The notes under the pieces are model-generated. The model saw nothing but the letters and a program-made list of their open reading frames with translations, did not search any database and was not told the origin of the DNA. A stretch of 64,000 bases of DNA from an uncultured Alphaproteobacteria bacterium (GTDB lineage: Bacteria > Pseudomonadota > Alphaproteobacteria > RF32 > CAG-239): contig CALXTW010000011.1 of assembly GCA_944391515.1 (NCBI GenBank), forward strand, positions 1-64,000, given 5' to 3'. The translations under genes and the position numbers were made by a program. Shown one piece after another: positions 1 to 64,000 of the stretch (the stretch's first letter is position 1; each line of letters begins with the position of its first letter).

Positions 1-72
1 GTCTTCTTATAACTTAGCATATTCAAAAGCGTTTGTCAAAGGATTTTACTGCAATTTTTATATTTTGGCTAA
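1..72 (-). repeat. 72-bp promoter-bearing repeat, copy A
   Basis: This block aligns without gaps to 38213-38284. Positions 14-40 are identical to 38226-38252, and 59-72 are identical to 38271-38284. Read on the minus strand it holds a -35 TTGACA (39-34), a 17-nt spacer and a -10 TAAGTT (16-11). The promoter therefore fires leftward, into a gene beyond the window. The second copy drives a cysteine-rich secreted protein gene, so a third member of that family probably lies just left of position 1 (inference). Confidence 0.75.
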
Positions 73-85
73 AGCATATAAAATA

Positions 86-115
86 AAGAGGCTAAATCCA
101 TTAGCCTCTTTTTTG
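86..115. terminator. Bidirectional intrinsic terminator after thrS
   Basis: AAAGAGGCTAA (86-96) pairs with TTAGCCTCTTT (101-111). There is a T-run on the plus side and an A-rich flank that gives U residues on the minus transcript. It lies just past the thrS stop. Confidence 0.85.
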
Positions 116-129
116 TAATACACACACGC

Positions 130-2061
130 CTATTCGTGTAAGTGCGGCATTGTTGCTTCTTCTACCAAGTTTTTGATAAAGTCATCTAACTTGATAATTT
201 CTTGTTTTTCAGAACCAAGACGACGAACTGCAACAGTTCCGTTTTCTTTTTCTTTAGCGCCGACAACGGCAATAACCGGAATCTTAGCCAAAGAATGTTC
301 ACGAATTTTGTAGTTGATTTTTTCGTTTCTCAAATCGGTTTTGGCATACAAACCGGCAGCTTGCAATTTCTTGGCAACTTCTTGAGCGTAGTCATCAAAT
401 TCGCTGACAATCGGGCAAACCACAACTTGTTCCGGAGAGAGCCATAACGGCAATTTTCCGGCGTGGTTTTCAATCAAAATACCGAGGAAACGCTCAATAG
501 AACCAAACAAAGCTCTGTGCAACATAACCGGTTGGTGCTTTTCACCATCTTCACCGATATAAGAAATATCGAAACGTTGCGGCAAGTTCATATCCATTTG
601 TACCGTACCGCATTGCCATTCACGACCGATTGCATCTTTCAAAATGAATTCGAGCTTCGGACCATAGAAAGCGCCTTCGCCTTCGTTGATTTCGTATTCA
701 TAGCCATTGTGTTCCAAAGCATTAGCCAGAGCTTTTTCCGAAATATCCCAAATTTCATCTGAACCGATACGATAAATACTGTCCGGACGAGTGGATAGAT
801 AAATTTTAACATCTTCAAAGCCAAAGTCTTTGTAAATATCCAAAATCAACTTAATTGTTCTGACGCATTCTTCTTCCATTTGCTCAGGGGTGCAGAAAAT
901 ATGCGCATCATCTTGCGTAAATTCGCGAACCCGCATTAAGCCCATCAAAGAACCCGATGCTTCATATCTGTTAACTTTACCGAATTCAGCCACTCTCAAC
1001 GGCAAATCACGATAAGATTTGATACCTTGTTTATAGACGAGCAAGCCACCCGGGCAGTTCATCGGTTTAACGCAAAATTGCTTACCGTCTTCGGTCTTGC
1101 CGGAATAGTTATGCGCACCGTATTTATCCCAGTGACCGGAGATTTCCCATAATACTCTGTCCATAATACGCGGTGTTGAAATTTCAATATATCCGTTGTG
1201 CTCTTGGCGATTCCGCATATATTCAATCAATTTTCTATAGACTTTATAGCCTTTGTCATGCCAGAAAACGGCACCCGGAGCATATTCCGGCTCAAAATGG
1301 AACAAATCCATTTCTTTACCCAATTTACGGTGGTCGCGTTTTGCGGCTTCTTCCATCATATCAAGGTAGGCTTTAAGGTCTTTCTTATCCGTCCAAGCGG
1401 TTGCATAAATACGTTGCAACATTTCCTTAGAGGAATCACCTCTCCAATAAGCGCCGGCAACTTTCATCAGTTTGAAAGCATCGCCGATTTTTCCTGTTGA
1501 GGGCAAGTGCGGACCTCTGCACAAATCGGTAAAATCGCCTTGGCGATACAAAGATATTGTCTCACCTTCGGGTAAATCTTCAATAATTTCGGCTTTATAA
1601 TGCTCACCCTTGTCTTTGAAAAATTGAATAGCTTTATCTCTGGGCATAACAATACGCTCCAGCTTTTCATCGCGTTTAACGATTTCATGCATTTTTGCTT
1701 CAATTTTTTCAAAATCTTCGGTAGTAAAAGGTTCTTTGCGAGCAAAATCATAATAAAAACCGTTATCAATAGCCGGTCCGATTGTTACTTGAACATCAGG
1801 CCACAATTCTTTAACAGCTTGAGCCATAACGTGAGAACATGTGTGACGTAAGATGTGTAAACCCTCTTTATCCTTACCGGTGATGATAGTCACGGTTGCG
1901 TCGGTAGTGATGGGAGTGCTTAAATCTTGCGTTGTACCGTTCACGTTAATCGCAAAAGCCGCCTTGGCCAAACCTGCACTAATTTTGTTAGCGATGTCAA
2001 AACCATTGACCCCGCTTTCCATCTCTAAAACACTTCCATCAGGAAGTTTAATCGCAACCAT
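130..2061 (-). CDS. thrS: Threonyl-tRNA synthetase
   Basis: This cytoplasmic class II aminoacyl-tRNA synthetase charges tRNA-Thr and edits mischarged Ser. The order is standard: an N-terminal TGS domain (about residues 1-60), the second N-terminal editing domain with its HTCSH zinc-type motif near residue 70, a class II catalytic core with KPMNCPGG near residue 340, and a C-terminal anticodon-binding domain from about 540. The length of 643 aa matches the family. The start chosen is the ATG at 2061 (MVAIKLPDG), because GAAGGA sits 6-7 nt upstream; an in-frame TTG at 2076 overlaps that ribosome site. The gene stands alone and ends in its own terminator. Confidence 0.97.
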   Translation of the reverse strand: MVAIKLPDGSVLEMESGVNGFDIANKISAGLAKAAFAINVNGTTQDLSTPITTDATVTIITGKDKEGLHILRHTCSHVMAQAVKELWPDVQVTIGPAIDNGFYYDFARKEPFTTEDFEKIEAKMHEIVKRDEKLERIVMPRDKAIQFFKDKGEHYKAEIIEDLPEGETISLYRQGDFTDLCRGPHLPSTGKIGDAFKLMKVAGAYWRGDSSKEMLQRIYATAWTDKKDLKAYLDMMEEAAKRDHRKLGKEMDLFHFEPEYAPGAVFWHDKGYKVYRKLIEYMRNRQEHNGYIEISTPRIMDRVLWEISGHWDKYGAHNYSGKTEDGKQFCVKPMNCPGGLLVYKQGIKSYRDLPLRVAEFGKVNRYEASGSLMGLMRVREFTQDDAHIFCTPEQMEEECVRTIKLILDIYKDFGFEDVKIYLSTRPDSIYRIGSDEIWDISEKALANALEHNGYEYEINEGEGAFYGPKLEFILKDAIGREWQCGTVQMDMNLPQRFDISYIGEDGEKHQPVMLHRALFGSIERFLGILIENHAGKLPLWLSPEQVVVCPIVSEFDDYAQEVAKKLQAAGLYAKTDLRNEKINYKIREHSLAKIPVIAVVGAKEKENGTVAVRRLGSEKQEIIKLDDFIKNLVEEATMPHLHE

Positions 2062-2136
2062 GTTAAATTCCTTCAATTAAATTATTTGTTATTACTTTTG
2101 AGCTGCAAGCCAGAACATATCTTAATTCTTACAAAC

Positions 2137-3294
2137 TCAATGTTTTATATTAAGCAGTTCTTTATAAACTGCAACAGTTTTTTCGCACATAATATCTTTT
2201 GTAAAGTTATTTTGCACGTTTTTCATTCCCGCCAGAGAGATTTTTTTGATTTCAGCTGGCGAGAGAGCTAGAGCCCAATCAATGGCTTCAGCCAAAGAAA
2301 TGGGGTTGTTGCTGTAAAAAAACTTTCCGGTTACCTCATCGGTGATAGTATCAAGTGACCCCCCGATATTAGAGGCAACCACAACTTTCCCCATAGCTTG
2401 TCCTTCAATAGATATGCGCCCGAAAGCCTCAGGTTCAATCGCCGTCGAGAGCACCACATTAGAAACCATCATTAATGCAGGAACATCGGTCGTTTGCCCA
2501 TGAAAAGCGACATTCCCTTCAAGATGATATTTTTTTACTAAATCTCTAAGGTGTTCGCTATATTTAACTCGTCCCTGGTCTGGACCGACAATCAGACAAT
2601 AGTAATCTTTGTGTTTGAGTAAAGACAGAGCTTCAAGTAAAAGATGTTGTCCTTTCCAGTGCGTCAAACGGCCGATAAGAAGAAGCACTTTTTTATCCTC
2701 GGGAATGTTATATTCCTTAATGGTTTTAATAATTCGTTCTTGAGAGACAGCCTCTGGGTTAAATTTTTCAACATCAACACATCTGTGTACTAAGCGAATT
2801 TTATCTTCTGAAACTTTGTAATTGGCCAGAATATGCTTTTTGATATGTTCCGAAATGGCAATGACGCGCTCGCCCAAAACCATTACCTTGTTATAGATTT
2901 TTTTCAAACCCCAAGGCCCTAAGCCATAAGTTCCGTGGAATGTTGACATATAGTGGACACCGGCTTTCTTAGCGGCCCAATAAGCACTCCACGCCGGAGC
3001 TCTGGAACGAGCATGTACAATATTGATGCCGTTTTCTTTAATGAATTGCTCCAGTTTTTTTGCGTTGGCGCGCATCTTAAAAATATTTTTTGTTTTCAAA
3101 GGCAAGGTCAAATGCTTAATTTTATCTCTTTCTAGCTCATGTACCAAGCGTCCGCCTTGAGAGGCAACGAAGTTTTTAATGCCTTTTTTTTGTAGGTAAG
3201 TTGCAATTTCAATAGTGCCACGTTCGACACCGCCCATTTCGAGTTCCGGCAGAACTTGTAAAACCACCGGAGAAAAATCATTGCTATTTGTCAT
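2137..3294 (-). CDS. Glycosyltransferase family 4 (GT-B)
   Basis: This is probably a cell-envelope glycosyltransferase that uses a nucleotide-sugar donor, in LPS or another surface glycan. The N-terminal acceptor domain opens with QVLPELEMGGVERGTIEIA, the usual beta-strand/glycine loop. The C-terminal Rossmann domain has LLLIGRLTHWKGQ and the EAFGRISIEG motif (the E-x7-E signature of GT4 enzymes) near residue 305. At 385 aa it is full length. It lies downstream of no glycan cluster, so the acceptor cannot be deduced. The start lies 47 bp from a divergently transcribed hydrolase gene, so the two probably share a promoter region. Confidence 0.88.
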   Translation of the reverse strand: MTNSNDFSPVVLQVLPELEMGGVERGTIEIATYLQKKGIKNFVASQGGRLVHELERDKIKHLTLPLKTKNIFKMRANAKKLEQFIKENGINIVHARSRAPAWSAYWAAKKAGVHYMSTFHGTYGLGPWGLKKIYNKVMVLGERVIAISEHIKKHILANYKVSEDKIRLVHRCVDVEKFNPEAVSQERIIKTIKEYNIPEDKKVLLLIGRLTHWKGQHLLLEALSLLKHKDYYCLIVGPDQGRVKYSEHLRDLVKKYHLEGNVAFHGQTTDVPALMMVSNVVLSTAIEPEAFGRISIEGQAMGKVVVASNIGGSLDTITDEVTGKFFYSNNPISLAEAIDWALALSPAEIKKISLAGMKNVQNNFTKDIMCEKTVAVYKELLNIKH

Positions 3295-3341
3295 TTTACT
3301 GTTAAAATCCTAAAAGTTTTATGTTTAAGGAGTGTCTTTTT

Positions 3342-4100
3342 ATGAGTGAATACACTTTTGGTTCAAACTTTACAACAAAAATCGACTTTCGCCAAGCAAA
3401 AACGCCAAGGACTAACAATTTAACTATAGTCTATTTGCATGGACTTTACTCGGATTGCTGGGGAAGGAAGCCTGAGTGTATTGCCAAATGGTGTATGGAA
3501 CATGGTTTTGACTTCTTCCGTTATGAACTAGCAGGGCATGGTTCCGATTCGTCTCGCTATGAAGAAGTTGATTTTAATGTTTGGAAAGAACAACTCTTAG
3601 AAGTTTTGGATAAGATTGTTAAAACCGACGTTGTTTTGATGGGCTCTTCTTTGGGTGGATGGTTGAGCTTGGTTGGCGCACTTAATCGTCCCGAACAAGT
3701 AAAAGGTGTTATAGGACTTGCGGCAGCGCCTGATTTCACGCTTGATTTGGAGAAATATATTTTCACTCCCGAGCAGACCAAAACTTTTTATGACGCCGGT
3801 CGTCTTGAGTTCCCGATGAAAGACTTTACTTACGTCTTCACCAAAAAAATGTTTGAGACATCAAAAGAAAATCTTTTACTTGATAAAGCCTTGCCGATAA
3901 CCTGTCCGGTTCATTTGATACAAGGGCAAAAAGATGCGAATATATTGCCGGATAAAGCCTTAAAAATTGCGCAGTGCCTGACAAGTAATGAAGTTGTCGT
4001 TAAGCTTCTGAAAGATAGCAATCATCGTTTAGGTACGGATACTGATATTTCCGAGATTCTAAATACGCTAGAGAGTTTGCTTTCTCGTATATTGAAATAA
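3342..4100 (+). CDS. Alpha/beta hydrolase (ABHD10/YqiA-like esterase)
   Basis: This is a serine hydrolase of the alpha/beta fold. The nucleophile elbow is GSSLGG near residue 108. The acid is probably Asp in the GQKDANIL segment, and the histidine is in NHRLG near the C-terminus. The opening VYLHGLYSD and the pattern of RPEQVKGVIGLAAAPDF resemble the ABHD10-like short esterases of proteobacteria. The start is the ATG at 3342, because AAGGAG (3327-3332) lies 9 nt before it; the ATG at 3321 precedes that site. The substrate is unknown. Confidence 0.85.
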   Translation: MSEYTFGSNFTTKIDFRQAKTPRTNNLTIVYLHGLYSDCWGRKPECIAKWCMEHGFDFFRYELAGHGSDSSRYEEVDFNVWKEQLLEVLDKIVKTDVVLMGSSLGGWLSLVGALNRPEQVKGVIGLAAAPDFTLDLEKYIFTPEQTKTFYDAGRLEFPMKDFTYVFTKKMFETSKENLLLDKALPITCPVHLIQGQKDANILPDKALKIAQCLTSNEVVVKLLKDSNHRLGTDTDISEILNTLESLLSRILK

Positions 4101-4117
4101 CTTAAGCAATTAAAACT

Positions 4118-4585
4118 CTAGTAGTCGTTGTTGTTGAAAGGAACATCTTGAAGGACGCGTTGCGGCTTATAAACATAAATATTGGTAATGGAAGGTAAGT
4201 TATAAGCTCGATGCCAATAACCTTTGTCTTCCATACATAAGCGATATTTTTTAGGATTAGAATCATAATCATCACGTAAAGAGTTAACCATAATGGGCAT
4301 GGCTCCAGGATAAGGAACATAGCTTGCCCAGATGCCTCTTTCGGCAAACCAATCAGCGCGAATATCAAGTTTAACTTCTTCGGAATAAAACCAGGTTCTG
4401 AAATCAGGTAGTCGTAAATCTTCAGCTTGGCGCATGCATTCTGAATGGTCTCGAGCAAATTTTTCAATTCCGGTATTTTCTCTTTCCCAATGATAGATTA
4501 CTTGACCTTGCCCGTTGGAAAACCAAGAGCAAGAAGTTAAAGTCAAACAAGAAAACAAAACGGAATAAGCAATTTTTTTCATCAT
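4118..4585 (-). CDS. Putative lipoprotein, unknown function
   Basis: A 155-aa exported protein. The N-terminus MMKKIAYSVLFSCLTLTSCS is a lipoprotein signal with the lipobox LTSC, so Cys19 is probably lipidated. The mature part is rich in Trp, Tyr and Arg and has no domain I recognise. Its ATG overlaps the stop of the upstream GST gene (TAATG), so the two are translationally coupled and co-transcribed. Confidence 0.8.
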   Translation of the reverse strand: MMKKIAYSVLFSCLTLTSCSWFSNGQGQVIYHWERENTGIEKFARDHSECMRQAEDLRLPDFRTWFYSEEVKLDIRADWFAERGIWASYVPYPGAMPIMVNSLRDDYDSNPKKYRLCMEDKGYWHRAYNLPSITNIYVYKPQRVLQDVPFNNNDY

Positions 4586-5250
4586 TAAAAGTCCAAATTG
4601 GCATAATGTTTTGCAGGTAATATGCCTTTGATATTATCTTTAAGGATATCCTTAAAGCTAGGGCGAGATTTAATTTTTGAATACCAGAGTTTGGCGTTTT
4701 TGTAACTTTCCCAAGGAATATCACCGAGGTAATCTATAATTGATAAATGAGCGGCAGCGGTGATGTCTGCCCAAGAGAAGTTTTCGCCGGCCAAATAATT
4801 GCGTCTTTCAATCAGCCAATCAATATATTCTAAATGAAAATTAAGATTGTTGAGACCTGCTTTGAGGAGGCGAGAATCAGGGGCTTGACCAGTTCCAAAG
4901 CGTCGATGAACTTTTTCCATCACTACGTTGCGATATACTTCGCGATAAAATTTATCGTCAAACCACTCAACCAAGCGTCTTACTTCGGCGCGCTCTTTTG
5001 GGGTTGATGGCAAGAGTTTGTAGTCTTTTGAAATTTCTTCCAAAAATTCGCAAATAGCATAATTTCCGGCAATTACGTTCCCATCATATATGTAAATGGG
5101 TAATTCTCCTGCGGGGTTAAGTTTAAATACATTTTGAGAAAGGTTCCATGGTTCTTCTTCCTTGAGGATGAACAACATCTTTTTTTCAGTCATGGCGATT
5201 CGCACTTTACGAGAAAATGGAGAAACCGGATGATGTACTAAAAGAACCAT
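4585..5250 (-). CDS. fzlA: GST-fold protein, FzlA-like
   Basis: A 221-aa glutathione S-transferase fold. The thioredoxin-like N-terminal half begins LLVHHPVSPFSRKVRIAM and has the LNPAGELPIY cis-proline segment. An all-helical C-terminal half follows, with NFSWADITAAAHLS. It ends in HYANLDF, resembling the short conserved tail of alphaproteobacterial FzlA, a GST relative that binds FtsZ and links Z-ring assembly to wall synthesis. Classic GSTs lack this tail. The FzlA name is a family inference; an ordinary GST remains possible. The gene leads a two-gene unit with the lipoprotein at 4118. Confidence 0.75.
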   Translation of the reverse strand: MVLLVHHPVSPFSRKVRIAMTEKKMLFILKEEEPWNLSQNVFKLNPAGELPIYIYDGNVIAGNYAICEFLEEISKDYKLLPSTPKERAEVRRLVEWFDDKFYREVYRNVVMEKVHRRFGTGQAPDSRLLKAGLNNLNFHLEYIDWLIERRNYLAGENFSWADITAAAHLSIIDYLGDIPWESYKNAKLWYSKIKSRPSFKDILKDNIKGILPAKHYANLDF

Positions 5251-5345
5251 AATTTCCTGCCTTTATGCAATATTTGTTAAAAATTTAGGTATAGTTTAAC
5301 AACTTGAATTGAAAGGTCAAGTTTTCCTAGAAATTTATACTTTTA

Positions 5346-6194
5346 TTATTTTTTTGCAAAACTAGGAGGAACCACACCAAGATTTTGTTGTTCGACTTGC
5401 TGGAGCGTTTGAATGAGGTGCTGTTCTAAATCCTTTCTGTATTGGTCGTTTTTCAACATTCTGGTAAATGTGGAATAGAGCGATTTACGAAGTTTTGATG
5501 TTTTAGAAATACCAATAAATAAAGGCATATCCCAAAGAGATTGTTTGGAAAAAGCTACCTGTCTGCGAATGCCAAGTCGAGATGTTTGCACAATTCCATA
5601 GTAATAGCTTGTAAAGACATAATCAATTTCTCCGGTAAATAGTTTTTTGTATAAATCTTCGGAGTTGTCGGTATAAACAATGTTATAATTTTTCATGGTA
5701 TTTGTAACATAGTCAGCTAAATGTTCTCTGGAATCCATGCCGCCTTTTAATTTTTTTAAATCATCCATTGAGCGAACTTCTGTGATTCGATTCGGCATCA
5801 TAACGACACTCATGGGGTTGTTAAGAATTGAAGGGTAAACATATTCAATGCCGTGGTATATATCTGTGTCGTAGTAAATTCCAAGGATGAGGTCTATTTC
5901 TCCCCTAATTACATCTATAACAAGATCTTTGTAGGGTTTGTTGTAAATATACACTATATGGTAAAAATTATTTTTTGCAAAATTATCAAGAAATTGATTG
6001 TAAATTGTATGCATTTCCGGTACACTTGAAGTAGCAGAAACTTCGCCAAATGGTGGGTAGTCCAAGAAGGACGTAATGCGCAATTCTTTGAGTTGAGTGT
6101 TTTTGTCGGATTTTACTTCGACCATGGCAAAAGCATTTGCTGTGATGGTACACAAACAGGTCAGAATAAAGAATTTTGTAAGAAAATGTTGCAT
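5346..6194 (-). CDS. Periplasmic solute-binding protein, family 3
   Basis: A 282-aa protein with a Sec signal peptide (MQHFLTKFFILTCLCTITA, cleavage near AFA-M). It has the two-lobe periplasmic binding fold of SBP_bac_3 proteins: LRITSFLDYPPFGE at the start of lobe 1, a GEIDLILGIYYD segment, and a hinge near MDDLKKLKGG. These normally bind amino acids for ABC importers, but no permease or ATPase gene is adjacent. It may be an orphan receptor-type binding protein. A GGAG lies 10 nt before the ATG. It diverges from flaF. Confidence 0.8.
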   Translation of the reverse strand: MQHFLTKFFILTCLCTITANAFAMVEVKSDKNTQLKELRITSFLDYPPFGEVSATSSVPEMHTIYNQFLDNFAKNNFYHIVYIYNKPYKDLVIDVIRGEIDLILGIYYDTDIYHGIEYVYPSILNNPMSVVMMPNRITEVRSMDDLKKLKGGMDSREHLADYVTNTMKNYNIVYTDNSEDLYKKLFTGEIDYVFTSYYYGIVQTSRLGIRRQVAFSKQSLWDMPLFIGISKTSKLRKSLYSTFTRMLKNDQYRKDLEQHLIQTLQQVEQQNLGVVPPSFAKK

Positions 6195-6280
6195 TGTGGA
6201 TAATCTCCGAATAAATAAAACTCAAACTAATAATAAATTAACCAAATTATATTAAAAAGGTTTTAAATTTGAATTAGCAA

Positions 6281-6655
6281 ATGGGTAAAAAGATGAATGA
6301 AACACAAAAATATTCAGCTACCGATGTTTCATCGATGGATCAAGTAGAGTTGGAAAGCAGAGCTTTTATTCGGGCTGCTTCTTCTTTAAATATGATAAAA
6401 GAACATTGGGATACCGAGCAAGGAAAGCTTGAGGAAGCCTTGGATAAAAATCGCAGGTTGTGGACGATTATTGCCAGCGCAATGAAGGAAGAAGATTGTC
6501 CTCAACCGGTAGAAGTGCGCAACAATATTTTGAATTTGGCATTATTTGTTTTTCGCCGGACTATGGATGTTTTGGCGGATCCTAAACCCGAAAGTTTGAA
6601 TATTTTAATTGATATTAATATGAATATAGCCAAAGGCTTAGCAGGACGTGAATAG
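6281..6655 (+). CDS. flaF: Flagellar biosynthesis regulator FlaF
   Basis: A 124-aa helical protein matching FlaF of alphaproteobacteria, which works with FlbT on flagellin synthesis and secretion. The diagnostic pattern is visible: ELESRAFIRAASSLN, then LDKNRRLWTIIASAM and VRNNILNLALFVFRRTMDVL. The start is uncertain: ATG at 6281 or ATG at 6293 (MNETQKY), and neither has a strong ribosome site. It is the first gene of the flagellar region and is closed by a terminator at 6696, so it forms its own unit. Confidence 0.88.
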   Translation: MGKKMNETQKYSATDVSSMDQVELESRAFIRAASSLNMIKEHWDTEQGKLEEALDKNRRLWTIIASAMKEEDCPQPVEVRNNILNLALFVFRRTMDVLADPKPESLNILIDINMNIAKGLAGRE

Positions 6656-6695
6656 TTTTTTAGAATAATTTTTTTTGTTATGCTTTGAAGTTTAC

Positions 6696-6718
6696 GCACC
6701 CCTCGGGGTGCTTTTTTT
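6696..6718 (+). terminator. Intrinsic terminator after flaF
   Basis: GCACCC-CTCG-GGGTGC (6696-6711) is followed by seven T residues. Confidence 0.88.
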
Positions 6719-6734
6719 ATGTGTATTATTTTTT

Positions 6735-6751
6735 TTGGCACGAATATTGCA
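6735..6751 (+). promoter_or_regulatory. Sigma-54 promoter of the fliK operon
   Basis: TTGGCACGAATATTGCA matches the -24/-12 consensus (TGGCACG-N4-TTGCA) with the GG (6737-6738) and GC (6749-6750) dinucleotides exactly 10 nt apart. It lies between the flaF terminator and the fliK start, 37 nt before the ATG. The sigma-54 activator FlbD is encoded at 15640 in the same cluster. Confidence 0.9.
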
Positions 6752-6787
6752 TATAGTTACGCAACGACTAATTCTTTAAGGAACTTG

Positions 6788-8488
6788 ATGATGGAAATTA
6801 AAGAGATAAATAAAAATGGCTTGCTTGGTATGTTGCAAATGAATAAGAACAACATACAATCTGGTAATGTTGGAAATATGGAATTTGGAAACATCTTAGC
6901 CAACTTAGATAGTCTCAATGTGTCTAAACCGGATGTAAAAGAGGATTTCAATCGGGTTAAAGAAAAAGTCTCTTCACGCTTTGATGCTGGAAGCTCTAAA
7001 GATATGTCTTCTTATGATAACCAAGTTTCTGCAAAAGAAGATACTTCCGTAAAAACTGAGGGTAATAAGGCAGAAAAACCAAAGACGGATAATACAAAAG
7101 AATCTCAGGATACTTCGGAAAAAACTCAATCTAAAGAAGATAATAAACAAACGGATTCACAAAAAGAGAAGACAGAACCTTCAGAAACAAAAGAAAACAG
7201 CTCGGAGAAAGTGGCTTCTGGCGAAAAAGAAGGTAAGACCGAAACCGTAACAGAAGAAGGATTAGTGAAAGAAAAAGATGTTAAAGAGGTTTCTGTCGAT
7301 GCTTTGGTTTTATTAGGAACAGTTATGGTGGTAAATCCGCTAGACGGAACACAAATGCAAGTTTCTGGACAAGAATTGGCAAGCGCTTTGTCTGCCCAAG
7401 GTATTGAAACTGTTTCGCTGATGGATGGCGAAAATAATCAAGCAATCGTTATGATGCCGGAGGCTGAAACTCCTGAATTTAACGCTTTTCAAGAAGCTAT
7501 GCAATCTTTTGAGATTGTTTCAGACGGAGTGGAACTCCAACCTGTAAAAACACAAGCTCAGGCTGAAGCTGAAACAAAAGAAGTTCTCCCTCTGGATGTT
7601 GAAGGTAATGTTGTTTTAGATGAACAAGCTGCGCAATTGAGCGAAGTAAGCGGCAATCGCAAAATTAAAGTAGAAGTAAATGTAAAAGAGGAAAAAATTG
7701 CCGATAAGGTTGACTCTAGTATGGTAAAAGAGAGCAATCTTTCAAACGATGTATTGTCTGCGATTATGTCTGGAGATGAGCAATCTAATCCACTGACGGA
7801 AATGAAAGCACCGAGTGCCAATGTAAGCCAAAATGCTCAAACGATGCAAAATCAAGTAGCTCAAGTCAAATTAGCAGGTGCTGTTGCCGCGCAAAATAAT
7901 GTCGCTACTTCCGTTGCCGATGATGCAGCTTCCCTTTCATTAGATAACAATACGACCACTATGGTCCAAGCCGGAAGTTTGGGCCATGAAAATATCTCAA
8001 ATGCAAAAATTGCCGCTAATGACACTCAAAATACTTCATTTAAGGATGTCTATAAAGGCATGAGCAAAGAAGTTATTGACCAAGTAAAAGTAAATATAAC
8101 CAAATCAGCGGTTAAAGGCGTTGATAAAGTAGAAATTCAGCTCAAGCCTGAAGATTTGGGGCATATCGAAGTTAAAATGCAAATCGGCAAAGACGGCAAA
8201 TTGCAAGCCCATATCGTAGCTAGCCGCCCGGAAACGGCAGAAATGCTGCAAAAAGATATTGCCAGCTTGCAAAAGGCATTTAATGACGCCGGTTTCCAAA
8301 CCGATGAAGGAAGCTTGAGTTTTAGCTTCCGCAATGAAGGGCAATCAAATCAAGAGCAGGAAAGAAATAACCTGCGTAACTTTATAGGGCAGGCGCTGGA
8401 ACAAGAAACAGCCATGGACGTAGCCGGAAATGATACGTTGTACAATGGCGGTTGGAACGGTGCCAACGGATTAAACATCAGAGTGTAA
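6788..8488 (+). CDS. fliK: Flagellar hook-length control protein FliK
   Basis: A 566-aa secreted ruler protein that sets hook length and switches export specificity through FlhB. The first 200 residues are Lys/Glu/Thr/Ser-rich and disordered. The C-terminal Flg_hook domain (from about residue 440) has VDKVEIQLKPEDLGHIEVKM, HIVASRPETAEMLQKDI and LQKAFNDAGF, the typical FliK core. The start is ATG 6788 or the adjacent ATG 6791, both served by AAGGAA at 6778. The sigma-54 promoter sits directly upstream, and flgD and flgE follow as one operon. Confidence 0.9.
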   Translation: MMEIKEINKNGLLGMLQMNKNNIQSGNVGNMEFGNILANLDSLNVSKPDVKEDFNRVKEKVSSRFDAGSSKDMSSYDNQVSAKEDTSVKTEGNKAEKPKTDNTKESQDTSEKTQSKEDNKQTDSQKEKTEPSETKENSSEKVASGEKEGKTETVTEEGLVKEKDVKEVSVDALVLLGTVMVVNPLDGTQMQVSGQELASALSAQGIETVSLMDGENNQAIVMMPEAETPEFNAFQEAMQSFEIVSDGVELQPVKTQAQAEAETKEVLPLDVEGNVVLDEQAAQLSEVSGNRKIKVEVNVKEEKIADKVDSSMVKESNLSNDVLSAIMSGDEQSNPLTEMKAPSANVSQNAQTMQNQVAQVKLAGAVAAQNNVATSVADDAASLSLDNNTTTMVQAGSLGHENISNAKIAANDTQNTSFKDVYKGMSKEVIDQVKVNITKSAVKGVDKVEIQLKPEDLGHIEVKMQIGKDGKLQAHIVASRPETAEMLQKDIASLQKAFNDAGFQTDEGSLSFSFRNEGQSNQEQERNNLRNFIGQALEQETAMDVAGNDTLYNGGWNGANGLNIRV

Positions 8489-8503
8489 CCAAGGAGGCCT
8501 ATC

Positions 8504-9361
8504 ATGACAGATATTAATGCGATAAACGGTTATACCCAGACAGGTAGTTCAAGTACTAATCAGGCAAGCAATCAATTGTCTGCAGATATGAACACGTTTT
8601 TAACCCTTTTGACAACCCAATTAAAATATCAAGATCCGATGGATCCGATGGATACTGCGGAATTTACCAACCAATTGGTGCAATATTCCAGCGTAGAGCA
8701 AGCCATTCAAACCAACTCAAAGTTAGATTCGTTATTATCATTAAATATGTCTAACTTAGGTGCTCAGGCTGTATCTTATATTGGAAAAGTTGCTCAATGT
8801 TTAGGTGATGTAATGCCGATGGAAAATGGCATGGCCAAAGCAACTTATACCTTAGATAAAAATGTAGAAAGTGCCGTTATTACAGTTAAAGACTTGGAAG
8901 GCAATATTGTTTATTCCGAACAAGGCAAAATTACAGCCGGTACCCATGACTTTGAATGGGATGGTAAAGATATGGATGGTAACCAATTAGAAGACGGCGC
9001 TTACCAAATTGAAGTAACTACCAAAGTAGGCAACGGAGAAACCGCAGCTACCGTAACAACAACAGTCTTTGGTAGAGTAACGGGTGTAGCAAGTGACTCT
9101 AATGGTGTTTACATCGGCTTAGGCGATGCCGTAACCGCAAACTTAAGCGATATTTTAACGGTTCGTACGGATGACTTTTTTGATACAAATAAACCCGGAG
9201 AAGGAGATGGTAACGAAGATGGAGATGGTAGCACTCCGCCGGAAGGAGGCGACGGTGAGGGCGAAGGCTCCGGAGAAGACGGTGCCACAGAAACTTTAGC
9301 TAGAGTATTAAGCAGTGCAGCAGGAGCAGCAGCCCGCGCAGCCACCTTCGGATTATTATAA
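8504..9361 (+). CDS. flgD: Flagellar hook assembly (cap) protein FlgD
   Basis: A 285-aa scaffold that caps the growing hook. The N-terminal secretion and assembly region contains DMNTFLTLLTTQLKYQDPMDPMDTAEF in pieces typical of FlgD, then QLVQYSSVEQAI. A FlgD Ig-like domain follows (WDGKDMDGNQLEDGAYQIEV near residue 150). After residue about 225 there is an unusual Gly/Glu/Asp-rich tail followed by an Ala-rich end, not typical of FlgD. GGAGG lies ahead of the ATG. It sits between fliK and flgE. Confidence 0.93.
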   Translation: MTDINAINGYTQTGSSSTNQASNQLSADMNTFLTLLTTQLKYQDPMDPMDTAEFTNQLVQYSSVEQAIQTNSKLDSLLSLNMSNLGAQAVSYIGKVAQCLGDVMPMENGMAKATYTLDKNVESAVITVKDLEGNIVYSEQGKITAGTHDFEWDGKDMDGNQLEDGAYQIEVTTKVGNGETAATVTTTVFGRVTGVASDSNGVYIGLGDAVTANLSDILTVRTDDFFDTNKPGEGDGNEDGDGSTPPEGGDGEGEGSGEDGATETLARVLSSAAGAAARAATFGLL

Positions 9362-9384
9362 TTTAGACTTTAGGAGATAAAACA

Positions 9385-11613
9385 ATGAGTATTTTTGGTG
9401 CATTACAGTCCGGTATTTCGGGATTAGCCGCCCAATCAAGTGCAATGGGTGCAATTTCCGATAATATCGCAAACGTAAACACAATTGGTTATAAAGTGAC
9501 CAATACCCAGTTTTCCACTTTAGTAACCAAACAAACCTCTTCAACAATGTATTCCCCTGGCGGTGTTCAATCTCGTCCGCGCCAAGAAATCAGTGCGCAA
9601 GGCTTATTGTCTTCCACCTCTATTTCTACGGACGTAGCAATTACCGGAAGTGGCTACTTTGTTGTAAACCAAGCTGCTAATCCGGGGGAAGGCGATATGT
9701 GGGCCTATACCCGTGCCGGAAGTTTTGGTTTGGATGATAACGGCTATTTGGTCAATACCGGCGGATTCTATGCGCAAGGTTGGTCATTGCTGCCGTGGGA
9801 TGGAAATCCGAACGCCAGCGTTGTTAATGTAAACGGCATTAACTATATGAAGGCTTATTATGATGCCAGCGGTAAAACAGTTTATATTAATGATAACATT
9901 ATTGATAGCCGTAACCTTCGTCCGATTAATCTTTCAACAATTGGTGGTACGGCCACAGCTACTCAACAAATCAGCATGGGGGCAAATTTACCATCTAGCG
10001 CTCCTATATTCGACCCGACCAATGCATCAGCTGGTGGTAAGGAAAAAATTTCCGCTTTGATTTATGATAGTTTGGGAAATGCCAGCAACTTGAGCTTAGA
10101 ATTTACCAAAACCAGCTCAAATGGATGGTCTATGGGAAGCTCTATTCCAAGTGGTGCCGCTTCAGTTGTTATGACGGGTAATACCGAAAACGGCAACGAT
10201 ATCAACGCCGATGTCTATTATGCGGCAGGACAATTAGAGTTTACCTCTATTCCGCAAAATGGTTCTACGATTAGCATTACCGATGCAGGAACAGGCGAAA
10301 CCTATACTTTTGAATTTGTTAATAATGCAGATGGTTATGTTGGCGCCAATATTCCGGTCGAAATCAGCAAACAAGTTGTATCTATTGATGACTTTGTTAA
10401 AAACTTTGAAGCCGCATTGAAAGCTAATATGCCTTCTGCCGGACGTTTTTCTGCTGATGGAAACAAAATCAGTATTGTTCAATCAACCATGGGTTCAGCA
10501 TTAACAATTGATGCCAGCAAAACTTTGGCTTGCGTTCAAAGTGCGGTTAACCCACGTGCCGATACAGGCTTGCCGACAGGTATCTTTGATATTCCGCAAA
10601 TTGATGATGATATCAAAAATGGTGCTCGTATTGACTTTACAAGTACGACAGCTGCTGATTATTTGAATAAATCCATTACCATTAATGGTCAAACTTATAC
10701 CTTCTCTAATACGGCTGCTCCAGACAATCCGCTGCAAGTAGATATTTCTGATTACATTTCTGGTGGAGATGTTGATCCAACAGGTGTAGTATCCGCATTA
10801 GCAAATGCCTTGAATAGTACTGCAACTGAGCCAAACCGCTTTGTAGCTAGTGGTATGTCTTTAGAGATTTTGCCTTCATCATCTGGCGGGGATATCACGA
10901 TTGATACTCAAAACTTAGGTACTGCCATTGATGGTGTTGTTCGTAATAAAGACGGTGCCTGGGGCTCCATCCAAAATAAGAATGTCACCATCGGCAGCAC
11001 CTTCAAAACCAATACGACAGAAGACCAACAAGGTTCAATCGTTCCGGCTGTTCGTTTTAACTCAGATGGTACACCAAAAGAATTTTGGGTAAATTCTATG
11101 GAAATTGAATGGGCGAATGGTGCTGAAAATATGACCGGCGAAAGCGGGCATGGTACTCCGATTACCTTAAATATGGGTAACGTCGGCACCAACGATGGTC
11201 TGACCAACCTGTCGGGTAACTTCACCACCAACTATATCAAACAAGACGGTGCAAAATTTGGTAGTTACGCAGGTGTACAAGTTAGTGAAAATGGTGTGGT
11301 TACAGCTCTGTTTGATAACGGTGAAACCAGACCGATTGCTATTCTTCCGTTAGCAACTTTTGCCAATCCGGAAGGTATGGAATCTCTGACTGGTAATGCT
11401 TGGATTGAAACCGATGCTTCAGGTCAAGCTTTGTTAAAAATGGCAGGAACCAATGGTGCAGGAGAAATTACTTCTGGTGCATTGGAAACCTCAAAAACCG
11501 ACCTGGCAACAGAGTTTTCTAACATGATTGTTACCCAACGTGCATACTCAGCCGCCACCAAGATTATCACGACGGCAGATGAAATGCTTGATGAATTAAC
11601 TCGTATGACATAG
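9385..11613 (+). CDS. flgE: Flagellar hook protein FlgE
   Basis: The hook subunit, exported by the flagellar type III system. The N-terminus MSIFGALQSGISGLAAQSSA with NIANVNTIGYK is the conserved flagellar rod/hook D0 region. The C-terminus has GALETSKTDLATEFSNMIVTQRAYSAATKIIT, matching the D0 coiled-coil helix. At 742 aa it is longer than most FlgE proteins; the extra length lies in surface-exposed middle domains with repeated TYTF strands. The ribosome site is AGGAG at 9371-9375. A terminator follows at 11660. Confidence 0.95.
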   Translation: MSIFGALQSGISGLAAQSSAMGAISDNIANVNTIGYKVTNTQFSTLVTKQTSSTMYSPGGVQSRPRQEISAQGLLSSTSISTDVAITGSGYFVVNQAANPGEGDMWAYTRAGSFGLDDNGYLVNTGGFYAQGWSLLPWDGNPNASVVNVNGINYMKAYYDASGKTVYINDNIIDSRNLRPINLSTIGGTATATQQISMGANLPSSAPIFDPTNASAGGKEKISALIYDSLGNASNLSLEFTKTSSNGWSMGSSIPSGAASVVMTGNTENGNDINADVYYAAGQLEFTSIPQNGSTISITDAGTGETYTFEFVNNADGYVGANIPVEISKQVVSIDDFVKNFEAALKANMPSAGRFSADGNKISIVQSTMGSALTIDASKTLACVQSAVNPRADTGLPTGIFDIPQIDDDIKNGARIDFTSTTAADYLNKSITINGQTYTFSNTAAPDNPLQVDISDYISGGDVDPTGVVSALANALNSTATEPNRFVASGMSLEILPSSSGGDITIDTQNLGTAIDGVVRNKDGAWGSIQNKNVTIGSTFKTNTTEDQQGSIVPAVRFNSDGTPKEFWVNSMEIEWANGAENMTGESGHGTPITLNMGNVGTNDGLTNLSGNFTTNYIKQDGAKFGSYAGVQVSENGVVTALFDNGETRPIAILPLATFANPEGMESLTGNAWIETDASGQALLKMAGTNGAGEITSGALETSKTDLATEFSNMIVTQRAYSAATKIITTADEMLDELTRMT

Positions 11614-11659
11614 GCTGATTCATAAAGATTTGCACAAATAAAATTAACCTCCTAAAGTA

Positions 11660-11687
11660 AGCCCCGCCGTTTAACGACGGGGCTTTT
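11660..11687 (+). terminator. Intrinsic terminator after flgE
   Basis: AGCCCCGCCG (11660-11669) pairs with CGACGGGGCT (11675-11684) with one mismatch, then TTTT. It closes the fliK-flgD-flgE unit. The rest of the gap to fliF (11688-11802) shows no clear promoter. Confidence 0.85.
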
Positions 11688-11802
11688 AGAGGGTTTGGTA
11701 AAAGATAACGCTGTGAATATTTAAAAATATCGTTTCCTTAAATGTAAAATTAAGCTAATCATAAGGTAATTAGACGTTTAACTAGAAAAAATAGGTCTCA
11801 AA

Positions 11803-13422
11803 GTGAATAATTTTTGGCAAACAATAAAGAACTTGTCGCCTGGCAGATTGGCTGCCATCGCCGCAGTTATAATATTTTTGGTTAGCTTCTTGGGCTACAT
11901 GATTGCTCGTGTAAATGATACGGAATATGTAGTTCTATATACGGATTTGGAAATGGATGGAGCTAAAGAGATAGTTACCAAATTAGAGGCTGATAACGTC
12001 AAATATAAGCTCACCAAAAACGGAACCGAGATTCAAGTTCCGGCCGAAGACGTAAACCGCCTGAGAGTCGATACGGCCGAAATTGCCATGGGATCAAATG
12101 GTTCAAACGTTGGTTATGAAATTTTTGATCATACAGATGCACTGGGTTCTACTAATTTTGTTCAAAATGTAAATTTGGTGAGGGCTCTTGAAGGAGAATT
12201 AGCTCGTACGATTCGTTCGGTTGATAATATCAAAAATGCTAGAGTCCATTTAGTTTTGCCTAAAAGAGAAATGTTTTCAAGAGAGGAGCAAAAGCCTTCC
12301 GCCTCGGTTGTAATTAAAACAGTCGAAGGGCCTCTGAGCGCTAAGAGTATTCAAGCGATTCAAAAATTAATCGCGGCGTCTGTTCCCAAATTAGATGTTA
12401 AAAATGTGGCAATTGTTGATAATTTTGGTAATTTGCTGACCAAAAATTATGAAGATGAAGAAACTATGAATGCGGCCAATAATGAAATCATGCGCTTGGA
12501 GCAAGAGCGTAAAATGAGCTCTCAGGTGCAAGATTTGTTGGAGCGTACTATTGGAGAAGGAAAAGTTCGCGCTCAAGTAAATTTGGAGATGGATTTTGAT
12601 CAAGTTGTTACCAAAGAGGAAATTTATGATCCCGATACTCAGGTCGTTCGTTCGCAAGCAACCGTAACGGAAGAAAGCTACAATAAGGATAATGAAAATC
12701 CGGTAACTGTAGCTCAAAATATCCCAAACGGCGATATGATGGCAACCAATTCCGGAAGCGCATCACAATCGTCTCGAACGGAAGAGACAATTAATTATGA
12801 AATTTCAAAAGTAGTTCGCAATAAGGTCAAAAATACCGGAACAATTAAACGCTTAACGGTTGCGGTGATGGTCGATGGTATTTATGAGAAGAATTCCGAT
12901 GGAAAAATGGTTTATAGAACAAGAACTCCTGAGGAAATGGAACAAATTACGAATTTGGTAAAGTCTTCCGTTGGTTATGATGCCAACCGCGGAGATATTG
13001 TTGAAGTAGAAAATATGCGATTTGTAAATATGATGCCGGAGACAGAGGAAGTGCAAGAAGTATTAATAATGGGATTTACCAAGGATGAATTAATCCGTAT
13101 AGCGGAGGGTTTTGGTGTTGCCATAGTTGCGATATTAGTAATATTGCTGGTTATCAGACCTCTAATAAATAATGCCTTTGATGTATCAAACAGCAATAAT
13201 GAAGGTCGTCTGCTGGGCAGTAATCCTGAAGATGATAATTTATTACTTTCTAACTTCTTAAATGAGGCAGATGAAAGTGTAGAAGAGCTAATAAACTTAA
13301 ATAAGATAGATGGTCGAGTAAAAGTTTCATCATTGAAGAAAGTCAATGAAATAGTCGAGAAGAATCCTGATGCGGCGGTCAATGTTATCCGCGGCTGGCT
13401 CTATTCCAATGATAACAATTAA
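11803..13422 (+). CDS. fliF: Flagellar MS-ring protein FliF
   Basis: A 539-aa inner-membrane protein that forms the MS ring. The first TM is near residues 17-38 (LAAIAAVIIFLVSFLGYMIA). A periplasmic YscJ/FliF ring-building domain follows (EYVVLYTDLEMDGAKEIV; ALEGELARTIRSVDNIKNARVHLVLPK split across two segments). The second TM is near residue 430. The cytoplasmic tail ends AAVNVIRGWLYSND, the helix that binds FliG. The start is GTG at 11803, preceded by a weak AGG site. It heads the fliF-fliG-fliH-fliN-flbD-flhA-flhF-flhG run. Confidence 0.95.
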   Translation: MNNFWQTIKNLSPGRLAAIAAVIIFLVSFLGYMIARVNDTEYVVLYTDLEMDGAKEIVTKLEADNVKYKLTKNGTEIQVPAEDVNRLRVDTAEIAMGSNGSNVGYEIFDHTDALGSTNFVQNVNLVRALEGELARTIRSVDNIKNARVHLVLPKREMFSREEQKPSASVVIKTVEGPLSAKSIQAIQKLIAASVPKLDVKNVAIVDNFGNLLTKNYEDEETMNAANNEIMRLEQERKMSSQVQDLLERTIGEGKVRAQVNLEMDFDQVVTKEEIYDPDTQVVRSQATVTEESYNKDNENPVTVAQNIPNGDMMATNSGSASQSSRTEETINYEISKVVRNKVKNTGTIKRLTVAVMVDGIYEKNSDGKMVYRTRTPEEMEQITNLVKSSVGYDANRGDIVEVENMRFVNMMPETEEVQEVLIMGFTKDELIRIAEGFGVAIVAILVILLVIRPLINNAFDVSNSNNEGRLLGSNPEDDNLLLSNFLNEADESVEELINLNKIDGRVKVSSLKKVNEIVEKNPDAAVNVIRGWLYSNDNN

Positions 13423-13437
13423 AGAAGAGATTATCTG

Positions 13438-14460
13438 ATGAAACAAAACGTAATAGATGATTATAATATCCTTTCTGGTCAACAAAAGGCAGCCATATTG
13501 ATGTTATCCTTAGACGAAGATCGTTCTGCCGCAATGTTTTCTCTGATGGATGATGAGGAAATTAAAGAGCTCTCAGTAATTATGGCTAGCTTAGGCAAGG
13601 TTAATTCTGGAGTTGTTGAACAACTTTTTTCTGAATTTGTTGATAAAGTTTCCAGTACGGGGTCATTGGTTGGTACATATGAAACCACGGAAAGATTACT
13701 CTCTAAAGCTTTGGATAAAGACAGAGTTTCTACTATCATGGAAGAAATCAGAGGTCCTGCTGGTCGTACGATGTGGGATAAGTTGGGTAACGTAAACGAG
13801 CATGTTTTAGCCAACTATTTGAAAAATGAATACCCACAAACCATCGCTGTTATTTTATCAAAAATTAAAGCCGAGCATGCGGCTAAAGTTATAGCCTTAT
13901 TGCCAGAGAACTTTGCGATGGAAATCGTTATGCGTATGATACGTATGGATTCGGTTCAAAAAGAGGTGTTGGATGGTTTGGAAAAGACTTTGCGTAAAGA
14001 ATTTATGAGCAACCTGTCTAAGTCCACACGTCGCGATTCTCATGAATTAATTGCTGATATCTTTAACTCATTGGATAGAAACACCGAAAGCCGCTTTATG
14101 GAAGCCTTGGAAGAACGTAATCGTGAATCTGCCGAACGAGTTAAATCACTTATGTTTACCTTTGAAGATCTTATCCGTATCGATGCTCAAGGTATTCAAA
14201 TCTTACTGCGTAATATTGATAAGGATAAATTAGCCGTTGCCTTGAAGGGTGCGTCTGAAACCATTAAAGATTTGTTCTTCAATAATATGTCTTCACGTGC
14301 CGGTAAGATATTAAAAGAAGATATGGAGGCTATGGGCCCTGTACGTCTGCGTGATGTTGAAGAGGCTCAACAATACATTGTTACGGCCGCCAAAGAGCTT
14401 TCTAATAATGGTGAAATCGTCATTAGTGAAGGTAAAGACAGCGACGAGTTGATTTACTAG
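13438..14460 (+). CDS. fliG: Flagellar motor switch protein FliG
   Basis: A 340-aa cytoplasmic rotor component that couples stator torque to the MS ring. The N-terminal domain ([31 protein letters not shown], seen in parts) binds FliF. The middle domain has the EHPQT-type motif as [12 protein letters not shown]. The C-terminal torque helix region has [33 protein letters not shown] in parts, with the conserved charged residues, then [13 protein letters not shown]. The gene starts 15 nt after fliF. Confidence 0.96.
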
Positions 14461-14470
14461 AAGGATAGCA

Positions 14471-15286
14471 ATGGCACATTTTAAGAAGTTTATGTTTGAT
14501 AATTTTGTGATTGAGACAAAACCCGAAGCGGATTTGCCTGAAGAAGACGTAAACTCTTTATCGCCTGAGCCAGAGCCCGAAATTGAAGAGCCAATTCCCG
14601 TTGATATTTTAGAACCTATTCCAGAGCCGGAACCTGAACCTGAACCGTTACCGGAGCCCGAGCCGGAGCCTGAGCCAGAGCCGGAGCCAGAGTCAGAACC
14701 TGAGCCGGAGCCAGAACCCGAGCCAGAACCAAGCTATAGTCAGGAAGAGTTAGATGAGAAAGTTGATGCCGCTCGCACCGAGGGTTATGAGCAAGGTTTC
14801 AAAAACTCACAGCAAGGCATAGATGCTGAAGTAACCTCTTTATTGATGGATATTTCTCAAAAATTGCAAACTTTGCTGGATAATCGAGACAGTCTTCAAA
14901 AAGAGCTTGAAAATCAATCAATCGAGGTTATAAGAACGGTTGTCAAAAAATTAGTTCCAACTTTGCAGGCTAAAGAGGCAGCTAATTTAGTATCCAAGTT
15001 TATAGAGGATAATTTCAACAATTTTAAGAATGAATCAAAATTGTCTTTCTATATTCATCCAGATATTATATCATATGCCCAAGAAAAGATAGCCTCGCTG
15101 GCAAAGAGTTATGATTTTGAAGGAAAGATAGCTCTTCATAAAGATTCACTCTTGGCAAAAAGTGATTGTCGGATAGAATGGGACAAAGGCGGAATAGAAC
15201 TCAACGGCAAGCAGCAATTAGCCAAAGTTGATGAATTTCTTACAGCTGAAGAAAATACAAAACCGGAGATAAAACATGACAGATAA
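14471..15286 (+). CDS. fliH: FliH-like flagellar export ATPase regulator with Pro-Glu repeat
   Basis: A 271-aa protein in the usual fliH slot between fliG and fliN. FliH binds the export ATPase FliI and tethers it to the C ring. The C-terminal part (from about residue 95) has the GYEQGF motif, a long helix, and [18 protein letters not shown], typical of FliH/HrpE proteins. The N-terminal third is a run of Pro-Glu dipeptides (about residues 30-88). No fliI is adjacent. Its 3' end overlaps fliN by 11 nt. Confidence 0.82.
14618..14731 (+). repeat. GAGCCN-type coding repeat in fliH
   Basis: An in-frame array of GAGCCG/GAACCT/GAGCCA hexamers encoding (Glu-Pro)n, broken by Leu-Pro-Glu and Glu-Ser-Glu units. 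The codons vary at third positions, so it is not a perfect microsatellite, but whole-hexamer slippage would keep frame. Confidence 0.8.
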
Positions 15287-15629
15287 GATTGAATTGGATG
15301 AATTAAGCGAAAGCGCAATACTGGATGATGAACCGGTATTGAAAAAAGACAACCAAATGGATGATTTTGATATTCCGAATTCTGCCAGCGATTTGGAAGC
15401 TGTTTATGATATTCCGGTTAAAGTATCGGCTATTTTAGGTAAAACCAAAATGAAAGTAAGCCAGCTCTTAAAACTCAACAAAGGAGCAATTATAGAGTTG
15501 GACAGTAAAGTAGGCGAAGCAATCGACGTTTATGTAAATAATAATCTGGTAGCCAGAGGCGAAGTTGTAGTCGTTGACGACAAGCTGGGTATCACCATGA
15601 CTGAAATTGTGAAGACCCCGACCAAATAG
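15276..15629 (+). CDS. fliN: Flagellar motor switch protein FliN
   Basis: A 117-aa C-ring subunit. The SpoA/FliN domain covers residues 45-112: [20 protein letters not shown], then [13 protein letters not shown], then [19 protein letters not shown] in typical order. An acidic N-terminal tail of about 40 residues precedes it, as in alphaproteobacterial FliN. The start lies inside the fliH 3' end, so the two are coupled. Confidence 0.94.
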
Positions 15630-15639
15630 CAGGTAAACG

Positions 15640-16959
15640 ATGGAATTATTGATAGTCGGCACATTAGAAGGACAAATTGGTGCGGCAAGCAAAATTGCCG
15701 TTCAGCAAGGTGGTCATGTCACTTTAGCTGATACTGAGGAAGCCGGTTTGGAGGTTTTGCGCTCCGGCAAAGCCATTGAGCTGGTTATGATAGATGTTAA
15801 GCTAGATGTCTATAAATTTATTTCTTCACTAGAGCAAGAGCGTATTAATGTCTTGGTTGTAGCTTGCGGTGTTGCCAATGATTCCTCATTAGCGGTCAAA
15901 GCCATTAAAGCCGGTGCCAAAGAATATATTCCGTTACCGCCTGATCCTGAGTTGATTGGTGCGGTTTTAGCTGCAGCCACGCGTGAAAATCATGCACTTA
16001 TCTATGGCGATAAAAAGACCGAAGCGGTTTTGAAAATGGCCAAACAGATTGCTCCGTCTGAGGCCAATGTTTTACTGACCGGACAATCAGGAACCGGTAA
16101 AGAAATCTTTTCACGTTTTATTCATGATAATTCCAAGCGGGCTAATAAAAAATTTGTTGCCATCAACTGTGCCGCTATTCCGGAAACCTTATTGGAATCT
16201 GAGCTTTTCGGTTATGAAAAAGGCGCTTTCACGGGGGCAGTTGCACGCCGTATCGGTAAGTTTGAGGAAGCCTCTGGCGGAACTTTGTTGCTTGATGAAA
16301 TCTCAGAAACCGATATCAAAATTCAAGCCAAATTGCTTCGTGCCATTCAAGAAAAAGAAATCGACCGTATCGGAGGCAAAGCTCCGATAAAAGTTGATGT
16401 AAGAATTATCGCTACATCTAATCGCAATTTAGATGAATGTGTTAAGAATGGTACTTTCCGTCAAGACTTGTATTACCGCTTAAATGTTGTGAATATAAAT
16501 ATTCCGCCGCTCAAAGACCGCAAAGATGATATTGTTGTTTTGGCCAAACACTTTGTTAAAAAATATTCTGAGTTAAACGATTTACCGATAAAAGAGATGA
16601 CCCCAAAGGCAGAAGAAAAATTGCTGAACTATCTCTGGCCGGGTAATGTTCGTGAATTGGAAAATACGGTTCATCGTGCCGTCTTGCTCAGCACCGGTGA
16701 AAAGATTGATGAAGATGCCGTCCTTTTAGATGACATTGATTCAATAATTTCTGCACCTCAAGAGGGCGAAGTGATGAGCGGTGGTGAATTTGTCGGTAAA
16801 ACCGTCGCCAGCATGGAGCGTAATTTGATTATTGATACGCTCAAACACACGCTTGGTAATCGCACGGTTGCAGCCAATATTTTAGGCATTTCGATTCGCA
16901 CACTCAGAAACAAACTTAAACAATATCAGGAAGAAGGGTTTGATATCCCCGAAAACTAG
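15640..16959 (+). CDS. flbD: Sigma-54 activator FlbD
   Basis: A 439-aa NtrC-family enhancer-binding protein that activates sigma-54 flagellar promoters. The N-terminal receiver-like domain (1-115) lacks the usual acidic pair and ends KEYIPLPPDPELI, the FlbD signature. The central AAA+ domain has Walker A GQSGTGKE, the sigma-54 contact motif GAFTGA, LLDEISE and the LWPGNVRELEN arginine region. A Fis-type helix-turn-helix is at the C-terminus (VAANILGISIRTLRNKL). Its probable target is the promoter at 6735. It lies between fliN and flhA, as in other alphaproteobacteria. Confidence 0.95.
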   Translation: MELLIVGTLEGQIGAASKIAVQQGGHVTLADTEEAGLEVLRSGKAIELVMIDVKLDVYKFISSLEQERINVLVVACGVANDSSLAVKAIKAGAKEYIPLPPDPELIGAVLAAATRENHALIYGDKKTEAVLKMAKQIAPSEANVLLTGQSGTGKEIFSRFIHDNSKRANKKFVAINCAAIPETLLESELFGYEKGAFTGAVARRIGKFEEASGGTLLLDEISETDIKIQAKLLRAIQEKEIDRIGGKAPIKVDVRIIATSNRNLDECVKNGTFRQDLYYRLNVVNINIPPLKDRKDDIVVLAKHFVKKYSELNDLPIKEMTPKAEEKLLNYLWPGNVRELENTVHRAVLLSTGEKIDEDAVLLDDIDSIISAPQEGEVMSGGEFVGKTVASMERNLIIDTLKHTLGNRTVAANILGISIRTLRNKLKQYQEEGFDIPEN

Positions 16960-16973
16960 GATATGACTGACCA

Positions 16974-19097
16974 ATGGCAAAAAAGATAGCAAATAATGCT
17001 TCCGCATTTGGCGGTAAAAGCTTTAAGGAGTTATTGATAGCCTCCACCAAAAGGGGAGATATCTTTTTTGCATTATCAATTATTTTGATGTTGGTCATCT
17101 TGATTATGCCGTTGCCGGCGTGGTTGTTGGATATTGCTTTATCCTTATCCATTACAATATCCTGCTTGGTATTGATGACGGCAATTTTTATTGAAAAGCC
17201 AAATGAGTTTAGCGCTTTCCCGCTGGTATTATTAATCACCACCATGTATCGCTTGTCCTTGAACTTAGCCTCCACCAGATTGATTTTATCCAAAGGATAT
17301 CAGGGACCCGATGCCGCCGGTGAAGTGATAGCTGCCTTTGGTGGATTTATCATGGGCAATAACTTTGTGATTGGTGTGATTGTGTTTGCCATTTTGGTCA
17401 TCGTCAACTTTGTGGTCATCACCAAAGGTTCGGGACGTATTGCTGAAGTTGCTGCCCGCTTTGCATTAGATGCTATGCCCGGTAAACAAATGGCGATTGA
17501 TGCGGACTTGTCATCAGGACTTATCACCGAAGATGAAGCCAGAGCCCGCCGCGAAGATTTGTCAAAAGAAAGTGCTTTCTACGGAGCCATGGATGGTGCC
17601 TCCAAATTTGTACGAGGAGATGCTATTGCCGGCTTGATTATTACCTTTATTAATATTGTTGCCGGTATTATTATCGGTATGGTTCAAAACGATATGAGCT
17701 TTTCGGCGGCAGGCGAGGCTTATACGCGTTTAACGGTTGGTGATGGCTTGGTATCCCAAGTTCCGGCATTAATTATTTCTGTAGCTGCCGGTATTTTGGT
17801 TTCCAAAGCAGGTATGACCGATTCCACCGATAAAGTTTTGTTTGAGCAAGTTGCCAATTATCCGAAAGCCTTAGGTATGAGTGCTTTCTTGGCTTTTGCC
17901 TTGGGAATGTTGCCGGGTACTCCGGCTGTTCCGTTTATGTTGTTAGGAACGCTCACCGGAGCCACGGCTTATTATTTGGATAAACAGCAAAAAATTGCCC
18001 AGCAAAAAGCAGCTGAGGTCTTAGAGCAAGAAAAGAAACAAGGCGCCCTCACCAAAGCGGCAGATGAGCCAATTGCCAATGTTTTGCGCATTGACCTGAT
18101 TCGTCTTGAAATTGGTTATGGTTTGCTCCCGCTCATCAATGAGGAAACCAACCGTAAATTAACCGACCAAATCAAAGCTCTGCGCCGAGCTCTGGCTGCG
18201 GAATTGGGATTTGTCATGCCCTCAATCCGTATTCAAGATAATATGCAGTTAGAGGCGAATGAGTATAATATTTACATCAAAGAAGTTAAAGCCGGTAAAG
18301 GCGAGTTAAGACCGACCCAATTATTGGTTATGGACCCGAGAGGCGAACCGATAACTTTGCCAGGCGAGGCCACTACCGAACCGACTTTTGGCCTGAAAGC
18401 CATGTGGGTTGACCAATCATACCGTGAAGAGGCTATGTTTAGGGGCTATACGGTCGTCGATCCGGCAACGGTTGTTACCACCCATATTACGGAACTTGTA
18501 AAAGATAATATGCCAGAGCTCTTGTCTTATGCCGAAACGCAAAAACTCTTGGATGAATTGGATAAAGAACACCAAAAACTCATCAAAGAGCTCATCCCAG
18601 GCAAAGTCAGCCTTGGCGCCGTTCAAAGAATTTTGCAAAATCTGTTGCAAGAAAGAGTATCTATTCGCGATTTGCCAACCATTTTGGAAGGTATTTCCGA
18701 AGCTGTTGCTTCTACCCATAGCCTGATGATGATAACTGAGCATGTTCGCACCCGTCTGGCACGCCAACTCTCCAATGCCAACGCCAATGAATTAGGGGTT
18801 ATTCCGCTCGTCACACTTTCACCCGAATGGGAACATGCCTTTGCCGAAGCCATAGTCGGTGAGGGAGATGACCGCCAGTTGGCCATGGCTCCGAGTGCTC
18901 TGCAAGCCTTTATTACCAAAGTACGCCATGTTATGGAAGATTTGGCAATTAAAGGAGAAACGGCAGTATTGCTCACCAGTCCGGCAATACGCCCGTTTGT
19001 TCGTTCAATCATTGAACGTTTCCGTCCTTTAACGGTTGTTATGTCGCAAAACGAAATTCACCCCAAAGCCAAGATAAAAACGGTTGGTCAGATATAA
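16974..19097 (+). CDS. flhA: Flagellar export gate protein FlhA
   Basis: A 707-aa inner-membrane component of the flagellar type III export gate. The N-terminal half has about eight TM segments and the FHIPEP-family pieces PNEFSAFPLVLLITTMYRLSLN, FVVITKGSGRIAEVAARF and DAMPGKQMAIDADL (each seen as part of the conserved core). The C-terminal cytosolic domain (from about 360) docks chaperone-substrate complexes. Length and motifs are canonical. It is followed after 12 nt by flhF. Confidence 0.97.
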   Translation: MAKKIANNASAFGGKSFKELLIASTKRGDIFFALSIILMLVILIMPLPAWLLDIALSLSITISCLVLMTAIFIEKPNEFSAFPLVLLITTMYRLSLNLASTRLILSKGYQGPDAAGEVIAAFGGFIMGNNFVIGVIVFAILVIVNFVVITKGSGRIAEVAARFALDAMPGKQMAIDADLSSGLITEDEARARREDLSKESAFYGAMDGASKFVRGDAIAGLIITFINIVAGIIIGMVQNDMSFSAAGEAYTRLTVGDGLVSQVPALIISVAAGILVSKAGMTDSTDKVLFEQVANYPKALGMSAFLAFALGMLPGTPAVPFMLLGTLTGATAYYLDKQQKIAQQKAAEVLEQEKKQGALTKAADEPIANVLRIDLIRLEIGYGLLPLINEETNRKLTDQIKALRRALAAELGFVMPSIRIQDNMQLEANEYNIYIKEVKAGKGELRPTQLLVMDPRGEPITLPGEATTEPTFGLKAMWVDQSYREEAMFRGYTVVDPATVVTTHITELVKDNMPELLSYAETQKLLDELDKEHQKLIKELIPGKVSLGAVQRILQNLLQERVSIRDLPTILEGISEAVASTHSLMMITEHVRTRLARQLSNANANELGVIPLVTLSPEWEHAFAEAIVGEGDDRQLAMAPSALQAFITKVRHVMEDLAIKGETAVLLTSPAIRPFVRSIIERFRPLTVVMSQNEIHPKAKIKTVGQI

Positions 19098-19109
19098 GGA
19101 ACTTAAGCC

Positions 19110-20063
19110 ATGCGCCTAAAAAATTATGTCGCCGCCAGCATATCTGAAGCCATGCTCCTCATCAAAAATGAGTTGGGCCCTGATGCCATAATCATCTCAA
19201 CCGAAAACGAAAACGGCTTGGTTAAAGTTGTTGCCGCCTTAGATGAAAAAGAGAATATCGACTTTAATTCAGCCGACGAGTTAGAAATTATTCCCAGCCG
19301 TCAACGGTTTGATGACACACATTTAAGAGATTGTTTAGACTATCACGGCGTCATACCGGTTGTCAGCGAACGAATTTTAGCCTATTGCCGTAATCTGAGC
19401 TTGGAACATGGTATATCAGATGAGCACAGATTGGTAATGTCTTGCTTTAGAGAGATGTTTAAATTTGGCTCTCTTTTGGATTTAACTTGTCCGGTTAAGA
19501 TGTTTATGGGCGTCCCTGGTTCGGGAAAATCCACTACAATTGCCAAAGTAGCCACGCAAGCCCGCTTTGAAGGATTAAAAAGTTGTATTATCTCCACCGA
19601 TAATGTCCGCGCCGGCGCCAATAACCAGCTGGAAGCCTTTGCCAAGATATTGGAAACGGACTTTTTCTTTTGTAAAGGCGAGAGGAGTTTATATGAGGCC
19701 GTGCGTTCAGCCAAAAGAACTTACCAGCTGATTTTGATTGATACACCGGGGGTTAATCCGTTTATTCAAAGCGAGATTGATAATCTGCACAATCAAACCG
19801 AAGCTATCAAAAGCGATATAATTTTGACGGTTGACGCCGGAAAAAACTCTTTTGAGGCGGTGGAAATAGCTGAAATATTTAATCAATTCGGGGTCAAATA
19901 TTTACTCCCCACCAGGTTAGATTTAACCCGCCGCATAGGGTCACTCTTATCCATAGCCGGTTGTTGTCGCATGGGCTTTTGTGCCGCAAGCGTCAGCTCC
20001 AGCATTGCTCGCGGTATGGCGCCGATAACTGCCAAAAATTTATCAAAACTTATATTGTCATGA
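19110..20063 (+). CDS. flhF: Flagellar SRP-type GTPase FlhF
   Basis: A 317-aa SRP-family GTPase that fixes the site of flagellum assembly. The N-terminus MRLKNYVAASISEAMLLIKN with LGPDAIIIST is the FlhF B-type domain. G1 is GVPGSGKSTT near residue 135, then STDNVRAGA (G2-like), LIDTPG (G3), and a degenerate G4 region (LLPTRLDLTRR). It is shorter than most FlhF proteins because the N-terminal linker is compact. It is directly followed by flhG, its usual regulator. Confidence 0.9.
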   Translation: MRLKNYVAASISEAMLLIKNELGPDAIIISTENENGLVKVVAALDEKENIDFNSADELEIIPSRQRFDDTHLRDCLDYHGVIPVVSERILAYCRNLSLEHGISDEHRLVMSCFREMFKFGSLLDLTCPVKMFMGVPGSGKSTTIAKVATQARFEGLKSCIISTDNVRAGANNQLEAFAKILETDFFFCKGERSLYEAVRSAKRTYQLILIDTPGVNPFIQSEIDNLHNQTEAIKSDIILTVDAGKNSFEAVEIAEIFNQFGVKYLLPTRLDLTRRIGSLLSIAGCCRMGFCAASVSSSIARGMAPITAKNLSKLILS

Positions 20064-20075
20064 TTGGGAATTAAC

Positions 20076-20882
20076 ATGGAACAGAAACAAGAAGAATTAA
20101 AAATCATGCCCAGAGGCACAAGCCCGCGCAGTCTTCGCCGCGGTCGCAATATGATTGCCGTAGCTTCAGGCAAAGGAGGCGTTGGCAAAACTTGGTTCTC
20201 AATCACTTTGGCACAAGCTCTGAGTGGTTTCAGACAAAAGACCTTGCTTTTTGACGGCGACTTAGGTCTTGCCAATGTCGATATTCAGTTGGGTCTTTTG
20301 GTAAAAGATGATTTAGGCAGTGTTGTAGCCGGTTCCAAAACGCTCAATCAGGTAATTCAGCATTGCGACAAAACCCGTTTTGATATTATTGCCGGACGTT
20401 CAGGCTCAGCAGGCTTAGCCTCTATGCCGATAGGTCGTCTGCAAATTTTGGGCGAGGATTTATCTTTGCTGGCCTCCTCTTATGATAAAGTGATTTTGGA
20501 TATGGGCGCAGGGGTTGAAAAACCAATCAGAATCTTGTCCAGCATGGCCGAAAAAATCATTGTATTATGCACCGATGAGCCCACATCTTTAACCGATGCC
20601 TACGCATTTATCAAAATCATGTCGATGCAGTACCCAAAATCCAATATCAATGTGGTGATAAATCAGGCTAATTCATTGCGTGAAGGTCAAAGAACGTATG
20701 ATACTTTGCTCAAAGCCTGCACCAATTTCTTAAAAATTAATCCGCCTTTGTTAGGCATCATCAGAAGGGATGCCCGTGTGCGTGATGCTATCCGCAACCA
20801 AACCCCGCTGATGAATCGCTATCCTACCTCTGAGGCTTCAGAAGACGTCATTAACATTGCCCGTAAACTATTGACTGAATAA
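20076..20882 (+). CDS. flhG: MinD-like ATPase FlhG (FleN)
   Basis: A 268-aa ParA/MinD-family ATPase that limits flagellar number with FlhF. The deviant Walker A is SGKGGVGKTW, followed by LLFDGDLGLANVDIQLG and VILDMGAG. The N-terminal basic stretch (RSLRRGRN) precedes the ATPase. The start is the ATG at 20076 with GGGA 6 nt before it; an upstream in-frame TTG at 20064 is less likely. Confidence 0.9.
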   Translation: MEQKQEELKIMPRGTSPRSLRRGRNMIAVASGKGGVGKTWFSITLAQALSGFRQKTLLFDGDLGLANVDIQLGLLVKDDLGSVVAGSKTLNQVIQHCDKTRFDIIAGRSGSAGLASMPIGRLQILGEDLSLLASSYDKVILDMGAGVEKPIRILSSMAEKIIVLCTDEPTSLTDAYAFIKIMSMQYPKSNINVVINQANSLREGQRTYDTLLKACTNFLKINPPLLGIIRRDARVRDAIRNQTPLMNRYPTSEASEDVINIARKLLTE

Positions 20883-20885
20883 GAA

Positions 20886-22487
20886 ATGAGCACCATAATT
20901 CCTCCAATTACCACGCCAGATATTTCCACCGGAACAGAAACGACGCTTCCCAATGGTTCAATAGATAGTTCTGGCACGGTTTTGGAGGGAATAAAACCGG
21001 GAACAAACTTGCAAATTACCTTGCCCTCACTCTCGCAAGGAAATTTGAACCTCTCAGTCAAAATTGAGATTAATAATCAAACCTTAGAAATTCCCCTCAA
21101 ATTAAATTCTAATCAAATTCCTCAGCCCAATGCTTTAGAGGCAGGAGAACTTCCCGCGGAAATCAAAGTTCTGAATAATCATCAAGGCGAACTTAGCTTT
21201 AAGTTTGTGAGCATTAATAACCAATCGCCCGAAAAATTTATTGCCCCAAACAAAGTGCCAACTTCTGGTACTGAGACGTTATCTAAACCCCAAACCGCAC
21301 CGGTGATTATTTCGGGGAACGAAAACTCGGTTCGCCCTGAAATTACATTGCATGAGATGAGCTTGCCCAAGATACTCACTTCGTTGAGCGGAGAAAATAA
21401 CTTGCCTCCGGAAGTGCAAAATTTGATTGCCGATGGCAAATTAGAATTTGCCTTTAGCAAAGTAAATTCCTCTACACAATCCTCACAACCTTTGCCTCAA
21501 GACACGCAAACTGCCTTGCTTAACTTAAAAACGGCTCTTGACTCAGGAGATACCAAAAGCATATTGTCAGCTCTGCAATCTTTGCAAGGCAAAACTTTCC
21601 CAGCCATCACCCAAACCAGAGCAGATATCGGGCTCACCTCATTTCAAACCCCGTTAGGCGAGGTTGTGAGCCAAACCCCGCTCAAGTTAGAAAACAATTT
21701 GCCGATAGAACTGGTGGTCAAAAACATCACGGTTAAAACTTTGCCGACAGAGGTGCTTGATACCTTATCGGCTAGTGCGAAGTTGCTGGAAGATATGGCA
21801 TCTCTGCCAGTTTTGAATAAAGAGCAGCCAATCTCTTCCAAAAATATTTTAGAAACGCTTAAAAACCTTCCTTTGCCGCCGGATATTAAGCAAGAAGTTG
21901 TTTCTAAATTGCCGACCCCAAACAAACAACTCTTGTCCAACCTGAGCAATTTTGTGAAAGCGGCTGTGCACCAAGAGGTCAAAGAATGGTTAGGACCTCA
22001 ACTCTCAGAGCTGGTTCTCTCGTCCGGTCCCGATGGCAAAGAGGCACTGCAACAATTAAGCCAAAGTCTAAATGCCACATTAAGAGAGACGCCGACTTGG
22101 AGAATGGTGGAAATTCCGTTTTACACCGGCGAGAATATTGAAAAAATCCGTTTGGCAGTAAAAAAATATAATGAAGATGAGGAAGAAAACCAAAATTCCT
22201 CACGCCAAAAATACGGCACGCGCTTTTTGATAGATACCAATTTCACACGTTTGGGGCGCTTTCAGTTTGATGGTTATTCTCTTGTCCGTGAGCGCCGCTT
22301 TGATTTGATAATTCGCACCGAAAAATATGTTGGCAATGATTTATGCGCCAATTTAATGCGAATTTATAAAAATACACTGCATGAATTGGATTATGCCGGC
22401 ACAATAAAAATAAATGTTAAGGAAAATTTTATCAAAATCAGCGAAGATGAAGAAAATAAGACTTTGTCCGAAGGAATATTGATATGA
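20886..22487 (+). CDS. FliK-like protein, second hook-length-control paralogue candidate
   Basis: A 533-aa protein of unknown exact role at the end of the flagellar run. The N-terminal 270 residues are Thr/Ser/Pro/Gln-rich with no clear fold, as in FliK. The last 120 residues (TWRMVEIPFYTGENIEKI, then RFLIDTNFTRLGRFQFDGY) match the general pattern of a FliK C-terminal hook domain, with strands then helix. It differs from the canonical fliK at 6788. Its start lies 3 nt after the flhG stop and its end overlaps the DnaJ-like gene by 4 nt, so it belongs to the operon. Confidence 0.6.
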   Translation: MSTIIPPITTPDISTGTETTLPNGSIDSSGTVLEGIKPGTNLQITLPSLSQGNLNLSVKIEINNQTLEIPLKLNSNQIPQPNALEAGELPAEIKVLNNHQGELSFKFVSINNQSPEKFIAPNKVPTSGTETLSKPQTAPVIISGNENSVRPEITLHEMSLPKILTSLSGENNLPPEVQNLIADGKLEFAFSKVNSSTQSSQPLPQDTQTALLNLKTALDSGDTKSILSALQSLQGKTFPAITQTRADIGLTSFQTPLGEVVSQTPLKLENNLPIELVVKNITVKTLPTEVLDTLSASAKLLEDMASLPVLNKEQPISSKNILETLKNLPLPPDIKQEVVSKLPTPNKQLLSNLSNFVKAAVHQEVKEWLGPQLSELVLSSGPDGKEALQQLSQSLNATLRETPTWRMVEIPFYTGENIEKIRLAVKKYNEDEEENQNSSRQKYGTRFLIDTNFTRLGRFQFDGYSLVRERRFDLIIRTEKYVGNDLCANLMRIYKNTLHELDYAGTIKINVKENFIKISEDEENKTLSEGILI

Positions 22488-23659
22488 TACCGCAAACAAC
22501 AGACCCTTTGGGTTACTATGCCGTTTTAGGCGTATCCTCAACCGCCCAAGAAGCAGAAATCAAAAAGAACTATCGAGAGCAAGCCAAAAAATGGCACCCC
22601 GATTATAACACCAGTGCGGAAGCGGTAGAAATATTCCAAAAAATCTCGGTAGCCTATGATGTAATTAGTGATGAAACGCAAAGATTGAAATATGATTTAT
22701 TATCACAAATTTATACCTCTGAGAATTTTCCGCCGATGAATGCGCTGAAAATTTATACCAATCACAAAGGGCAAGAAGAAGTCAATTTAAGAACCATAAA
22801 ATTAAGGCAAGTTATCGGAAAATTGGTAAGTTTTACGGATAAATCTGTTCCGGAAGTTTGCGATTACGAAGAAGCCAAAAAACACGTCTTATCTAACTCA
22901 CTGCTCAATTGGACTTTAGGTTGGTGGAATATTCCTGGGCTTGCACATAATATTCAGGCCATCACCGACAATTATCGCCACCTAGGGGAGAATACTTTCG
23001 ACAATCTCAAACTCTTGGTTCATAATATGATAGCCTATGCCCAAGAAAACAAAAACTCTCAAGCCCTAATGTCTGCTAAATTGGCAATGAACTATGCAAA
23101 TCCATACCAAAAAGAATTAATAGAGTGTTTTATTCGTACTTTACCACCAACGCAAATTGCTCCGAACGCTATCAAGAATTGGGATTATGGTAAATTAAAA
23201 AATTTGCAGTTAATAGTGCCGGCGATAATTGCGTTAGTGTTGATGATGGGTGTATCCACACGCGTTATGAATTGGCAAGAGTTTAATAAATATTTTGCGC
23301 GCAATAATGATATAACCTATTTCCAACAGGTCAGATTTAATGACGGTCGAGGGGTAGATGACGTTGTGGTTTCAAAAGTATTGGATATTCCGGTTGATAC
23401 CACGGATTTGAAAAAATTATATCATGTTACCCAAAGCTGCGAGGTCATGTATGGGCCAGACGAACAATTTGATAAATTGGCCACATTAAAAGCCAAAACC
23501 ACCGTACGCCTAACGGGCTATACGCCAAATCAAGAATGGGCCAGAATTATGCTAGATAACGGCGAAATGGGTTTTGTAAAAATGGATATCTTAAAGTCAG
23601 GAATTGGCAAAGATATTCCCGACGACAGCAAAATCTATACCGGTATAAGGGTTAATTAA
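22484..23659 (+). CDS. J-domain membrane protein with SH3-like C-terminus
   Basis: A 391-aa protein. An N-terminal J domain (about residues 9-70) carries the HPD motif in KKWHPDYN, so it should stimulate an Hsp70. A helical region follows, then one TM near residues 245-262 (LIVPAIIALVLMMGVSTRV). A periplasmic SH3b-like domain ends the protein (SCEVMYGPDEQFDKLATL, then GEMGFVKMDIL). It overlaps the FliK-like gene by 4 nt (ATGA type), so it is translationally linked to the flagellar operon, although J proteins are not standard flagellar parts. It converges with ymdB. Confidence 0.8.
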   Translation: MIPQTTDPLGYYAVLGVSSTAQEAEIKKNYREQAKKWHPDYNTSAEAVEIFQKISVAYDVISDETQRLKYDLLSQIYTSENFPPMNALKIYTNHKGQEEVNLRTIKLRQVIGKLVSFTDKSVPEVCDYEEAKKHVLSNSLLNWTLGWWNIPGLAHNIQAITDNYRHLGENTFDNLKLLVHNMIAYAQENKNSQALMSAKLAMNYANPYQKELIECFIRTLPPTQIAPNAIKNWDYGKLKNLQLIVPAIIALVLMMGVSTRVMNWQEFNKYFARNNDITYFQQVRFNDGRGVDDVVVSKVLDIPVDTTDLKKLYHVTQSCEVMYGPDEQFDKLATLKAKTTVRLTGYTPNQEWARIMLDNGEMGFVKMDILKSGIGKDIPDDSKIYTGIRVN

Positions 23660-24437
23660 GTTTAAGTTGCTCGATATTGAGCGCTTTTCCTGTTTTGTCA
23701 TCCACATCAATCATTACGCCGAAAAGGGTTCCCGGACCTTTAGCCGGTGTCAGACGCCCTCCGGTATATTTGCGAAGCAAACGATTGACGGGTTCTGTTT
23801 TATCAAAGCCAATAACCGAGTTATAGTCACCACACATTCCGACATCGGTCTGGTAGGCAGTTCCGCCGTCTCGAATACAAAAATCAGACGTTGGAATATG
23901 AGTGTGCGAGCCGATAACGGCAGAAACACGACCATCCAAATAATGTCCGACTTCAATTTTTTCAGCGGTGGCTTCTGCGTGAATGTCAACAAAAATCGCG
24001 TTAATGTTTTTACCTAAGGTATAGTTTTTGAGAACTTTGTCAGCAGCTTGAGCCGGACAATCAACCGCTTCCATAAACAAGCGTCCCAAGAGTTGCATAA
24101 CGAGAACTTTTTTGCCGTTTGCAAGCTCAATTTCAATAGCGCCATGTCCGGGCAGACCTTCGGGATAGTTAAGCGGACGAACGATTTTTTTGCACTCACC
24201 CAAAAAAGGAATGAGGTCTCTTTGTTGCCAAACATGGTTTCCCGTCACCAAAGCATCAACGCCTGCATCTAAAAATTGTCGACAAATAGAGGGACTTGCG
24301 CCAAAACCATGAGCGGCGTTCTCAATATTAACGATAATCACGTCGGCTTTATAGTCGTTTCTTAATTTGCTTAAGTTATTTAACACCACATCTCTGCCGG
24401 CTCTACCGACCACATCACCGCAATAGATAATTCTCAA
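23652..24437 (-). CDS. YmdB-family metallophosphoesterase
   Basis: A 261-aa calcineurin-like phosphodiesterase of the YmdB/TIGR00282 family, which in other bacteria acts on 2',3'-cyclic nucleotides. Metal-ligand motifs are present: CGDVVGRAGR, NIENAAHG, TGNHVW, DIHAEAT and GSHTHIPT. The best start is the TTG at 24437, giving LRIIYCGD. Upstream in-frame codons run back through the 6S RNA terminator and are not coding. It lies directly downstream of the 6S RNA gene and overlaps the J-protein gene by 8 nt at its 3' end. Confidence 0.88.
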   Translation of the reverse strand: MRIIYCGDVVGRAGRDVVLNNLSKLRNDYKADVIIVNIENAAHGFGASPSICRQFLDAGVDALVTGNHVWQQRDLIPFLGECKKIVRPLNYPEGLPGHGAIEIELANGKKVLVMQLLGRLFMEAVDCPAQAADKVLKNYTLGKNINAIFVDIHAEATAEKIEVGHYLDGRVSAVIGSHTHIPTSDFCIRDGGTAYQTDVGMCGDYNSVIGFDKTEPVNRLLRKYTGGRLTPAKGPGTLFGVMIDVDDKTGKALNIEQLKLN

Positions 24438-24463
24438 AACGTTGTCTTTCAAAGAAGTTACAC

Positions 24464-24491
24464 AAAAAAACTCCGAAATAACGGAGTTTTT
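24464..24491 (-). terminator. Intrinsic terminator of the 6S RNA gene
   Basis: On the minus strand AAACTCCG-TTATTT-CGGAGTTTTTTT forms a 7-8 bp stem with a U-run. It separates 6S RNA from ymdB. Confidence 0.85.
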
Positions 24492-24504
24492 ATATAGGTT
24501 AATC

Positions 24505-24675
24505 ACTAATCGGAGGGGCCGTCTGATCGTATCAAAACATTCTTATCGAACCGCTTCTCAACAAGGTGGGTGCCATATAAAAAGACCAGGGTCAGTTCAG
24601 GGACAGCTCCCTAAAAAATAACGTTGGCTCGGAAGATCTGCGGAAACACGCAACAGACAGCTTCCCTCCTATGAG
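24505..24675 (-). ncRNA. ssrS: 6S RNA
   Basis: A roughly 170-nt RNA that binds sigma-70 RNA polymerase in stationary phase. The ends pair as a closing stem: GGAGGG (24669-24664 on the minus strand) with CCCTCC (24517-24512), and inside it CTGTCTG with CAGACGG. The middle is an open bubble-like region, and the alphaproteobacterial segments CGAGCCAACGTT, AGGGAGCTG and CACCCACCTTGT are visible. Position is diagnostic: directly after zapA, as in many proteobacteria. Exact ends are inferred from the pairing. Confidence 0.88.
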
Positions 24676-24681
24676 GATAGA

Positions 24682-25020
24682 TTACAATGATTCGATTTTA
24701 TTTGCAACAGAATTTATTTGTTGCGCCAGATTTTGCAAATTTTCGGCCAGAGACTTATCTAAATCAAGGAGTCTGGTGTTATCCACAGGCTGAGGAGCAG
24801 CCACCACCGGCGCACCTTTTTTGAGCTCGGTTAATTCGTCGGCTAATAATAATCCGACCATGGCGAGCAACATATTTTCGTTGACTTGCAAACTGCCGCC
24901 CGTAATCATTCTGGCTTTTTCATCCAGCAGGCGGGAGAGTTGCAAAATACGCACTTCTTGACCGTCTTCACAAGCCACGGCATATTCGCGCGAGTTAATT
25001 GTTATCGTAACTTGAGCCAT
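24682..25020 (-). CDS. zapA: Cell division protein ZapA
   Basis: A 112-aa FtsZ-ring stabiliser. The N-terminal globular part MAQVTITINSREYAVACEDG with the LSRLLDEKARMI stretch matches ZapA. A helical region (ENMLLAMVGLLLADELTEL) and a coiled coil of about 35 residues follow. The 6S RNA gene follows in the conserved order. The 5' end overlaps the upstream coiled-coil gene by 26 nt. Confidence 0.9.
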   Translation of the reverse strand: MAQVTITINSREYAVACEDGQEVRILQLSRLLDEKARMITGGSLQVNENMLLAMVGLLLADELTELKKGAPVVAAPQPVDNTRLLDLDKSLAENLQNLAQQINSVANKIESL

Positions 25021-25264
25021 CGTTTTCCAATACTTTATCTAATCTCGAAATAACCGAATTAATGTTGTTCATAATATTTTGCGAAGAAGATTTCAGCAAA
25101 TTGAGTTGTTTTTCACGTTCATCAAGTTCTTTTTTATAAAGTTTTTGAGATTGCTCAATTTGTTGAGATTTGTCGTTGAGAACGCCGTTAAGTTTATCAA
25201 GAGCTTGGTGTAAACTCTCCAAGGCGGAATTCGTCAGCGGGAGTTCGGAATTTTTTTCTGTCAT
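24995..25264 (-). CDS. Small coiled-coil protein (DUF4164-like)
   Basis: An 89-aa protein that is almost all coiled coil (residues 12-80, rich in Leu, Gln, Lys, Asn with heptad spacing). Similar short coiled-coil proteins sit before zapA in many alphaproteobacteria. A role with ZapA at the divisome is inferred from context only. It overlaps zapA and diverges from the gene at 25358. Confidence 0.72.
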   Translation of the reverse strand: MTEKNSELPLTNSALESLHQALDKLNGVLNDKSQQIEQSQKLYKKELDEREKQLNLLKSSSQNIMNNINSVISRLDKVLENDGSSYDNN

Positions 25265-25357
25265 AACAAAAATATACTTCCAATTTAGAGATTAATCTTT
25301 TATTATTCTTAAGATAATACTTATTCCTCAAATTAATTCAAGCATCAAAGGCAGGTT

Positions 25358-25903
25358 ATGCAAAAGTTTATTGTCCGTCTCTCGGAAGAAAATCAAAATT
25401 TGATAGATAGTTCGGAAATTGAGTGCTTCGTGCTCGATTCGGAATTGCCAAAAGAATTAAATAAAAACTTGGCAAATCAGCTAAAGACGCAAGGAAAAAT
25501 AATTTTAAGTATAGGGAATAAGGCTCTTGAACTTTGCCAAGACTTAGCTTTGGACGGAGTTATTGTAGATATGAGCCAAACGCCGCACGCAAAAGCTTTT
25601 ATTGATGATTTGCGCAAGCAATTGGGTAAAGATGCCATCATTGGGGCCATAACACGCAATCGCCGACATGAAGCCATGATTATCAGCGAGGCTGAACCTG
25701 ATTTTCTGATTTTTCAGGCCTGGAAGGACGGACAGCCACAAGTTGCCGAATTGGTTAAATGGTATAACGAGCTGTTTTTGATACAATCAGCGGTGCTTTT
25801 AAGGGAAGATGATGTCTCTTTTTCAGATTTTGAATGTGATATCGTAATAATATCTGACAAAGAGTATAACTTTTTTGTTGCTAAAAAACAAAGATTAGAT
25901 TAA
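25358..25903 (+). CDS. ThiE/TenI-like barrel protein, degenerate
   Basis: A 181-aa protein resembling the middle and C-terminal part of thiamine-phosphate synthases. Seen features are a beta-alpha order with DGVIVDMSQ in place of the DGVHLGQ strand, LGKDAIIGAITRNRRHEA like the IIG-S-H-EA segment, and EPDFLIFQAW like DYIGFGP. The pyrophosphate-binding residues of ThiE are not conserved, so thiamine synthesis is doubtful. The tail (from residue 145) has no known match. It stands alone before efp. Confidence 0.5.
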   Translation: MQKFIVRLSEENQNLIDSSEIECFVLDSELPKELNKNLANQLKTQGKIILSIGNKALELCQDLALDGVIVDMSQTPHAKAFIDDLRKQLGKDAIIGAITRNRRHEAMIISEAEPDFLIFQAWKDGQPQVAELVKWYNELFLIQSAVLLREDDVSFSDFECDIVIISDKEYNFFVAKKQRLD

Positions 25904-25980
25904 GTTCTTGATAAACATTTCATTGAAAGTTTAACGAAATTAAAAAATCAAAAATAAAATTGTAAATACGGAGATAATAA

Positions 25981-26544
25981 ATGAAACAACTCGCAGGTTC
26001 TATTCGCATCGGTTGGGTAATTGAATATAAAAACAAACCATGGACCATCACCAAAGCAATGCATATTAAACCGGGTAAAGGCGGTGCATTTATGCAAGTT
26101 GAAATGAAATCGGTTGAAGAAGGTACCAAAACCAACGAACGTTTTCGTACAGAAGATACTGTAGAAAAATTGATGGTAGAAGAAAAAGATTGCCAATTCT
26201 TGTTTGAAGATGCAACCGGCTTAACCTTTATGGATAGCGAAACTTTTGATCAATTCTCAATGCCTTCAGATATCTTGGGCGATAGCCGTCCGTTCATGAC
26301 CGATGGTATGCAAGTAATCATCAGCTTTATTGATGGTAAACCGATTTCAGTAGAATTGCCGCAACAAGTAATTTGTGAAGTAGTTGAAACCGAGCCGGTT
26401 GTTAAAGGACAAACTGCCGCTTCATCTTACAAACCGGCAATTTTGGATAACGGTGTACGCACAACTGTTCCGCCGTTTATCGGAGTCGGTGATAAAATCG
26501 TTGTCGGAACGGCTGAAGCCAACTATGTAGAGAGAGCAAAATAA
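25981..26544 (+). CDS. efp: Elongation factor P
   Basis: A 187-aa translation factor that rescues ribosomes stalled at polyproline. The three-domain layout is complete. The loop IKPGKGGAF carries the conserved lysine at residue 33, which in other bacteria is modified. The polyproline-rich proteins here (FliH, the protein at 33310) would be natural clients. The ribosome site is CGGAG before the ATG. Its stop overlaps the next start (TAATG). Confidence 0.97.
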   Translation: MKQLAGSIRIGWVIEYKNKPWTITKAMHIKPGKGGAFMQVEMKSVEEGTKTNERFRTEDTVEKLMVEEKDCQFLFEDATGLTFMDSETFDQFSMPSDILGDSRPFMTDGMQVIISFIDGKPISVELPQQVICEVVETEPVVKGQTAASSYKPAILDNGVRTTVPPFIGVGDKIVVGTAEANYVERAK

Positions 26545-27347
26545 TGTCTTATCTTTCCCCAAATCTTTCTTTGCTGATAAATGCGGTTAAAAAGGCCTCC
26601 GGCTCTCTTAATCGCGACTTCAGCGAGATTGAACAATTACAATCATCGGTTAAAGGCTATAAGGAATTTGTGGTTGCCTCTTACGGCAAAGTCTCAAAAG
26701 CCCTTCAAGTCGAATTAGGCAAAATCCATCCGGATTATCCGATAATTTCCGATGCCGAAAAATTAAGCGGGCACAATTGCTATATTGTTTCCCCGATTGA
26801 TGGCTTGAGCAATTTTTCAAGAGGAATTCCTTGCTTTGCCATCAATGTTGCTGTTTATGAAAACAACACCATAACCGCGGCAATTATTTATAATCCGGCA
26901 ACAGATAACCTCTATTTTGCTGAAAAAGGCAAAGGCGCTTATAAGGAAGGTTTCCGTAATCATGAGCGTTTGAGAGTATCAGCTCGCAAGGACTTGCAAG
27001 ATGCTTTGATTGCAACACTCGTTAGCTACCAAAAGGATGTCAAAGAATACGATTCTCTGCAGCAAAAAATTGTCGCGGCAACTGACAACTTGCGTATTTC
27101 AGGTTGTTGTTCTTTGGACTTGGCTTATGTTGCTTCCGGTAAATTTGACGGAGCCGTTAGCCGTGGCAATAAGTTAGCAGACTATGCTGCCGGCATTTTG
27201 CTGGTTAAAGAAGCCGGTGGTTATGTTTATGACATTGACCAAGCCGATAAAAGAACTGAAAACTTAAATTTGGTTTTGAATTCCGGTAATTTAATGGCCG
27301 TTAATAACGAATTAGGTCGTAAGTTAGGCGAATTATTGTCAAAATAA
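26544..27347 (+). CDS. Inositol-monophosphatase-like protein with altered metal site
   Basis: A 267-aa member of the IMPase/SuhB fold. The family core is recognisable: ISDAEKL in place of the GEES region, then YIVSPIDGLSNFSRG where active enzymes have D-P-L/I-D-G-T, and LADYAAGILLVKEAGG near the C-terminus where WD-AAG is usual. The first metal-ligand Asp is Ser and the Thr of DGT is Leu, so catalysis is likely lost or changed. It is translationally coupled to efp. Confidence 0.85.
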   Translation: MSYLSPNLSLLINAVKKASGSLNRDFSEIEQLQSSVKGYKEFVVASYGKVSKALQVELGKIHPDYPIISDAEKLSGHNCYIVSPIDGLSNFSRGIPCFAINVAVYENNTITAAIIYNPATDNLYFAEKGKGAYKEGFRNHERLRVSARKDLQDALIATLVSYQKDVKEYDSLQQKIVAATDNLRISGCCSLDLAYVASGKFDGAVSRGNKLADYAAGILLVKEAGGYVYDIDQADKRTENLNLVLNSGNLMAVNNELGRKLGELLSK

Positions 27348-27361
27348 TTACAAGAGGGAGA

Positions 27362-28471
27362 ATGAGGATGAGAATAAAACAAATGCTTGGCGTATCACTT
27401 TGTACGCTGATGCTTGTTGGTGCTTTTGAAGTCAAAGCTGCCGACGATTCTTATGTTGATTTGTCAGTATTGAATAATTTGCAACCGGGCGATTCGCTTT
27501 TTGTTGAAACTCAACCTCTTTTTCCAATTGTCAAAAAAGATACATCTTCAGCTCCAAAGGTAAAAAAAGCCAAAAAGAAGAAAGCTAAAAAGCAATCTTC
27601 AAAGTCTCAGAAACAAAAGGTTGAAAAACAAGCAAAATCTTCGGAGATTAAGGCTGAAGTAAAAGTTCAAAAGTCAAAGATTGCAGAAGAAAAGCTAGAT
27701 ATTCTCCCTCAAGCACCGGCTGTTCCTCAACCTCTGGCTGAAAAGAAAGAAGCAGATATAAAGTCTGAAACGCAAATTTCAACAGAAGCCTCTCAGGCTT
27801 TAAATTCGCTTCAACAACCTCAAAAGAGCGAAGAAAAGGTTGTATTAGAGGAAAAAGTTTCGACTGAACCCAAAACTGCGGAACTTCAAAGTCCAGAGCA
27901 AAAGTCAGAACAAGTTCAATCGGTAACAAAACCAGCTCCTAAGGCAGAAACAATACCTGTTGAAAAATCTCAATCGGAAGTAAAAGAGACTACCCCGGCT
28001 CCTCAAGCCGAATCTCTTAAAGAGGAAAAGACGACAACTCAGCCTGAAGCAGTTGTGCCGGCAGTTCAATCTAAAGCAGAAATCAAGACGCCCCAACAAG
28101 CTGAAAAGCCAGCTACGGAAAAAGTAATACAGCCGCTTATACCTCAGTCTTCTTCTCAGTCAACAGATGACGATAAAGAAGAAATTCGCTTTGCCGAAGG
28201 TTCTTATGAAATTTCTGAAGAAAATGCACAAAAGATTATCTCTTTGATTTCCTCTTTTGAGAATCCGCAACAAAATAAAATAGCCATTTATGCTTATAAC
28301 TATGATAATGGTGAAAATTCATTCAAGAAAAAGAAACTGAGTCTGGATAGAGCCACGGAGATTCGTTCTTTGCTTCTCAATAAGGGATACAAGAACTTCA
28401 GCATTAAAGTAATTAATGTAACGGACAGTCCGGATAAGGGTAATTTGGTAGAAATTGAAGAAATTAAGTAA
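27362..28471 (+). CDS. Exported OmpA-like protein with Lys/Gln/Pro-rich linker
   Basis: A 369-aa exported protein. The signal peptide is near residues 1-27 (GVSLCTLMLVGAFEVKA-A). A lysine-rich patch (about 60-95, KKAKKKKAKKQ) and a long Glu/Pro/Gln/Lys-rich disordered stretch follow. The C-terminus (about 275-369) looks like an OmpA peptidoglycan-binding fold: EEIRFAEGSYEIS, IAIYAYNYD, LSLDRATEIRSLLLNKGY. It may tether an envelope complex to the wall (inference). The neighbours do not clarify its role. Confidence 0.75.
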   Translation: MRMRIKQMLGVSLCTLMLVGAFEVKAADDSYVDLSVLNNLQPGDSLFVETQPLFPIVKKDTSSAPKVKKAKKKKAKKQSSKSQKQKVEKQAKSSEIKAEVKVQKSKIAEEKLDILPQAPAVPQPLAEKKEADIKSETQISTEASQALNSLQQPQKSEEKVVLEEKVSTEPKTAELQSPEQKSEQVQSVTKPAPKAETIPVEKSQSEVKETTPAPQAESLKEEKTTTQPEAVVPAVQSKAEIKTPQQAEKPATEKVIQPLIPQSSSQSTDDDKEEIRFAEGSYEISEENAQKIISLISSFENPQQNKIAIYAYNYDNGENSFKKKKLSLDRATEIRSLLLNKGYKNFSIKVINVTDSPDKGNLVEIEEIK

Positions 28472-28498
28472 AAAAATTAAAAATATGTAAATTAATGC

Positions 28499-28527
28499 TT
28501 GCGTAATTAAAGAGTCTAATGTATAAG
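28499..28527 (+). promoter_or_regulatory. Sigma-70 promoter of rpmE
   Basis: -35 TTGCGT (28499-28504), 17-nt spacer, -10 TATAAG (28522-28527). The start codon lies 47 nt past the -10. Confidence 0.65.
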
Positions 28528-28573
28528 AGCACTAAATTTATATGTCTTTAAATAAAGTTTTGGAGAAAAAGCA

Positions 28574-28822
28574 ATGAAAAAAGGAATTCATCCGGAATAT
28601 CACGAGATTACCTATGTGATGACAGACGGAACAGAATTAAAAACAAAAAGCACTTGGGGTAAAGCCGGTGATAAAATGACTTTGGAAATTGACCCGAAAT
28701 CACATCCGGCATGGACAGGTATTCATCGTATGGTTGATACCGGTGGTCAAGTATCTAAATTTAACACCAAATTTGGTGCTTTTGGCCTTAAAAAAGATAC
28801 CAGCGTATCAGGCAACAAGTAG
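28574..28822 (+). CDS. rpmE: Ribosomal protein bL31
   Basis: An 82-aa large-subunit protein. [19 protein letters not shown] and the HPAWTG motif are typical of bL31. There are no cysteines, so it is the zinc-independent form. The ribosome site is GGAG 8 nt before the ATG. It has its own promoter (28499) and terminator (28849). Confidence 0.93.
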
Positions 28823-28848
28823 GCTTAATATATTTAGCTATTTATTAA

Positions 28849-28882
28849 CCTGCGTTATGTAATAATAACGCAGGTTTTTTTT
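28849..28882 (+). terminator. Intrinsic terminator after rpmE
   Basis: CCTGCGTTAT (28849-28858) pairs with ATAACGCAGG (28865-28874), followed by a run of T. Confidence 0.9.
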
Positions 28883-28906
28883 ATATTTTAAACAAAGCGA
28901 ACGAAA

Positions 28907-30529
28907 ATGGTAAAAATAATACACTATGAGGTTTATGCCGATCGCGGCGATGGTTGGAAATTGGTTGAACAATTTTCCAGCGATCAAAGACAAGAAGCTG
29001 TAAATGTAGCCAAAGAATTAGAAAGAGACGATAAAGCAGCGGTTAAAATTATTCGTGAAATTTTTGATGTTCAAGACAACACCTATCAGGAAAGTGTTGA
29101 ATATGTAAGTGGTTTGAATCGCAAGAATAAGCCTAAGAATTCGAGTGGTTTTTCGTTTAATAAAACATATGATGGAGAATATAATGTAGAATATGAGAAA
29201 ACCAATAATGATAAAAATCCATCAAATTCCATGTTGTTAGCTTTGTTGAAGTTGTTTGGAATAATTTTTATCTGTCTGGCTTTTGCGAATTTATTGGTCA
29301 CATTGTTAGAGCCGCTGATAGAAGTATTTATTCCAGAAGATCAGCGAAAAAAAGTATTGTTTGTGGTCTTTTTTGCCATCTTTATTTTTGCGACGGTTCC
29401 TTTAATTCTGAAGAAAGTTCCATGGGGAGCATTTTACGGTCGCAATAAACGTAAAAAAGTAATCAATGAAAGTCGTTTTTTTGATAAAGCTGAGGCTATA
29501 CTGCGTCGCTATAATATGAATGACAATTTTGATGATGCAATTACGCCGGTCTTTCCGGAGGCACCATTAGAGCATAAAAGATATATTGTTGATTTTTTAA
29601 CGGAGATAATGGGGAGCCTGGATACTGAAATTTCACTTCACGACCGCTTTACCAAGCTAGGAATTAAGTTAGTTGTCTATGGCGGATGTATGGAATTATC
29701 TCGTTATTGCGGATTAATCATCTCAGAGGCGAACTCATTATTGTATGAGGCTTATAAGATATTGGATGGTGATAATCCGGACTTAGCCTCATTTTATGAA
29801 GCCAAAAGAACCTATAAAGATAATAAAGTAGCTGTATTTTTAACCGGAGTTGGTGCTTACCTTATGTCACAAGTTATCAAAGGAGAAGAGATGGACTCAT
29901 CTGTGCTCAAGATAACCATGAAAAAATGGATAAAGCAAAATACTCAACCCGAGGAAGAGCCACAAGCAAGTACCTTGCCAGAGTTGCTGGCAGAAGAGTC
30001 CGAAACTCCGAAGAAACCGATAAAAGAAAAACAGGTAGTCTTTAAATGCGTGGCAGGTATCAAGACCGGAATAAATTTTTATGATGATGAAAAAGAAATT
30101 TCAGTAGAAACCGCGAGTATAGTCAAAGGAGAGATTCGAAATATCATCTCCAATTTAGTAACAAAATTAGAAGGCGGAGAAGTTATAGAAGAGGATAGCA
30201 TTACTACGGTAAGCTTTGATAAATTGAACAATGCCGTCAAATTTACAATTGATTATTTGAACGATGTTGAGAATTACAAAGAGCAATCGGAAGAGAGTGG
30301 TCTCTTGCTGGATAATAAGTGTTGTATATTAGAAATGCCATCGACGGAAGATGTGAATTTGAGTCCCTATTTAACAGATATTTTTGAGCAAACTTATAAT
30401 AATGAAATCATTGTCAATGGGGTTATCAAGGACGAGCTGACAGATAGCCATTATGAGTTTGAATATTTGGGCGATAAAAAGTTAAGCCGCACCGCCAAAA
30501 CGGAAGCATTGTACAAATTGCAGTATTAA
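28907..30529 (+). CDS. Two-TM protein with cyclase-like C-terminal domain, unknown
   Basis: A 540-aa protein I cannot name. The N-terminal 70 residues form a small alpha/beta unit. Two TM helices follow (about 108-130 and 142-162: LLKLFGIIFICLAFANLLV; VLFVVFFAIFIFATVPLIL). A helical cytosolic domain comes next, then a Glu/Pro linker near 350. The C-terminus (about 370-540) resembles a class III nucleotide cyclase fold: an N-terminal strand, LEGGEVIEEDSITTVSF where active enzymes have GG..V....GD....F, and an ending ELTDSHYEFEYLGDKKL. The catalytic metal Asp positions are not retained, so it is more likely a sensor or scaffold than an enzyme. Confidence 0.65.
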   Translation: MVKIIHYEVYADRGDGWKLVEQFSSDQRQEAVNVAKELERDDKAAVKIIREIFDVQDNTYQESVEYVSGLNRKNKPKNSSGFSFNKTYDGEYNVEYEKTNNDKNPSNSMLLALLKLFGIIFICLAFANLLVTLLEPLIEVFIPEDQRKKVLFVVFFAIFIFATVPLILKKVPWGAFYGRNKRKKVINESRFFDKAEAILRRYNMNDNFDDAITPVFPEAPLEHKRYIVDFLTEIMGSLDTEISLHDRFTKLGIKLVVYGGCMELSRYCGLIISEANSLLYEAYKILDGDNPDLASFYEAKRTYKDNKVAVFLTGVGAYLMSQVIKGEEMDSSVLKITMKKWIKQNTQPEEEPQASTLPELLAEESETPKKPIKEKQVVFKCVAGIKTGINFYDDEKEISVETASIVKGEIRNIISNLVTKLEGGEVIEEDSITTVSFDKLNNAVKFTIDYLNDVENYKEQSEESGLLLDNKCCILEMPSTEDVNLSPYLTDIFEQTYNNEIIVNGVIKDELTDSHYEFEYLGDKKLSRTAKTEALYKLQY

Positions 30530-30599
30530 ATGCATAAAATAATTGCTAAGCAGATTTAGGTATGGTAAACTAAAAGAAGGTTTAACAGGGAGAAAAGCG

Positions 30600-31460
30600 A
30601 TGGTAAGTTCAATATCTTCTACCACCAACAAAGATGAAAACGGTGTCAGTAGTTGGGAAAAAACGGTAAAAGACGTTAACGACATTGATGAAAAATTTGC
30701 CAATGCCAGAGACATGGGCTATACCCGCTTAAACTATGCGCGCGTCACCACAGTTGGTAAATTAGCTGGATATGATGCCGTTGACTATTACAAAATTCAG
30801 GTGCAATCCAATGGTAAGCTTTCAGTCTCTTTGCGTAGTACAGAAGGTGATGATGATACTGTTCTGGATTTATCTGAATATGACGCCAAGTTGGAAGAGT
30901 TAAAAAAATTAACCGATCCTGAAGGTTGGGAGAAGGAACAAGCCGAAAAAGCAGAGCAAGAAGCCAATGCACGCCTTTTGGACTTAACGGCAAAAGGACT
31001 GCAGTTGCAAGTTTATACCATCAAAAATGGTAAAGAAGTTTTGATAGGTGACAGTAATGCTGAAAAAGGCAGTGATGAATATGAGGCAATGAGCCAAATT
31101 CTGTCAGGCGACTATCGTGCACAAAAAGGTACTTATTACTTTAAGGTATCCAGAGATGAGACGATAGATGCTGATGAAGAAATGCCTTATGCGTTACAGG
31201 TTTTGCAAGGTGATAGTTACAAGCATGACTATGTAATGACGGAACAAGTATCTCAAGATACCACCAATAAAAAGAATTCTACCATTCCGACCAGTTCTAC
31301 CGATGGTACCTTATCAGGAGCTAATGCGATGTTGATACAAGCCGCGCGTTATGAGGCGACGGCACAAATGTTGGCAGTAGGTTATCAAAATATGGCCAGC
31401 ATATATGGTAACAACTCCACAATGACGGTAGGCTCGCTTACAGTTAGTAAATTATCATAA
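30600..31460 (+). CDS. Protein with pre-peptidase-like (PPC) beta domain, unknown
   Basis: A 286-aa protein without signal peptide or TM. Residues 45-85 (LAGYDAVDYYKIQVQSNGKL then SVSLRS) and 175-205 (KGTYYFKVSRDE, then MPYALQVLQGD) look like the two halves of a PPC-type beta sandwich, split by a charged helical insert. The C-terminal 40 residues (LIQAARYEATAQMLAVGYQN) are helical. The start at ATG 30600 is supported by GGGAG 8 nt upstream. A terminator follows. It could be secreted by the flagellar system or another leaderless route, but this is speculation. Confidence 0.65.
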   Translation: MVSSISSTTNKDENGVSSWEKTVKDVNDIDEKFANARDMGYTRLNYARVTTVGKLAGYDAVDYYKIQVQSNGKLSVSLRSTEGDDDTVLDLSEYDAKLEELKKLTDPEGWEKEQAEKAEQEANARLLDLTAKGLQLQVYTIKNGKEVLIGDSNAEKGSDEYEAMSQILSGDYRAQKGTYYFKVSRDETIDADEEMPYALQVLQGDSYKHDYVMTEQVSQDTTNKKNSTIPTSSTDGTLSGANAMLIQAARYEATAQMLAVGYQNMASIYGNNSTMTVGSLTVSKLS

Positions 31461-31491
31461 GACACTAAAAAAAGACTTGTATATTAAAGAA

Positions 31492-31520
31492 AGAAAAACT
31501 ATCCTTAGGATAGTTTTTCT
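31492..31520. terminator. Terminator-like perfect inverted repeat
   Basis: AGAAAAACTATCC (31492-31504) and GGATAGTTTTTCT (31508-31520) pair perfectly, and the T-run lies within the 3' arm. It sits between the gene at 30600 and trcR. Confidence 0.75.
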
Positions 31521-31553
31521 GTTATTGAAGTAAGTAAAGAAAGGAATAAAGAA

Positions 31554-32147
31554 ATGACAGCTCCATTAATGCCGAGAGCTACTGCGGTATGGTTGGTAGA
31601 AAATACGACTTTAACATTTAAGCAAATCGCCGACTTCTGCGAATTACATGAGTTGGAAGTACAAGCAATAGCTGATGGTGATGTTTCGTTTAACATTATG
31701 GGATTAAATCCATTAGAGACCAATCAATTAACAGCAGAAGAAATTAAACGTTGTGAGGCAGATAAGAGAGCTTCTCTTCAAGCCAACAAGCTGGAATTAA
31801 ATGTTCGTGAGAAAAATGCCAAAGCCAAAAAGCTACTTTCTCCGACCCAAAGAAGTGACAAACCTTGTGCTGTATTATGGATACTTAAAAATTGTCCGGA
31901 AATTATAGATTCTCAAATTTGCAAACTGGTAGGTACTACTAAACCGACCATTGAAAGCATTCGGACCGGCACCCACAAAGATATGATGAATATCCGTCCC
32001 AAAAATCCGGTTGCAATTGGTTTGTGCTCAGAGAAGGAATTAGAAGCATCTTTAGCATTCTGTAAGGCCAGAGCCGAAAAGGCAGCAGCCCCGAAAAAGG
32101 CTTCTAAAAAGTCTAAAACAGCTAAAAAGACTTCTTCAAAAAAATAA
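31554..32147 (+). CDS. trcR: DUF1013 cell-cycle regulator, TrcR-like
   Basis: A 197-aa protein of the alphaproteobacteria-specific DUF1013 family, named TrcR for its link to cell-cycle transcription. Typical pieces are MPRATAVWLVENTTLTFKQIADFC, read here as two segments, IADGDVSFNIMGLNPL, and PCAVLWILKNCPEI with ICKLVGTTKPTIESI, a helix-turn-helix-like end. A Lys-rich tail (KKASKKSKTAKK) may bind nucleic acid. AAAGGAA precedes the ATG. It has a terminator on both sides, so it is monocistronic. Confidence 0.88.
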   Translation: MTAPLMPRATAVWLVENTTLTFKQIADFCELHELEVQAIADGDVSFNIMGLNPLETNQLTAEEIKRCEADKRASLQANKLELNVREKNAKAKKLLSPTQRSDKPCAVLWILKNCPEIIDSQICKLVGTTKPTIESIRTGTHKDMMNIRPKNPVAIGLCSEKELEASLAFCKARAEKAAAPKKASKKSKTAKKTSSKK

Positions 32148-32162
32148 GAACATTAAAGAACA

Positions 32163-32193
32163 AAGCCGCCCGTGTCTAACAGGCGGCTTTTTT
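32163..32193 (+). terminator. Intrinsic terminator after trcR
   Basis: AAGCCGCC (32163-32170) pairs with GGCGGCTT (32182-32189), then a T-run. Confidence 0.88.
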
Positions 32194-32209
32194 GTAAAAA
32201 GAGGATAAT

Positions 32210-33313
32210 ATGGACGCTGTTCTGTTAGCTCAACAGCTAATCAAATATGCAGAGAACCCTAATCAAATAAAAGACTTTCTGGTTTCTCATTTAAAGTCAT
32301 TAGGGTTAAGTGTACAAGTAGGAATTGGCAAATCAGCGCCAGATGACATACTTGCATCGATAGGGAGCGGAGAAAAACATCTTTTATTATGTGGTTATTA
32401 TGACGTTTTGCCCGTCAAAAGCAAAGAGTGGAGTCAGCCCCCATTTAGTGGTAATATTGTATCAAATCAACTCTATGGGCGAGGGGCAACGTCGCTTGGT
32501 AGCTTGTCTTGTGCACTTTGTGCCTTAGAAGATGTTTTATCACAACATTCTAATGTTCATATCAGTCTTTATTTATCATCAAAAGGGGCGCGAGCTTTGC
32601 ATTCAATGAATAATACCACCATGCAGGCTCTATTGCAAAAGAGCACACCGGTAGATACGTGCCTGTCAATAATACCTCAAGCCAATAAGGAGTTAGGGGA
32701 AACAATAAGTATTGGAGCCAAAGGATGTGTGATTTTTCAAATAAAATCATTTGCAGTATCCGGAAATCCGAGTTCTCAGAGTGAACGCGCCAATCCACTG
32801 CATAATATGGTTGATTTTTTATTTAAGGTAAAAACCTATCCGATAGACAACGGCAATGAAAATTTTGGTTCCAGTACATTGCAAATTTTAAGTCTGGAAA
32901 GCCATTACTCCAAAGAAGATGAACTCCCCGAGAGCGCAACGGCTACAATTGGAGTGTATTATAATTCAGGGCATACAAAAGAAGAAATTGTGGAATGGAT
33001 GCGCAAAAATATGGTATTTTCACGCGGACAATTTGAAATGTCCTACCGATATGGGCCGGAAAGTTATATGAGCAAAACAGACAACACAAGTGAAATTTTA
33101 CAGCTCTCAATTCGGAAAGTATTGGAAAATAATCCCTCTCTCAAAGGGGATAGTATTCCTAATTTTGCATGGCGTATAGGTCATTTGCTTCCAATGTTTG
33201 GATTAGGCTTACCCGCTAATAAGATGCATTGTTGTGATGAAGCCGTTCGTTTGGAAGATCTCACACATCTCACGGAAATTTATAAAGACTTTTTAATGCA
33301 ATATTTTAACTAG
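32210..33313 (+). CDS. DapE-like M20 protein lacking most metal ligands
   Basis: A 367-aa homologue of M20/DapE peptidases. The fold is clear: GYYDVLPVKSKEWSQPPFSG aligns with the DapE segment G-H-T-D-V-V-P, YGRGATSLGS with YGRGA-x-D-M-K-G, and LSSKGARA with the S-D-E-E motif. The His (Tyr), the bridging Asp (Ser) and both Glu residues (Lys, Gly) are replaced; the late His in NKMHCCDEAV is kept. It is thus probably catalytically dead or repurposed. It is preceded by the trcR terminator and converges with the gene at 33310. Confidence 0.85.
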   Translation: MDAVLLAQQLIKYAENPNQIKDFLVSHLKSLGLSVQVGIGKSAPDDILASIGSGEKHLLLCGYYDVLPVKSKEWSQPPFSGNIVSNQLYGRGATSLGSLSCALCALEDVLSQHSNVHISLYLSSKGARALHSMNNTTMQALLQKSTPVDTCLSIIPQANKELGETISIGAKGCVIFQIKSFAVSGNPSSQSERANPLHNMVDFLFKVKTYPIDNGNENFGSSTLQILSLESHYSKEDELPESATATIGVYYNSGHTKEEIVEWMRKNMVFSRGQFEMSYRYGPESYMSKTDNTSEILQLSIRKVLENNPSLKGDSIPNFAWRIGHLLPMFGLGLPANKMHCCDEAVRLEDLTHLTEIYKDFLMQYFN

Positions 33314-34347
33314 CGCACCATGTTGGGTCCAAGACCAAATGAGGCACCGGAACCAACCGATGAGCTGGAAGAACTTGAAGATTTTCTGGTTCTTCTTCCT
33401 GCACTTCGAGAAACCTTAGGCCCGTCATCTTGGTCTTGAACAACTATTTGCGGAGGCGTATAAGTTTCAGTTTGAAGCTCTTCTTTAGGTGTGTTTTCAG
33501 CCACAGTTTCCTCAGATTGGTTATCAGCAATTTCAGCCGGCAGATAAACTTTTTGAGGAGCAAAAGGATTGCTTCCGCCTCTGAAATGAGCCGCAACTTC
33601 AGGAGATGGAGCAACCACTTGAGCTGGAATATTTGTTTTGTCGGAGTTTAATTCTTCGCCCTGAGCAAAGGGATTGTCATATTCTTCTGTTACATTATCT
33701 GTAGAAGAATCCTTTGTTTTTTGTAACTCTTCAGGGAGGTTGATGATTTCTACACTGTCAATAATCTGCGCTTCAGTGTTAACAGTGGAAGGTTCTTGAG
33801 GCGGAAGAACTTGAGCCAAAGCCATAGGGTTGATCAGTTCTTCGTTACTTGAGTGAGGAGATATTTTCCCATCTTCATTAACTTCTAATCTGCTGTCATC
33901 AGATAGGGCCGATAAATCGGCTTCCAAATCGCTGTTGTAGGGCGCTTTTCCTGTTTGTGCAATCACGCTTAAATCTTTGAGATAAGCCTCATATTCTTGT
34001 TTATATTTAGGAGTTTCTCCCTCTTTAGTGACAGGGGTAGAGTTATCTAAATTAATATCAAGATTGGGATTAAATTCAGGTTCTGGATTAGGTTGTGCCT
34101 GTTTTTGTTGTTGAGGTTGAAATTCAATAGATTTCGGAGCTTCTTGTGCTTCTGGCTCAACTTGCGGCTGAACTTCTGGGATATAAAAAGGAGGCAGAGT
34201 TTCTTTGTATTCAACGTCTTTTTGAGGAACAAAAAAGCCTGGTTGAGGCAAGGGTTTGCGTACATATTTTTCTTGAGCCAAACTCAAATTTTCAAATCCC
34301 AATCCGAAACCCAAACTCAGTACTGTTAAAAGAGCAAGTTTTTTCAT
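33310..34347 (-). CDS. Exported Pro/Glu-rich protein, unknown
   Basis: A 345-aa exported protein. MKKLALLTVLSLGFGLGFEN is a signal peptide (cleavage near SLA-Q). The rest is disordered and rich in Pro, Glu, Gln and Asn, with NPFAQG and NPFAPQK repeats near 225 and 260. The end is basic/serine-rich (GRRTRKSSSSSSSS) followed by a short Gly tail. No domain is recognised. The start at ATG 34347 is chosen because GGAG lies 5 nt before it. Its stop overlaps the stop of the M20-like gene. Confidence 0.72.
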   Translation of the reverse strand: MKKLALLTVLSLGFGLGFENLSLAQEKYVRKPLPQPGFFVPQKDVEYKETLPPFYIPEVQPQVEPEAQEAPKSIEFQPQQQKQAQPNPEPEFNPNLDINLDNSTPVTKEGETPKYKQEYEAYLKDLSVIAQTGKAPYNSDLEADLSALSDDSRLEVNEDGKISPHSSNEELINPMALAQVLPPQEPSTVNTEAQIIDSVEIINLPEELQKTKDSSTDNVTEEYDNPFAQGEELNSDKTNIPAQVVAPSPEVAAHFRGGSNPFAPQKVYLPAEIADNQSEETVAENTPKEELQTETYTPPQIVVQDQDDGPKVSRSAGRRTRKSSSSSSSSVGSGASFGLGPNMVR

Positions 34348-34394
34348 AATCACTCCGTCTTATAATTCTAACCTAAAATTAACAAATTCTTGGT

Positions 34395-35120
34395 ATGAAC
34401 TATACCATGAAAAACCTTTTTTTTGTATTAATATTGTTTAATTTGTTCGCGCCTTTAGGTGAAGCTAAAGCTGCCGGGATGGATATACTCGCCAAACACC
34501 AATGTGAAGAACAAGATTTTTCCCTTAAAATAAATTTCACTACTTCATACGGAAAGTTGGTTTACGACCAATCTAAAACCAAGGCAGAGCTAAGCGTTAT
34601 GGCGCAAAGAGCCGGTATTTTTGAAAAAGGCGTTTTTGCCGCAGGATTAGCCTTGGTAAATATAGATTCGGAATATGAGCTCAACACCATGACGCAGTCT
34701 CTTTCTGATGGAGGACATTGTCTGATACCTTATCAATTAAACGTGCATGTCGGCTATTCGCAACCAATTATCTATTTAGCCAAAGAGTTGGAAAAGGGAA
34801 GCTGCACTTATAATTTGGTCTTGCGCCATGAGCAAGTTCACCAACAAATAAATAAACAAGCATTGGAATATTTTGTACCACAAATTTATCAGAGCATAAA
34901 AGAGCAAACAGCGCAGATAAAGCCAATGTATATTGCGCCACAATCCTCAGAAGACAAAGCGGCTCAGGAATTAACGAAAAAATACCATCAAATTATCACC
35001 CCTTTGGTTGATAATTTTCGTGACCAAATCCTAGCCGAACAATCAAAACTAGACAATCAGCAGCAATATCAAAGAGAAGGGGATATTTGCCGCCAGTTTA
35101 ACCGCAAATCCCGCTCTTAG
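34395..35120 (+). CDS. Exported putative zinc metalloprotease (HEQVH)
   Basis: A 241-aa exported protein. The signal peptide (NLFFVLILFNLFAPLGEAKA) has a cleavage site before AGMD. Near residue 147 the segment LRHEQVHQQ contains an H-E-x-x-H motif, the zinc-binding signature of many metallopeptidases, in a helix. Two Cys residues in the mature part could pair. It recalls DUF922-type proteins, but no family is certain. The 3' end overlaps the HAD gene by 23 nt on the opposite strand. Confidence 0.65.
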   Translation: MNYTMKNLFFVLILFNLFAPLGEAKAAGMDILAKHQCEEQDFSLKINFTTSYGKLVYDQSKTKAELSVMAQRAGIFEKGVFAAGLALVNIDSEYELNTMTQSLSDGGHCLIPYQLNVHVGYSQPIIYLAKELEKGSCTYNLVLRHEQVHQQINKQALEYFVPQIYQSIKEQTAQIKPMYIAPQSSEDKAAQELTKKYHQIITPLVDNFRDQILAEQSKLDNQQQYQREGDICRQFNRKSRS

Positions 35121-35802
35121 GATCTAAGCATTCATCTAAGAAAGAGCCAATGCCTTTGTAGGCATAGTCAATATAAGTCTTGTCTTTTGCTGAATTTCCG
35201 TTGTAGAAAATGCGAACGGTTGTCATGCCGATTTCTTTAGCAAATTCAAGATTTGAGTAACTATCGTCAACAAAAACACAGTCTTTGGGGGCAAGTTTCA
35301 AACGCTCACAAAGCTGTTTGTAAACATCAGAGCTTTCGTTTTTCTTGAAAGTGTCAAAATCCTCCACGGAATAGAATTTTCCTTTAAAGAAATCATACAA
35401 ACCGATGTGTTTCAAAATTTTTTCACATACATCGCGTGTGCTGGTAGAAAAAATATATTGGTCACAAGGGAGTTTTTCGAGCTTTTCGAGTAAATTTTCA
35501 TATGGAACGATAGGCTCAATCGGCTTACGTTTGTGATAAGCAAAAAAGATATCTTTAGGGCTGATACCATATTCTCTGACGAACATTTCGCCACCATCTC
35601 GATAAACGCGATAAGATTCTTTAACCTTTTCCTTAGCGGTCTTAAAATCAAGCGGAACGCCCAAATCTTCAATAGCAGCAATAGCGGTGGCTTCATCTAA
35701 AATATCTGCAAACTCCGGGGTAATCCGATAGAGAGTATTGTCCAAATCCCAGATAATATTATTTTTGCCAAATATCACTTTTTTACTCCATTTAATCATC
35801 AT
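35098..35802 (-). CDS. HAD-family hydrolase (pyrimidine 5'-nucleotidase-like)
   Basis: A 234-aa haloacid-dehalogenase phosphatase. Motif I is IIWDLDNTLY (nucleophile Asp plus acid Asp), motif II is FSTSTRD, the Lys of motif III is in FDTFKKNES, and motif IV is FVDDSYSNLEFA. The layout with a helical cap after motif I fits SDT1/pyrimidine nucleotidase proteins. The start is taken at ATG 35802 (MMIKWSKK), with no strong ribosome site; upstream codons look non-coding. Confidence 0.85.
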   Translation of the reverse strand: MMIKWSKKVIFGKNNIIWDLDNTLYRITPEFADILDEATAIAAIEDLGVPLDFKTAKEKVKESYRVYRDGGEMFVREYGISPKDIFFAYHKRKPIEPIVPYENLLEKLEKLPCDQYIFSTSTRDVCEKILKHIGLYDFFKGKFYSVEDFDTFKKNESSDVYKQLCERLKLAPKDCVFVDDSYSNLEFAKEIGMTTVRIFYNGNSAKDKTYIDYAYKGIGSFLDECLDPKSGICG

Positions 35803-35930
35803 CAAACCCAATAATTGTAACAGATAAAGCAAATTCGTCAACCTCAAAAAACACAAATAAAATAATTGAAAAACGCAAAAGAGGGGTTACATAAAAAATG
35901 TAGAATAATTTAAACCATGAGGGAAACGAG

Positions 35931-36272
35931 ATGAAAAAGATATTTTACGTTATGGGATTATGCGCATTGGCACTTGGGGCCTGCGATGGTAAAGACGCCA
36001 ATGCGCAAATGCAAGAGAGTATGGACGTTGGCTCACCCGAGGGTGCCAATATGCTCATGCTGAAAGAAAGCTATACCGTCACTGCGCCCGCAGCCAATCC
36101 CACACCTCAAACCAATGAACAGATGGAACCACTTCCGGGAGATCCGGGTGTAGAAGTTGCACCCCAACCGGAATCCTCTATGCCGGCAAGTGATAATAAT
36201 GCGCCAGATGATGCAGATGATTCAGAAGAACTAATTGAAGAAACCATTACCACAACCACGCAAGGGATGTAA
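35931..36272 (+). CDS. Small lipoprotein, Pro/Glu-rich
   Basis: A 113-aa protein with a lipoprotein signal MKKIFYVMGLCALALGACDG (lipobox LGAC, lipid Cys18). The mature part is acidic and rich in Pro, Met, Asn and Glu with no fold apparent. AGGGAAACGAG precedes the ATG. A terminator follows at once. Function unknown. Confidence 0.78.
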   Translation: MKKIFYVMGLCALALGACDGKDANAQMQESMDVGSPEGANMLMLKESYTVTAPAANPTPQTNEQMEPLPGDPGVEVAPQPESSMPASDNNAPDDADDSEELIEETITTTTQGM

Positions 36273-36303
36273 AACAAAGCCTCTCTTCGAGAGGCTTTGT
36301 TTT
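36273..36303. terminator. Bidirectional terminator
   Basis: AACAAAGCCTCTC (36273-36285) and GAGAGGCTTTGTT (36289-36301) form a perfect stem with U-runs on both strands. It serves the lipoprotein gene and the converging DUF1566-like gene. Confidence 0.9.
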
Positions 36304-37160
36304 TAATATACGACGACTGGTCGAACATTTCCTGCTACAGTCTTTGTTTTATCATAACAATAACCAAAACCGCTATCTAGGATTACATAGCAAGCATAAC
36401 CCGCATTTTGTTCCACAGAAGACCAATAATAGGCGTATTTATCTAATGGATAAACTAGAACTCTTGATTTAATGGTATCAAATGTATTTTTAACAACATT
36501 ATAAGTATCATAAAAATTTTGCAAATCTCTCATACTAGGCAAAAACCATTGTCCTTGTTTACAAAAGTCTTTACTACAACCTTTAGGATTATATAAATTA
36601 GCTGCATTTGCTGCATAAGTTGTACCGCTACATCCTCCATTCGTTGTAAGGATTTCTTTAGTATTGGCTCGTCCATCCACGCTACAAGTAGCTAGCGCAT
36701 TTAAATTCAAATCAGCAGTACAATTTGTTAAGAAAACAATATCACATTTGGCACTTGACCAATTCATTGCACCGCCGCTACCTGTATAATATATACTTCC
36801 ATCTTTTTTTGCATCGGTCAAAGCCATAGCTAAACGATGAGAGGTATCAAATACTATTCCTATGGGGGTGCGACTTGAATCTAGCTTATCAGGGCTAATA
36901 GCACAAGTTCCATCGCCATATAAAACATCTCCTACACTATCACAAGTTTTTGTTAATATTTTTTCTTCACAAAAAAGTTTGCTTGTGTCAAACGGACATT
37001 TAATTGCAGCAACGCCTGAACAATCACTCGCGGTCTTGGTATAGCCCAAAGTAGCGCAATCCGGTGTCGGCGTGCAATCAATAGCATAAGAATTGGTTGT
37101 GCTTAATATCAATCCAAATGCGGAGGATATTTGCAACATTCTTTTATATAACTTTCTCAT
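36303..37160 (-). CDS. Secreted DUF1566-like protein, pair 1
   Basis: A 285-aa exported protein. A signal peptide (about residues 1-26, ending TNSYA-I) is followed by the family motif CATLGYTKTASDC, then KCPFD..KLFC. The main domain has YGDGT, DTSHRLAMALTDAKKDGS, the NGGCSGTTYAANAANLYNP stretch, QWFLPSMRDLQNFYD, YYWSSVE and a final NVRPVVVY. The WxLPSxxEL/YWSS/VRPV pattern is that of DUF1566/FISUMP-type domains, found in surface proteins. AAGGAG is present. It lies 27 bp after the cysteine-rich gene and is nearly a paralogue of the gene at 62763. Confidence 0.8.
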   Translation of the reverse strand: MRKLYKRMLQISSAFGLILSTTNSYAIDCTPTPDCATLGYTKTASDCSGVAAIKCPFDTSKLFCEEKILTKTCDSVGDVLYGDGTCAISPDKLDSSRTPIGIVFDTSHRLAMALTDAKKDGSIYYTGSGGAMNWSSAKCDIVFLTNCTADLNLNALATCSVDGRANTKEILTTNGGCSGTTYAANAANLYNPKGCSKDFCKQGQWFLPSMRDLQNFYDTYNVVKNTFDTIKSRVLVYPLDKYAYYWSSVEQNAGYACYVILDSGFGYCYDKTKTVAGNVRPVVVY

Positions 37161-37187
37161 TTTCTTTCTCCTTTTTTGAATTGAATT

Positions 37188-38186
37188 TTAAGCATCTTTA
37201 CAAAATACAGCTGCACTATTGTATGGACATTTGACGTAGCCATTTGGACATTGACTTGCTGATTTTGTGTAGCCTAGCGTTGTGCAATTGGTTTGTGGGG
37301 AGGTGCACCAATAGGTATAATTTGTTGCGCACCCTATATCGCAATATTTTTGTGAACAATCTTCATAATCACAAACAACGCCATCCGGACAGCTAGAAAG
37401 CGAACATTTATTCTCGCAAGTTTTACAGTTATTGTAATATTTGGTACCATTCAACAGACAGTAGTCACTTGGTGTAACCGGTCCTAGTTCTGAACATGTC
37501 ATATTGTAGCCTGCTTTACATTGGCAGGAGGTATACTTGGTTGTTCCGTTATAGGTACAGCCCTCGCCGGCTCCTTCTTGGTTTGTTCCTGTGCAAGTTT
37601 GATTATAGTTGCTAGGACATACACATTCTGAATAATATTTTGTTTCTTCTTCGGTACAGCTACTGTTTGAAGGAACTTGTGGCTCCGTGCATTTTTCAAT
37701 TGGATATAATGTTCTATTGCAGACACATTTATATTTGCCACCACAACTATCCGTACTTAATTCGTTAGGTGAATTACATGTTGCTGAGGTATATTTATAG
37801 CTATCGGAACAGCATGTTTTAAAATATTTTAAGTTATAGGAACAGAAATCAAATTTCCAATATCCAGCGTCACAAGAATCTTTAGTATATCCTAAATTTT
37901 TGCAAGTTTGTTCCGAGGGATCATTAAATTCCACATTGCCGAAATCTATATTATCACCACCGGTTATGAATTGAACTGAGGCTGTTTGGAAAGAATTGCG
38001 CATAGGCAAGCCTATTCCTAGGCTTGCCCCTGACAAAGGTTCAAACTGATTTAGACTGGTTCTTACGAAGTGCGTGTATTGCTGAGAAACACCTTGCTCA
38101 GTCATAGAAACAAAAACATTTTCACTCGTGCCTCCCATAGCGGTTAGCACAAGCAACGATAATCCTATCGCAAGCTGCTTTCTCAT
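37188..38186 (-). CDS. Secreted cysteine-rich protein, pair 1
   Basis: A 332-aa exported protein. The signal peptide is at residues 1-22. After about 80 residues of Gly/Ser-rich sequence come repeated short Cys modules: KYKCVCNRTLYPIEKC, KYYSECVCPSNYNQTC, KYTSCQCKAGYNMTC, KYYNNCKTCENKCSLSSC and CDYEDCSQKYC. It ends with a CTTLGYTKSASQC...KCPYN unit, the same motif found in the DUF1566-like partner. The start at ATG 38186 is preferred (GAGGTG 4 nt upstream) over the ATG at 38198. Many disulfides are likely. The role, perhaps adhesin or surface layer, is unknown. Confidence 0.78.
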   Translation of the reverse strand: MRKQLAIGLSLLVLTAMGGTSENVFVSMTEQGVSQQYTHFVRTSLNQFEPLSGASLGIGLPMRNSFQTASVQFITGGDNIDFGNVEFNDPSEQTCKNLGYTKDSCDAGYWKFDFCSYNLKYFKTCCSDSYKYTSATCNSPNELSTDSCGGKYKCVCNRTLYPIEKCTEPQVPSNSSCTEEETKYYSECVCPSNYNQTCTGTNQEGAGEGCTYNGTTKYTSCQCKAGYNMTCSELGPVTPSDYCLLNGTKYYNNCKTCENKCSLSSCPDGVVCDYEDCSQKYCDIGCATNYTYWCTSPQTNCTTLGYTKSASQCPNGYVKCPYNSAAVFCKDA

Positions 38187-38212
38187 AATACACCTCATTA
38201 TAACTGAACTTT

Positions 38213-38284
38213 GTCACTTTATAATTTAGCATATTCAAAAGCGTTTGTCAAATAGATTTACGCGAAGAGTTATATTTTGGCTAA
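38213..38284 (-). repeat. 72-bp promoter-bearing repeat, copy B
   Basis: The second copy of the block at 1-72; the core is identical at 38226-38252 and there is a shared distal box at 38271-38284 (TTAGCCAAAATATA on the minus strand). It lies between the ftsI stop and the cysteine-rich gene. Confidence 0.8.
38223..38251 (-). promoter_or_regulatory. Sigma-70 promoter of cysteine-rich pair 1
   Basis: -35 TTGACA (38251-38246), 17-nt spacer, -10 TAAATT (38228-38223). Predicted transcription start is about 30 nt before the ATG at 38186. The same arrangement is present at 39-11. Confidence 0.8.
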
Positions 38285-38289
38285 TTAAA

Positions 38290-40068
38290 TTATCTTTTGG
38301 ATTTTTTTTCAAAAGTGGCTTCAATGATACGGCTTTGGCGTAGTTCATCTAAGTCGTAATTGGCCTTTAAATCAAGTTGCGGAGCAATTTCTGAAATAAT
38401 TTTTCCGGCAGTTGGCACGGTGTTCCAACCGGAAGTAACAAATCCCCAAGTCTCTTTTAGTGGTTTAGGCTCATCCATCACCATAAAGAAAGCATATTTA
38501 GGGTTAGAAGCAGGGAAGGTTGCCAAGAAAGAAGTCATCACTTTCTTGTCAACATATTTGCCATTTACAAGTTTGTTGGCAGTACCGGTCTTTCCGGCAA
38601 CTTCATAACCTAACACATTAGCTCTTTTACCAGAGCCTTTGGTAACCACGCCGCGTAAGAGTTTGCGCATTTGTTGAGAGGTATTAAAAGAGACGACCCT
38701 TTTGCTTTCTTTAGCAGAACCATTTTTCACCAAAGTCGGAGCGTGATAAATTCCACCGTTTACAATGGCCGAAAAGGCGCTGACTAGGTGTAACGGCGTA
38801 ATGGAAATACCATAACCATAGCCGACTGTTGCGGTTGTTTCTTCGCCCCAACGTTTTTCAGAAGGAATGAGAGGCACACCTTTTTCGGCAACTTCAATAC
38901 TGTGCACGGGTGTAAAGAAACCGAGATTACTCAAAAACTTGCGTTGTTCTTCTTTTCCAACAGTCAGGGCAATTCGAGCTGAGCCGATATTAGAAGAGTA
39001 AATTAAAATTTCCGGCAAATCGAGCCAACGGTTTTCGCCACGATAATCTTTTATGGTATTATAGCGAAGTTTTAAGGGCTTGGTCGCATCCCATTTATCA
39101 GAAACTTTAACTTTTCCGCTTTCCAATCCCATGGCGGCATTAAAAATCTTCAAAACAGAGCCTGGTTCATATACGCCTTTAGTTGCAAAGTTAAATAAGG
39201 CACGGTCAGGCACATTGTTCATCATATTAGGGTCATAGTCAGGCAAAGAAAGCATGGATATAATTTCGCCGGTATTCACATCCATCAAAATGGCGGCGGA
39301 ACCTTCGGCTTTAAATTTTTCGATTGCGGCTTGCAGTTCCATGCGAATAGTGTCTTGAATGCCGGAATCAATCGTTAACGTTAAAGGAATATCGGATTGA
39401 GTGAGACGTTCATCTAATTCTTTCTCCATACCGGCAATACCTTTGTTGTCAATATTGGTAGAACCCAGCAGTTGCGCAAAGAGTTCTTTGTGCGGATAAA
39501 TTCGTTTTTCTCCGTTTTCAAAGTCTAATCCAGGAATCCCCAAAGCGTTGATTTGGTATTGTTGTGACGGGGTTAAATTGCGTTTGATATAAACAAAGGT
39601 ACTTCTTCTTTGGAGTTTATCTAAAATATCTTCATATCTGATATCGGGCAAAATTGCGCTGAGTTTTGCGGCAGCTTTTACTTTGTTAGGAACTTTTTTC
39701 GGATTGGCATAAAGATTAACCGTAGGCAAAGATGTGGCGATAATTGTTCCGTTTCTATCCAAAATATCCGCGCGTTTAATAGGGTTTGCGGCATAAGCAA
39801 ACAAGTGTTTGGATTCTTCATCTTCTTCTAGGGCAGCGGTTTGGTGAATTCCGCCTGATAGGCAAACATCAAATAATCTGATGCAAATAACCAAATAAGC
39901 AAAAATAAAAAGTAAGGTAGCGAAAGCGACACGATTTTTAACGGTCACCAAAGGATCTCCGTCAAAAATATGGTTATTAAAAACATCATCTCTATCTATT
40001 TTGATTTCTTCCCCCGGAAGATAGAAATGCGCTTTATCTTTTTTGGAAAAATACTTCCCCCATAACAT
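38290..40068 (-). CDS. ftsI: Division transpeptidase FtsI (PBP3)
   Basis: A 592-aa class B penicillin-binding protein that crosslinks septal peptidoglycan. There is one N-terminal TM (about 45-68), a pedestal domain with ANPIKRADILDRNG, and the transpeptidase domain with active-site motifs SVLK (in EPGSVLKIF), SSN (in YSSNIGSAR) and KTGT (in AGKTGTANK). The C-terminal tail is Lys/Arg-rich. Genes mraZ, rsmH and ftsL lie upstream in dcw order; no murE follows. Confidence 0.96.
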   Translation of the reverse strand: MLWGKYFSKKDKAHFYLPGEEIKIDRDDVFNNHIFDGDPLVTVKNRVAFATLLFIFAYLVICIRLFDVCLSGGIHQTAALEEDEESKHLFAYAANPIKRADILDRNGTIIATSLPTVNLYANPKKVPNKVKAAAKLSAILPDIRYEDILDKLQRRSTFVYIKRNLTPSQQYQINALGIPGLDFENGEKRIYPHKELFAQLLGSTNIDNKGIAGMEKELDERLTQSDIPLTLTIDSGIQDTIRMELQAAIEKFKAEGSAAILMDVNTGEIISMLSLPDYDPNMMNNVPDRALFNFATKGVYEPGSVLKIFNAAMGLESGKVKVSDKWDATKPLKLRYNTIKDYRGENRWLDLPEILIYSSNIGSARIALTVGKEEQRKFLSNLGFFTPVHSIEVAEKGVPLIPSEKRWGEETTATVGYGYGISITPLHLVSAFSAIVNGGIYHAPTLVKNGSAKESKRVVSFNTSQQMRKLLRGVVTKGSGKRANVLGYEVAGKTGTANKLVNGKYVDKKVMTSFLATFPASNPKYAFFMVMDEPKPLKETWGFVTSGWNTVPTAGKIISEIAPQLDLKANYDLDELRQSRIIEATFEKKSKR

Positions 40069-40096
40069 TTCGTGCTTCTGCCTTAACCTTTAAGAG

Positions 40097-40483
40097 TTAG
40101 CGTTGCGCTTTAACCAATTTCTTCAGTTCTTTATTGCGCGCGGCCTGATTGTTAATGTTTCTTTGAGCGAGCATACGTTTATTTTCGGATTCGCTCTGAT
40201 ACTCAAATGGTAACGCAGAATAGTTAATAATTTGTTCAGGCTTGACCGGATTTAGCAAAATATGTTTTGCGGCCAGAGTTCTCAGTCTTGAAGGAGAGTT
40301 CAAATGGCTCCATTCGGCTTTCAAAACATGGATGGATTTCACATCGTCTTGAATGTTTTGATTAATGCGGTAAAGTTCTCTTTCCAGAGCTTGTACCTGA
40401 TTTTTCATTACAAACATTCCAAAACCAACCAAGCAGGTGAGGGTGACCCAGAGGCTTAAAGTTGCAGTTTTTGTACTATTCAT
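40097..40483 (-). CDS. ftsL: Division protein FtsL
   Basis: A 128-aa bitopic protein. It has a short cytoplasmic N-terminus, a TM at about residues 8-27 (LSLWVTLTCLVGFGMFVMKN) and a periplasmic leucine-zipper-like coiled coil (LERELYRINQNIQDD, LKAEWSHLNSP). FtsL bridges FtsB and FtsI. Position between rsmH and ftsI fixes the assignment; sequence identity in the family is low. Confidence 0.88.
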   Translation of the reverse strand: MNSTKTATLSLWVTLTCLVGFGMFVMKNQVQALERELYRINQNIQDDVKSIHVLKAEWSHLNSPSRLRTLAAKHILLNPVKPEQIINYSALPFEYQSESENKRMLAQRNINNQAARNKELKKLVKAQR

Positions 40484-40506
40484 ATCGCGTATCCTTTCTG
40501 GTAGCG

Positions 40507-41424
40507 TTACTTTTTGATGGCATAGCGTAATTTTGCCGAACGGGAGCGAATATTTGTTTCCAGCTCTTTCTGAGAGGGAACAATCGCCTTAGAGCATTCA
40601 GCAAGGCTAAAGCCGTCATCTTGGGGGTTAACATCTTTCCGGTAGCGAGAGACATGCACGTTTTTACCGGTATTTTCTCTAAAAAAGGTTTTAACAATGC
40701 GGTCTTCCAATGAGTGGAAACTGACCACAACGATTCGGCCCTTTGGCAAACACAAATCAAGAGCCCCTTTCAAACCACCTTCCAACTCACCGAGTTCATT
40801 ATTAACGATAATGCGTAATGCTTGAAAAGTTCTGGTTGCGGGGTCAATGGCATTAGGGGTCTTGTGAATCACGCTATAGATAATCTCGGCGAGTTCTTTG
40901 GTGGTGGAAATAGCTTGTTTTTTGCGATATTCCACAATTTTAGCAGCAATTTGGCGAGATTTGCGTTCTTCACCATATTTATAGATAAGGTCAGCCAAAT
41001 CTTTTTCTGAGGCGGTGTTGACGATATCGGCAGCTGTTTCTCCCTCGCAAGACATTCTCATATCCAAAGGAGCATCTTTTGAAAAAGAGAAGCCGCGCTC
41101 TGCCTGGTCAAGCTGCATGGATGATACGCCGATATCAAACACCACACCGTTAATCCCTTGGTTGACGAGTTCTTTGATGGAACCAAACGTTCCTTGGCGA
41201 AAATCAAATCTCTCGCCAAAGGCATCTTTGAGTTCTTGTACTCTTGGCAAAACCGTCGGGTCACGGTCAATGGCAATCACTTTGCAGTTGGCTGATTTCA
41301 GAATTGCTTCGCTGTATCCACCGTTACCAAAGGTAGCGTCAACATAAACTTCGCCGTCTTGCGGGTTGAGATATTCAAGCACCTCTTGGAGCATAACCGG
41401 AATATGTTTGGCTTTTTGCATCAT
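40507..41424 (-). CDS. rsmH: 16S rRNA m4C1402 methyltransferase RsmH
   Basis: A 305-aa SAM-dependent methyltransferase (MraW). Start HIPVMLQEVLEYL, SAM motif VDATFGNGGYSEAIL, then VFDIGVSSMQLDQAERGFSF, DMRM and IVVVSFHSLEDRIVKTFF are all typical. Its ATG overlaps the mraZ stop by 4 nt. Confidence 0.97.
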   Translation of the reverse strand: MMQKAKHIPVMLQEVLEYLNPQDGEVYVDATFGNGGYSEAILKSANCKVIAIDRDPTVLPRVQELKDAFGERFDFRQGTFGSIKELVNQGINGVVFDIGVSSMQLDQAERGFSFSKDAPLDMRMSCEGETAADIVNTASEKDLADLIYKYGEERKSRQIAAKIVEYRKKQAISTTKELAEIIYSVIHKTPNAIDPATRTFQALRIIVNNELGELEGGLKGALDLCLPKGRIVVVSFHSLEDRIVKTFFRENTGKNVHVSRYRKDVNPQDDGFSLAECSKAIVPSQKELETNIRSRSAKLRYAIKK

Positions 41425-41891
41425 GCTTGTGCTCCAGCGGGAAGTTTGAGAGATGGGCGCTTTTTCAAAACTTCGGCACGAATGCGAGCTTCTTCTTTTG
41501 CCCAGTTTTCAGGGTTCCAAATTTGGAATTTGCGACCTTTACCGACAAAAACGGCCGTATCGGTAATTTCGGCGTGTTTCAGGAGCTTTTCGGTCAAAAC
41601 AATACGTCCCGTGCTGTCAAAAGCAAATCTTTTGGCATCACCGAAAATCAAATTGGTCAAATCATCTTGTTCTTGGGAGAAAAAGTCGAGGCTGCTTTCC
41701 ATGTCGGAGGCCAGCTTTTCCAAAAGTTCTTCGGGACAGCCTTCAATACAAGGCGAGGTCAAACTGCGGTAGCAAACAATCTCGGTTGATAATTCTTTAA
41801 CGATTGAGCGGTAATCTGAAGGCAAGGAAACACGGCCTTTACTATCGACCTTGTTTACCACTGTGTCCATAAACAGAAAAGTTTTGCTCAA
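41421..41891 (-). CDS. mraZ: Transcriptional regulator MraZ
   Basis: A 156-aa double-SpoVT/AbrB protein that regulates the dcw cluster. Each half has the D/S-K/T-GR motif: NKVDSKGRVSLPSDYR and AFDSTGRIVLTEKLL. The start is the TTG at 41891 (SKTFLFMD), with GGAG 8 nt before it; this gives the usual family N-terminus. An ATG further in (MDTVV) is the alternative. Its own operator is at 41943. Confidence 0.93.
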   Translation of the reverse strand: MSKTFLFMDTVVNKVDSKGRVSLPSDYRSIVKELSTEIVCYRSLTSPCIEGCPEELLEKLASDMESSLDFFSQEQDDLTNLIFGDAKRFAFDSTGRIVLTEKLLKHAEITDTAVFVGKGRKFQIWNPENWAKEEARIRAEVLKKRPSLKLPAGAQA

Positions 41892-41933
41892 CTTTTTGAC
41901 TCCGGATTAACCATAAATTGCCCTAATGTTTAT

Positions 41934-41969
41934 GGTATATCATGGGAATTTATGGGAATCAATGGGAAT
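41934..41969 (-). promoter_or_regulatory. mraZ promoter with MraZ-type TGGGA repeats
   Basis: Three TGGGAAT units begin at 41943, 41953 and 41963 on the plus strand, exactly 10 bp apart, the TGGGN-N5 spacing known for MraZ sites. They overlap a minus-strand promoter: -35 TTGATT (41962-41957), 17-nt spacer, -10 TATACC (41939-41934). The repeats read opposite to the gene. Autorepression is inferred. Confidence 0.8.
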
Positions 41970-42133
41970 TTTTAGTATTTCATTAACTGTTCTATTAATG
42001 TTCTAATAATATTTAAAGCGATTCGCGCCAATCCCTTGCAGGCTTTGGCTTGCGTAAAAATAAAAAATATGGGGATATTTTGAAAAATTTTTTTAGCCTT
42101 GTTTAAATCTCGTTTTGGACTCAATTTTGTCTA
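41970..42133. other. Intergenic stretch without gene
   Basis: Between the mraZ operator and the promoter at 42134 I see AT-rich sequence with one weak GC-rich hairpin (GCAGGC/GCTTGC near 42035-42055). No open reading frame, tRNA or terminator is convincing. Confidence 0.5.
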
Positions 42134-42162
42134 TTTACGAACCGTAAATTTTGTGCTATTAT
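42134..42162 (+). promoter_or_regulatory. Sigma-70 promoter of the orphan gene at 42250
   Basis: -35 TTTACG (42134-42139), 17-nt spacer, -10 TATTAT (42157-42162). The transcript start near 42169 leaves an 80-nt leader. Confidence 0.6.
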
Positions 42163-42193
42163 CAATTCTAGTGAATTTATTATTATTAAAAAA

Positions 42194-42238
42194 CTTCTTT
42201 GCAAATTGGGCACTTGTGAAGAAGAAACCTTAAGCCCA
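42194..42238 (+). promoter_or_regulatory. Predicted pseudoknot in the leader of the 42250 gene
   Basis: Stem 1: CTTCTTTGCAA (42194-42204) with TTGTGAAGAAG (42214-42224), 11 pairs including two G-U. Its loop holds TGGGC (42207-42211), which can pair with GCCCA (42234-42238) downstream, giving an H-type pseudoknot that ends 11 nt before the ATG. It could gate translation. It does not match a riboswitch I know. Confidence 0.4.
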
Positions 42239-42249
42239 TTTTAAGAATT

Positions 42250-43266
42250 ATGAATATTAAAAAATTTCCAGTGCTTAGCACTGGCTTCGGCTTGAAATTG
42301 ATGGCCGAAAATGGCGAAATTTACAACAGAGTTAGTAATGAAAAAGAGGCAAGCGAAAAAGAAAACTTGCTTGTCTATGGCACAAACATTGATACAGTCC
42401 TCTGTATCAAAAACGGCAAGCCACAGATGATGCCGATTTTTGTGCCTAACAGCATCTTCACAGATACAGAAGGTCGTTTCTTCCTACTTGCAAAGGAGAA
42501 AACAGAGACTGAAGTAGCTCTGAAGGCCGAAGAGGCAGGCTGTGGTTACATCATCGCCCGCAAGCAGCCAGATGAAACATATAAGGCAGAGGCTTACTTT
42601 GCCGGTCATCTCATCGACTTTCCACAAACTTTGTGGAATGAGATGGGTGTAGCCTACAAATTTGTAGACTATGCCAAATATGGAGAAGTCTGCAAAAGAG
42701 TACATGGCTACTATTTGGCAAAGAAAGTCGAGCCGATTTATGTGCTCGACGCACAAGTAGGAGACTGTGTAAGGTCAGTCATCAATGGCGTCAAAGAGCA
42801 TGAGGCTGTTGTTTCGGAAGGCGAAACCGTGGTGCAAAATGCCTACCACGGCGAGACATACAAAATGAAGTTGAAAAAACTCAAAAAATTGTATGTCTAC
42901 GCCGAGACAACGGCCGAAGGCTACCAATTGTGGAAGCCAAAGGAAGAGATACAGACTTGGACTTTCACAACAGAGAATATCTTTGGTATCCTCTGGGGCG
43001 GGTTCGAGTTTTTGGCAAAAGCCATGATAAACATCACTGACCCGTCAGACGTTTACGGCTGTAACTACACCGTCTTCAACGGTGATGATACGGCAAATGG
43101 CTCGCACCAGAAATTAAAGCTCTTCTTGCCGGCCAATCCACTGCCGGAAAGCTGGCTTAAAACGCCGGAAATTGCAGAGGGACAACACCTCACGCTGGAG
43201 GCTGTCCCAAAAACAGATTACATCGAATGCCCATTCTCACTTATCTTGTGGCAAAAGCTGGCATAA
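42250..43266 (+). CDS. Orphan protein, unknown function
   Basis: A 338-aa cytosolic protein with no signal, TM or recognised motif. It contains two Trp/Phe-rich stretches (IQTWTFTTENIFGILWGGFEF and YGCNYTVFNGDD in parts) and mixed alpha/beta content. Codon use looks different from neighbours, with more AAG, CAG and GCC choices, which may point to transfer. The ribosome site is weak (TAAGAA). It is bounded by its own promoter, a structured leader and a terminator, so it is a single-gene unit between mraZ and rnpB. Confidence 0.7.
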   Translation: MNIKKFPVLSTGFGLKLMAENGEIYNRVSNEKEASEKENLLVYGTNIDTVLCIKNGKPQMMPIFVPNSIFTDTEGRFFLLAKEKTETEVALKAEEAGCGYIIARKQPDETYKAEAYFAGHLIDFPQTLWNEMGVAYKFVDYAKYGEVCKRVHGYYLAKKVEPIYVLDAQVGDCVRSVINGVKEHEAVVSEGETVVQNAYHGETYKMKLKKLKKLYVYAETTAEGYQLWKPKEEIQTWTFTTENIFGILWGGFEFLAKAMINITDPSDVYGCNYTVFNGDDTANGSHQKLKLFLPANPLPESWLKTPEIAEGQHLTLEAVPKTDYIECPFSLILWQKLA

Positions 43267-43282
43267 GATGTATAATCTCAAA

Positions 43283-43317
43283 AAAAGAGAGTGCTCCCCA
43301 AAGGGCACTCTTTTTTT
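43283..43317 (+). terminator. Intrinsic terminator after the 42250 gene
   Basis: GAGTGC (43289-43294) pairs with GCACTC (43305-43310), extended by A/T pairs, and is followed by seven T. Confidence 0.88.
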
Positions 43318-43349
43318 GATACAAACTTAGCAAAAACTGCATAAAACCC

Positions 43350-43378
43350 TTGCAAAAATGGGAGCGAACGTTTAACCT
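43350..43378 (+). promoter_or_regulatory. Sigma-70 promoter of rnpB
   Basis: -35 TTGCAA (43350-43355), 17-nt spacer, -10 TAACCT (43373-43378). The predicted start falls about 7 nt on, at the 5' end of the RNase P RNA. Confidence 0.65.
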
Positions 43379-43383
43379 ACAAA

Positions 43384-43769
43384 ACGCAGGTGGTCGGATA
43401 GCTGCGCTCAGGAAAGGAAAATCCATGAGTGAGGAAAGTCCGGGCTTCAAGGAAACAGAATACCAGATAACGTCTGGCTGGAGCAATCCAAGGGAAAGTG
43501 CCACAGAAAATTACCGCCGAAAATTTTTTTCGGTAAGGTTGAAAAGGTGAGGTAAGAGCTCACCGCGAGGGCAGTAATGTCATTCGGTCAAGGTAAACCC
43601 TGTTCGAAGCAAGACCAAGTTAGGAGAGCCGTGATTTTTTTACGGTTTATGGAGAGTTTCCAATCCACTCCAGAGGTAGGTCGCGACGAGCACTTTGGCG
43701 ACAAAGTGCCAAGATGAATAGCTATCCCCCGTTTTTTGGGGACAGAACCCGGCTTACAGACTGCCTGCC
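43384..43769 (+). ncRNA. rnpB: RNase P RNA (class A)
   Basis: The catalytic RNA of RNase P, which trims tRNA 5' ends. Conserved blocks appear in order: GAGGAAAGTCCGGGCT near 43433, ACAGAA with the TACCAGATAACG region, GGTAAGAGCTCACCGC near 43553, GGTAAACCC near 43593, the GATGAATAG box near 43713, and GACAGAACCCGGCTTACAG near the 3' end. The first bases (GCAGGTGGTC) pair with the last (GACTGCCTGC), fixing the ends approximately. Confidence 0.96.
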
Positions 43770-43791
43770 AAATGTTTTGAAAGGACCAAAG

Positions 43792-44646
43792 ATGCAACAT
43801 ACGCTAAAATACGCCGTCACCATTGAGGGAATAGGTCTGCACTCCGGCTGCCAAACTAAGTTAACGCTTCATCCGGCGCCAATTAACAGCGGTATTGTTT
43901 TTTGCAGGAGTGATATGGCCGGCAAACCAACCGTTCCGGCGCTTTATTCCAATGTGGTTGATACGCGCAACTGCACTTGCCTGAGCAGCTCTCAAGGGGC
44001 GGTGGTTAGCACGATTGAGCATCTTATGGCCGCATTATATATCTTGGGCATTGATAATGCTTTAATCGAAGTTGATAATCAGGAATTGCCGATTATGGAT
44101 GGCAGCGCTTTGCCTTTTTATGAGATTTTATCTCAAGCCGAACTCCAAGAGCAAAACGCCAAAAGAAAATACCTCCGTGTTAAAAAGACCTTAAAGTTTG
44201 AGGATGGAAAAGGTGGCTCCGTTGTATTAGAGCCAAGCGAGAATTTTGCTATTCATTTTGAAATTGAGTTCCCCTCCAAAATCGTCGGTCATCAAACTTT
44301 TGATGCGCCGATAACTCAAGGCATCTTTGCTCAAAAAATTGCGCCTTGCCGTACTTTTTGTGAAAAATATCAGGTGGATTACTTGCGCTCCATCGGGCTG
44401 ATTAAGGGCGGAAGTCTTGACAATGCCGTTGTTTTGGATGGCGAAACCTTGCTCAACCCTGAGGGCTTTAGAGTTGACAACGAATGTGTTAACCACAAAA
44501 CCTTAGATGCCGTTGGCGATATGTATACTTCGGGCTATCCCATTTTGGGCAAATTAACCGCCCAAAGAAGCGGACACTATCACAACAACGAGCTCTTAAA
44601 ACAACTTTTTGCCGATAGTTCCAATTATGAAATTGTGGAGAAATAA
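43792..44646 (+). CDS. lpxC: UDP-acyl-GlcNAc deacetylase LpxC
   Basis: A 284-aa zinc enzyme for the committed step of lipid A synthesis. Zinc and catalytic motifs are visible: TIEHLMAAL (first His), ELPIMDGSALPF, APCRTFC, IGLIKGGSLDNAVVLD, HKTLDAVGD (second His and Asp), and GHYHNNELLKQL. The start is ATG 43792 with AAAGGA upstream; an earlier in-frame ATG lies inside rnpB. bamD follows directly. Its presence shows that the organism makes LPS. Confidence 0.97.
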   Translation: MQHTLKYAVTIEGIGLHSGCQTKLTLHPAPINSGIVFCRSDMAGKPTVPALYSNVVDTRNCTCLSSSQGAVVSTIEHLMAALYILGIDNALIEVDNQELPIMDGSALPFYEILSQAELQEQNAKRKYLRVKKTLKFEDGKGGSVVLEPSENFAIHFEIEFPSKIVGHQTFDAPITQGIFAQKIAPCRTFCEKYQVDYLRSIGLIKGGSLDNAVVLDGETLLNPEGFRVDNECVNHKTLDAVGDMYTSGYPILGKLTAQRSGHYHNNELLKQLFADSSNYEIVEK

Positions 44647-44647
44647 A

Positions 44648-45397
44648 ATGTTTCCAATCAAGAAAATCTTTGTATTTGGCGTTGCTTTATTTTTGCTTTC
44701 GGCTTGTTCAACCTCAAAGGAAGAACCCTTAAATCCCTCAGCCGAATATTTATACAATCAAGCTTACGACTATTTGCAAAAAACATCTTATAAAAAAGCC
44801 GCAGAAACTTTTGAAAAACTGGAGTTAGAGCATCCTTATTCCAAATGGGCAGTCAAAGCCAAATTAATGGGAGCTTATGCTTATTACAAAGATAAAGACT
44901 ATGATGATGCCATCATCAGCCTAGACCGCTTTATCAAATATCACCCCGGCAATAAGGATATTGCCTATGCATATTATATGAGAGCAATTTGCTATTATGA
45001 CCAAATCACCGAGGTCACCAAAGACCAAAGCAACACCGCCAAAGCCATGATGGCATTGGAGCAGGTTATTATCCGTTTCCCAGGCACTCCTTATGCCAAA
45101 GACGCCTCAATGAAAATAGCCCTCACCAACGATCACTTGGCCGGCAAAGAGATGGAAGTCGGACGTTATTATCTGTCACAAAAGAACTATCTCTCGGCAC
45201 TCAATCGTTTTTCAACCGTGGTTAACCACTATCAAACCACCACCCATATTGAAGAGGCACTCTACCGCCAAGTTGAGATGTATACGATTTTGGGGCTAAA
45301 TGATGAGGCTCTCAAAGCTTACAAAGTTTTGGAATATAACTATCCCAAGAGCAAATGGACCAAAGATGCCACCCGCATTGTCGGAGCGAAAGGATAA
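44648..45397 (+). CDS. bamD: Outer-membrane assembly lipoprotein BamD
   Basis: A 249-aa lipoprotein of the BAM complex. Signal with lipobox LSAC (about residue 17). TPR repeats follow: AEYLYNQAYDYLQ, YKKAAETFEKLELEHPYS, DDAIISLDRFIKYHPGN, and AYYMRAICYYDQI, with YLSALNRFSTVVNHY near the end. It starts 2 nt after lpxC and precedes recN. Confidence 0.95.
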   Translation: MFPIKKIFVFGVALFLLSACSTSKEEPLNPSAEYLYNQAYDYLQKTSYKKAAETFEKLELEHPYSKWAVKAKLMGAYAYYKDKDYDDAIISLDRFIKYHPGNKDIAYAYYMRAICYYDQITEVTKDQSNTAKAMMALEQVIIRFPGTPYAKDASMKIALTNDHLAGKEMEVGRYYLSQKNYLSALNRFSTVVNHYQTTTHIEEALYRQVEMYTILGLNDEALKAYKVLEYNYPKSKWTKDATRIVGAKG

Positions 45398-45406
45398 AAA
45401 ATTAAA

Positions 45407-47080
45407 ATGCTGGACTTTCTATCCATCCGCAATGTTGTGTTAATTGACAAGCTGGACTTAGACTTTAAGCCCGGCTTAAGTGTGTTAACGGGTGAAACCG
45501 GCGCCGGTAAATCTATTTTGTTGGATTCTTTAGGATTAGTGTTAGGCAGCCGTGCCGAAACCTCACTCATCCGCCAAGGCGAGGATAAGCTAAGCGTTAT
45601 GGCAACTTTTCACATGGGCAAAGCAAATCCGGAGCTCAAATCTTTGCTTGATGAATATGAGATTGAGGCTGAAGATGAACTCCAAATCAAAAGAAGCCTC
45701 AACCGCGACGGCAAGGGCAAAATCTTTGTCAACGACCAAGCCATCAGTGCTAAATTACTCAAAGAAATCGGCAAATATTTGGTTGAAGTTCATGGTCAGT
45801 TTGACAATCAAGGTTTGCTTAATCCGGCCAATCATCTGGATATTTTAGATTCTTACGGCAATTATAAAAACTTGCTGGATAATACCAAACAAGCCTTTGC
45901 AAACTATAAATCCGCCAAGTCGGCACGCCTTCAGGCCGAAGAAAACATCACAAAAGCCAAAACCGATGAAGAAAATTTGCGCCATTGGGTAGAAGAATTG
46001 CAAAGACTGGATCCACACCTTGGCGAAGAGGAAGAATTAAGCAAAAAGCGCCTTGAGATGATGAACGCCGAAAAAATCATCTCGGGTCTAAATTATGCCT
46101 ATGGAGCCCTAAGCGAGGGAGCCGATGTCCAAGGCGCTATCCGCTCGGCGCAATCGGCAATGGACAAGGTCAATACCTTGGTTGATGGTAAATACCAATC
46201 AATTATTGATATGCTCGACCAAGCTCTCATAGATATTTCTGAAGTGCTGAACGAATTGGAAGAAAATTCCCAAAACGTCAGCCTCAATCAGCAAGAACTG
46301 GAAAATATTGAAGAGCGTTTGTATGCCCTGCGCGGCCTTGCTCGCAAACATAATGTCACGGTGGATGAGTTAGAAGGAACTCTGCAAAATTTCCAATCCC
46401 AATTAGCAAGCATTGAGCATGGCGAGGAGGGACTAAACCAACTCCGTCAGGCCGAAGAAAAAGCCAAGTTAGAATATGTTAAAGCCGCCCAAGAGCTGAG
46501 TTCGGCTCGCCAAGCTACGGCTTTAGAGCTTGACCGTAAAGTGATGGCCGAACTTCCGCCTCTAAAGATGGAAAAAGCCAAATTTATCACTTTAGTTGAC
46601 AAGGTTGCCGAAACACAGTGGGGCGAAAAAGGCTTTAATACGGTCGCATTTAGTGTTGCCACCAACCCCAATTCACCGCAAGGCCCACTCAACAAAATCG
46701 CCTCAGGTGGTGAGTTGGCAAGATTTATGCTGGCTCTAAAAGTAAATTTGGCACAAAGCTCAAGCGTTGGCACCATGATTTTTGATGAAGTTGATGCCGG
46801 TGTCGGTGGCGCAACTGCCCAAGCTGTTGGTGAGAGATTGTCTCGCCTTGCCAAAGATGTTCAGGTAATGGTGGTAACCCACTCTCCGCAAGTCGCTGCC
46901 CAAGGGGACAACCACTTCAAGGTCGAAAAGAAAACGACTGATAACATCACCACGACCTCGGTTCGCGAATTAAGTTTAGAGGAAAAATCCGAAGAAATCG
47001 CCCGAATGCTGGCCGGAGAAGTTATTACCGATGCCGCGCGCGCTGCAGCCAAGGTTCTCATCCACAAAGCGGCGGATTAA
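45407..47080 (+). CDS. recN: DNA repair protein RecN
   Basis: A 557-aa SMC-like ATPase for double-strand break repair. The N-terminal Walker A is GETGAGKS, followed by long coiled-coil arms. The C-terminal half has the signature LNKIASGGELARFMLALK, Walker B MIFDEVDAGVGG and VVTHSPQVAA. Canonical length. Confidence 0.97.
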   Translation: MLDFLSIRNVVLIDKLDLDFKPGLSVLTGETGAGKSILLDSLGLVLGSRAETSLIRQGEDKLSVMATFHMGKANPELKSLLDEYEIEAEDELQIKRSLNRDGKGKIFVNDQAISAKLLKEIGKYLVEVHGQFDNQGLLNPANHLDILDSYGNYKNLLDNTKQAFANYKSAKSARLQAEENITKAKTDEENLRHWVEELQRLDPHLGEEEELSKKRLEMMNAEKIISGLNYAYGALSEGADVQGAIRSAQSAMDKVNTLVDGKYQSIIDMLDQALIDISEVLNELEENSQNVSLNQQELENIEERLYALRGLARKHNVTVDELEGTLQNFQSQLASIEHGEEGLNQLRQAEEKAKLEYVKAAQELSSARQATALELDRKVMAELPPLKMEKAKFITLVDKVAETQWGEKGFNTVAFSVATNPNSPQGPLNKIASGGELARFMLALKVNLAQSSSVGTMIFDEVDAGVGGATAQAVGERLSRLAKDVQVMVVTHSPQVAAQGDNHFKVEKKTTDNITTTSVRELSLEEKSEEIARMLAGEVITDAARAAAKVLIHKAAD

Positions 47081-47103
47081 AGCAGAAAATCATATAAGCC
47101 CCC

Positions 47104-47131
47104 TTGCGAAAAATTTTTTTTGCGTTATGTT
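47104..47131 (+). promoter_or_regulatory. Candidate promoter of gltX
   Basis: -35 TTGCGA (47104-47109), 16-nt spacer, -10 TATGTT (47126-47131). The spacer also contains an A/T hairpin that could act as a weak recN terminator. Confidence 0.4.
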
Positions 47132-47166
47132 GAGAACAATGTTTAAATAAAATAAAAGGTGTAAAA

Positions 47167-48600
47167 ATGAAAACTCGTACCCGTTTTGCTCCGAGCCCGA
47201 CCGGATATATGCACATCGGCAACCTCCGTACGGCTCTTTATGAATATTTGATAGCCAAAGCCAACAATGGCGATTTTATTTTGCGTATTGAAGATACCGA
47301 CCAAAAACGCTACGTTGAAGGAGCAACGGAAATCATCTATGCCACCCTCAAACGCGTTGGCATGAACTGGGATGAAGGACCCGACATCGGTGGTAATTAT
47401 GGCCCTTATGTTCAATCAGAACGCAAACCCATCTATGCCGAATATGCCCACAAATTGGTAGAATTAGGTGGAGCGCACTATTGTTTTTGTGCTCAGCAAG
47501 AAAATGATGATGCCGATGAAGAAAATGCAATTCCAACCAAATTCCAAGACCCCTGCAAACACCTCTCTTTGGAAGAAGCCAAAGCTCGTATTGCAAGGGG
47601 TGAAAAATATGTTGTCCGCCAAACCATTAACAAAACCGGAAAATCCAAATTCCACGATGTTGTCTATGGCGATATTGAGATTGACTATGATGACTTGGAT
47701 GAAGGTGTATTGTTAAAATCAGATGGTTTCCCGACCTATAACTTTGCCAATGTGGTTGATGACCATTTAATGGCAATTACACACGTTGTCCGCGGCAATG
47801 AGTACATTTCTTCTACTCCGAAATATAATCTGATTTATGAATCTTTTGGTTGGACGCCGCCGATTTATGTTCACGTTCCGCAAGTTATGAAAGACGCGCA
47901 ACACAAATTGAGCAAACGCAACGGCGATGCCTCTTTCCAAGACTTGGTTGCCAAAGGCTATCTGCCGGAAGCCATCTTGAACTACATTGCCTTGCTGGGT
48001 TGGAATCCCGGAACAGATCAAGAAATCTTCTCTTTAGGTGAGCTCAAACAAGCCTTTACGGCAGAGCGCCTCAACAAATCTCCGGCCATTTTTGATATTG
48101 CCAAATTGACCTGGATGAACGGCTGCTACATTCGTGCTTTGCCTTTTGCCGAGTTCCACAAGTTGGCACAACCTTTTTATCGCCAAACTTTGACCCGTTC
48201 GGTCAATGAAGAAGAGTTAAGCCGAGTTCTCCAATCTCGTATTGAGGTTCTAAATGACATTCCGGCACAAATTGACTTTGTTGAAAATGTCTTAGAGTTC
48301 TCATCCGAACTTTATAATAATAAGAAAATGAAGTCAGATGCTGAGGTTGCCAAACAAGCTCTCTCTTATGCGATTGACGCGTTAGAAAAACAAAGTGATT
48401 GGAGCAACGAAGCTTTGTTTGAAACACTAAAAGCTTTAGCTCAAGACAAAGGCTTGAAGAACGGACAAATTTTGTATCCTGTCCGGATTGCTCTAAGTGG
48501 CAAAGAAACCACCCCCGGCGGCGCGACCGAAATTGCCGTAATCTTAGGCAAGGAGGAAACTCTGCACCGCTTAAAAGAAGCACTTGCAAAGTTAAATTAA
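47167..48600 (+). CDS. gltX: Glutamyl-tRNA synthetase
   Basis: A 477-aa class I aminoacyl-tRNA synthetase. The HIGH motif is MHIGNLRTALY (residue 17 on) and the KMSKS-type motif is HKLSKRNGD near residue 240. It charges tRNA-Glu, perhaps also tRNA-Gln, since many alphaproteobacteria use a nondiscriminating enzyme plus GatCAB. A terminator follows. Confidence 0.96.
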   Translation: MKTRTRFAPSPTGYMHIGNLRTALYEYLIAKANNGDFILRIEDTDQKRYVEGATEIIYATLKRVGMNWDEGPDIGGNYGPYVQSERKPIYAEYAHKLVELGGAHYCFCAQQENDDADEENAIPTKFQDPCKHLSLEEAKARIARGEKYVVRQTINKTGKSKFHDVVYGDIEIDYDDLDEGVLLKSDGFPTYNFANVVDDHLMAITHVVRGNEYISSTPKYNLIYESFGWTPPIYVHVPQVMKDAQHKLSKRNGDASFQDLVAKGYLPEAILNYIALLGWNPGTDQEIFSLGELKQAFTAERLNKSPAIFDIAKLTWMNGCYIRALPFAEFHKLAQPFYRQTLTRSVNEEELSRVLQSRIEVLNDIPAQIDFVENVLEFSSELYNNKKMKSDAEVAKQALSYAIDALEKQSDWSNEALFETLKALAQDKGLKNGQILYPVRIALSGKETTPGGATEIAVILGKEETLHRLKEALAKLN

Positions 48601-48606
48601 ACCAAT

Positions 48607-48638
48607 AAAAAAAGCTCCTCTAAAGGAGCTTTTTTTTA
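48607..48638. terminator. Bidirectional terminator, gltX / MFS
   Basis: AAAAAAAGCTCC (48607-48618), loop TCTAAA, GGAGCTTTTTTT (48625-48636). Works for both converging genes. Confidence 0.9.
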
Positions 48639-48641
48639 TTA

Positions 48642-49913
48642 CTATTTATCATCATCACTAGCTAATTTATTAAATTCGTTAGTTTGAACCGTAGGAATAG
48701 GTTGCGTCGGTGTAACATTAAGATAATTAATGTCGGGTTTTTTCTTAATATGCTGAATTGTGAAAGCGACAAATAGAGCCGGAATTAAAGCAAAAGCAGC
48801 AATAAAGAACCAATTTCCTAACACATGCATTCCGGCAGAAATTAAGATAGGCCCGAGCACAAGACCGATATGTTGAGCTAAAATGAGCATACCGCTTGCG
48901 GCCACCCGTTCATCATCTTTAACCAAGTCATTAACGTGAGAAACCGAAATCGGGTAAAGCGTAAAAGTTCCTGCGCCGATAAGAATTGTAGAGATGATTA
49001 AAGCAGCCCCGCCTTGAGTAACTAAAAAGTTAGCCAAAGGAGCAACAATAATCAGCATAATCGAAATGCCGACCAGCACATAACGCCTATCCATTTTATC
49101 GGATAATCTTCCAAAAGGAATTTGCGCCGCCATTCCGCCCATAACGCCCCAAAACATAAATAGAGATACTTCTTTCAAATTAAGCCCTAAAGAAGTAGCA
49201 TAAATTGTACCCAACATATAAAACGTACCGACTAAAACGCCGCTGGCAATGCAACAAATAAATCCGACCGGCGAAACTTCATACGCACATTTGATAGGCA
49301 TATTGGCATGTGTTTCAATTGTCGGGGCCGAAAGTTGCGTCAAGGAAATCGGAATCATTGCCAAAGAGAAGATAATGGAAATAATTATATACATCAACAT
49401 ACCTGACGGGTCTGGAACCGAGATTAAGAGCTGTCCCAAAGCAGCCCCCAGATAAGAAGTAACCATATAAAATGACACCACCAAACCTCTGTTGGCATTT
49501 GTAGCTTTTGAGTTTAGCCAGCTCTCCAAACACAGCGATGTTCCGCCGACGCAATAGCCTTCCAAAAAGCGAAGCATTGCCCAATAGTACAGGTTAGTTG
49601 AAAAAGAGTGAATCAAAACAAAGACGGACAACAGTGAGGCAAATACGCCAAAAGCTCGGATATGTCCGACTTTATTTACGATTTTTGAGGCAGTAAAAGA
49701 AGCAACCACACAGCCCAGATAATACATGGACAAGATAATACCCGAAATTTGGGTTGGCGTATCAAGTTGAGTAAGTTTAAGCGCAAAAACCGAACTCAAT
49801 GCGGCATATCCGCCGCAAATAAACATTGTGGCCGCAAGCAATGCCGTCAAAGGCAGCACAAATTTTTGTAAAGAAGAAGTAATTTTTTGAATTTGCAACA
49901 TATTCATCCTCAA
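48642..49913 (-). CDS. MFS transporter, YcaD-like, copy 2
   Basis: A 423-aa inner-membrane transporter with about 12 TM helices. MFS motifs: GYCVGGTSLCLESWLNS and the cytosolic loop GRLSDKMDRR (motif A type). A hydrophilic tail follows with NYLNVTPTQPIPTVQT. It is a tandem paralogue of the gene at 49926 along its full length. The substrate cannot be told from sequence. Confidence 0.88.
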   Translation of the reverse strand: MRMNMLQIQKITSSLQKFVLPLTALLAATMFICGGYAALSSVFALKLTQLDTPTQISGIILSMYYLGCVVASFTASKIVNKVGHIRAFGVFASLLSVFVLIHSFSTNLYYWAMLRFLEGYCVGGTSLCLESWLNSKATNANRGLVVSFYMVTSYLGAALGQLLISVPDPSGMLMYIIISIIFSLAMIPISLTQLSAPTIETHANMPIKCAYEVSPVGFICCIASGVLVGTFYMLGTIYATSLGLNLKEVSLFMFWGVMGGMAAQIPFGRLSDKMDRRYVLVGISIMLIIVAPLANFLVTQGGAALIISTILIGAGTFTLYPISVSHVNDLVKDDERVAASGMLILAQHIGLVLGPILISAGMHVLGNWFFIAAFALIPALFVAFTIQHIKKKPDINYLNVTPTQPIPTVQTNEFNKLASDDDK

Positions 49914-49925
49914 ACGCGAAATTGT

Positions 49926-51221
49926 TTAGTGCTTTTTGTTTTGCAATAAAGATTTTGCTTTGTCAATCAAAGAAACTTTTTTGGTAACCTCATGAAACAC
50001 ATGGGTTAGTGTTGCCGGTAAGGGGTGAGTAGGGGTAACGCGCAGATAATGGACGTTTGGACGGAAGGTAATAAAGTGAAAAACAAAAATCACAAATCCT
50101 CCGCCAAAAATCGAATAAGCCAAGACAAAACAAATAGCACCGAACCATTCAATGCAAGCCGAAACCAAAATCGGGCCGAAAATCATTCCCAAACTTTGTA
50201 GTAAAATGAGCAAACCGCTAGCTCGAACGCGTTCGGTATCGGCAATTTTATCATTAACGTGAGATACGCAAATCGGATATAGAGAAAAAGTTCCGCAGCC
50301 CAAAGCAAAAGCAGAAAGAGCCAGCACAAATTTTTCGTTATCTAATAAAAAATTTACCCAAGGCGCGATAAAAAATAAGCCGCAACAAATCCACATCATC
50401 ACAAATCGGCGATCCATCATATCGGAGAGTTTCCCAAGAGGAAGTTGCGCCGTCATTCCGCCCAAAACGCCACAAAACATAAAAATTGAGGTAAGTTCGG
50501 TCGAAAGTCCTTTATAGGTACAATACATTGGTCCCAAAATGTAAAACACACCGACGAATACGCCGCTGACAATACAGCCGATAAATCCTTCGGGGCTAAC
50601 TTTATAGAGCCTTTTTAACGACATTGATTGATACACTGAAATATCAGGAGCCGGTAAAGCCGTGAGCGAAACCGGAACAAGAGCCAAAGAAAAAATCACC
50701 GAAACGATAATATAAATTGTAACACCTGAAGAAGTCGGAATATTAAGCATTAACTGCCCCAAGGAAGAACCAAGGTAGGTTGTAATCATATAAAGCGACA
50801 TCAATGTTCCGCGGTTTGTGTTATTGGCACGTGTATTGAGCCAACTTTCCAAACACATCATGGCAGAGCCAAGGCAATATCCCTCCAATAAGCGCAACAC
50901 GCCCCAAATAAGCGGATTGTAAGAAAAATAATGTCCTAAAGCCAAGGCTGAAAAAACAGAAATATAACTTGAAAAAGCTCTGATATGCCCCACTTTGTTA
51001 ATGATATGAAAAGCACTTTCTGCCGCTAATACATAGCCGACATAATACATTGCCAACACAAGACCGGCTATTGAGGTCGAAACCTGGTGCTGTGCCAAAG
51101 TTAAAGATAAAAAGGAAGTAAGGAGGGCATAGGCGCAACAAGTAAAAGCCGTGCCGGTAAAAAAGGCACTTAAAGGCGAAACAAGAGTCTTAAAATGTTC
51201 CAAACGTAAAAAGAGTTTCAT
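49926..51221 (-). CDS. MFS transporter, YcaD-like, copy 1
   Basis: A 431-aa transporter and the first of the tandem pair. It shares with its neighbour GYCLGSAMMCLESWLNTR, GKLSDMMDRR and the tail pattern HYLRVTPTHPLPATLT. Both tails (xVTPTxPxP) are unusual for MFS proteins and are conserved between the two, so they may have a shared function. 12 nt separate the genes, so one operon is likely. Confidence 0.88.
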   Translation of the reverse strand: MKLFLRLEHFKTLVSPLSAFFTGTAFTCCAYALLTSFLSLTLAQHQVSTSIAGLVLAMYYVGYVLAAESAFHIINKVGHIRAFSSYISVFSALALGHYFSYNPLIWGVLRLLEGYCLGSAMMCLESWLNTRANNTNRGTLMSLYMITTYLGSSLGQLMLNIPTSSGVTIYIIVSVIFSLALVPVSLTALPAPDISVYQSMSLKRLYKVSPEGFIGCIVSGVFVGVFYILGPMYCTYKGLSTELTSIFMFCGVLGGMTAQLPLGKLSDMMDRRFVMMWICCGLFFIAPWVNFLLDNEKFVLALSAFALGCGTFSLYPICVSHVNDKIADTERVRASGLLILLQSLGMIFGPILVSACIEWFGAICFVLAYSIFGGGFVIFVFHFITFRPNVHYLRVTPTHPLPATLTHVFHEVTKKVSLIDKAKSLLQNKKH

Positions 51222-51283
51222 AAAGTTTCTCTGTCATTGTGATGAATAAGAATATAATAAGCCAAGAGGTTTAAAAAAGAGAT

Positions 51284-51312
51284 AAAAAAGGCTGAATATT
51301 TCTATTCAGCCG
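51284..51312 (-). terminator. Intrinsic terminator (minus strand)
   Basis: On the minus strand GGCTGAATA-GAAA-TATTCAGCC is followed by six T. It ends the transcript of the small gene at 51334. Confidence 0.88.
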
Positions 51313-51333
51313 ATATGAAATTCTTAAATTTTT

Positions 51334-51636
51334 TTATTTAACGCTGAAGGCATCTTTTAAGCCGTTTAGGTTATTTTTGATTTGCTCTTTTTTAGCTTTT
51401 CTTTGAGCATCTCTTTCTTTTTTCTTTGCTTCAATTTCTTCTTTCTTTTGTTGTTTTTTCAGAGCTTGCTCTTCTTTTTTAGCCTGAATCTCAGCCTTTT
51501 GTTGTTCTATTTGGGCTTGAGTTTCTTCTAAAGACGAATTAACCTTTGTTAAGGCGTCACTCAAAGTTGATTGTGCTTGAGCAGAAGCGATTCCCAAGAT
51601 GCTAACTCCAAGTAACAATGCAAAAAATTTATTCAT
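51334..51636 (-). CDS. Small periplasmic coiled-coil protein
   Basis: A 100-aa protein with signal peptide MNKFFALLLGVSILGIASAQA, cleaved near A-Q. The mature part is one long charged helix of Gln, Lys, Glu and Ala (KKEEQALKKQQKKEEIEAKK). Function unknown. GGAGG precedes the ATG. Confidence 0.8.
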   Translation of the reverse strand: MNKFFALLLGVSILGIASAQAQSTLSDALTKVNSSLEETQAQIEQQKAEIQAKKEEQALKKQQKKEEIEAKKKERDAQRKAKKEQIKNNLNGLKDAFSVK

Positions 51637-51711
51637 CGTTCCCTCCTGTTAAATTATTAGACTTTTATCCAAGCATAAATTTTATAAAAACACAATCAAA
51701 TAAGATAGCGG

Positions 51712-51739
51712 TTGCTAAAAAAAGCATACGTGATAAATT
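51712..51739 (+). promoter_or_regulatory. Candidate promoter of mutT
   Basis: -35 TTGCTA (51712-51717), 16-nt spacer, -10 TAAATT (51734-51739), 21 nt before the ATG. Confidence 0.4.
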
Positions 51740-51760
51740 AGAACGCAAAGGAGACAAAAC

Positions 51761-52168
51761 ATGAAAAGAGTAGCGGCAGGAATAATCGTTTGTGACAATA
51801 AAATTTTGGTAGCCCAAAGAAAGCGTGGTAAAGATTTAGCTTATTTTTGGGAATTTCCGGGCGGAAAAATTGAAGAAGGCGAAACCGCTCCCGAATGTCT
51901 GCACCGCGAGATTATGGAAGAATTTAATATGGAAATCCATGTTGGCAAATTTTTTATGGAAAGCGAATATGACTACAGCTTTGGTAGTTTCAAGTTAGAA
52001 GTTTATTTTGCCACTTGCGCTTCTCAAATTGTGCCAGATTTGTTTGAACACGAACAAGCCCGTTGGGTTGATGTTCAAGACCTCAAAGATTTTACTTTTT
52101 CACCGGCAGATATCCCCGTTGCCGAAGCTTTGCTAAAACTTAATGATTTAAGTACCATGCTACGCTAG
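51761..52168 (+). CDS. mutT: Nudix hydrolase, MutT-like
   Basis: A 135-aa pyrophosphohydrolase. The Nudix box is GGKIEEGETAPECLHREIME with EF after it, containing the required G-x5-E-x7-RE-U-x-EE. The N-terminus VAAGIIVCDNKILVAQRKRG fits MutT proteins that hydrolyse 8-oxo-dGTP. The 3' end overlaps opgH by 29 nt on the opposite strand. Confidence 0.88.
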   Translation: MKRVAAGIIVCDNKILVAQRKRGKDLAYFWEFPGGKIEEGETAPECLHREIMEEFNMEIHVGKFFMESEYDYSFGSFKLEVYFATCASQIVPDLFEHEQARWVDVQDLKDFTFSPADIPVAEALLKLNDLSTMLR

Positions 52169-54200
52169 CTTTGTTCAAACTATCAGCATTATAAAGCAAA
52201 GCAATTTCTTCATCTTTTGTAAAGTCCGGCTCAATTCCGTAATTGATAAAGTTTTCGAGCTTTATTTGTGCTTTTGCTAAATCGGTTTGCTTAAAATCGG
52301 GAACAGGTCCGTTAATTGGCAGCATTAAGATATGCAAAGCGTTCATCTGGCTATTTTTAACAAGCAAAACAGCGCCTCTGTCAACAGATTTATTTTGAAC
52401 TAAGATATCTTTGAATTTTTTAGCCTGACTAATAATCTCTGGTACATTTGTTTCTTCCGGAATTACAAAATAGCTATGTTTTTTGAACCATAAACCAGCT
52501 TTTTCCAAAGAAGTGAACATTGAAATAGGGATGGAAAACATCAAACCAACTGTAATCGGCAACATCCACCAAAAGAGAGACTTTGCATACATTGCCACCA
52601 CAATTGTGGTAATAATTCCAAGAATTGTGTGCCAAATATGCCGACTAAATGCATCCTTAAAAGATGTTCCGTCATCATCTCTGTTTTGCGTATTCCAGCT
52701 TACAGAATGTCCGGTAAAAATATCAAACACAAACTTACTTTGGAACATCATCATAATTGGGGCTTGGAGTGCGCTAAAAATAATTTCTAATAAGACACTT
52801 TTAATAGCTCCTTTAGTTTTTGATTGAGCTTTTTTCCCTTTTGAACGATATTGAATCAGATAGATAATCAAGCCTAAAAACTTAGGGAAAATCAGCATAA
52901 ACATTGAGAGTACAAATAATGCGATTGTTCCCAATTTATCAAAAATCGGCCAGGTAGGGAACAAAGTTCTAACCTCGGGGAAATATACCGGAGGAAAGAA
53001 CTCTCTTCCCAAAGCAATCATAAGACCAACCAATAAAAAGCATAACCAAATAGGGGAAGATAAGTAAGACATAACCCCGATTGTAAAGTGAACGCGGCTG
53101 ACCGGGTGCAATCCTTTAGAAATGAGAATTTTAAGATGTTGCATGTTTCCCTGACACCAACGTCTGTCTCGCGCAGCAAAGTCAATCATTGTCGGCGGAC
53201 ATTCTTCATAAGACCCTTTGAGCTCAGGGAGCAACCAAGCCGACCACCCCCCTCTGCGAATAAGCGCAGCTTCAACAAAGTCATGGCTTAAAATATGTCC
53301 ACCAAAAGGTGCCTTTCCTGGCAATACGGGTAAGCCACAGCATTGAATAAAAGCACTTGTGCGAATAATGGCATTGTGCCCCCAATAGTTGCTGTCTCCA
53401 ACTTGCCAATAGGCTAATCCGGAAGATACAATCGGACCATAGACTTTACCGGCAAATTGTTGCATTCTGGCAAAAAGAGAATTTTTGTTTACCGTCATCG
53501 GCGGTGCCTGAATAATACCGGCACTTTGGTTTGCTTCCATGAGCTGAGCCATACGAACGATTGTTGGTCCACACATCAAACTGTCGGCATCCAACACCAA
53601 CATATTTTCAAAGGCTTTACCCCATTTGTTGCAAAAATCTTCAATATTTCCGCTTTTTCGAGCGGTATTTTTCACTCTACGACGATAGTAGAGATGAATT
53701 TCTTTCGGCATTAATTTTTGGGTTTCGAGCCAAGTATGTTCTTCTTCCACCCAAACTTTAGGATCGGTCGTATCACTTAATACAAAAATATCAAAAGCAT
53801 TTGCTTGCCCTGTATTTTTCAGGTCATGTGCTATTGCCAATAAGTTAGCAAAAACGCTTTGCGGAGATTCGTTATATATAGGCATTAAAATAGCCGTACG
53901 TTTTTTTAACGGAGTCTTTTCCGGTACCCAAATAATTCCCGGCACTTTACGCTTTGCCAACAATTCAAAAAAGCCAAAAATACTTGACCAGAAAAACAAA
54001 GCAATCCACGCAAATGTTAAAATAAACAAGCCAATCATCAAAATTTTTGTGATAAGCAGTGAATCTGTTGGAATAACGCTCACCCATTTCAATGTCGCTA
54101 GCAAAGTCGAGAGTATCATTAAGCCAAAAACTTTAATACGACGATTGCGAATGCGTTTAGGGTTAAGGTTATAGATATTGGGAAAGGAAGTTTCACTCAT
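52140..54200 (-). CDS. opgH: Glucan glucosyltransferase OpgH
   Basis: A 686-aa membrane glycosyltransferase (GT2) that makes osmoregulated periplasmic glucan. TM helices lie at the N-terminus and in the C-terminal half. The GT2 core has AILMPIYNESP, LVLDADSLM (D-x-D type) and RDRRWCQGN (Q/R-x-x-RW type). Shorter than the enterobacterial protein, as is common outside that group. It lies 6 nt after the gene at 54206, in an operon with opgG. Confidence 0.93.
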   Translation of the reverse strand: MSETSFPNIYNLNPKRIRNRRIKVFGLMILSTLLATLKWVSVIPTDSLLITKILMIGLFILTFAWIALFFWSSIFGFFELLAKRKVPGIIWVPEKTPLKKRTAILMPIYNESPQSVFANLLAIAHDLKNTGQANAFDIFVLSDTTDPKVWVEEEHTWLETQKLMPKEIHLYYRRRVKNTARKSGNIEDFCNKWGKAFENMLVLDADSLMCGPTIVRMAQLMEANQSAGIIQAPPMTVNKNSLFARMQQFAGKVYGPIVSSGLAYWQVGDSNYWGHNAIIRTSAFIQCCGLPVLPGKAPFGGHILSHDFVEAALIRRGGWSAWLLPELKGSYEECPPTMIDFAARDRRWCQGNMQHLKILISKGLHPVSRVHFTIGVMSYLSSPIWLCFLLVGLMIALGREFFPPVYFPEVRTLFPTWPIFDKLGTIALFVLSMFMLIFPKFLGLIIYLIQYRSKGKKAQSKTKGAIKSVLLEIIFSALQAPIMMMFQSKFVFDIFTGHSVSWNTQNRDDDGTSFKDAFSRHIWHTILGIITTIVVAMYAKSLFWWMLPITVGLMFSIPISMFTSLEKAGLWFKKHSYFVIPEETNVPEIISQAKKFKDILVQNKSVDRGAVLLVKNSQMNALHILMLPINGPVPDFKQTDLAKAQIKLENFINYGIEPDFTKDEEIALLYNADSLNKASVAWYLNH

Positions 54201-54205
54201 ATTTT

Positions 54206-54652
54206 TTAGCTTTTTTTCTGTTTAAATATTTTTTTCAAAAAGTTTGACGGGCGAGGAATATTAATTTCTTGAGGTTTCATCTGAGAGAAGACATAGTTAG
54301 GAGCCACGTGAATGACTTCTTGGCGTAAGGCAAGAACTATTTTTTCGTCACTATCTTTGAGCGCAAAAATTTTCTCGCCCCATTTTTGTGCGCCTTTCGT
54401 CTCTAAAACACAAAATTTAAACAAAGCCACCAATTGCTCATCATCAAGAGAACTGTCGTTAAATATTTTTTTTGCTGTTGACGCCACAATCTTATCGAGC
54501 TCATTAATAACTTTGTCCCCATTTTCTTGGCTCAGAGAAAGCCTTCCTCTTAAAGTAGGAGAAATTTTATGAGCCCCGTCATCAGTAAAGCCGAGCCCTT
54601 TCAAATAGGCAGCAATAATATCGTCGATACTTTGAATTTTTATGGTAACCAT
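54206..54652 (-). CDS. Small protein between opgG and opgH, unknown
   Basis: A 148-aa protein without signal or TM, mainly helical, with a basic C-terminal end (FLKKIFKQKKS). ATG 54652 follows TTGGAG and lies within the opgG 3' end, so translation is coupled. I do not recognise the family. Context suggests a cytosolic accessory factor for glucan synthesis. Confidence 0.72.
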   Translation of the reverse strand: MVTIKIQSIDDIIAAYLKGLGFTDDGAHKISPTLRGRLSLSQENGDKVINELDKIVASTAKKIFNDSSLDDEQLVALFKFCVLETKGAQKWGEKIFALKDSDEKIVLALRQEVIHVAPNYVFSQMKPQEINIPRPSNFLKKIFKQKKS

Positions 54653-56238
54653 TGATAACTCCAAGTTTCAGAAATTGTCTTACCATCTTTTTTGAGCAAA
54701 ATTCTGAGCTCTGCCGTTTTATTATTAGGTTCAAAATCAGCATAAACGGTTGCCCCGCCGGTAACAGGATTATAGACCAGATGTGTCCCGACAATTTTTC
54801 CCTCTGTTGTTGAAACTTCAGGAACAATTTTGCCAGACTTAATATCTTGTCGAATTTGTTTGCGTCTTCCGGGCAAATCAAAATCAACCACAAATTTGCG
54901 TTTATGTGTTTCTAACATTCCTGATACACCGCCAACACCGGTATAAGTTGCGGTAACTTTAGCAAGTTTTGTATCTGTTGGAATAGTGTTACTCCAATAG
55001 AGGCGGTAACTATATTGTAAAGGCTTTCCGGGTTCAACTTCATCTTCTGGCACCCAGTAAGCGACAATATTGTCATGAATTTCTTGAATAGATGGAATTT
55101 CCACCAACTGAACCATACCTTTCCCCCAATTACCCTTAGGTTCAACCCAAGCACTCGGGCGCAATTCATAATCTGCCTCAAAATCGAGATAATGTTCAGG
55201 ATTTCTGTCTCTCTGCATCAAACCAAAACCTTTAGGATTGTTATCTAAAAATGAGCTGATGCGTAAATATTTTGAGTTGTCTAACGGACGCCATAAAACT
55301 TCACTGTTTCCGTTCCAAATGAGCAAACCATCGCTATCGTGCACTTCGGGTCTATGGTCATCAAAACGATTCTTCGTGTTTTCTCCAAATAAGAACATTG
55401 AGGTCAGTGGAGCAATACCAATCTTATTAATTTTCTTTCTAGGAATAAGTACGGCATCAACATCCATAACAGTCCGCTTTCCGGGAGTAATGATAAAGGT
55501 ATAAGCTCCGACGACACTAGGACTGTCAAGCAAAGCATAAACTGTAACGGATTTGTCGCCGCGTTTTGGTCGTTGCAGCCAAAATTCTCTGAAAATCGGA
55601 AACTCTTCACCGGTTTGTACAGCCGTATCAATTGCAAGACCACGAGCAGAAAGTCCATATTTTTGTCCTTTACCGAGTCCTCTGAAATAGCTGGCACCCA
55701 AGAATGAGACCAACTCATCATAATAAGTCGGAGAGTTCAAAGGATAGTGCAAACGAAAACCGGCATATCCAAGGTGATTATCTGTAATATTAAGATTGTT
55801 TTTGCCATAATTAAAGAACTTAGGCGAATAGTCGATAGGCTTAGCAACTCCGTTCACAACTTCATTAATCGGAACCGGTACTTGAAAAATAGAGCCTAAA
55901 TGAAAGAATTGCATTTCAAAAGGCAAACGCTTTCCGTACCAAGGACCATTTTCTCTGACAAAACGAATATCACGGTGTTGGTCGTAGTTCAGTTCTTTCA
56001 ATTCTTGCGGAAGATTATTCTCAGGAGCTTGATAATCTTTTTTTGACAGTCGAATAGCTTTATTAAGGAGCACATCTGGTCCAAAAGATTCGCCTTCACG
56101 AGTCTGTGAGTTAATTTCAGATTTTTCAGTAGTTATAACCAAATTCTTGTTTTTATAAAAGTAATATCCGCCGCCGATTGCGCCCAAAAATACCAAACCA
56201 CAGCCCAGAGCCGTCCAACGTTTCAACATATCGCTCAT
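54640..56238 (-). CDS. opgG: Periplasmic glucan biosynthesis protein OpgG/OpgD family
   Basis: A 532-aa MdoG-family protein. The N-terminus has a hydrophobic stretch (LGCGLVFLGAIGGGYYF) that may be a signal anchor. The body has the family pieces FFHLGSIFQVPVPINEV, YFRGLGKGQKYGLSARGLAI, FPIFREFWLQRP and LRISSFLDNNPKGFGLMQRDR, followed by WVEPKGNWGKG. An ATG at 56229 is an alternative start with better spacing. Confidence 0.92.
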   Translation of the reverse strand: MSDMLKRWTALGCGLVFLGAIGGGYYFYKNKNLVITTEKSEINSQTREGESFGPDVLLNKAIRLSKKDYQAPENNLPQELKELNYDQHRDIRFVRENGPWYGKRLPFEMQFFHLGSIFQVPVPINEVVNGVAKPIDYSPKFFNYGKNNLNITDNHLGYAGFRLHYPLNSPTYYDELVSFLGASYFRGLGKGQKYGLSARGLAIDTAVQTGEEFPIFREFWLQRPKRGDKSVTVYALLDSPSVVGAYTFIITPGKRTVMDVDAVLIPRKKINKIGIAPLTSMFLFGENTKNRFDDHRPEVHDSDGLLIWNGNSEVLWRPLDNSKYLRISSFLDNNPKGFGLMQRDRNPEHYLDFEADYELRPSAWVEPKGNWGKGMVQLVEIPSIQEIHDNIVAYWVPEDEVEPGKPLQYSYRLYWSNTIPTDTKLAKVTATYTGVGGVSGMLETHKRKFVVDFDLPGRRKQIRQDIKSGKIVPEVSTTEGKIVGTHLVYNPVTGGATVYADFEPNNKTAELRILLKKDGKTISETWSYQWLP

Positions 56239-56285
56239 TCCAATACATAAGAAAAGGTTATAATTATCTCAATTATATTTTCTTT

Positions 56286-56314
56286 AATATCAGGAGCTTT
56301 ATCTCAAAAGTCAA
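56286..56314 (-). promoter_or_regulatory. Candidate promoter of opgG
   Basis: -35 TTGACT (56314-56309), 17-nt spacer, -10 GATATT (56291-56286). It lies downstream of the terminator at 56359, so opgG need not depend on readthrough. Confidence 0.5.
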
Positions 56315-56358
56315 GCCAAAAGATAAAACATTCGAGGTTAATAACAGACAATTCTAAT

Positions 56359-56394
56359 AAAAAAAGGGCAGTGCATTTGTGTCTGCACAAGCCC
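56359..56394 (-). terminator. Strong intrinsic terminator, minus strand
   Basis: GGGCTTGTGC pairs with GCACTGCCC around a 10-nt loop and is followed by seven T on the minus strand. There is no T-run on the plus side. Confidence 0.88.
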
Positions 56395-56405
56395 GTATTT
56401 GCTCC

Positions 56406-56435
56406 TTATAAAATAAGCAGCCAAAACCAAACCAT
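56406..56435 (-). CDS. Possible 9-codon leader peptide MVWFWLLIL
   Basis: ATG GTT TGG TTT TGG CTG CTT ATT TTA TAA, with GAAGG 5 nt upstream. The peptide is very hydrophobic and has two Trp and three Leu codons. The ribosome site is at the extreme 5' end of the predicted transcript, so translation is uncertain. Confidence 0.3.
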   Translation of the reverse strand: MVWFWLLIL

Positions 56436-56452
56436 TTGAACCTTCAATAAAA

Positions 56453-56481
56453 ATTATATCAAAAGATAGGGTAAAATGCAA
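56453..56481 (-). promoter_or_regulatory. Sigma-70 promoter of the small RNA
   Basis: -35 TTGCAT (56481-56476), 17-nt spacer, -10 TATAAT (56458-56453), a consensus -10. Confidence 0.72.
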
Positions 56482-56497
56482 TTTAAAATAAGCCTCC

Positions 56498-56526
56498 TTG
56501 ACAGAGGTGAGAAATAATGTTATAAC
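56498..56526 (+). promoter_or_regulatory. Sigma-70 promoter of the metal-export operon
   Basis: -35 TTGACA (56498-56503), 17-nt spacer, -10 TATAAC (56521-56526). An imperfect dyad (AACAATTAAACAATCGTT, 56537-56554) lies just downstream and may be the ArsR-family operator. Confidence 0.75.
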
Positions 56527-56568
56527 TAAACATATAAACAATTAAACAATCGTTGAAATGAGGTTGTC

Positions 56569-56787
56569 ATGAAGAAAACATATCAATTAGAGGATTTAGA
56601 TTGCGCCAATTGTGCCGCCAAAATCGAACAAGCAATTCAGTCTTTGGAACATGTTATGAGTGCTTCGGTTTCTTTCATGAGTCAAAAATTGGTTCTGGAA
56701 GCTCCTGAAGAACACTTTAGCGAAGTTTTGCAAGAAGTTAAAAAGGTCATTAAAAAAGTCGATTCTGATGTCTCTCTAAAGGATTAA
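56569..56787 (+). CDS. Heavy-metal-associated (HMA) domain protein
   Basis: A 72-aa single ferredoxin-like domain. The metal site is DCANCAAKIEQAI, with the CxxC pair at residues 12 and 15. It is the N-terminal domain of Zn/Cd P-type ATPases as a separate protein, 15 nt before the ATPase gene. It probably delivers metal ions to the pump. Confidence 0.9.
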   Translation: MKKTYQLEDLDCANCAAKIEQAIQSLEHVMSASVSFMSQKLVLEAPEEHFSEVLQEVKKVIKKVDSDVSLKD

Positions 56788-56802
56788 AGTAAGGAGCCAG
56801 AT

Positions 56803-58647
56803 ATGAAACAAAAAAGCCGCCTGATAAAAATCATCATTTCCGCCATCTTATTTGTGTCGGGAATGCTACTTCCTTTGCCAAGCTATGCCCAATTAACTCT
56901 TTTAGGATTGTCATATTTTCTTGTGGGCTGGGAGATTATTGCCAAGGCGGCGAAAAATATTGTTTATGGACAAGTCTTTGATGAAAACTTTTTAATGACT
57001 GTTGCCACTCTGGGAGCCATGGGTTTAGGCGAATATTCTGAAGCGGTTGCGGTTATGCTCTTTTATCAAATCGGCGAATATTTTCAAAAGTATGCCGTTG
57101 CCAAATCACGAAAATCAATTTCAAGCCTAATGAATATTCGTCCCGATTATGCCAACTTATGCGACGGAGAACAAACCAGACAAGTCTCTCCCGAGGAGGT
57201 TAATGTCGGGGACTATATATTAGTAAAACCAGGAGAGAAAATTCCGCTTGATGGCAAAGTCACTGAAGGTACATCATCGCTTGATACCTCATCTCTGACC
57301 GGAGAGAGCCTTCCAAGAGAGGTAGAAAAGGACAGTGATGTTTTAAGTGGGTGCATTAATTTAACGGGTGTTCTTAAAATTCAAGTATCCAAAGAATATG
57401 GTGAGTCAACGGTTGCAAAAATTTTAGATTTGGTTGAAAATGCCGCTTCCAACAAGGCCAAGGTTGAACAATTTATCACCAAATTTGCCCGTTGGTACAC
57501 GCCGATAGTTGTCTTATCTGCGCTTATAATTGCCGTTATTCCGCCTTTGGTTATGGCAGATGCCACTTTTTCAAGCTGGATATATAGAGCACTCACATTT
57601 TTGGTTATATCTTGTCCTTGCGCTTTGGTCATTTCTGTTCCGTTGAGCTTTTTTGGCGGAATAGGAGCGGCCTCAAAGCAAGGAATATTGGTTAAAGGCA
57701 GTAACTATCTGCAAGCCTTGAGTGAAACCGAGGTCGTTGTTTTTGATAAAACCGGAACGTTAACCAAAGGCACATTTTCGGTTGTGAAAGTAGAAGGGAA
57801 TGATTTCCCAACCTCTGAGGTTCTGGAATTAGCCGCTTATGCCGATGCTTATTCCAATCATCCGATTTCCCAATCAATTCGCCAAGCCTATGCCCGCCCG
57901 ATTGATACGTCCAAAATTTCTAATTATCAGGAGATTGCCGGTCGAGGTGTTTGTGCCAAAATCAACGATGTTTTGGTGCACTTAGGAAACGCTCGCTTAA
58001 TGACCGACTTAGGAACGCAAAGCCATGCAGGCGACGGCGATGGCACCATTATTAACTTGGCGGTAGATGGAAAGTATAAAGGCTGGATAAAAATCTCTGA
58101 TGAGGTCAAGTTAGATTCGGCTCAAGCCATTTCAGCCCTCAAGTCTGCTAATGTTCACAAAACCGTTATGTTGACCGGTGACAACAAAGCCTCGGGTGAG
58201 AAAATAGCCAAGCAATTAGGTTTGGATAAAGTTTATTGTGAGCTTTTACCAACGCAAAAGGTTGAAAAGTTAGAAGAATTATTAGCCGCTAAAACCCCAA
58301 ATAAAAATGTTGTCTTTGTAGGCGATGGTATAAATGATGCACCGGTTTTAGCGCGCGCCGATATAGGCATTGCCATGGGAAAACTAGGCTCTGATGCGGC
58401 CATTGAGGCTGCCGATGTGGTAATTATGACCGATGAACCGCTCAAAATTGCCTCTGCCATAAAAATCTCCCGCAAAACGCTGCGCATTGTCAGACAAAAC
58501 ATTGTCTTTGCACTTGCTATCAAGGGATTGGTTTTATTGCTGGGTGTAATGGGTATGGCCACTATGTGGGAGGCAGTATTTGCTGACGTTGGGGTTTCTG
58601 TTTTGGCAATTCTAAATTCTTTGCGCGCCTTAAGCGTAAAAAAATAA
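56803..58647 (+). CDS. zntA: Zn/Cd/Pb P1B-type ATPase, ZntA-like
   Basis: A 614-aa heavy-metal efflux pump. The TM metal-binding motif is SCPCALVISVP, the phosphorylation site is FDKTGTLTKG, the TGE loop is SLTGESLPRE, and the hinge is GDGINDAPVLARADIGIAMG. No N-terminal HMA domain is fused. The downstream gene at 58649, on the opposite strand, is an ArsR-family repressor. Confidence 0.93.
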   Translation: MKQKSRLIKIIISAILFVSGMLLPLPSYAQLTLLGLSYFLVGWEIIAKAAKNIVYGQVFDENFLMTVATLGAMGLGEYSEAVAVMLFYQIGEYFQKYAVAKSRKSISSLMNIRPDYANLCDGEQTRQVSPEEVNVGDYILVKPGEKIPLDGKVTEGTSSLDTSSLTGESLPREVEKDSDVLSGCINLTGVLKIQVSKEYGESTVAKILDLVENAASNKAKVEQFITKFARWYTPIVVLSALIIAVIPPLVMADATFSSWIYRALTFLVISCPCALVISVPLSFFGGIGAASKQGILVKGSNYLQALSETEVVVFDKTGTLTKGTFSVVKVEGNDFPTSEVLELAAYADAYSNHPISQSIRQAYARPIDTSKISNYQEIAGRGVCAKINDVLVHLGNARLMTDLGTQSHAGDGDGTIINLAVDGKYKGWIKISDEVKLDSAQAISALKSANVHKTVMLTGDNKASGEKIAKQLGLDKVYCELLPTQKVEKLEELLAAKTPNKNVVFVGDGINDAPVLARADIGIAMGKLGSDAAIEAADVVIMTDEPLKIASAIKISRKTLRIVRQNIVFALAIKGLVLLLGVMGMATMWEAVFADVGVSVLAILNSLRALSVKK

Positions 58648-58648
58648 G

Positions 58649-59038
58649 TTATTTTCCCTCATTGCAAGGACAGCTAATCTCAAACACATCATCAATCATT
58701 TTGTGAATAAGGGAAGCCATTCTGTCTTGAGCAAGTTTGTAGTAAATTTCTTTACCCTCGCGACGATTGACAATCAAACCAGCCTGACGCAACACGCGTA
58801 AATGGTGTGATACGGCAGAAGCGCTCATGTTTATGGCCACCGAAATATTATTCACACATTGTTCGCTGTGAGCCAACAACCACAAAATACGCAAACGAGT
58901 AGGGTCGCACAACTGCTGAAATACTTCCGAAGCCAGAGCAAACGATTTTTCTTTAGGCATAGCTTCTAATACCTTGTCCAAATGAGCATCATGGTCATGC
59001 AAGGCTAAATGTTGGTCTGAATTTTGTTTGTTTGTCAT
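58649..59038 (-). CDS. ArsR/SmtB-family metal sensor
   Basis: A 129-aa winged-helix repressor. The helix-turn-helix is VNNISVAINMSASAVSHHLRV and the wing GLIVNRREGKEIYYKL. Metal ligands may include the His-rich N-terminus (ALHDHDAHLD) and the CPC near the end. The start is ATG 59038 with GAGAGAACGAAG upstream; longer in-frame codons cross the promoter. It probably controls the ATPase operon. Confidence 0.9.
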   Translation of the reverse strand: MTNKQNSDQHLALHDHDAHLDKVLEAMPKEKSFALASEVFQQLCDPTRLRILWLLAHSEQCVNNISVAINMSASAVSHHLRVLRQAGLIVNRREGKEIYYKLAQDRMASLIHKMIDDVFEISCPCNEGK

Positions 59039-59060
59039 CTTCGTTCTCTCTTCCAAAGCT

Positions 59061-59089
59061 ATGCTAAAATTAAAAACCTTGCTTGTCAA
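59061..59089 (-). promoter_or_regulatory. Sigma-70 promoter of the ArsR gene
   Basis: -35 TTGACA (59089-59084), 17-nt spacer, -10 TAGCAT (59066-59061). Confidence 0.65.
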
Positions 59090-59121
59090 TAAGCCATACT
59101 TGCTTAATTTATGAGATTTCC

Positions 59122-59149
59122 TTGCAAAATACAATTTTAGTTTTATATT
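59122..59149 (+). promoter_or_regulatory. Candidate promoter of the mla operon
   Basis: -35 TTGCAA (59122-59127), 16-nt spacer, -10 TATATT (59144-59149), about 40 nt before the GTG start. Confidence 0.4.
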
Positions 59150-59190
59150 AAACAAATAATTCTAATATACTTCAAAAATTAGAGGTAAAA

Positions 59191-60297
59191 GTGTCGGCAC
59201 AATTAAACTATAATATCCGCAAGCAAGAACTGGAAATAGTTTTAGCGGGAGATTTTATTCAAAATAAAGTCCCCCATGACGAACTGTTGCCGGCAATAAA
59301 TAAGGTAAATCATATTACATTTAGCGCTGGCAGCTTAAAATCTTGGGATTCCTCGTTGGTGGTTATTTTGTTTGAACTAGCCAAAACCGCCCAGTATCAA
59401 GGCGCAAAAATTGATTGGTCAGGTCTGCCAACCAATTTACAAGAGATGATTTCTTTAGCACTAACGTCGTCTGCTACCCCGCCGACCAGAGAGAAACAAA
59501 CTCAAGATTTTTTCACCACTTTGGGTGAAGATACACTCAATAATTATAACAGTCTCAAGCAAGGTCTGTCGTTTATTAAGTCGGCATTAGGCTCATTTGC
59601 TCGTCTTTTAGGGGGCAAAGCCATAATGCGCAAAGTTGACTTTTTGTTTGCCCTCGAAGGGTGCGGTTATAAAGCCGTAGGGATTGTTTCGGTCGTGAGT
59701 TTTATGGTAGGGCTTATTTTGGCTTATGTTGGCTCAATCCAACTCAAAAATTTTGGGGCGCAAATTTATGTTGCAAGCCTGGTGGCAATCGGAATGACCC
59801 GCATCATGGGCGCGATAATGGCCGGAATTGTTATGGCCGGACGCACCGGTGCCGCCTATGCTGCAACCATTGGTACCATGCAGGTTAATGAGGAGATTGA
59901 CGCCCTCAAAACCATGGGGCTTTCGCCGATGGATTTCTTGGTTTTGCCACGCATTTCGGCACTCATTTTAGCCATGCCTTTTTTAACGCTTTTATCCGAT
60001 ATTATGGGAATTTTGGGCGGAGCGGTAGTTGGTGTCTTCACATTAGGAATTCCTTATGAAAGTTATTGGGAATATACTTGGGATGCTTTGTTCTTGAAAA
60101 ACTTTTGGGTCGGAATTTTCCATGGCTTTGTCTATGGCTGGATAATTTCGATTTGCGGTGGTTATTACGGTATTAATTGCGGACGTAACGCAGATTCTGT
60201 CGGCGTCGCCACCACAAAAGCGGTTGTTTCCTCCATTGTTTGGATGATTGTCATTACCGGAGTTTTAACCGTTATTTTGCAGGAGTTTCACCTATGA
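59191..60297 (+). CDS. mlaE: MlaE-type permease with N-terminal STAS domain
   Basis: A 368-aa inner-membrane permease of the MlaE/TIGR00056 family for phospholipid transport across the envelope. Residues 1-100 form a STAS-like domain (the MlaB role fused to the permease). The MlaE core follows: FVVSFMVGLILAY-type segments, GMTRIMGAIMAGIVMAGRTGAAYAATIGTMQVNEEIDALKTMG in pieces. The start is GTG 59191 with GAGG upstream. It overlaps mlaF by 4 nt. Confidence 0.92.
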   Translation: MSAQLNYNIRKQELEIVLAGDFIQNKVPHDELLPAINKVNHITFSAGSLKSWDSSLVVILFELAKTAQYQGAKIDWSGLPTNLQEMISLALTSSATPPTREKQTQDFFTTLGEDTLNNYNSLKQGLSFIKSALGSFARLLGGKAIMRKVDFLFALEGCGYKAVGIVSVVSFMVGLILAYVGSIQLKNFGAQIYVASLVAIGMTRIMGAIMAGIVMAGRTGAAYAATIGTMQVNEEIDALKTMGLSPMDFLVLPRISALILAMPFLTLLSDIMGILGGAVVGVFTLGIPYESYWEYTWDALFLKNFWVGIFHGFVYGWIISICGGYYGINCGRNADSVGVATTKAVVSSIVWMIVITGVLTVILQEFHL

Positions 60298-61061
60298 TTA
60301 CTCCCAATGTAAAAATTGCAGCCAAAAATTTAAGTGTCGGCTATGGCGATTATGTCTTGCTTAAAAATTCTGACTTTTCCGTTCAAAAAGGCGATATATT
60401 TTTTATCATGGGTTCAAGCGGATGCGGTAAAAGCAGCTTGTTGAGAGTTTTGACCGGCTTACTTCCACCCAAAGAAGGGCAAGTGCTGATTGATGGCGAA
60501 GATTTTGCCGCAGCCACGCCTGAGAATAAACAAAAAATCATGCGTCATTGCGGCATTTTGTACCAAAGCGGGGCTTTATTTAGTTCTATGACTTTGGGCG
60601 AGAATGTGGCTTTGCCATTGCAACAATATAGCGATTATACACCTGCGGAAATAAATGAGTTGGTTGAGCTTAAATTATCCTATGTCGGACTAGGAAGTTT
60701 TAAGGATTTTTATCCATCAGAGATTAGCGGCGGCATGAAAAAAAGAGCTGGATTAGCCCGTGCTATGGCTTTAGATCCTGATATCTTGTATTTTGATGAG
60801 CCCTCAGCCGGACTAGACCCCGTCAGCTCTAAACATTTGGATGATTTAATCCGCCAAATCAACCATAGTCTTGGCACCACTATTGTGATTGTATCGCACG
60901 AGTTAGATTCTATTTATTCAATAGGTACCAATTCCATATTTTTAGATTCTGCCAGCAAGAGCATAATTGCGCGTGGTAATCCGAACGAATTAGTCAAAAA
61001 TCCGCCCAATGAGACGGTCTATAATTTTTTAACCAGAGGAGGGGAAAAACATGGTAAATAA
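60294..61061 (+). CDS. mlaF: MlaF-type ATP-binding protein
   Basis: A 255-aa ABC ATPase. Walker A GSSGCGKSSLL, Q-loop LYQSGALFSSM, signature SEISGGMKKRAGLARAMAL, Walker B ILYFDEPSAGLDP. The start is ATG 60294, overlapping the permease stop, with AGGAG 8 nt upstream. Confidence 0.96.
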   Translation: MITPNVKIAAKNLSVGYGDYVLLKNSDFSVQKGDIFFIMGSSGCGKSSLLRVLTGLLPPKEGQVLIDGEDFAAATPENKQKIMRHCGILYQSGALFSSMTLGENVALPLQQYSDYTPAEINELVELKLSYVGLGSFKDFYPSEISGGMKKRAGLARAMALDPDILYFDEPSAGLDPVSSKHLDDLIRQINHSLGTTIVIVSHELDSIYSIGTNSIFLDSASKSIIARGNPNELVKNPPNETVYNFLTRGGEKHGK

Positions 61062-61833
61062 ACCCGACGTCAGAAAAATAGGGATATTTGTAGCAACAGG
61101 GTTTGTTTGTTTTGCGTTGATATTGGGAAGTTACTTAAAAAAAGTCTTTTTCCCAGATGATGGCAATAAGGTGGTGATGTATTTTCAAGAATCCATCAAA
61201 GGCTTGAATGTTGGTTCATCAGTTATTTTTCAGGGCGTTGAAATCGGTAAAGTCTCACAAATTGACCTTATGGCCGATTTGAAAGATTTAACCTTTAGCA
61301 TACCGGTTTATGTTGAGTTAGATGTTTCAAAGTCCATTGTATCTGGAGATGATGAGCGTAGCCGCAAACAAATTTTGGATGCGTTAATTCAAAAAGGTCT
61401 TCGCGCCCGCTTAACCGCACAAAATTACCTCACCGGTCAGCTGATGATTGAGCTGGTGATGTTGCCCGATACTGAGATTACGCTAGAACCACTGCCTCAA
61501 GACAAAGAATTATTGCAAATCCCGACGATTTTGTCACCTCTGCAAGAGCTTTCACGCGGTCTGCAAAACATACCGTTCCAAAAGATAGCCGACAAATTAG
61601 GACAAATGGCAGATTCTTTGAATAAACAGTTGCCGGTAGTTTTACCACAAATTTCAGAAGCCGCCACGAGTGTTAGCAAAGTCTTTAGCACTAACGCACG
61701 TCTTTCAACCGAAGCATTGAGTAATTTTAATCGAGCATTAGTCAATGTCAGCGCAGCGGCACAGTCATTAAAAGATTTGACGGATTATCTGGAACGTCAT
61801 CCGGAAGCACTCTTGCGAGGAAAGGAAAAATAA
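61051..61833 (+). CDS. mlaD: MlaD-type MCE domain protein
   Basis: A 260-aa membrane-anchored MCE protein that forms the lipid-carrying ring. N-terminal TM (about 10-30), MCE domain with YFQESIKGLNVGSSVIFQGVEIGKV in parts, then a helical tail that lines the pore. It overlaps mlaF by 11 nt. Confidence 0.93.
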   Translation: MVNKPDVRKIGIFVATGFVCFALILGSYLKKVFFPDDGNKVVMYFQESIKGLNVGSSVIFQGVEIGKVSQIDLMADLKDLTFSIPVYVELDVSKSIVSGDDERSRKQILDALIQKGLRARLTAQNYLTGQLMIELVMLPDTEITLEPLPQDKELLQIPTILSPLQELSRGLQNIPFQKIADKLGQMADSLNKQLPVVLPQISEAATSVSKVFSTNARLSTEALSNFNRALVNVSAAAQSLKDLTDYLERHPEALLRGKEK

Positions 61834-61834
61834 G

Positions 61835-62404
61835 ATGAAAAAACTAGCACTTTTGGGCATTGTAGCATTAGTTGCGGCTTGTTTCTACCGCACACCGAAT
61901 TCCATGTTTTATGGCTTGCGCGCTATTACCCCGCAAACGACTTATAGCAAACCAAACATAAGTGTCGCCGTCAATCGAGCGGTTATTCCGAGTTATCTTG
62001 ATAAACCGCAAATTGTCATGCGTGCACCTGATGGTGTTGAGTGGCAAATCTCAGAATATAATCGTTGGGCAGAAAACCTAAATTCACTCTTGCAACGCGT
62101 TTTAGCTGATGACTTGAGCTTGGCTCTGCCTAACTCAATCGTTAAGCCCCAAACATTCAGCGCCGAGAGTTATGATTACTATGTTTCTATCGAAATCAAT
62201 CGAATGGATGCCACTTGGGGCAAAGAGGCAGTTTTAGACACCTGGTGGACAATAACCAATGATGCCAATCAAGTCATCAAACGCAAAAAGACCAACTTGA
62301 GTGCCCCCATGGGTAAAACCTATGAAGAATATGCCCAAATTCAAAGCCAACAGCTCTCAAAATTGGCTGGAGATATAGCTTCTGAATTGGCGCGACTAAA
62401 ATAA
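61835..62404 (+). CDS. ABC-transport auxiliary lipoprotein (PqiC-like)
   Basis: A 189-aa lipoprotein (lipobox VAAC, Cys16) of the ABC_trans_aux/PqiC family: YGLRAITPQ, ISVAVNRAVIPSYLDKPQIV and LPNSIVKPQTF. In the Mla operon it may replace MlaC or tether the outer membrane side. It starts 1 nt after mlaD. Confidence 0.82.
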   Translation: MKKLALLGIVALVAACFYRTPNSMFYGLRAITPQTTYSKPNISVAVNRAVIPSYLDKPQIVMRAPDGVEWQISEYNRWAENLNSLLQRVLADDLSLALPNSIVKPQTFSAESYDYYVSIEINRMDATWGKEAVLDTWWTITNDANQVIKRKKTNLSAPMGKTYEEYAQIQSQQLSKLAGDIASELARLK

Positions 62405-62414
62405 GGATAAGATA

Positions 62415-62723
62415 ATGACTAAAAAACATAAATCACAATACTTATTACGCGGTTTAGTCTTTGTTGCCGGCTTTATGGCGGTGGCTTATGGCTCGCTTTA
62501 TGTATTGAATTCAGATAAACCTTTACCTGAAGTTGCCCCACTGCAACAAGTCGAAACTAATCCCAATCAGCCCACGGTATCATTCTCCTTTAGTAGGGAA
62601 GAATGCTTAGCCCAAGAAATGGCATGGAATTTAGAGGACAATAGTTGCATGAACTTCTCTGATTTGAGTCTATGCTATTCCTTGGAAGGCAACTGGCAAT
62701 ACCCCGCCAAATGTAAACAATGA
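62415..62723 (+). CDS. Small membrane-anchored Cys-containing protein
   Basis: A 102-aa protein with one TM (about 12-30) and a periplasmic tail with Cys at CLAQEMAWNLEDNSC and CYSLEGNWQYPAKC, so one or two disulfides. AAGGAT precedes the ATG. It ends the Mla operon; function unknown. Confidence 0.75.
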   Translation: MTKKHKSQYLLRGLVFVAGFMAVAYGSLYVLNSDKPLPEVAPLQQVETNPNQPTVSFSFSREECLAQEMAWNLEDNSCMNFSDLSLCYSLEGNWQYPAKCKQ

Positions 62724-62762
62724 GACACAAAAAATCAGCCCAAAGATAATACAATAGAGCGC

Positions 62763-63608
62763 TTAAAATTTGATCACCGGCCGAACGTAGTTATTAAAAT
62801 AATCATCTTTAAAGTCACCTTCAATACTGTTTCCATTTTGTATCGTCATTTTCCATGCTATATTGTCACCGGCCTCGTTAGAGGACCAATAAGCGTCCGC
62901 GTTATACTGACCACTATCAATAAATAAACTTGCTCCTTTCGATGACAGCAAAGTTAACATCGTATTTATTGTTTTTTGGTTGATATATATATTAATCAAA
63001 TCTCTCATACTAGGTAAAAACCATTTTCCTTTTTGGCAAAAATTCGCACTGCAACCTGATGGGGAATAAGCGTTGACCGCATTGGCTGCGTAGGTTGTCC
63101 CTCCACATCCACCATTTGTGGCTAATATTGCATCCGTATTTGCTCTGCCATCTAGTCCACATGATATTGCGATTGTGCTGCTATCCCTACAATTATCCAA
63201 ATTCGGCGTATCACAATCCTTACTTGACCAACGCATAACCTCACGTCCGGCACTGCCGTCTTCTTTGACATCGGTCAAAGCTAACGCTAGGCGGTTGATT
63301 ACATCAAACACTACGCCGATTGGTTGCTTGTCTGAAATTGGTTCGCTAGATAACGTTCCATCTCCATACAATATTGCCCCCACTGACACATCTTGACTGA
63401 CCGAACTTCCCAAACATGCCATCTTACTCATATCCGTCGGACATTTTAGGACGACATCTAACCCCTTACAATCAGCCTCCGTTTGCTTATACCCCAATTC
63501 TTCACATGAGGGCGGCATAACACAAGTTTGCGCCTGTACTTCGCTAAAGGAGAAAGCTGCTCCTAAAGACAGCATTGCTCCTGCAATTATGTTCTTACTT
63601 TTCTTCAT
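62763..63608 (-). CDS. Secreted DUF1566-like protein, pair 2
   Basis: A 281-aa exported paralogue of the gene at 36303. Signal MKKSKNIIAGAMLSLGAAFS, cleaved near VQA-Q. Shared pieces: CEELGYKQTEADC, KCPTD, YGDGT, FDVINRLALALTDVKEDGS, NGGCGGTTYAANAVNAYSP, KWFLPSMRDLINIY, YWSSNE and NYVRPVIKF. The start at ATG 63608 has AAGGAG; upstream in-frame codons overlap the cysteine-rich gene. The two loci differ mainly in the middle loops. Confidence 0.8.
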   Translation of the reverse strand: MKKSKNIIAGAMLSLGAAFSFSEVQAQTCVMPPSCEELGYKQTEADCKGLDVVLKCPTDMSKMACLGSSVSQDVSVGAILYGDGTLSSEPISDKQPIGVVFDVINRLALALTDVKEDGSAGREVMRWSSKDCDTPNLDNCRDSSTIAISCGLDGRANTDAILATNGGCGGTTYAANAVNAYSPSGCSANFCQKGKWFLPSMRDLINIYINQKTINTMLTLLSSKGASLFIDSGQYNADAYWSSNEAGDNIAWKMTIQNGNSIEGDFKDDYFNNYVRPVIKF

Positions 63609-63622
63609 CGCTTTGCTCCTTC

Positions 63623-64000
63623 TTAGTTGAACCAACAACGCATAGCGCCGTTGCACCAATAATTATCCAAATCCTTATAGCCAGTTGCGCAACCTGTTAC
63701 ACAATACTTTTGTGAACAATCTTCATATTCACAAACATTGCCATCAGGACAGCTTGAAAGCGTGCATTTGTTTTCACATGTCTTACAGTTGTTGTAATAT
63801 TTAATTCCGTCTTTAAGGCAATAATCGGTCGGGGTTACCGGCCCTAAGTCCGAACAAGTCATATTATAACCACTTTTACATTGGCAACTTGTATATTTGG
63901 TCACGCCGTTTTGCGTACATCCCGTCCCTACACCTTGTTGATTTTGCCCATCACAAGTCTGATTATAGTTACTCGGGCAAACACATTTGCTGTAATAAGT
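63623..64000 (-). CDS. Secreted cysteine-rich protein, pair 2 (partial)
   Basis: The last 125 residues of a paralogue of the gene at 37188; its start lies beyond the window. Translation continues in frame to position 64000 with YYSKCVCPSNYNQTCDGQ-type modules, then KYTSCQCKSGYNMTC, KYYNNCKTCENKCTLSSC and CEYEDCSQKYC. It ends at CATGYKDLDNYWC, lacking the terminal LGYT unit of pair 1. The DUF1566-like partner follows 14 nt later. Confidence 0.78.
   Translation of the reverse strand, partial: TYYSKCVCPSNYNQTCDGQNQQGVGTGCTQNGVTKYTSCQCKSGYNMTCSDLGPVTPTDYCLKDGIKYYNNCKTCENKCTLSSCPDGNVCEYEDCSQKYCVTGCATGYKDLDNYWCNGAMRCWFN

Follow-up and report, generated by a model that had tools for sequence, protein, structure and literature searches.

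A two-gene surface-protein cassette in an uncultured alphaproteobacterium as a probable, apparently non-diversified paralogue of a diversity-generating retroelement locus

In a stretch of 64,000 nucleotides from an uncultured Alphaproteobacteria bacterium (contig CALXTW010000011.1, hereafter the window), a gene for a cysteine-rich protein stands directly upstream of a gene for a protein of DUF1566-like appearance, and a second pair of this kind lies near the far end. The question raised by this locus is what kind of system such a pair belongs to and what it might do. The features discussed below are as follows.

36303-37160, minus strand: tip protein of 285 aa with a signal-like N-terminus, an LGYT unit and a C-terminal Lcl_C/DUF1566-type, C-type-lectin-like domain (ORF, predicted fold)
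36315-36425, minus strand: site matching the variable repeat of sister tips (WSS...VRPV), without an adenine-specific signature (template comparison)
36963-37097, minus strand: N-terminal LGYT/KCP unit of the tip protein (alignment with the cysteine-rich protein, E 1.5e-6)
37188-38198, minus strand: first gene of the cassette, cysteine-rich protein of 336 aa with a signal-like N-terminus and a terminal C-x2-LGYT...KCP unit (ORF)
37194-37325, minus strand: C-terminal LGYT/KCP unit of the cysteine-rich protein (alignment with the tip protein, E 6.8e-6)
38223-38251, minus strand: putative cassette promoter, TTGACA-17-TAAATT, with TG before the second hexamer (aligned block in cassette upstream regions)
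62763-63608, minus strand: Lcl_C-like tip of the second pair, 281 aa (Lcl_C score 23.4 bits, under the cut-off)
62775-62888, minus strand: site of the variable repeat in the second tip, without an adenine-specific signature (template comparison)
63623-64000, minus strand: 3' portion of the second pair's cysteine-rich gene, which runs on to contig base 64285, the contig end

The initial annotation had described two adjacent genes with a gap of 27 bp, and the open reading frames at 36303-37160 and 37188-38198, both on the minus strand, bear this out. Each protein begins with a hydrophobic, signal-like stretch (judged by eye), and the LGYT/KCP unit noted in both was recovered by alignment, the N-terminal unit of the tip matching the C-terminal unit of the cysteine-rich protein at 43% over 45 residues (E 1.5e-6; reciprocal match E 6.8e-6). 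A single promoter for both genes, as had been proposed, is supported by an aligned block upstream of 17 of 18 cassette starts, that is, of the cysteine-rich gene, with an exact TTGACA in 16 (by eye); this support derives from the conservation of the block across cassettes and not from a promoter scan, in which promoter-like sites were no commoner than in shuffles (8 v 8.2). Promoter inversion or phase switching was set aside as unlikely on the near-constancy of the aligned upstream blocks. The second pair at 62763-64000 is real and has the same gene order; the accompanying claim of the same motifs did not hold, as its cysteine-rich protein ends in ...WCNGAMRCWFN without a terminal LGYT unit, and the unit occurs in the second tip only (start taken as the ATG at 63608, not a far-upstream TTG).

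The cysteine-rich protein (37188-38198) had zero Pfam or NCBIfam matches at E up to 1, and a profile of its family found no sequence relative in the PDB, in agreement with the earlier view that it belongs to no nameable family. Its structural model was poor (pLDDT 66, pTM 0.40) and gave no significant fold match; the best Foldseek match on it, 4xbm at E 0.023 and prob 0.15, is too weak to sustain a kinship with EGF or Notch ligands. The tips at 36303 and 62763 score 25.1 and 23.4 bits to Pfam Lcl_C (PF07603, the DUF1566 of the papers cited here), below the gathering cut-off of 34.9 that sister tips elsewhere in the genome exceed (39.5 bits on contig C40, 45.0 bits on C3); sequence support for the label DUF1566-like is therefore weak, and it is the predicted fold of 36303 that sustains it. 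The AlphaFold2 model of this tip (pLDDT 84.7, pTM 0.75) has its best structural match in BACOVA_04982 (4eps, Z 16.0) and also matches the C-terminal domain of Lcl (8q4e; Z 11.9, 123 residues, rmsd 4.1), Bd2740 (8oks, Z 10.3), InvE (Z 8.1) and intimin (Z 7.5); the variable proteins TvpA and Mtd of diversity-generating retroelements (DGRs) follow at Z 6.8 and 6.4, values under 8 being weak by themselves. From this model, a C-terminal C-type-lectin-like fold of the Lcl C-terminal domain type is a firm prediction. An NCBIfam pseudouridine-kinase match of the tip, at 15.3 bits where the cut-off is 540, was set aside as chance. Legionella Lcl is reported to bind glycosaminoglycans via its DUF1566 region at the stalk end, and Lcl_C-type domains are present in adhesins such as this one (excerpts of PMC11162425). 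By analogy, the window pair would be expected to form a stalk-and-tip binding protein that most likely binds ligands outside the cell, in adhesion or in recognising host, mucus, neighbours or phages. The species presumably lives in the gut, an assumption that we take from its relatives.

The window's own genome (1,671,022 bases in 44 contigs, given below as C-numbers) contains 29 sequence matches to the cysteine-rich protein and 38 to the tip. Counted by eye, 21 copies of the cysteine-rich gene have a readable 3' end, and the total is 21 to 24, since three further 5' pieces cut at contig ends (C19, C9, C16b) are perhaps halves of counted genes. Every one of the 21 readable copies is joined to a second module, 7 by fusion and 14 as a split pair with the module next on the same strand. 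These modules comprise 14 that are Lcl_C-like (the C6a tip being classed so by eye and by an N-terminal match, not by Pfam), 5 that end in CEAAF or similar, 1 that is pectate-lyase/adhesin-like (the C-terminal domain of C2:30785, at 16.6 bits, below the cut-off of 24.3) and 1 other (C36). Adjacency is constant in this sense for the cysteine-rich gene, for which the separate occurrence that would have spoken against a pair is not observed, with a partner that is not DUF1566-like in 7 of 21 cases; tips that lack a cysteine-rich gene are present on C39. Among the 14 split cassettes, the terminal LGYT/KCP unit occurs on the cysteine-rich member in 3 (window 37188, C6a, C16). Four proteins carry two Lcl_C-like domains in one chain (C30, C3, C26, C7), and the C28 protein, of 545 aa, is a natural fusion of the two modules. 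The pieces on C19 and C11, possible flanks of one cassette, differ in their overlapping cysteine-rich residues. The window pair is one of about two dozen scattered copies of what, judged by sequence, is a two-part surface protein. The initial annotation, which spoke of a small family of surface or adhesion-type pairs, had the kind right and understated the size, with several copies fused; it also missed the kinship of the DUF1566 member with DGR targets and the likeness of the pair to the first two genes of a DGR locus, to which we now turn.

The only reverse transcriptase (RT) found in this genome lies at C40:4524-5819 (RVT_1, 76.4 bits, cut-off 29.6) and is 69% identical to that of a record for 'Azospirillum sp. 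CAG:239', the basis for calling this genome a relative of that group; its PADLOC DRT and group II RT matches were dismissed as general RT similarity. Beside it stands an avd gene (PF22296, 70.4 bits, cut-off 40; NF033474, 56.9 bits, below its cut-off of 80). A 119-nt repeat pair has one copy between RT and avd and the other at the end of an Lcl_C tip (39.5 bits), and 21 of 21 differences between the template and target repeats fall at template adenines. The translated template has an asparagine run between WSSTEY and YVRPVLAY. By these features the C40 locus is a complete, standard DGR with such a tip as its predicted target. We read no second template in a whole-genome template search, in which tip genes and short chance-like matches were listed. 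The C40 contig does not contain a cysteine-rich gene upstream of the target, and joining C9 to C40 was rejected for want of any overlap between their ends; for this genome, the placement of a cysteine-rich gene before the target would follow from the order seen in relatives.

We compared 25 tips with the own-genome template by codon-wise alignment with Bonferroni correction, using those that end in a WSS...RPV-like sequence and excluding the CEAAF-type tips, the tip of C6a, the first domain of C7 and C39:4099. After correction, 13 of the 25 showed adenine-specific change, and four had at most 2 changes at 61 non-adenine sites: the repeats on C40 (20/47 adenine sites changed, 0/61 others), C39 (19/47, 0/61), C17:1155 (24/47, 1/61) and C35 (16/47, 2/61). 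The remaining signature-bearing tips mix adenine and non-adenine changes, as would be expected had the template itself changed; the templates of two related genomes, G006 and G002, differ at non-adenine sites too, and that of G002 is one codon shorter than the own-genome template. Several sister tips appear, on this pattern, to be deliberately mutated by the RT machine. Neither window tip shows adenine-specific change against the own template (36315: A 22/40, non-A 23/56, p=0.13; 62775: A 17/47, non-A 22/61, p=0.57), and, as no adenine bias emerged with the best-fitting of three templates either, both were rejected as current DGR targets. That best-of-three template was chosen by fewest non-A changes, a choice that favours an adenine result, and one C28 repeat was counted twice there; our conclusions on the signature are drawn solely from the own-template test. 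The two window copies look as if they are not being mutated now, and nothing in their pattern of change shows that either was ever a DGR target. The second pair is nevertheless a sister in layout of the cassette at C17:1-1277 (88% DNA identity over 1039 nt), which has a near-clean target at its end (24/47 adenine sites changed, 1/61 others), and the C40 target gene has 88.6% DNA identity to the C17 tip over 570 nt. In relatives, tests at 18 loci produced 14 rows, drawn from 13 of the loci, and no row from the other 5; with p below 0.0036 (0.05/14) as the threshold, the signature was present in 3 of 4 rows from G006 and 5 of 5 from G002, both of which carry an RT, and in 1 of 5 from G003, in which no RT was detected and whose tips, with no template of their own, were each compared with the one of three templates that left the smallest number of non-A changes.

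The DGR loci of relatives (L-numbers) show where the cysteine-rich gene can stand. We inspected the gene order of 10 loci and then of 16 (15 of the 80 listed, plus L103), and searched 10 of the 80 for template and variable repeats, allowing two violations per repeat pair. The order cysteine-rich gene, tip with variable repeat, avd, template(s) and RT is contiguous on single contigs in L141 (genome G078), L142 and L143, and in L193 a cysteine-rich gene and a tip accompany a truncated RT, neither avd nor a template being found there. The pair is present in 4 of the 8 alphaproteobacterial DGR loci with more than 3 kb upstream of the RT; no cysteine-rich/tip pair was found within that upstream stretch in L140, L151, L182 and L184. 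Template/variable pairs were found in L139, L141, L142 and L143 (the matches in L137 sit between template copies), and several templates per locus occur in relatives of the family. Against profile A1 of the window family, the four locus cysteine-rich proteins scored 91, 65, 37 and 33 bits, compared with a maximum of 7.6 bits in 2600 composition-preserving shuffles; the bias corrections were large, the best single domain of the weakest protein (L141) reached about 20 bits and a tip with the shared unit alone reached 23 bits, and the 37- and 33-bit matches are those of which we are least sure. In the window's genus the contigs are interrupted within the cassette; in G002 and G006, contig ends with the cysteine-rich gene and with the tip plus DGR overlap exactly, by 127 nt and 141 nt, in the expected order, which is consistent with the locus order rather than proof of it, as an exact overlap may equally mean a repeated stretch. 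G003 has a cysteine-rich gene and a tip between the corresponding neighbours of the DGR locus, with RT and Avd undetected, and keeps 8 cysteine-rich matches despite the absence of a detected RT. Across 152 genomes of the family, a cysteine-rich match at E<=1e-10 was commoner among RT-positive genomes (13 of 25) than among RT-negative ones (23 of 127; Fisher p 0.0007, or 0.004 when the window's genus is left out), counts in which the genomes are phylogenetically non-independent and some matches are short relatives; the 12 of 25 RT-positive genomes without a match come from a search that also missed G078. At E<=1e-20 the profile matched in 10 of 153 genomes of the order, a set one genome larger than that of the family search. 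On this evidence, a DGR locus in this bacterial family can include a cysteine-rich gene first and a tip second.

The cassettes occupy what, from the flanking genes, are common chromosomal addresses with swapped content. The window pair lies between a small putative lipoprotein gene and ftsI, an address shared with G003, where ftsI is 95% identical, the cysteine-rich protein 60% identical and the tip of another type. The stretches read in G001, G004 and G005 have a different gene beside ftsI and no cassette; the G006 contig ends at the ftsI address, and ftsI was not found in G002. At the address of the second pair, G003 and G006 have no cassette. Over its first 209 nt the window cysteine-rich gene shares 99.5% identity with copy C6b (C6:18218-19153), after which the two diverge abruptly, and an exact 77-mer links 14 of 15 contig ends examined in or beside cassettes with another place in the stretches retrieved. 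Recombination between cassette copies is the simplest reading of this mosaicism, to which strain mixture in the metagenome bin could add.

We consider the window pair to be probably a dispersed, apparently non-diversified paralogue of the surface-protein gene pair found at the DGR locus. Under this explanation, the family's DGR locus can encode, in order, the cysteine-rich protein, the tip, Avd, the template repeat and the RT, with the cysteine-rich protein as a putative stalk or scaffold and the last ~36 codons of the C-type-lectin-like tip as the variable repeat. The RT would copy the template with adenine errors, and the copy would replace the variable repeat of the tip in cis and, as the adenine-only differences of dispersed copies suggest, in trans. 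Copies of the cassette would have come to lie at some two dozen sites among housekeeping genes, almost always behind the same promoter block, and recombination would exchange stalk and tip segments at these sites, some tips being of other types. The window tips, which keep the family kinship and lack the adenine-specific footprint, may on that account be retired or stable members; that they are retired rather than never targeted is, like secretion, the stalk role, homing in trans and binding, something we infer. The cysteine-rich partner would present the tip for extracellular ligand binding.

A competing explanation makes the two dozen cassettes an antigenic-variation family run mainly by gene conversion, with the DGR a minor contributor that acts on few tips. 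The mosaic segments with abrupt breaks speak for it, as do the 77-mers shared by 14 of 15 contig ends with other fetched stretches, the change of tip type from one species to another at a common address, and the 12 of 25 tips without a significant adenine signature; it has to contend with the other 13, four of them almost purely adenine-changed, and with the signature in tips of the DGR-bearing relatives (3/4 and 5/5 rows), and we regard it as unlikely, if still a serious competitor. That the window tips are active targets of another template, one outside the assembly or too divergent to detect, strikes us as very improbable: the whole-genome search showed no second template (by reading of the table) and the 36315 repeat changed about equally at non-A and A sites, against which stand the split of the assembly over 44 contigs, the several templates per locus in relatives of the family and, weakly, an excess in the second tip of pyrimidine-ending codons at template-Asn positions (12/17 against 111/240 upstream codons). 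The pair might also be an ordinary two-gene adhesin whose tip has no more than the Lcl_C fold in common with DGR targets, its kinship to the DGR locus being incidental. Lcl_C-type domains are indeed known in adhesins, e.g. Legionella Lcl (PMC11162425, in excerpt), and the window tips bear no signature, but the second pair is highly similar in DNA sequence to a clean-target cassette, the promoter block and partner gene are common to the family, and some relatives carry such a pair at their DGR locus, all of which points away from coincidence and makes this reading quite improbable.

The paralogue reading can be extended into a two-tier scheme of surface variation, which we offer as possible and, on balance, doubtful. 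Chromosomal sockets between housekeeping genes would hold a common cysteine-rich stalk and exchangeable tips; recombination would swap stalk and tip segments between sockets, and one DGR would hypermutate whichever tips correspond to its template. In this scheme the DGR lineage would have gained a dedicated fourth protein in the cysteine-rich one, required for presenting or anchoring the variable tip, and non-matching tips, both window ones included, would form a stable reserve able to re-enter or leave DGR control by recombination.

DGRs direct intense mutation to chosen codons, and a secreted-type partner encoded beside the variable protein offers a handle on tip presentation, which natural fusions such as the 545-aa C28 protein make directly testable. 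A small genome here spends about two dozen loci on one surface-protein family in which hypermutated-looking and stable members are mixed.

DGRs with several dispersed targets, the DUF1566 target domain and repeat-less paralogues are already known, and the comparisons that follow refer to excerpts of the cited papers. In the DGR literature searched, we found no locus with a dedicated cysteine-rich partner (papers on 'cysteine-rich' proteins being judged by title and the start of the abstract) and no DGR described from this bacterial group ('Azospirillum sp. CAG' or RF32). Among cellular DGRs, a 2024 paper names Legionella as the sole case with molecular confirmation of diversification (PMC10907252). 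Legionella Lcl shares the tip fold (Z 11.9) and, as a working analogy, the stalk-plus-tip layout; its stalk is collagen-like and part of one polypeptide, unlike the cysteine-rich module here, which is often a separate protein (PMC11162425). In a human-microbiome survey, DUF1566 was the commonest DGR target domain (47 proteins), with the variable repeat at the C-terminus as in the tips described here; the excerpt describes no cysteine-rich partner, and the window copies differ from those targets in having no adenine signature (PMC4159848). DiGReF reported that, where a DGR has several repeats, the genes it diversifies are usually accompanied by paralogues that have no variable repeat, a description that seems to fit the window pair, but its DGRs had at most 4 repeats each, within limited stretches round the RT (PMC3521204). 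The TvpA family of Treponema denticola resembles the present system in having one DGR with several dispersed, paralogous C-type-lectin-fold targets and paralogues with a decayed repeat: each DGR-bearing isolate has one RT, one template and 2-7 targets, together with 'suspicious' targets that carry excessive mutations (PMC4891356). Its targets are of FGE-sulfatase type and mostly lipoproteins, and the excerpt describes no cysteine-rich partner gene (PMC4891356), whereas the present family has Lcl_C-type tips, more copies, fused and split forms, and tandem repeats in one protein. Remote targets are also known from Thiohalocapsa PB-PSB1 (9 DGR loci, 15 targets; PMC10907252), which in addition shows duplication and several repeats per target, and from Trichodesmium erythraeum, which has two DGR RTs and TR/VR homology at 18 loci (PMC8867640). 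Compared with these, the genome described here combines one RT and one template found with 13 significant repeats in 1.67 Mb and a recurrent partner gene, and it is this arrangement, a cysteine-rich partner gene beside DGR target paralogues, that appears, against the literature searched, to be new.

On contig C39 of the same genome, we identified three Lcl_C-like ORFs (L080), none of which has an evident cysteine-rich partner or signal peptide.

6803-7528: Lcl_C-like ORF with a clean variable repeat
4099-4797: Lcl_C-like ORF
3434-3988: Lcl_C-like ORF

Compared to the genome's own template, the clean repeat is changed at 19 of 47 adenine positions and at none of 61 others; given that no signal peptide is evident in this ORF, the targets of the diversity-generating retroelement (DGR) may include a protein that is not secreted.

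The cysteine-rich protein itself occurs in variant forms.

C15 39561-39941 (L082): short relative, 126 aa
C2 30785-32584 (L083): cysteine-rich module fused to a non-Lcl_C C-terminal domain

The short relative is possibly an ancestral form. Several genomes of the family also contain small matches of this kind, some of them interrupted by a stop. In the C2 fusion, the place of Lcl_C is taken by a domain with weak, below-cut-off likeness to pectate-lyase/adhesin domains.

The second pair of the window lies at a site whose two sides are both contig ends, and which is empty in the related genomes G003 and G006.

C11 62415-64000, continuing to 64285: contig end with the second pair, one flank
C19 (L085): contig end, other flank

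The two cysteine-rich halves do not join into a single gene, since residues in the overlap differ; rearrangement, tandem cassettes and strain mixture are possible readings of this mismatch.

Two further features concern the reverse transcriptase (RT) in other family members.

L193 5995-6663: truncated DGR RT
L137 884-1657: tandem asparagine-rich template-like repeats

The truncated RT still adjoins a cysteine-rich gene and tip, possibly representing a DGR locus in decay. Several such tandem repeats precede the RT in L137, L139, L142 and L143, with Azospirillum sp. CAG:239 among the members showing this arrangement.
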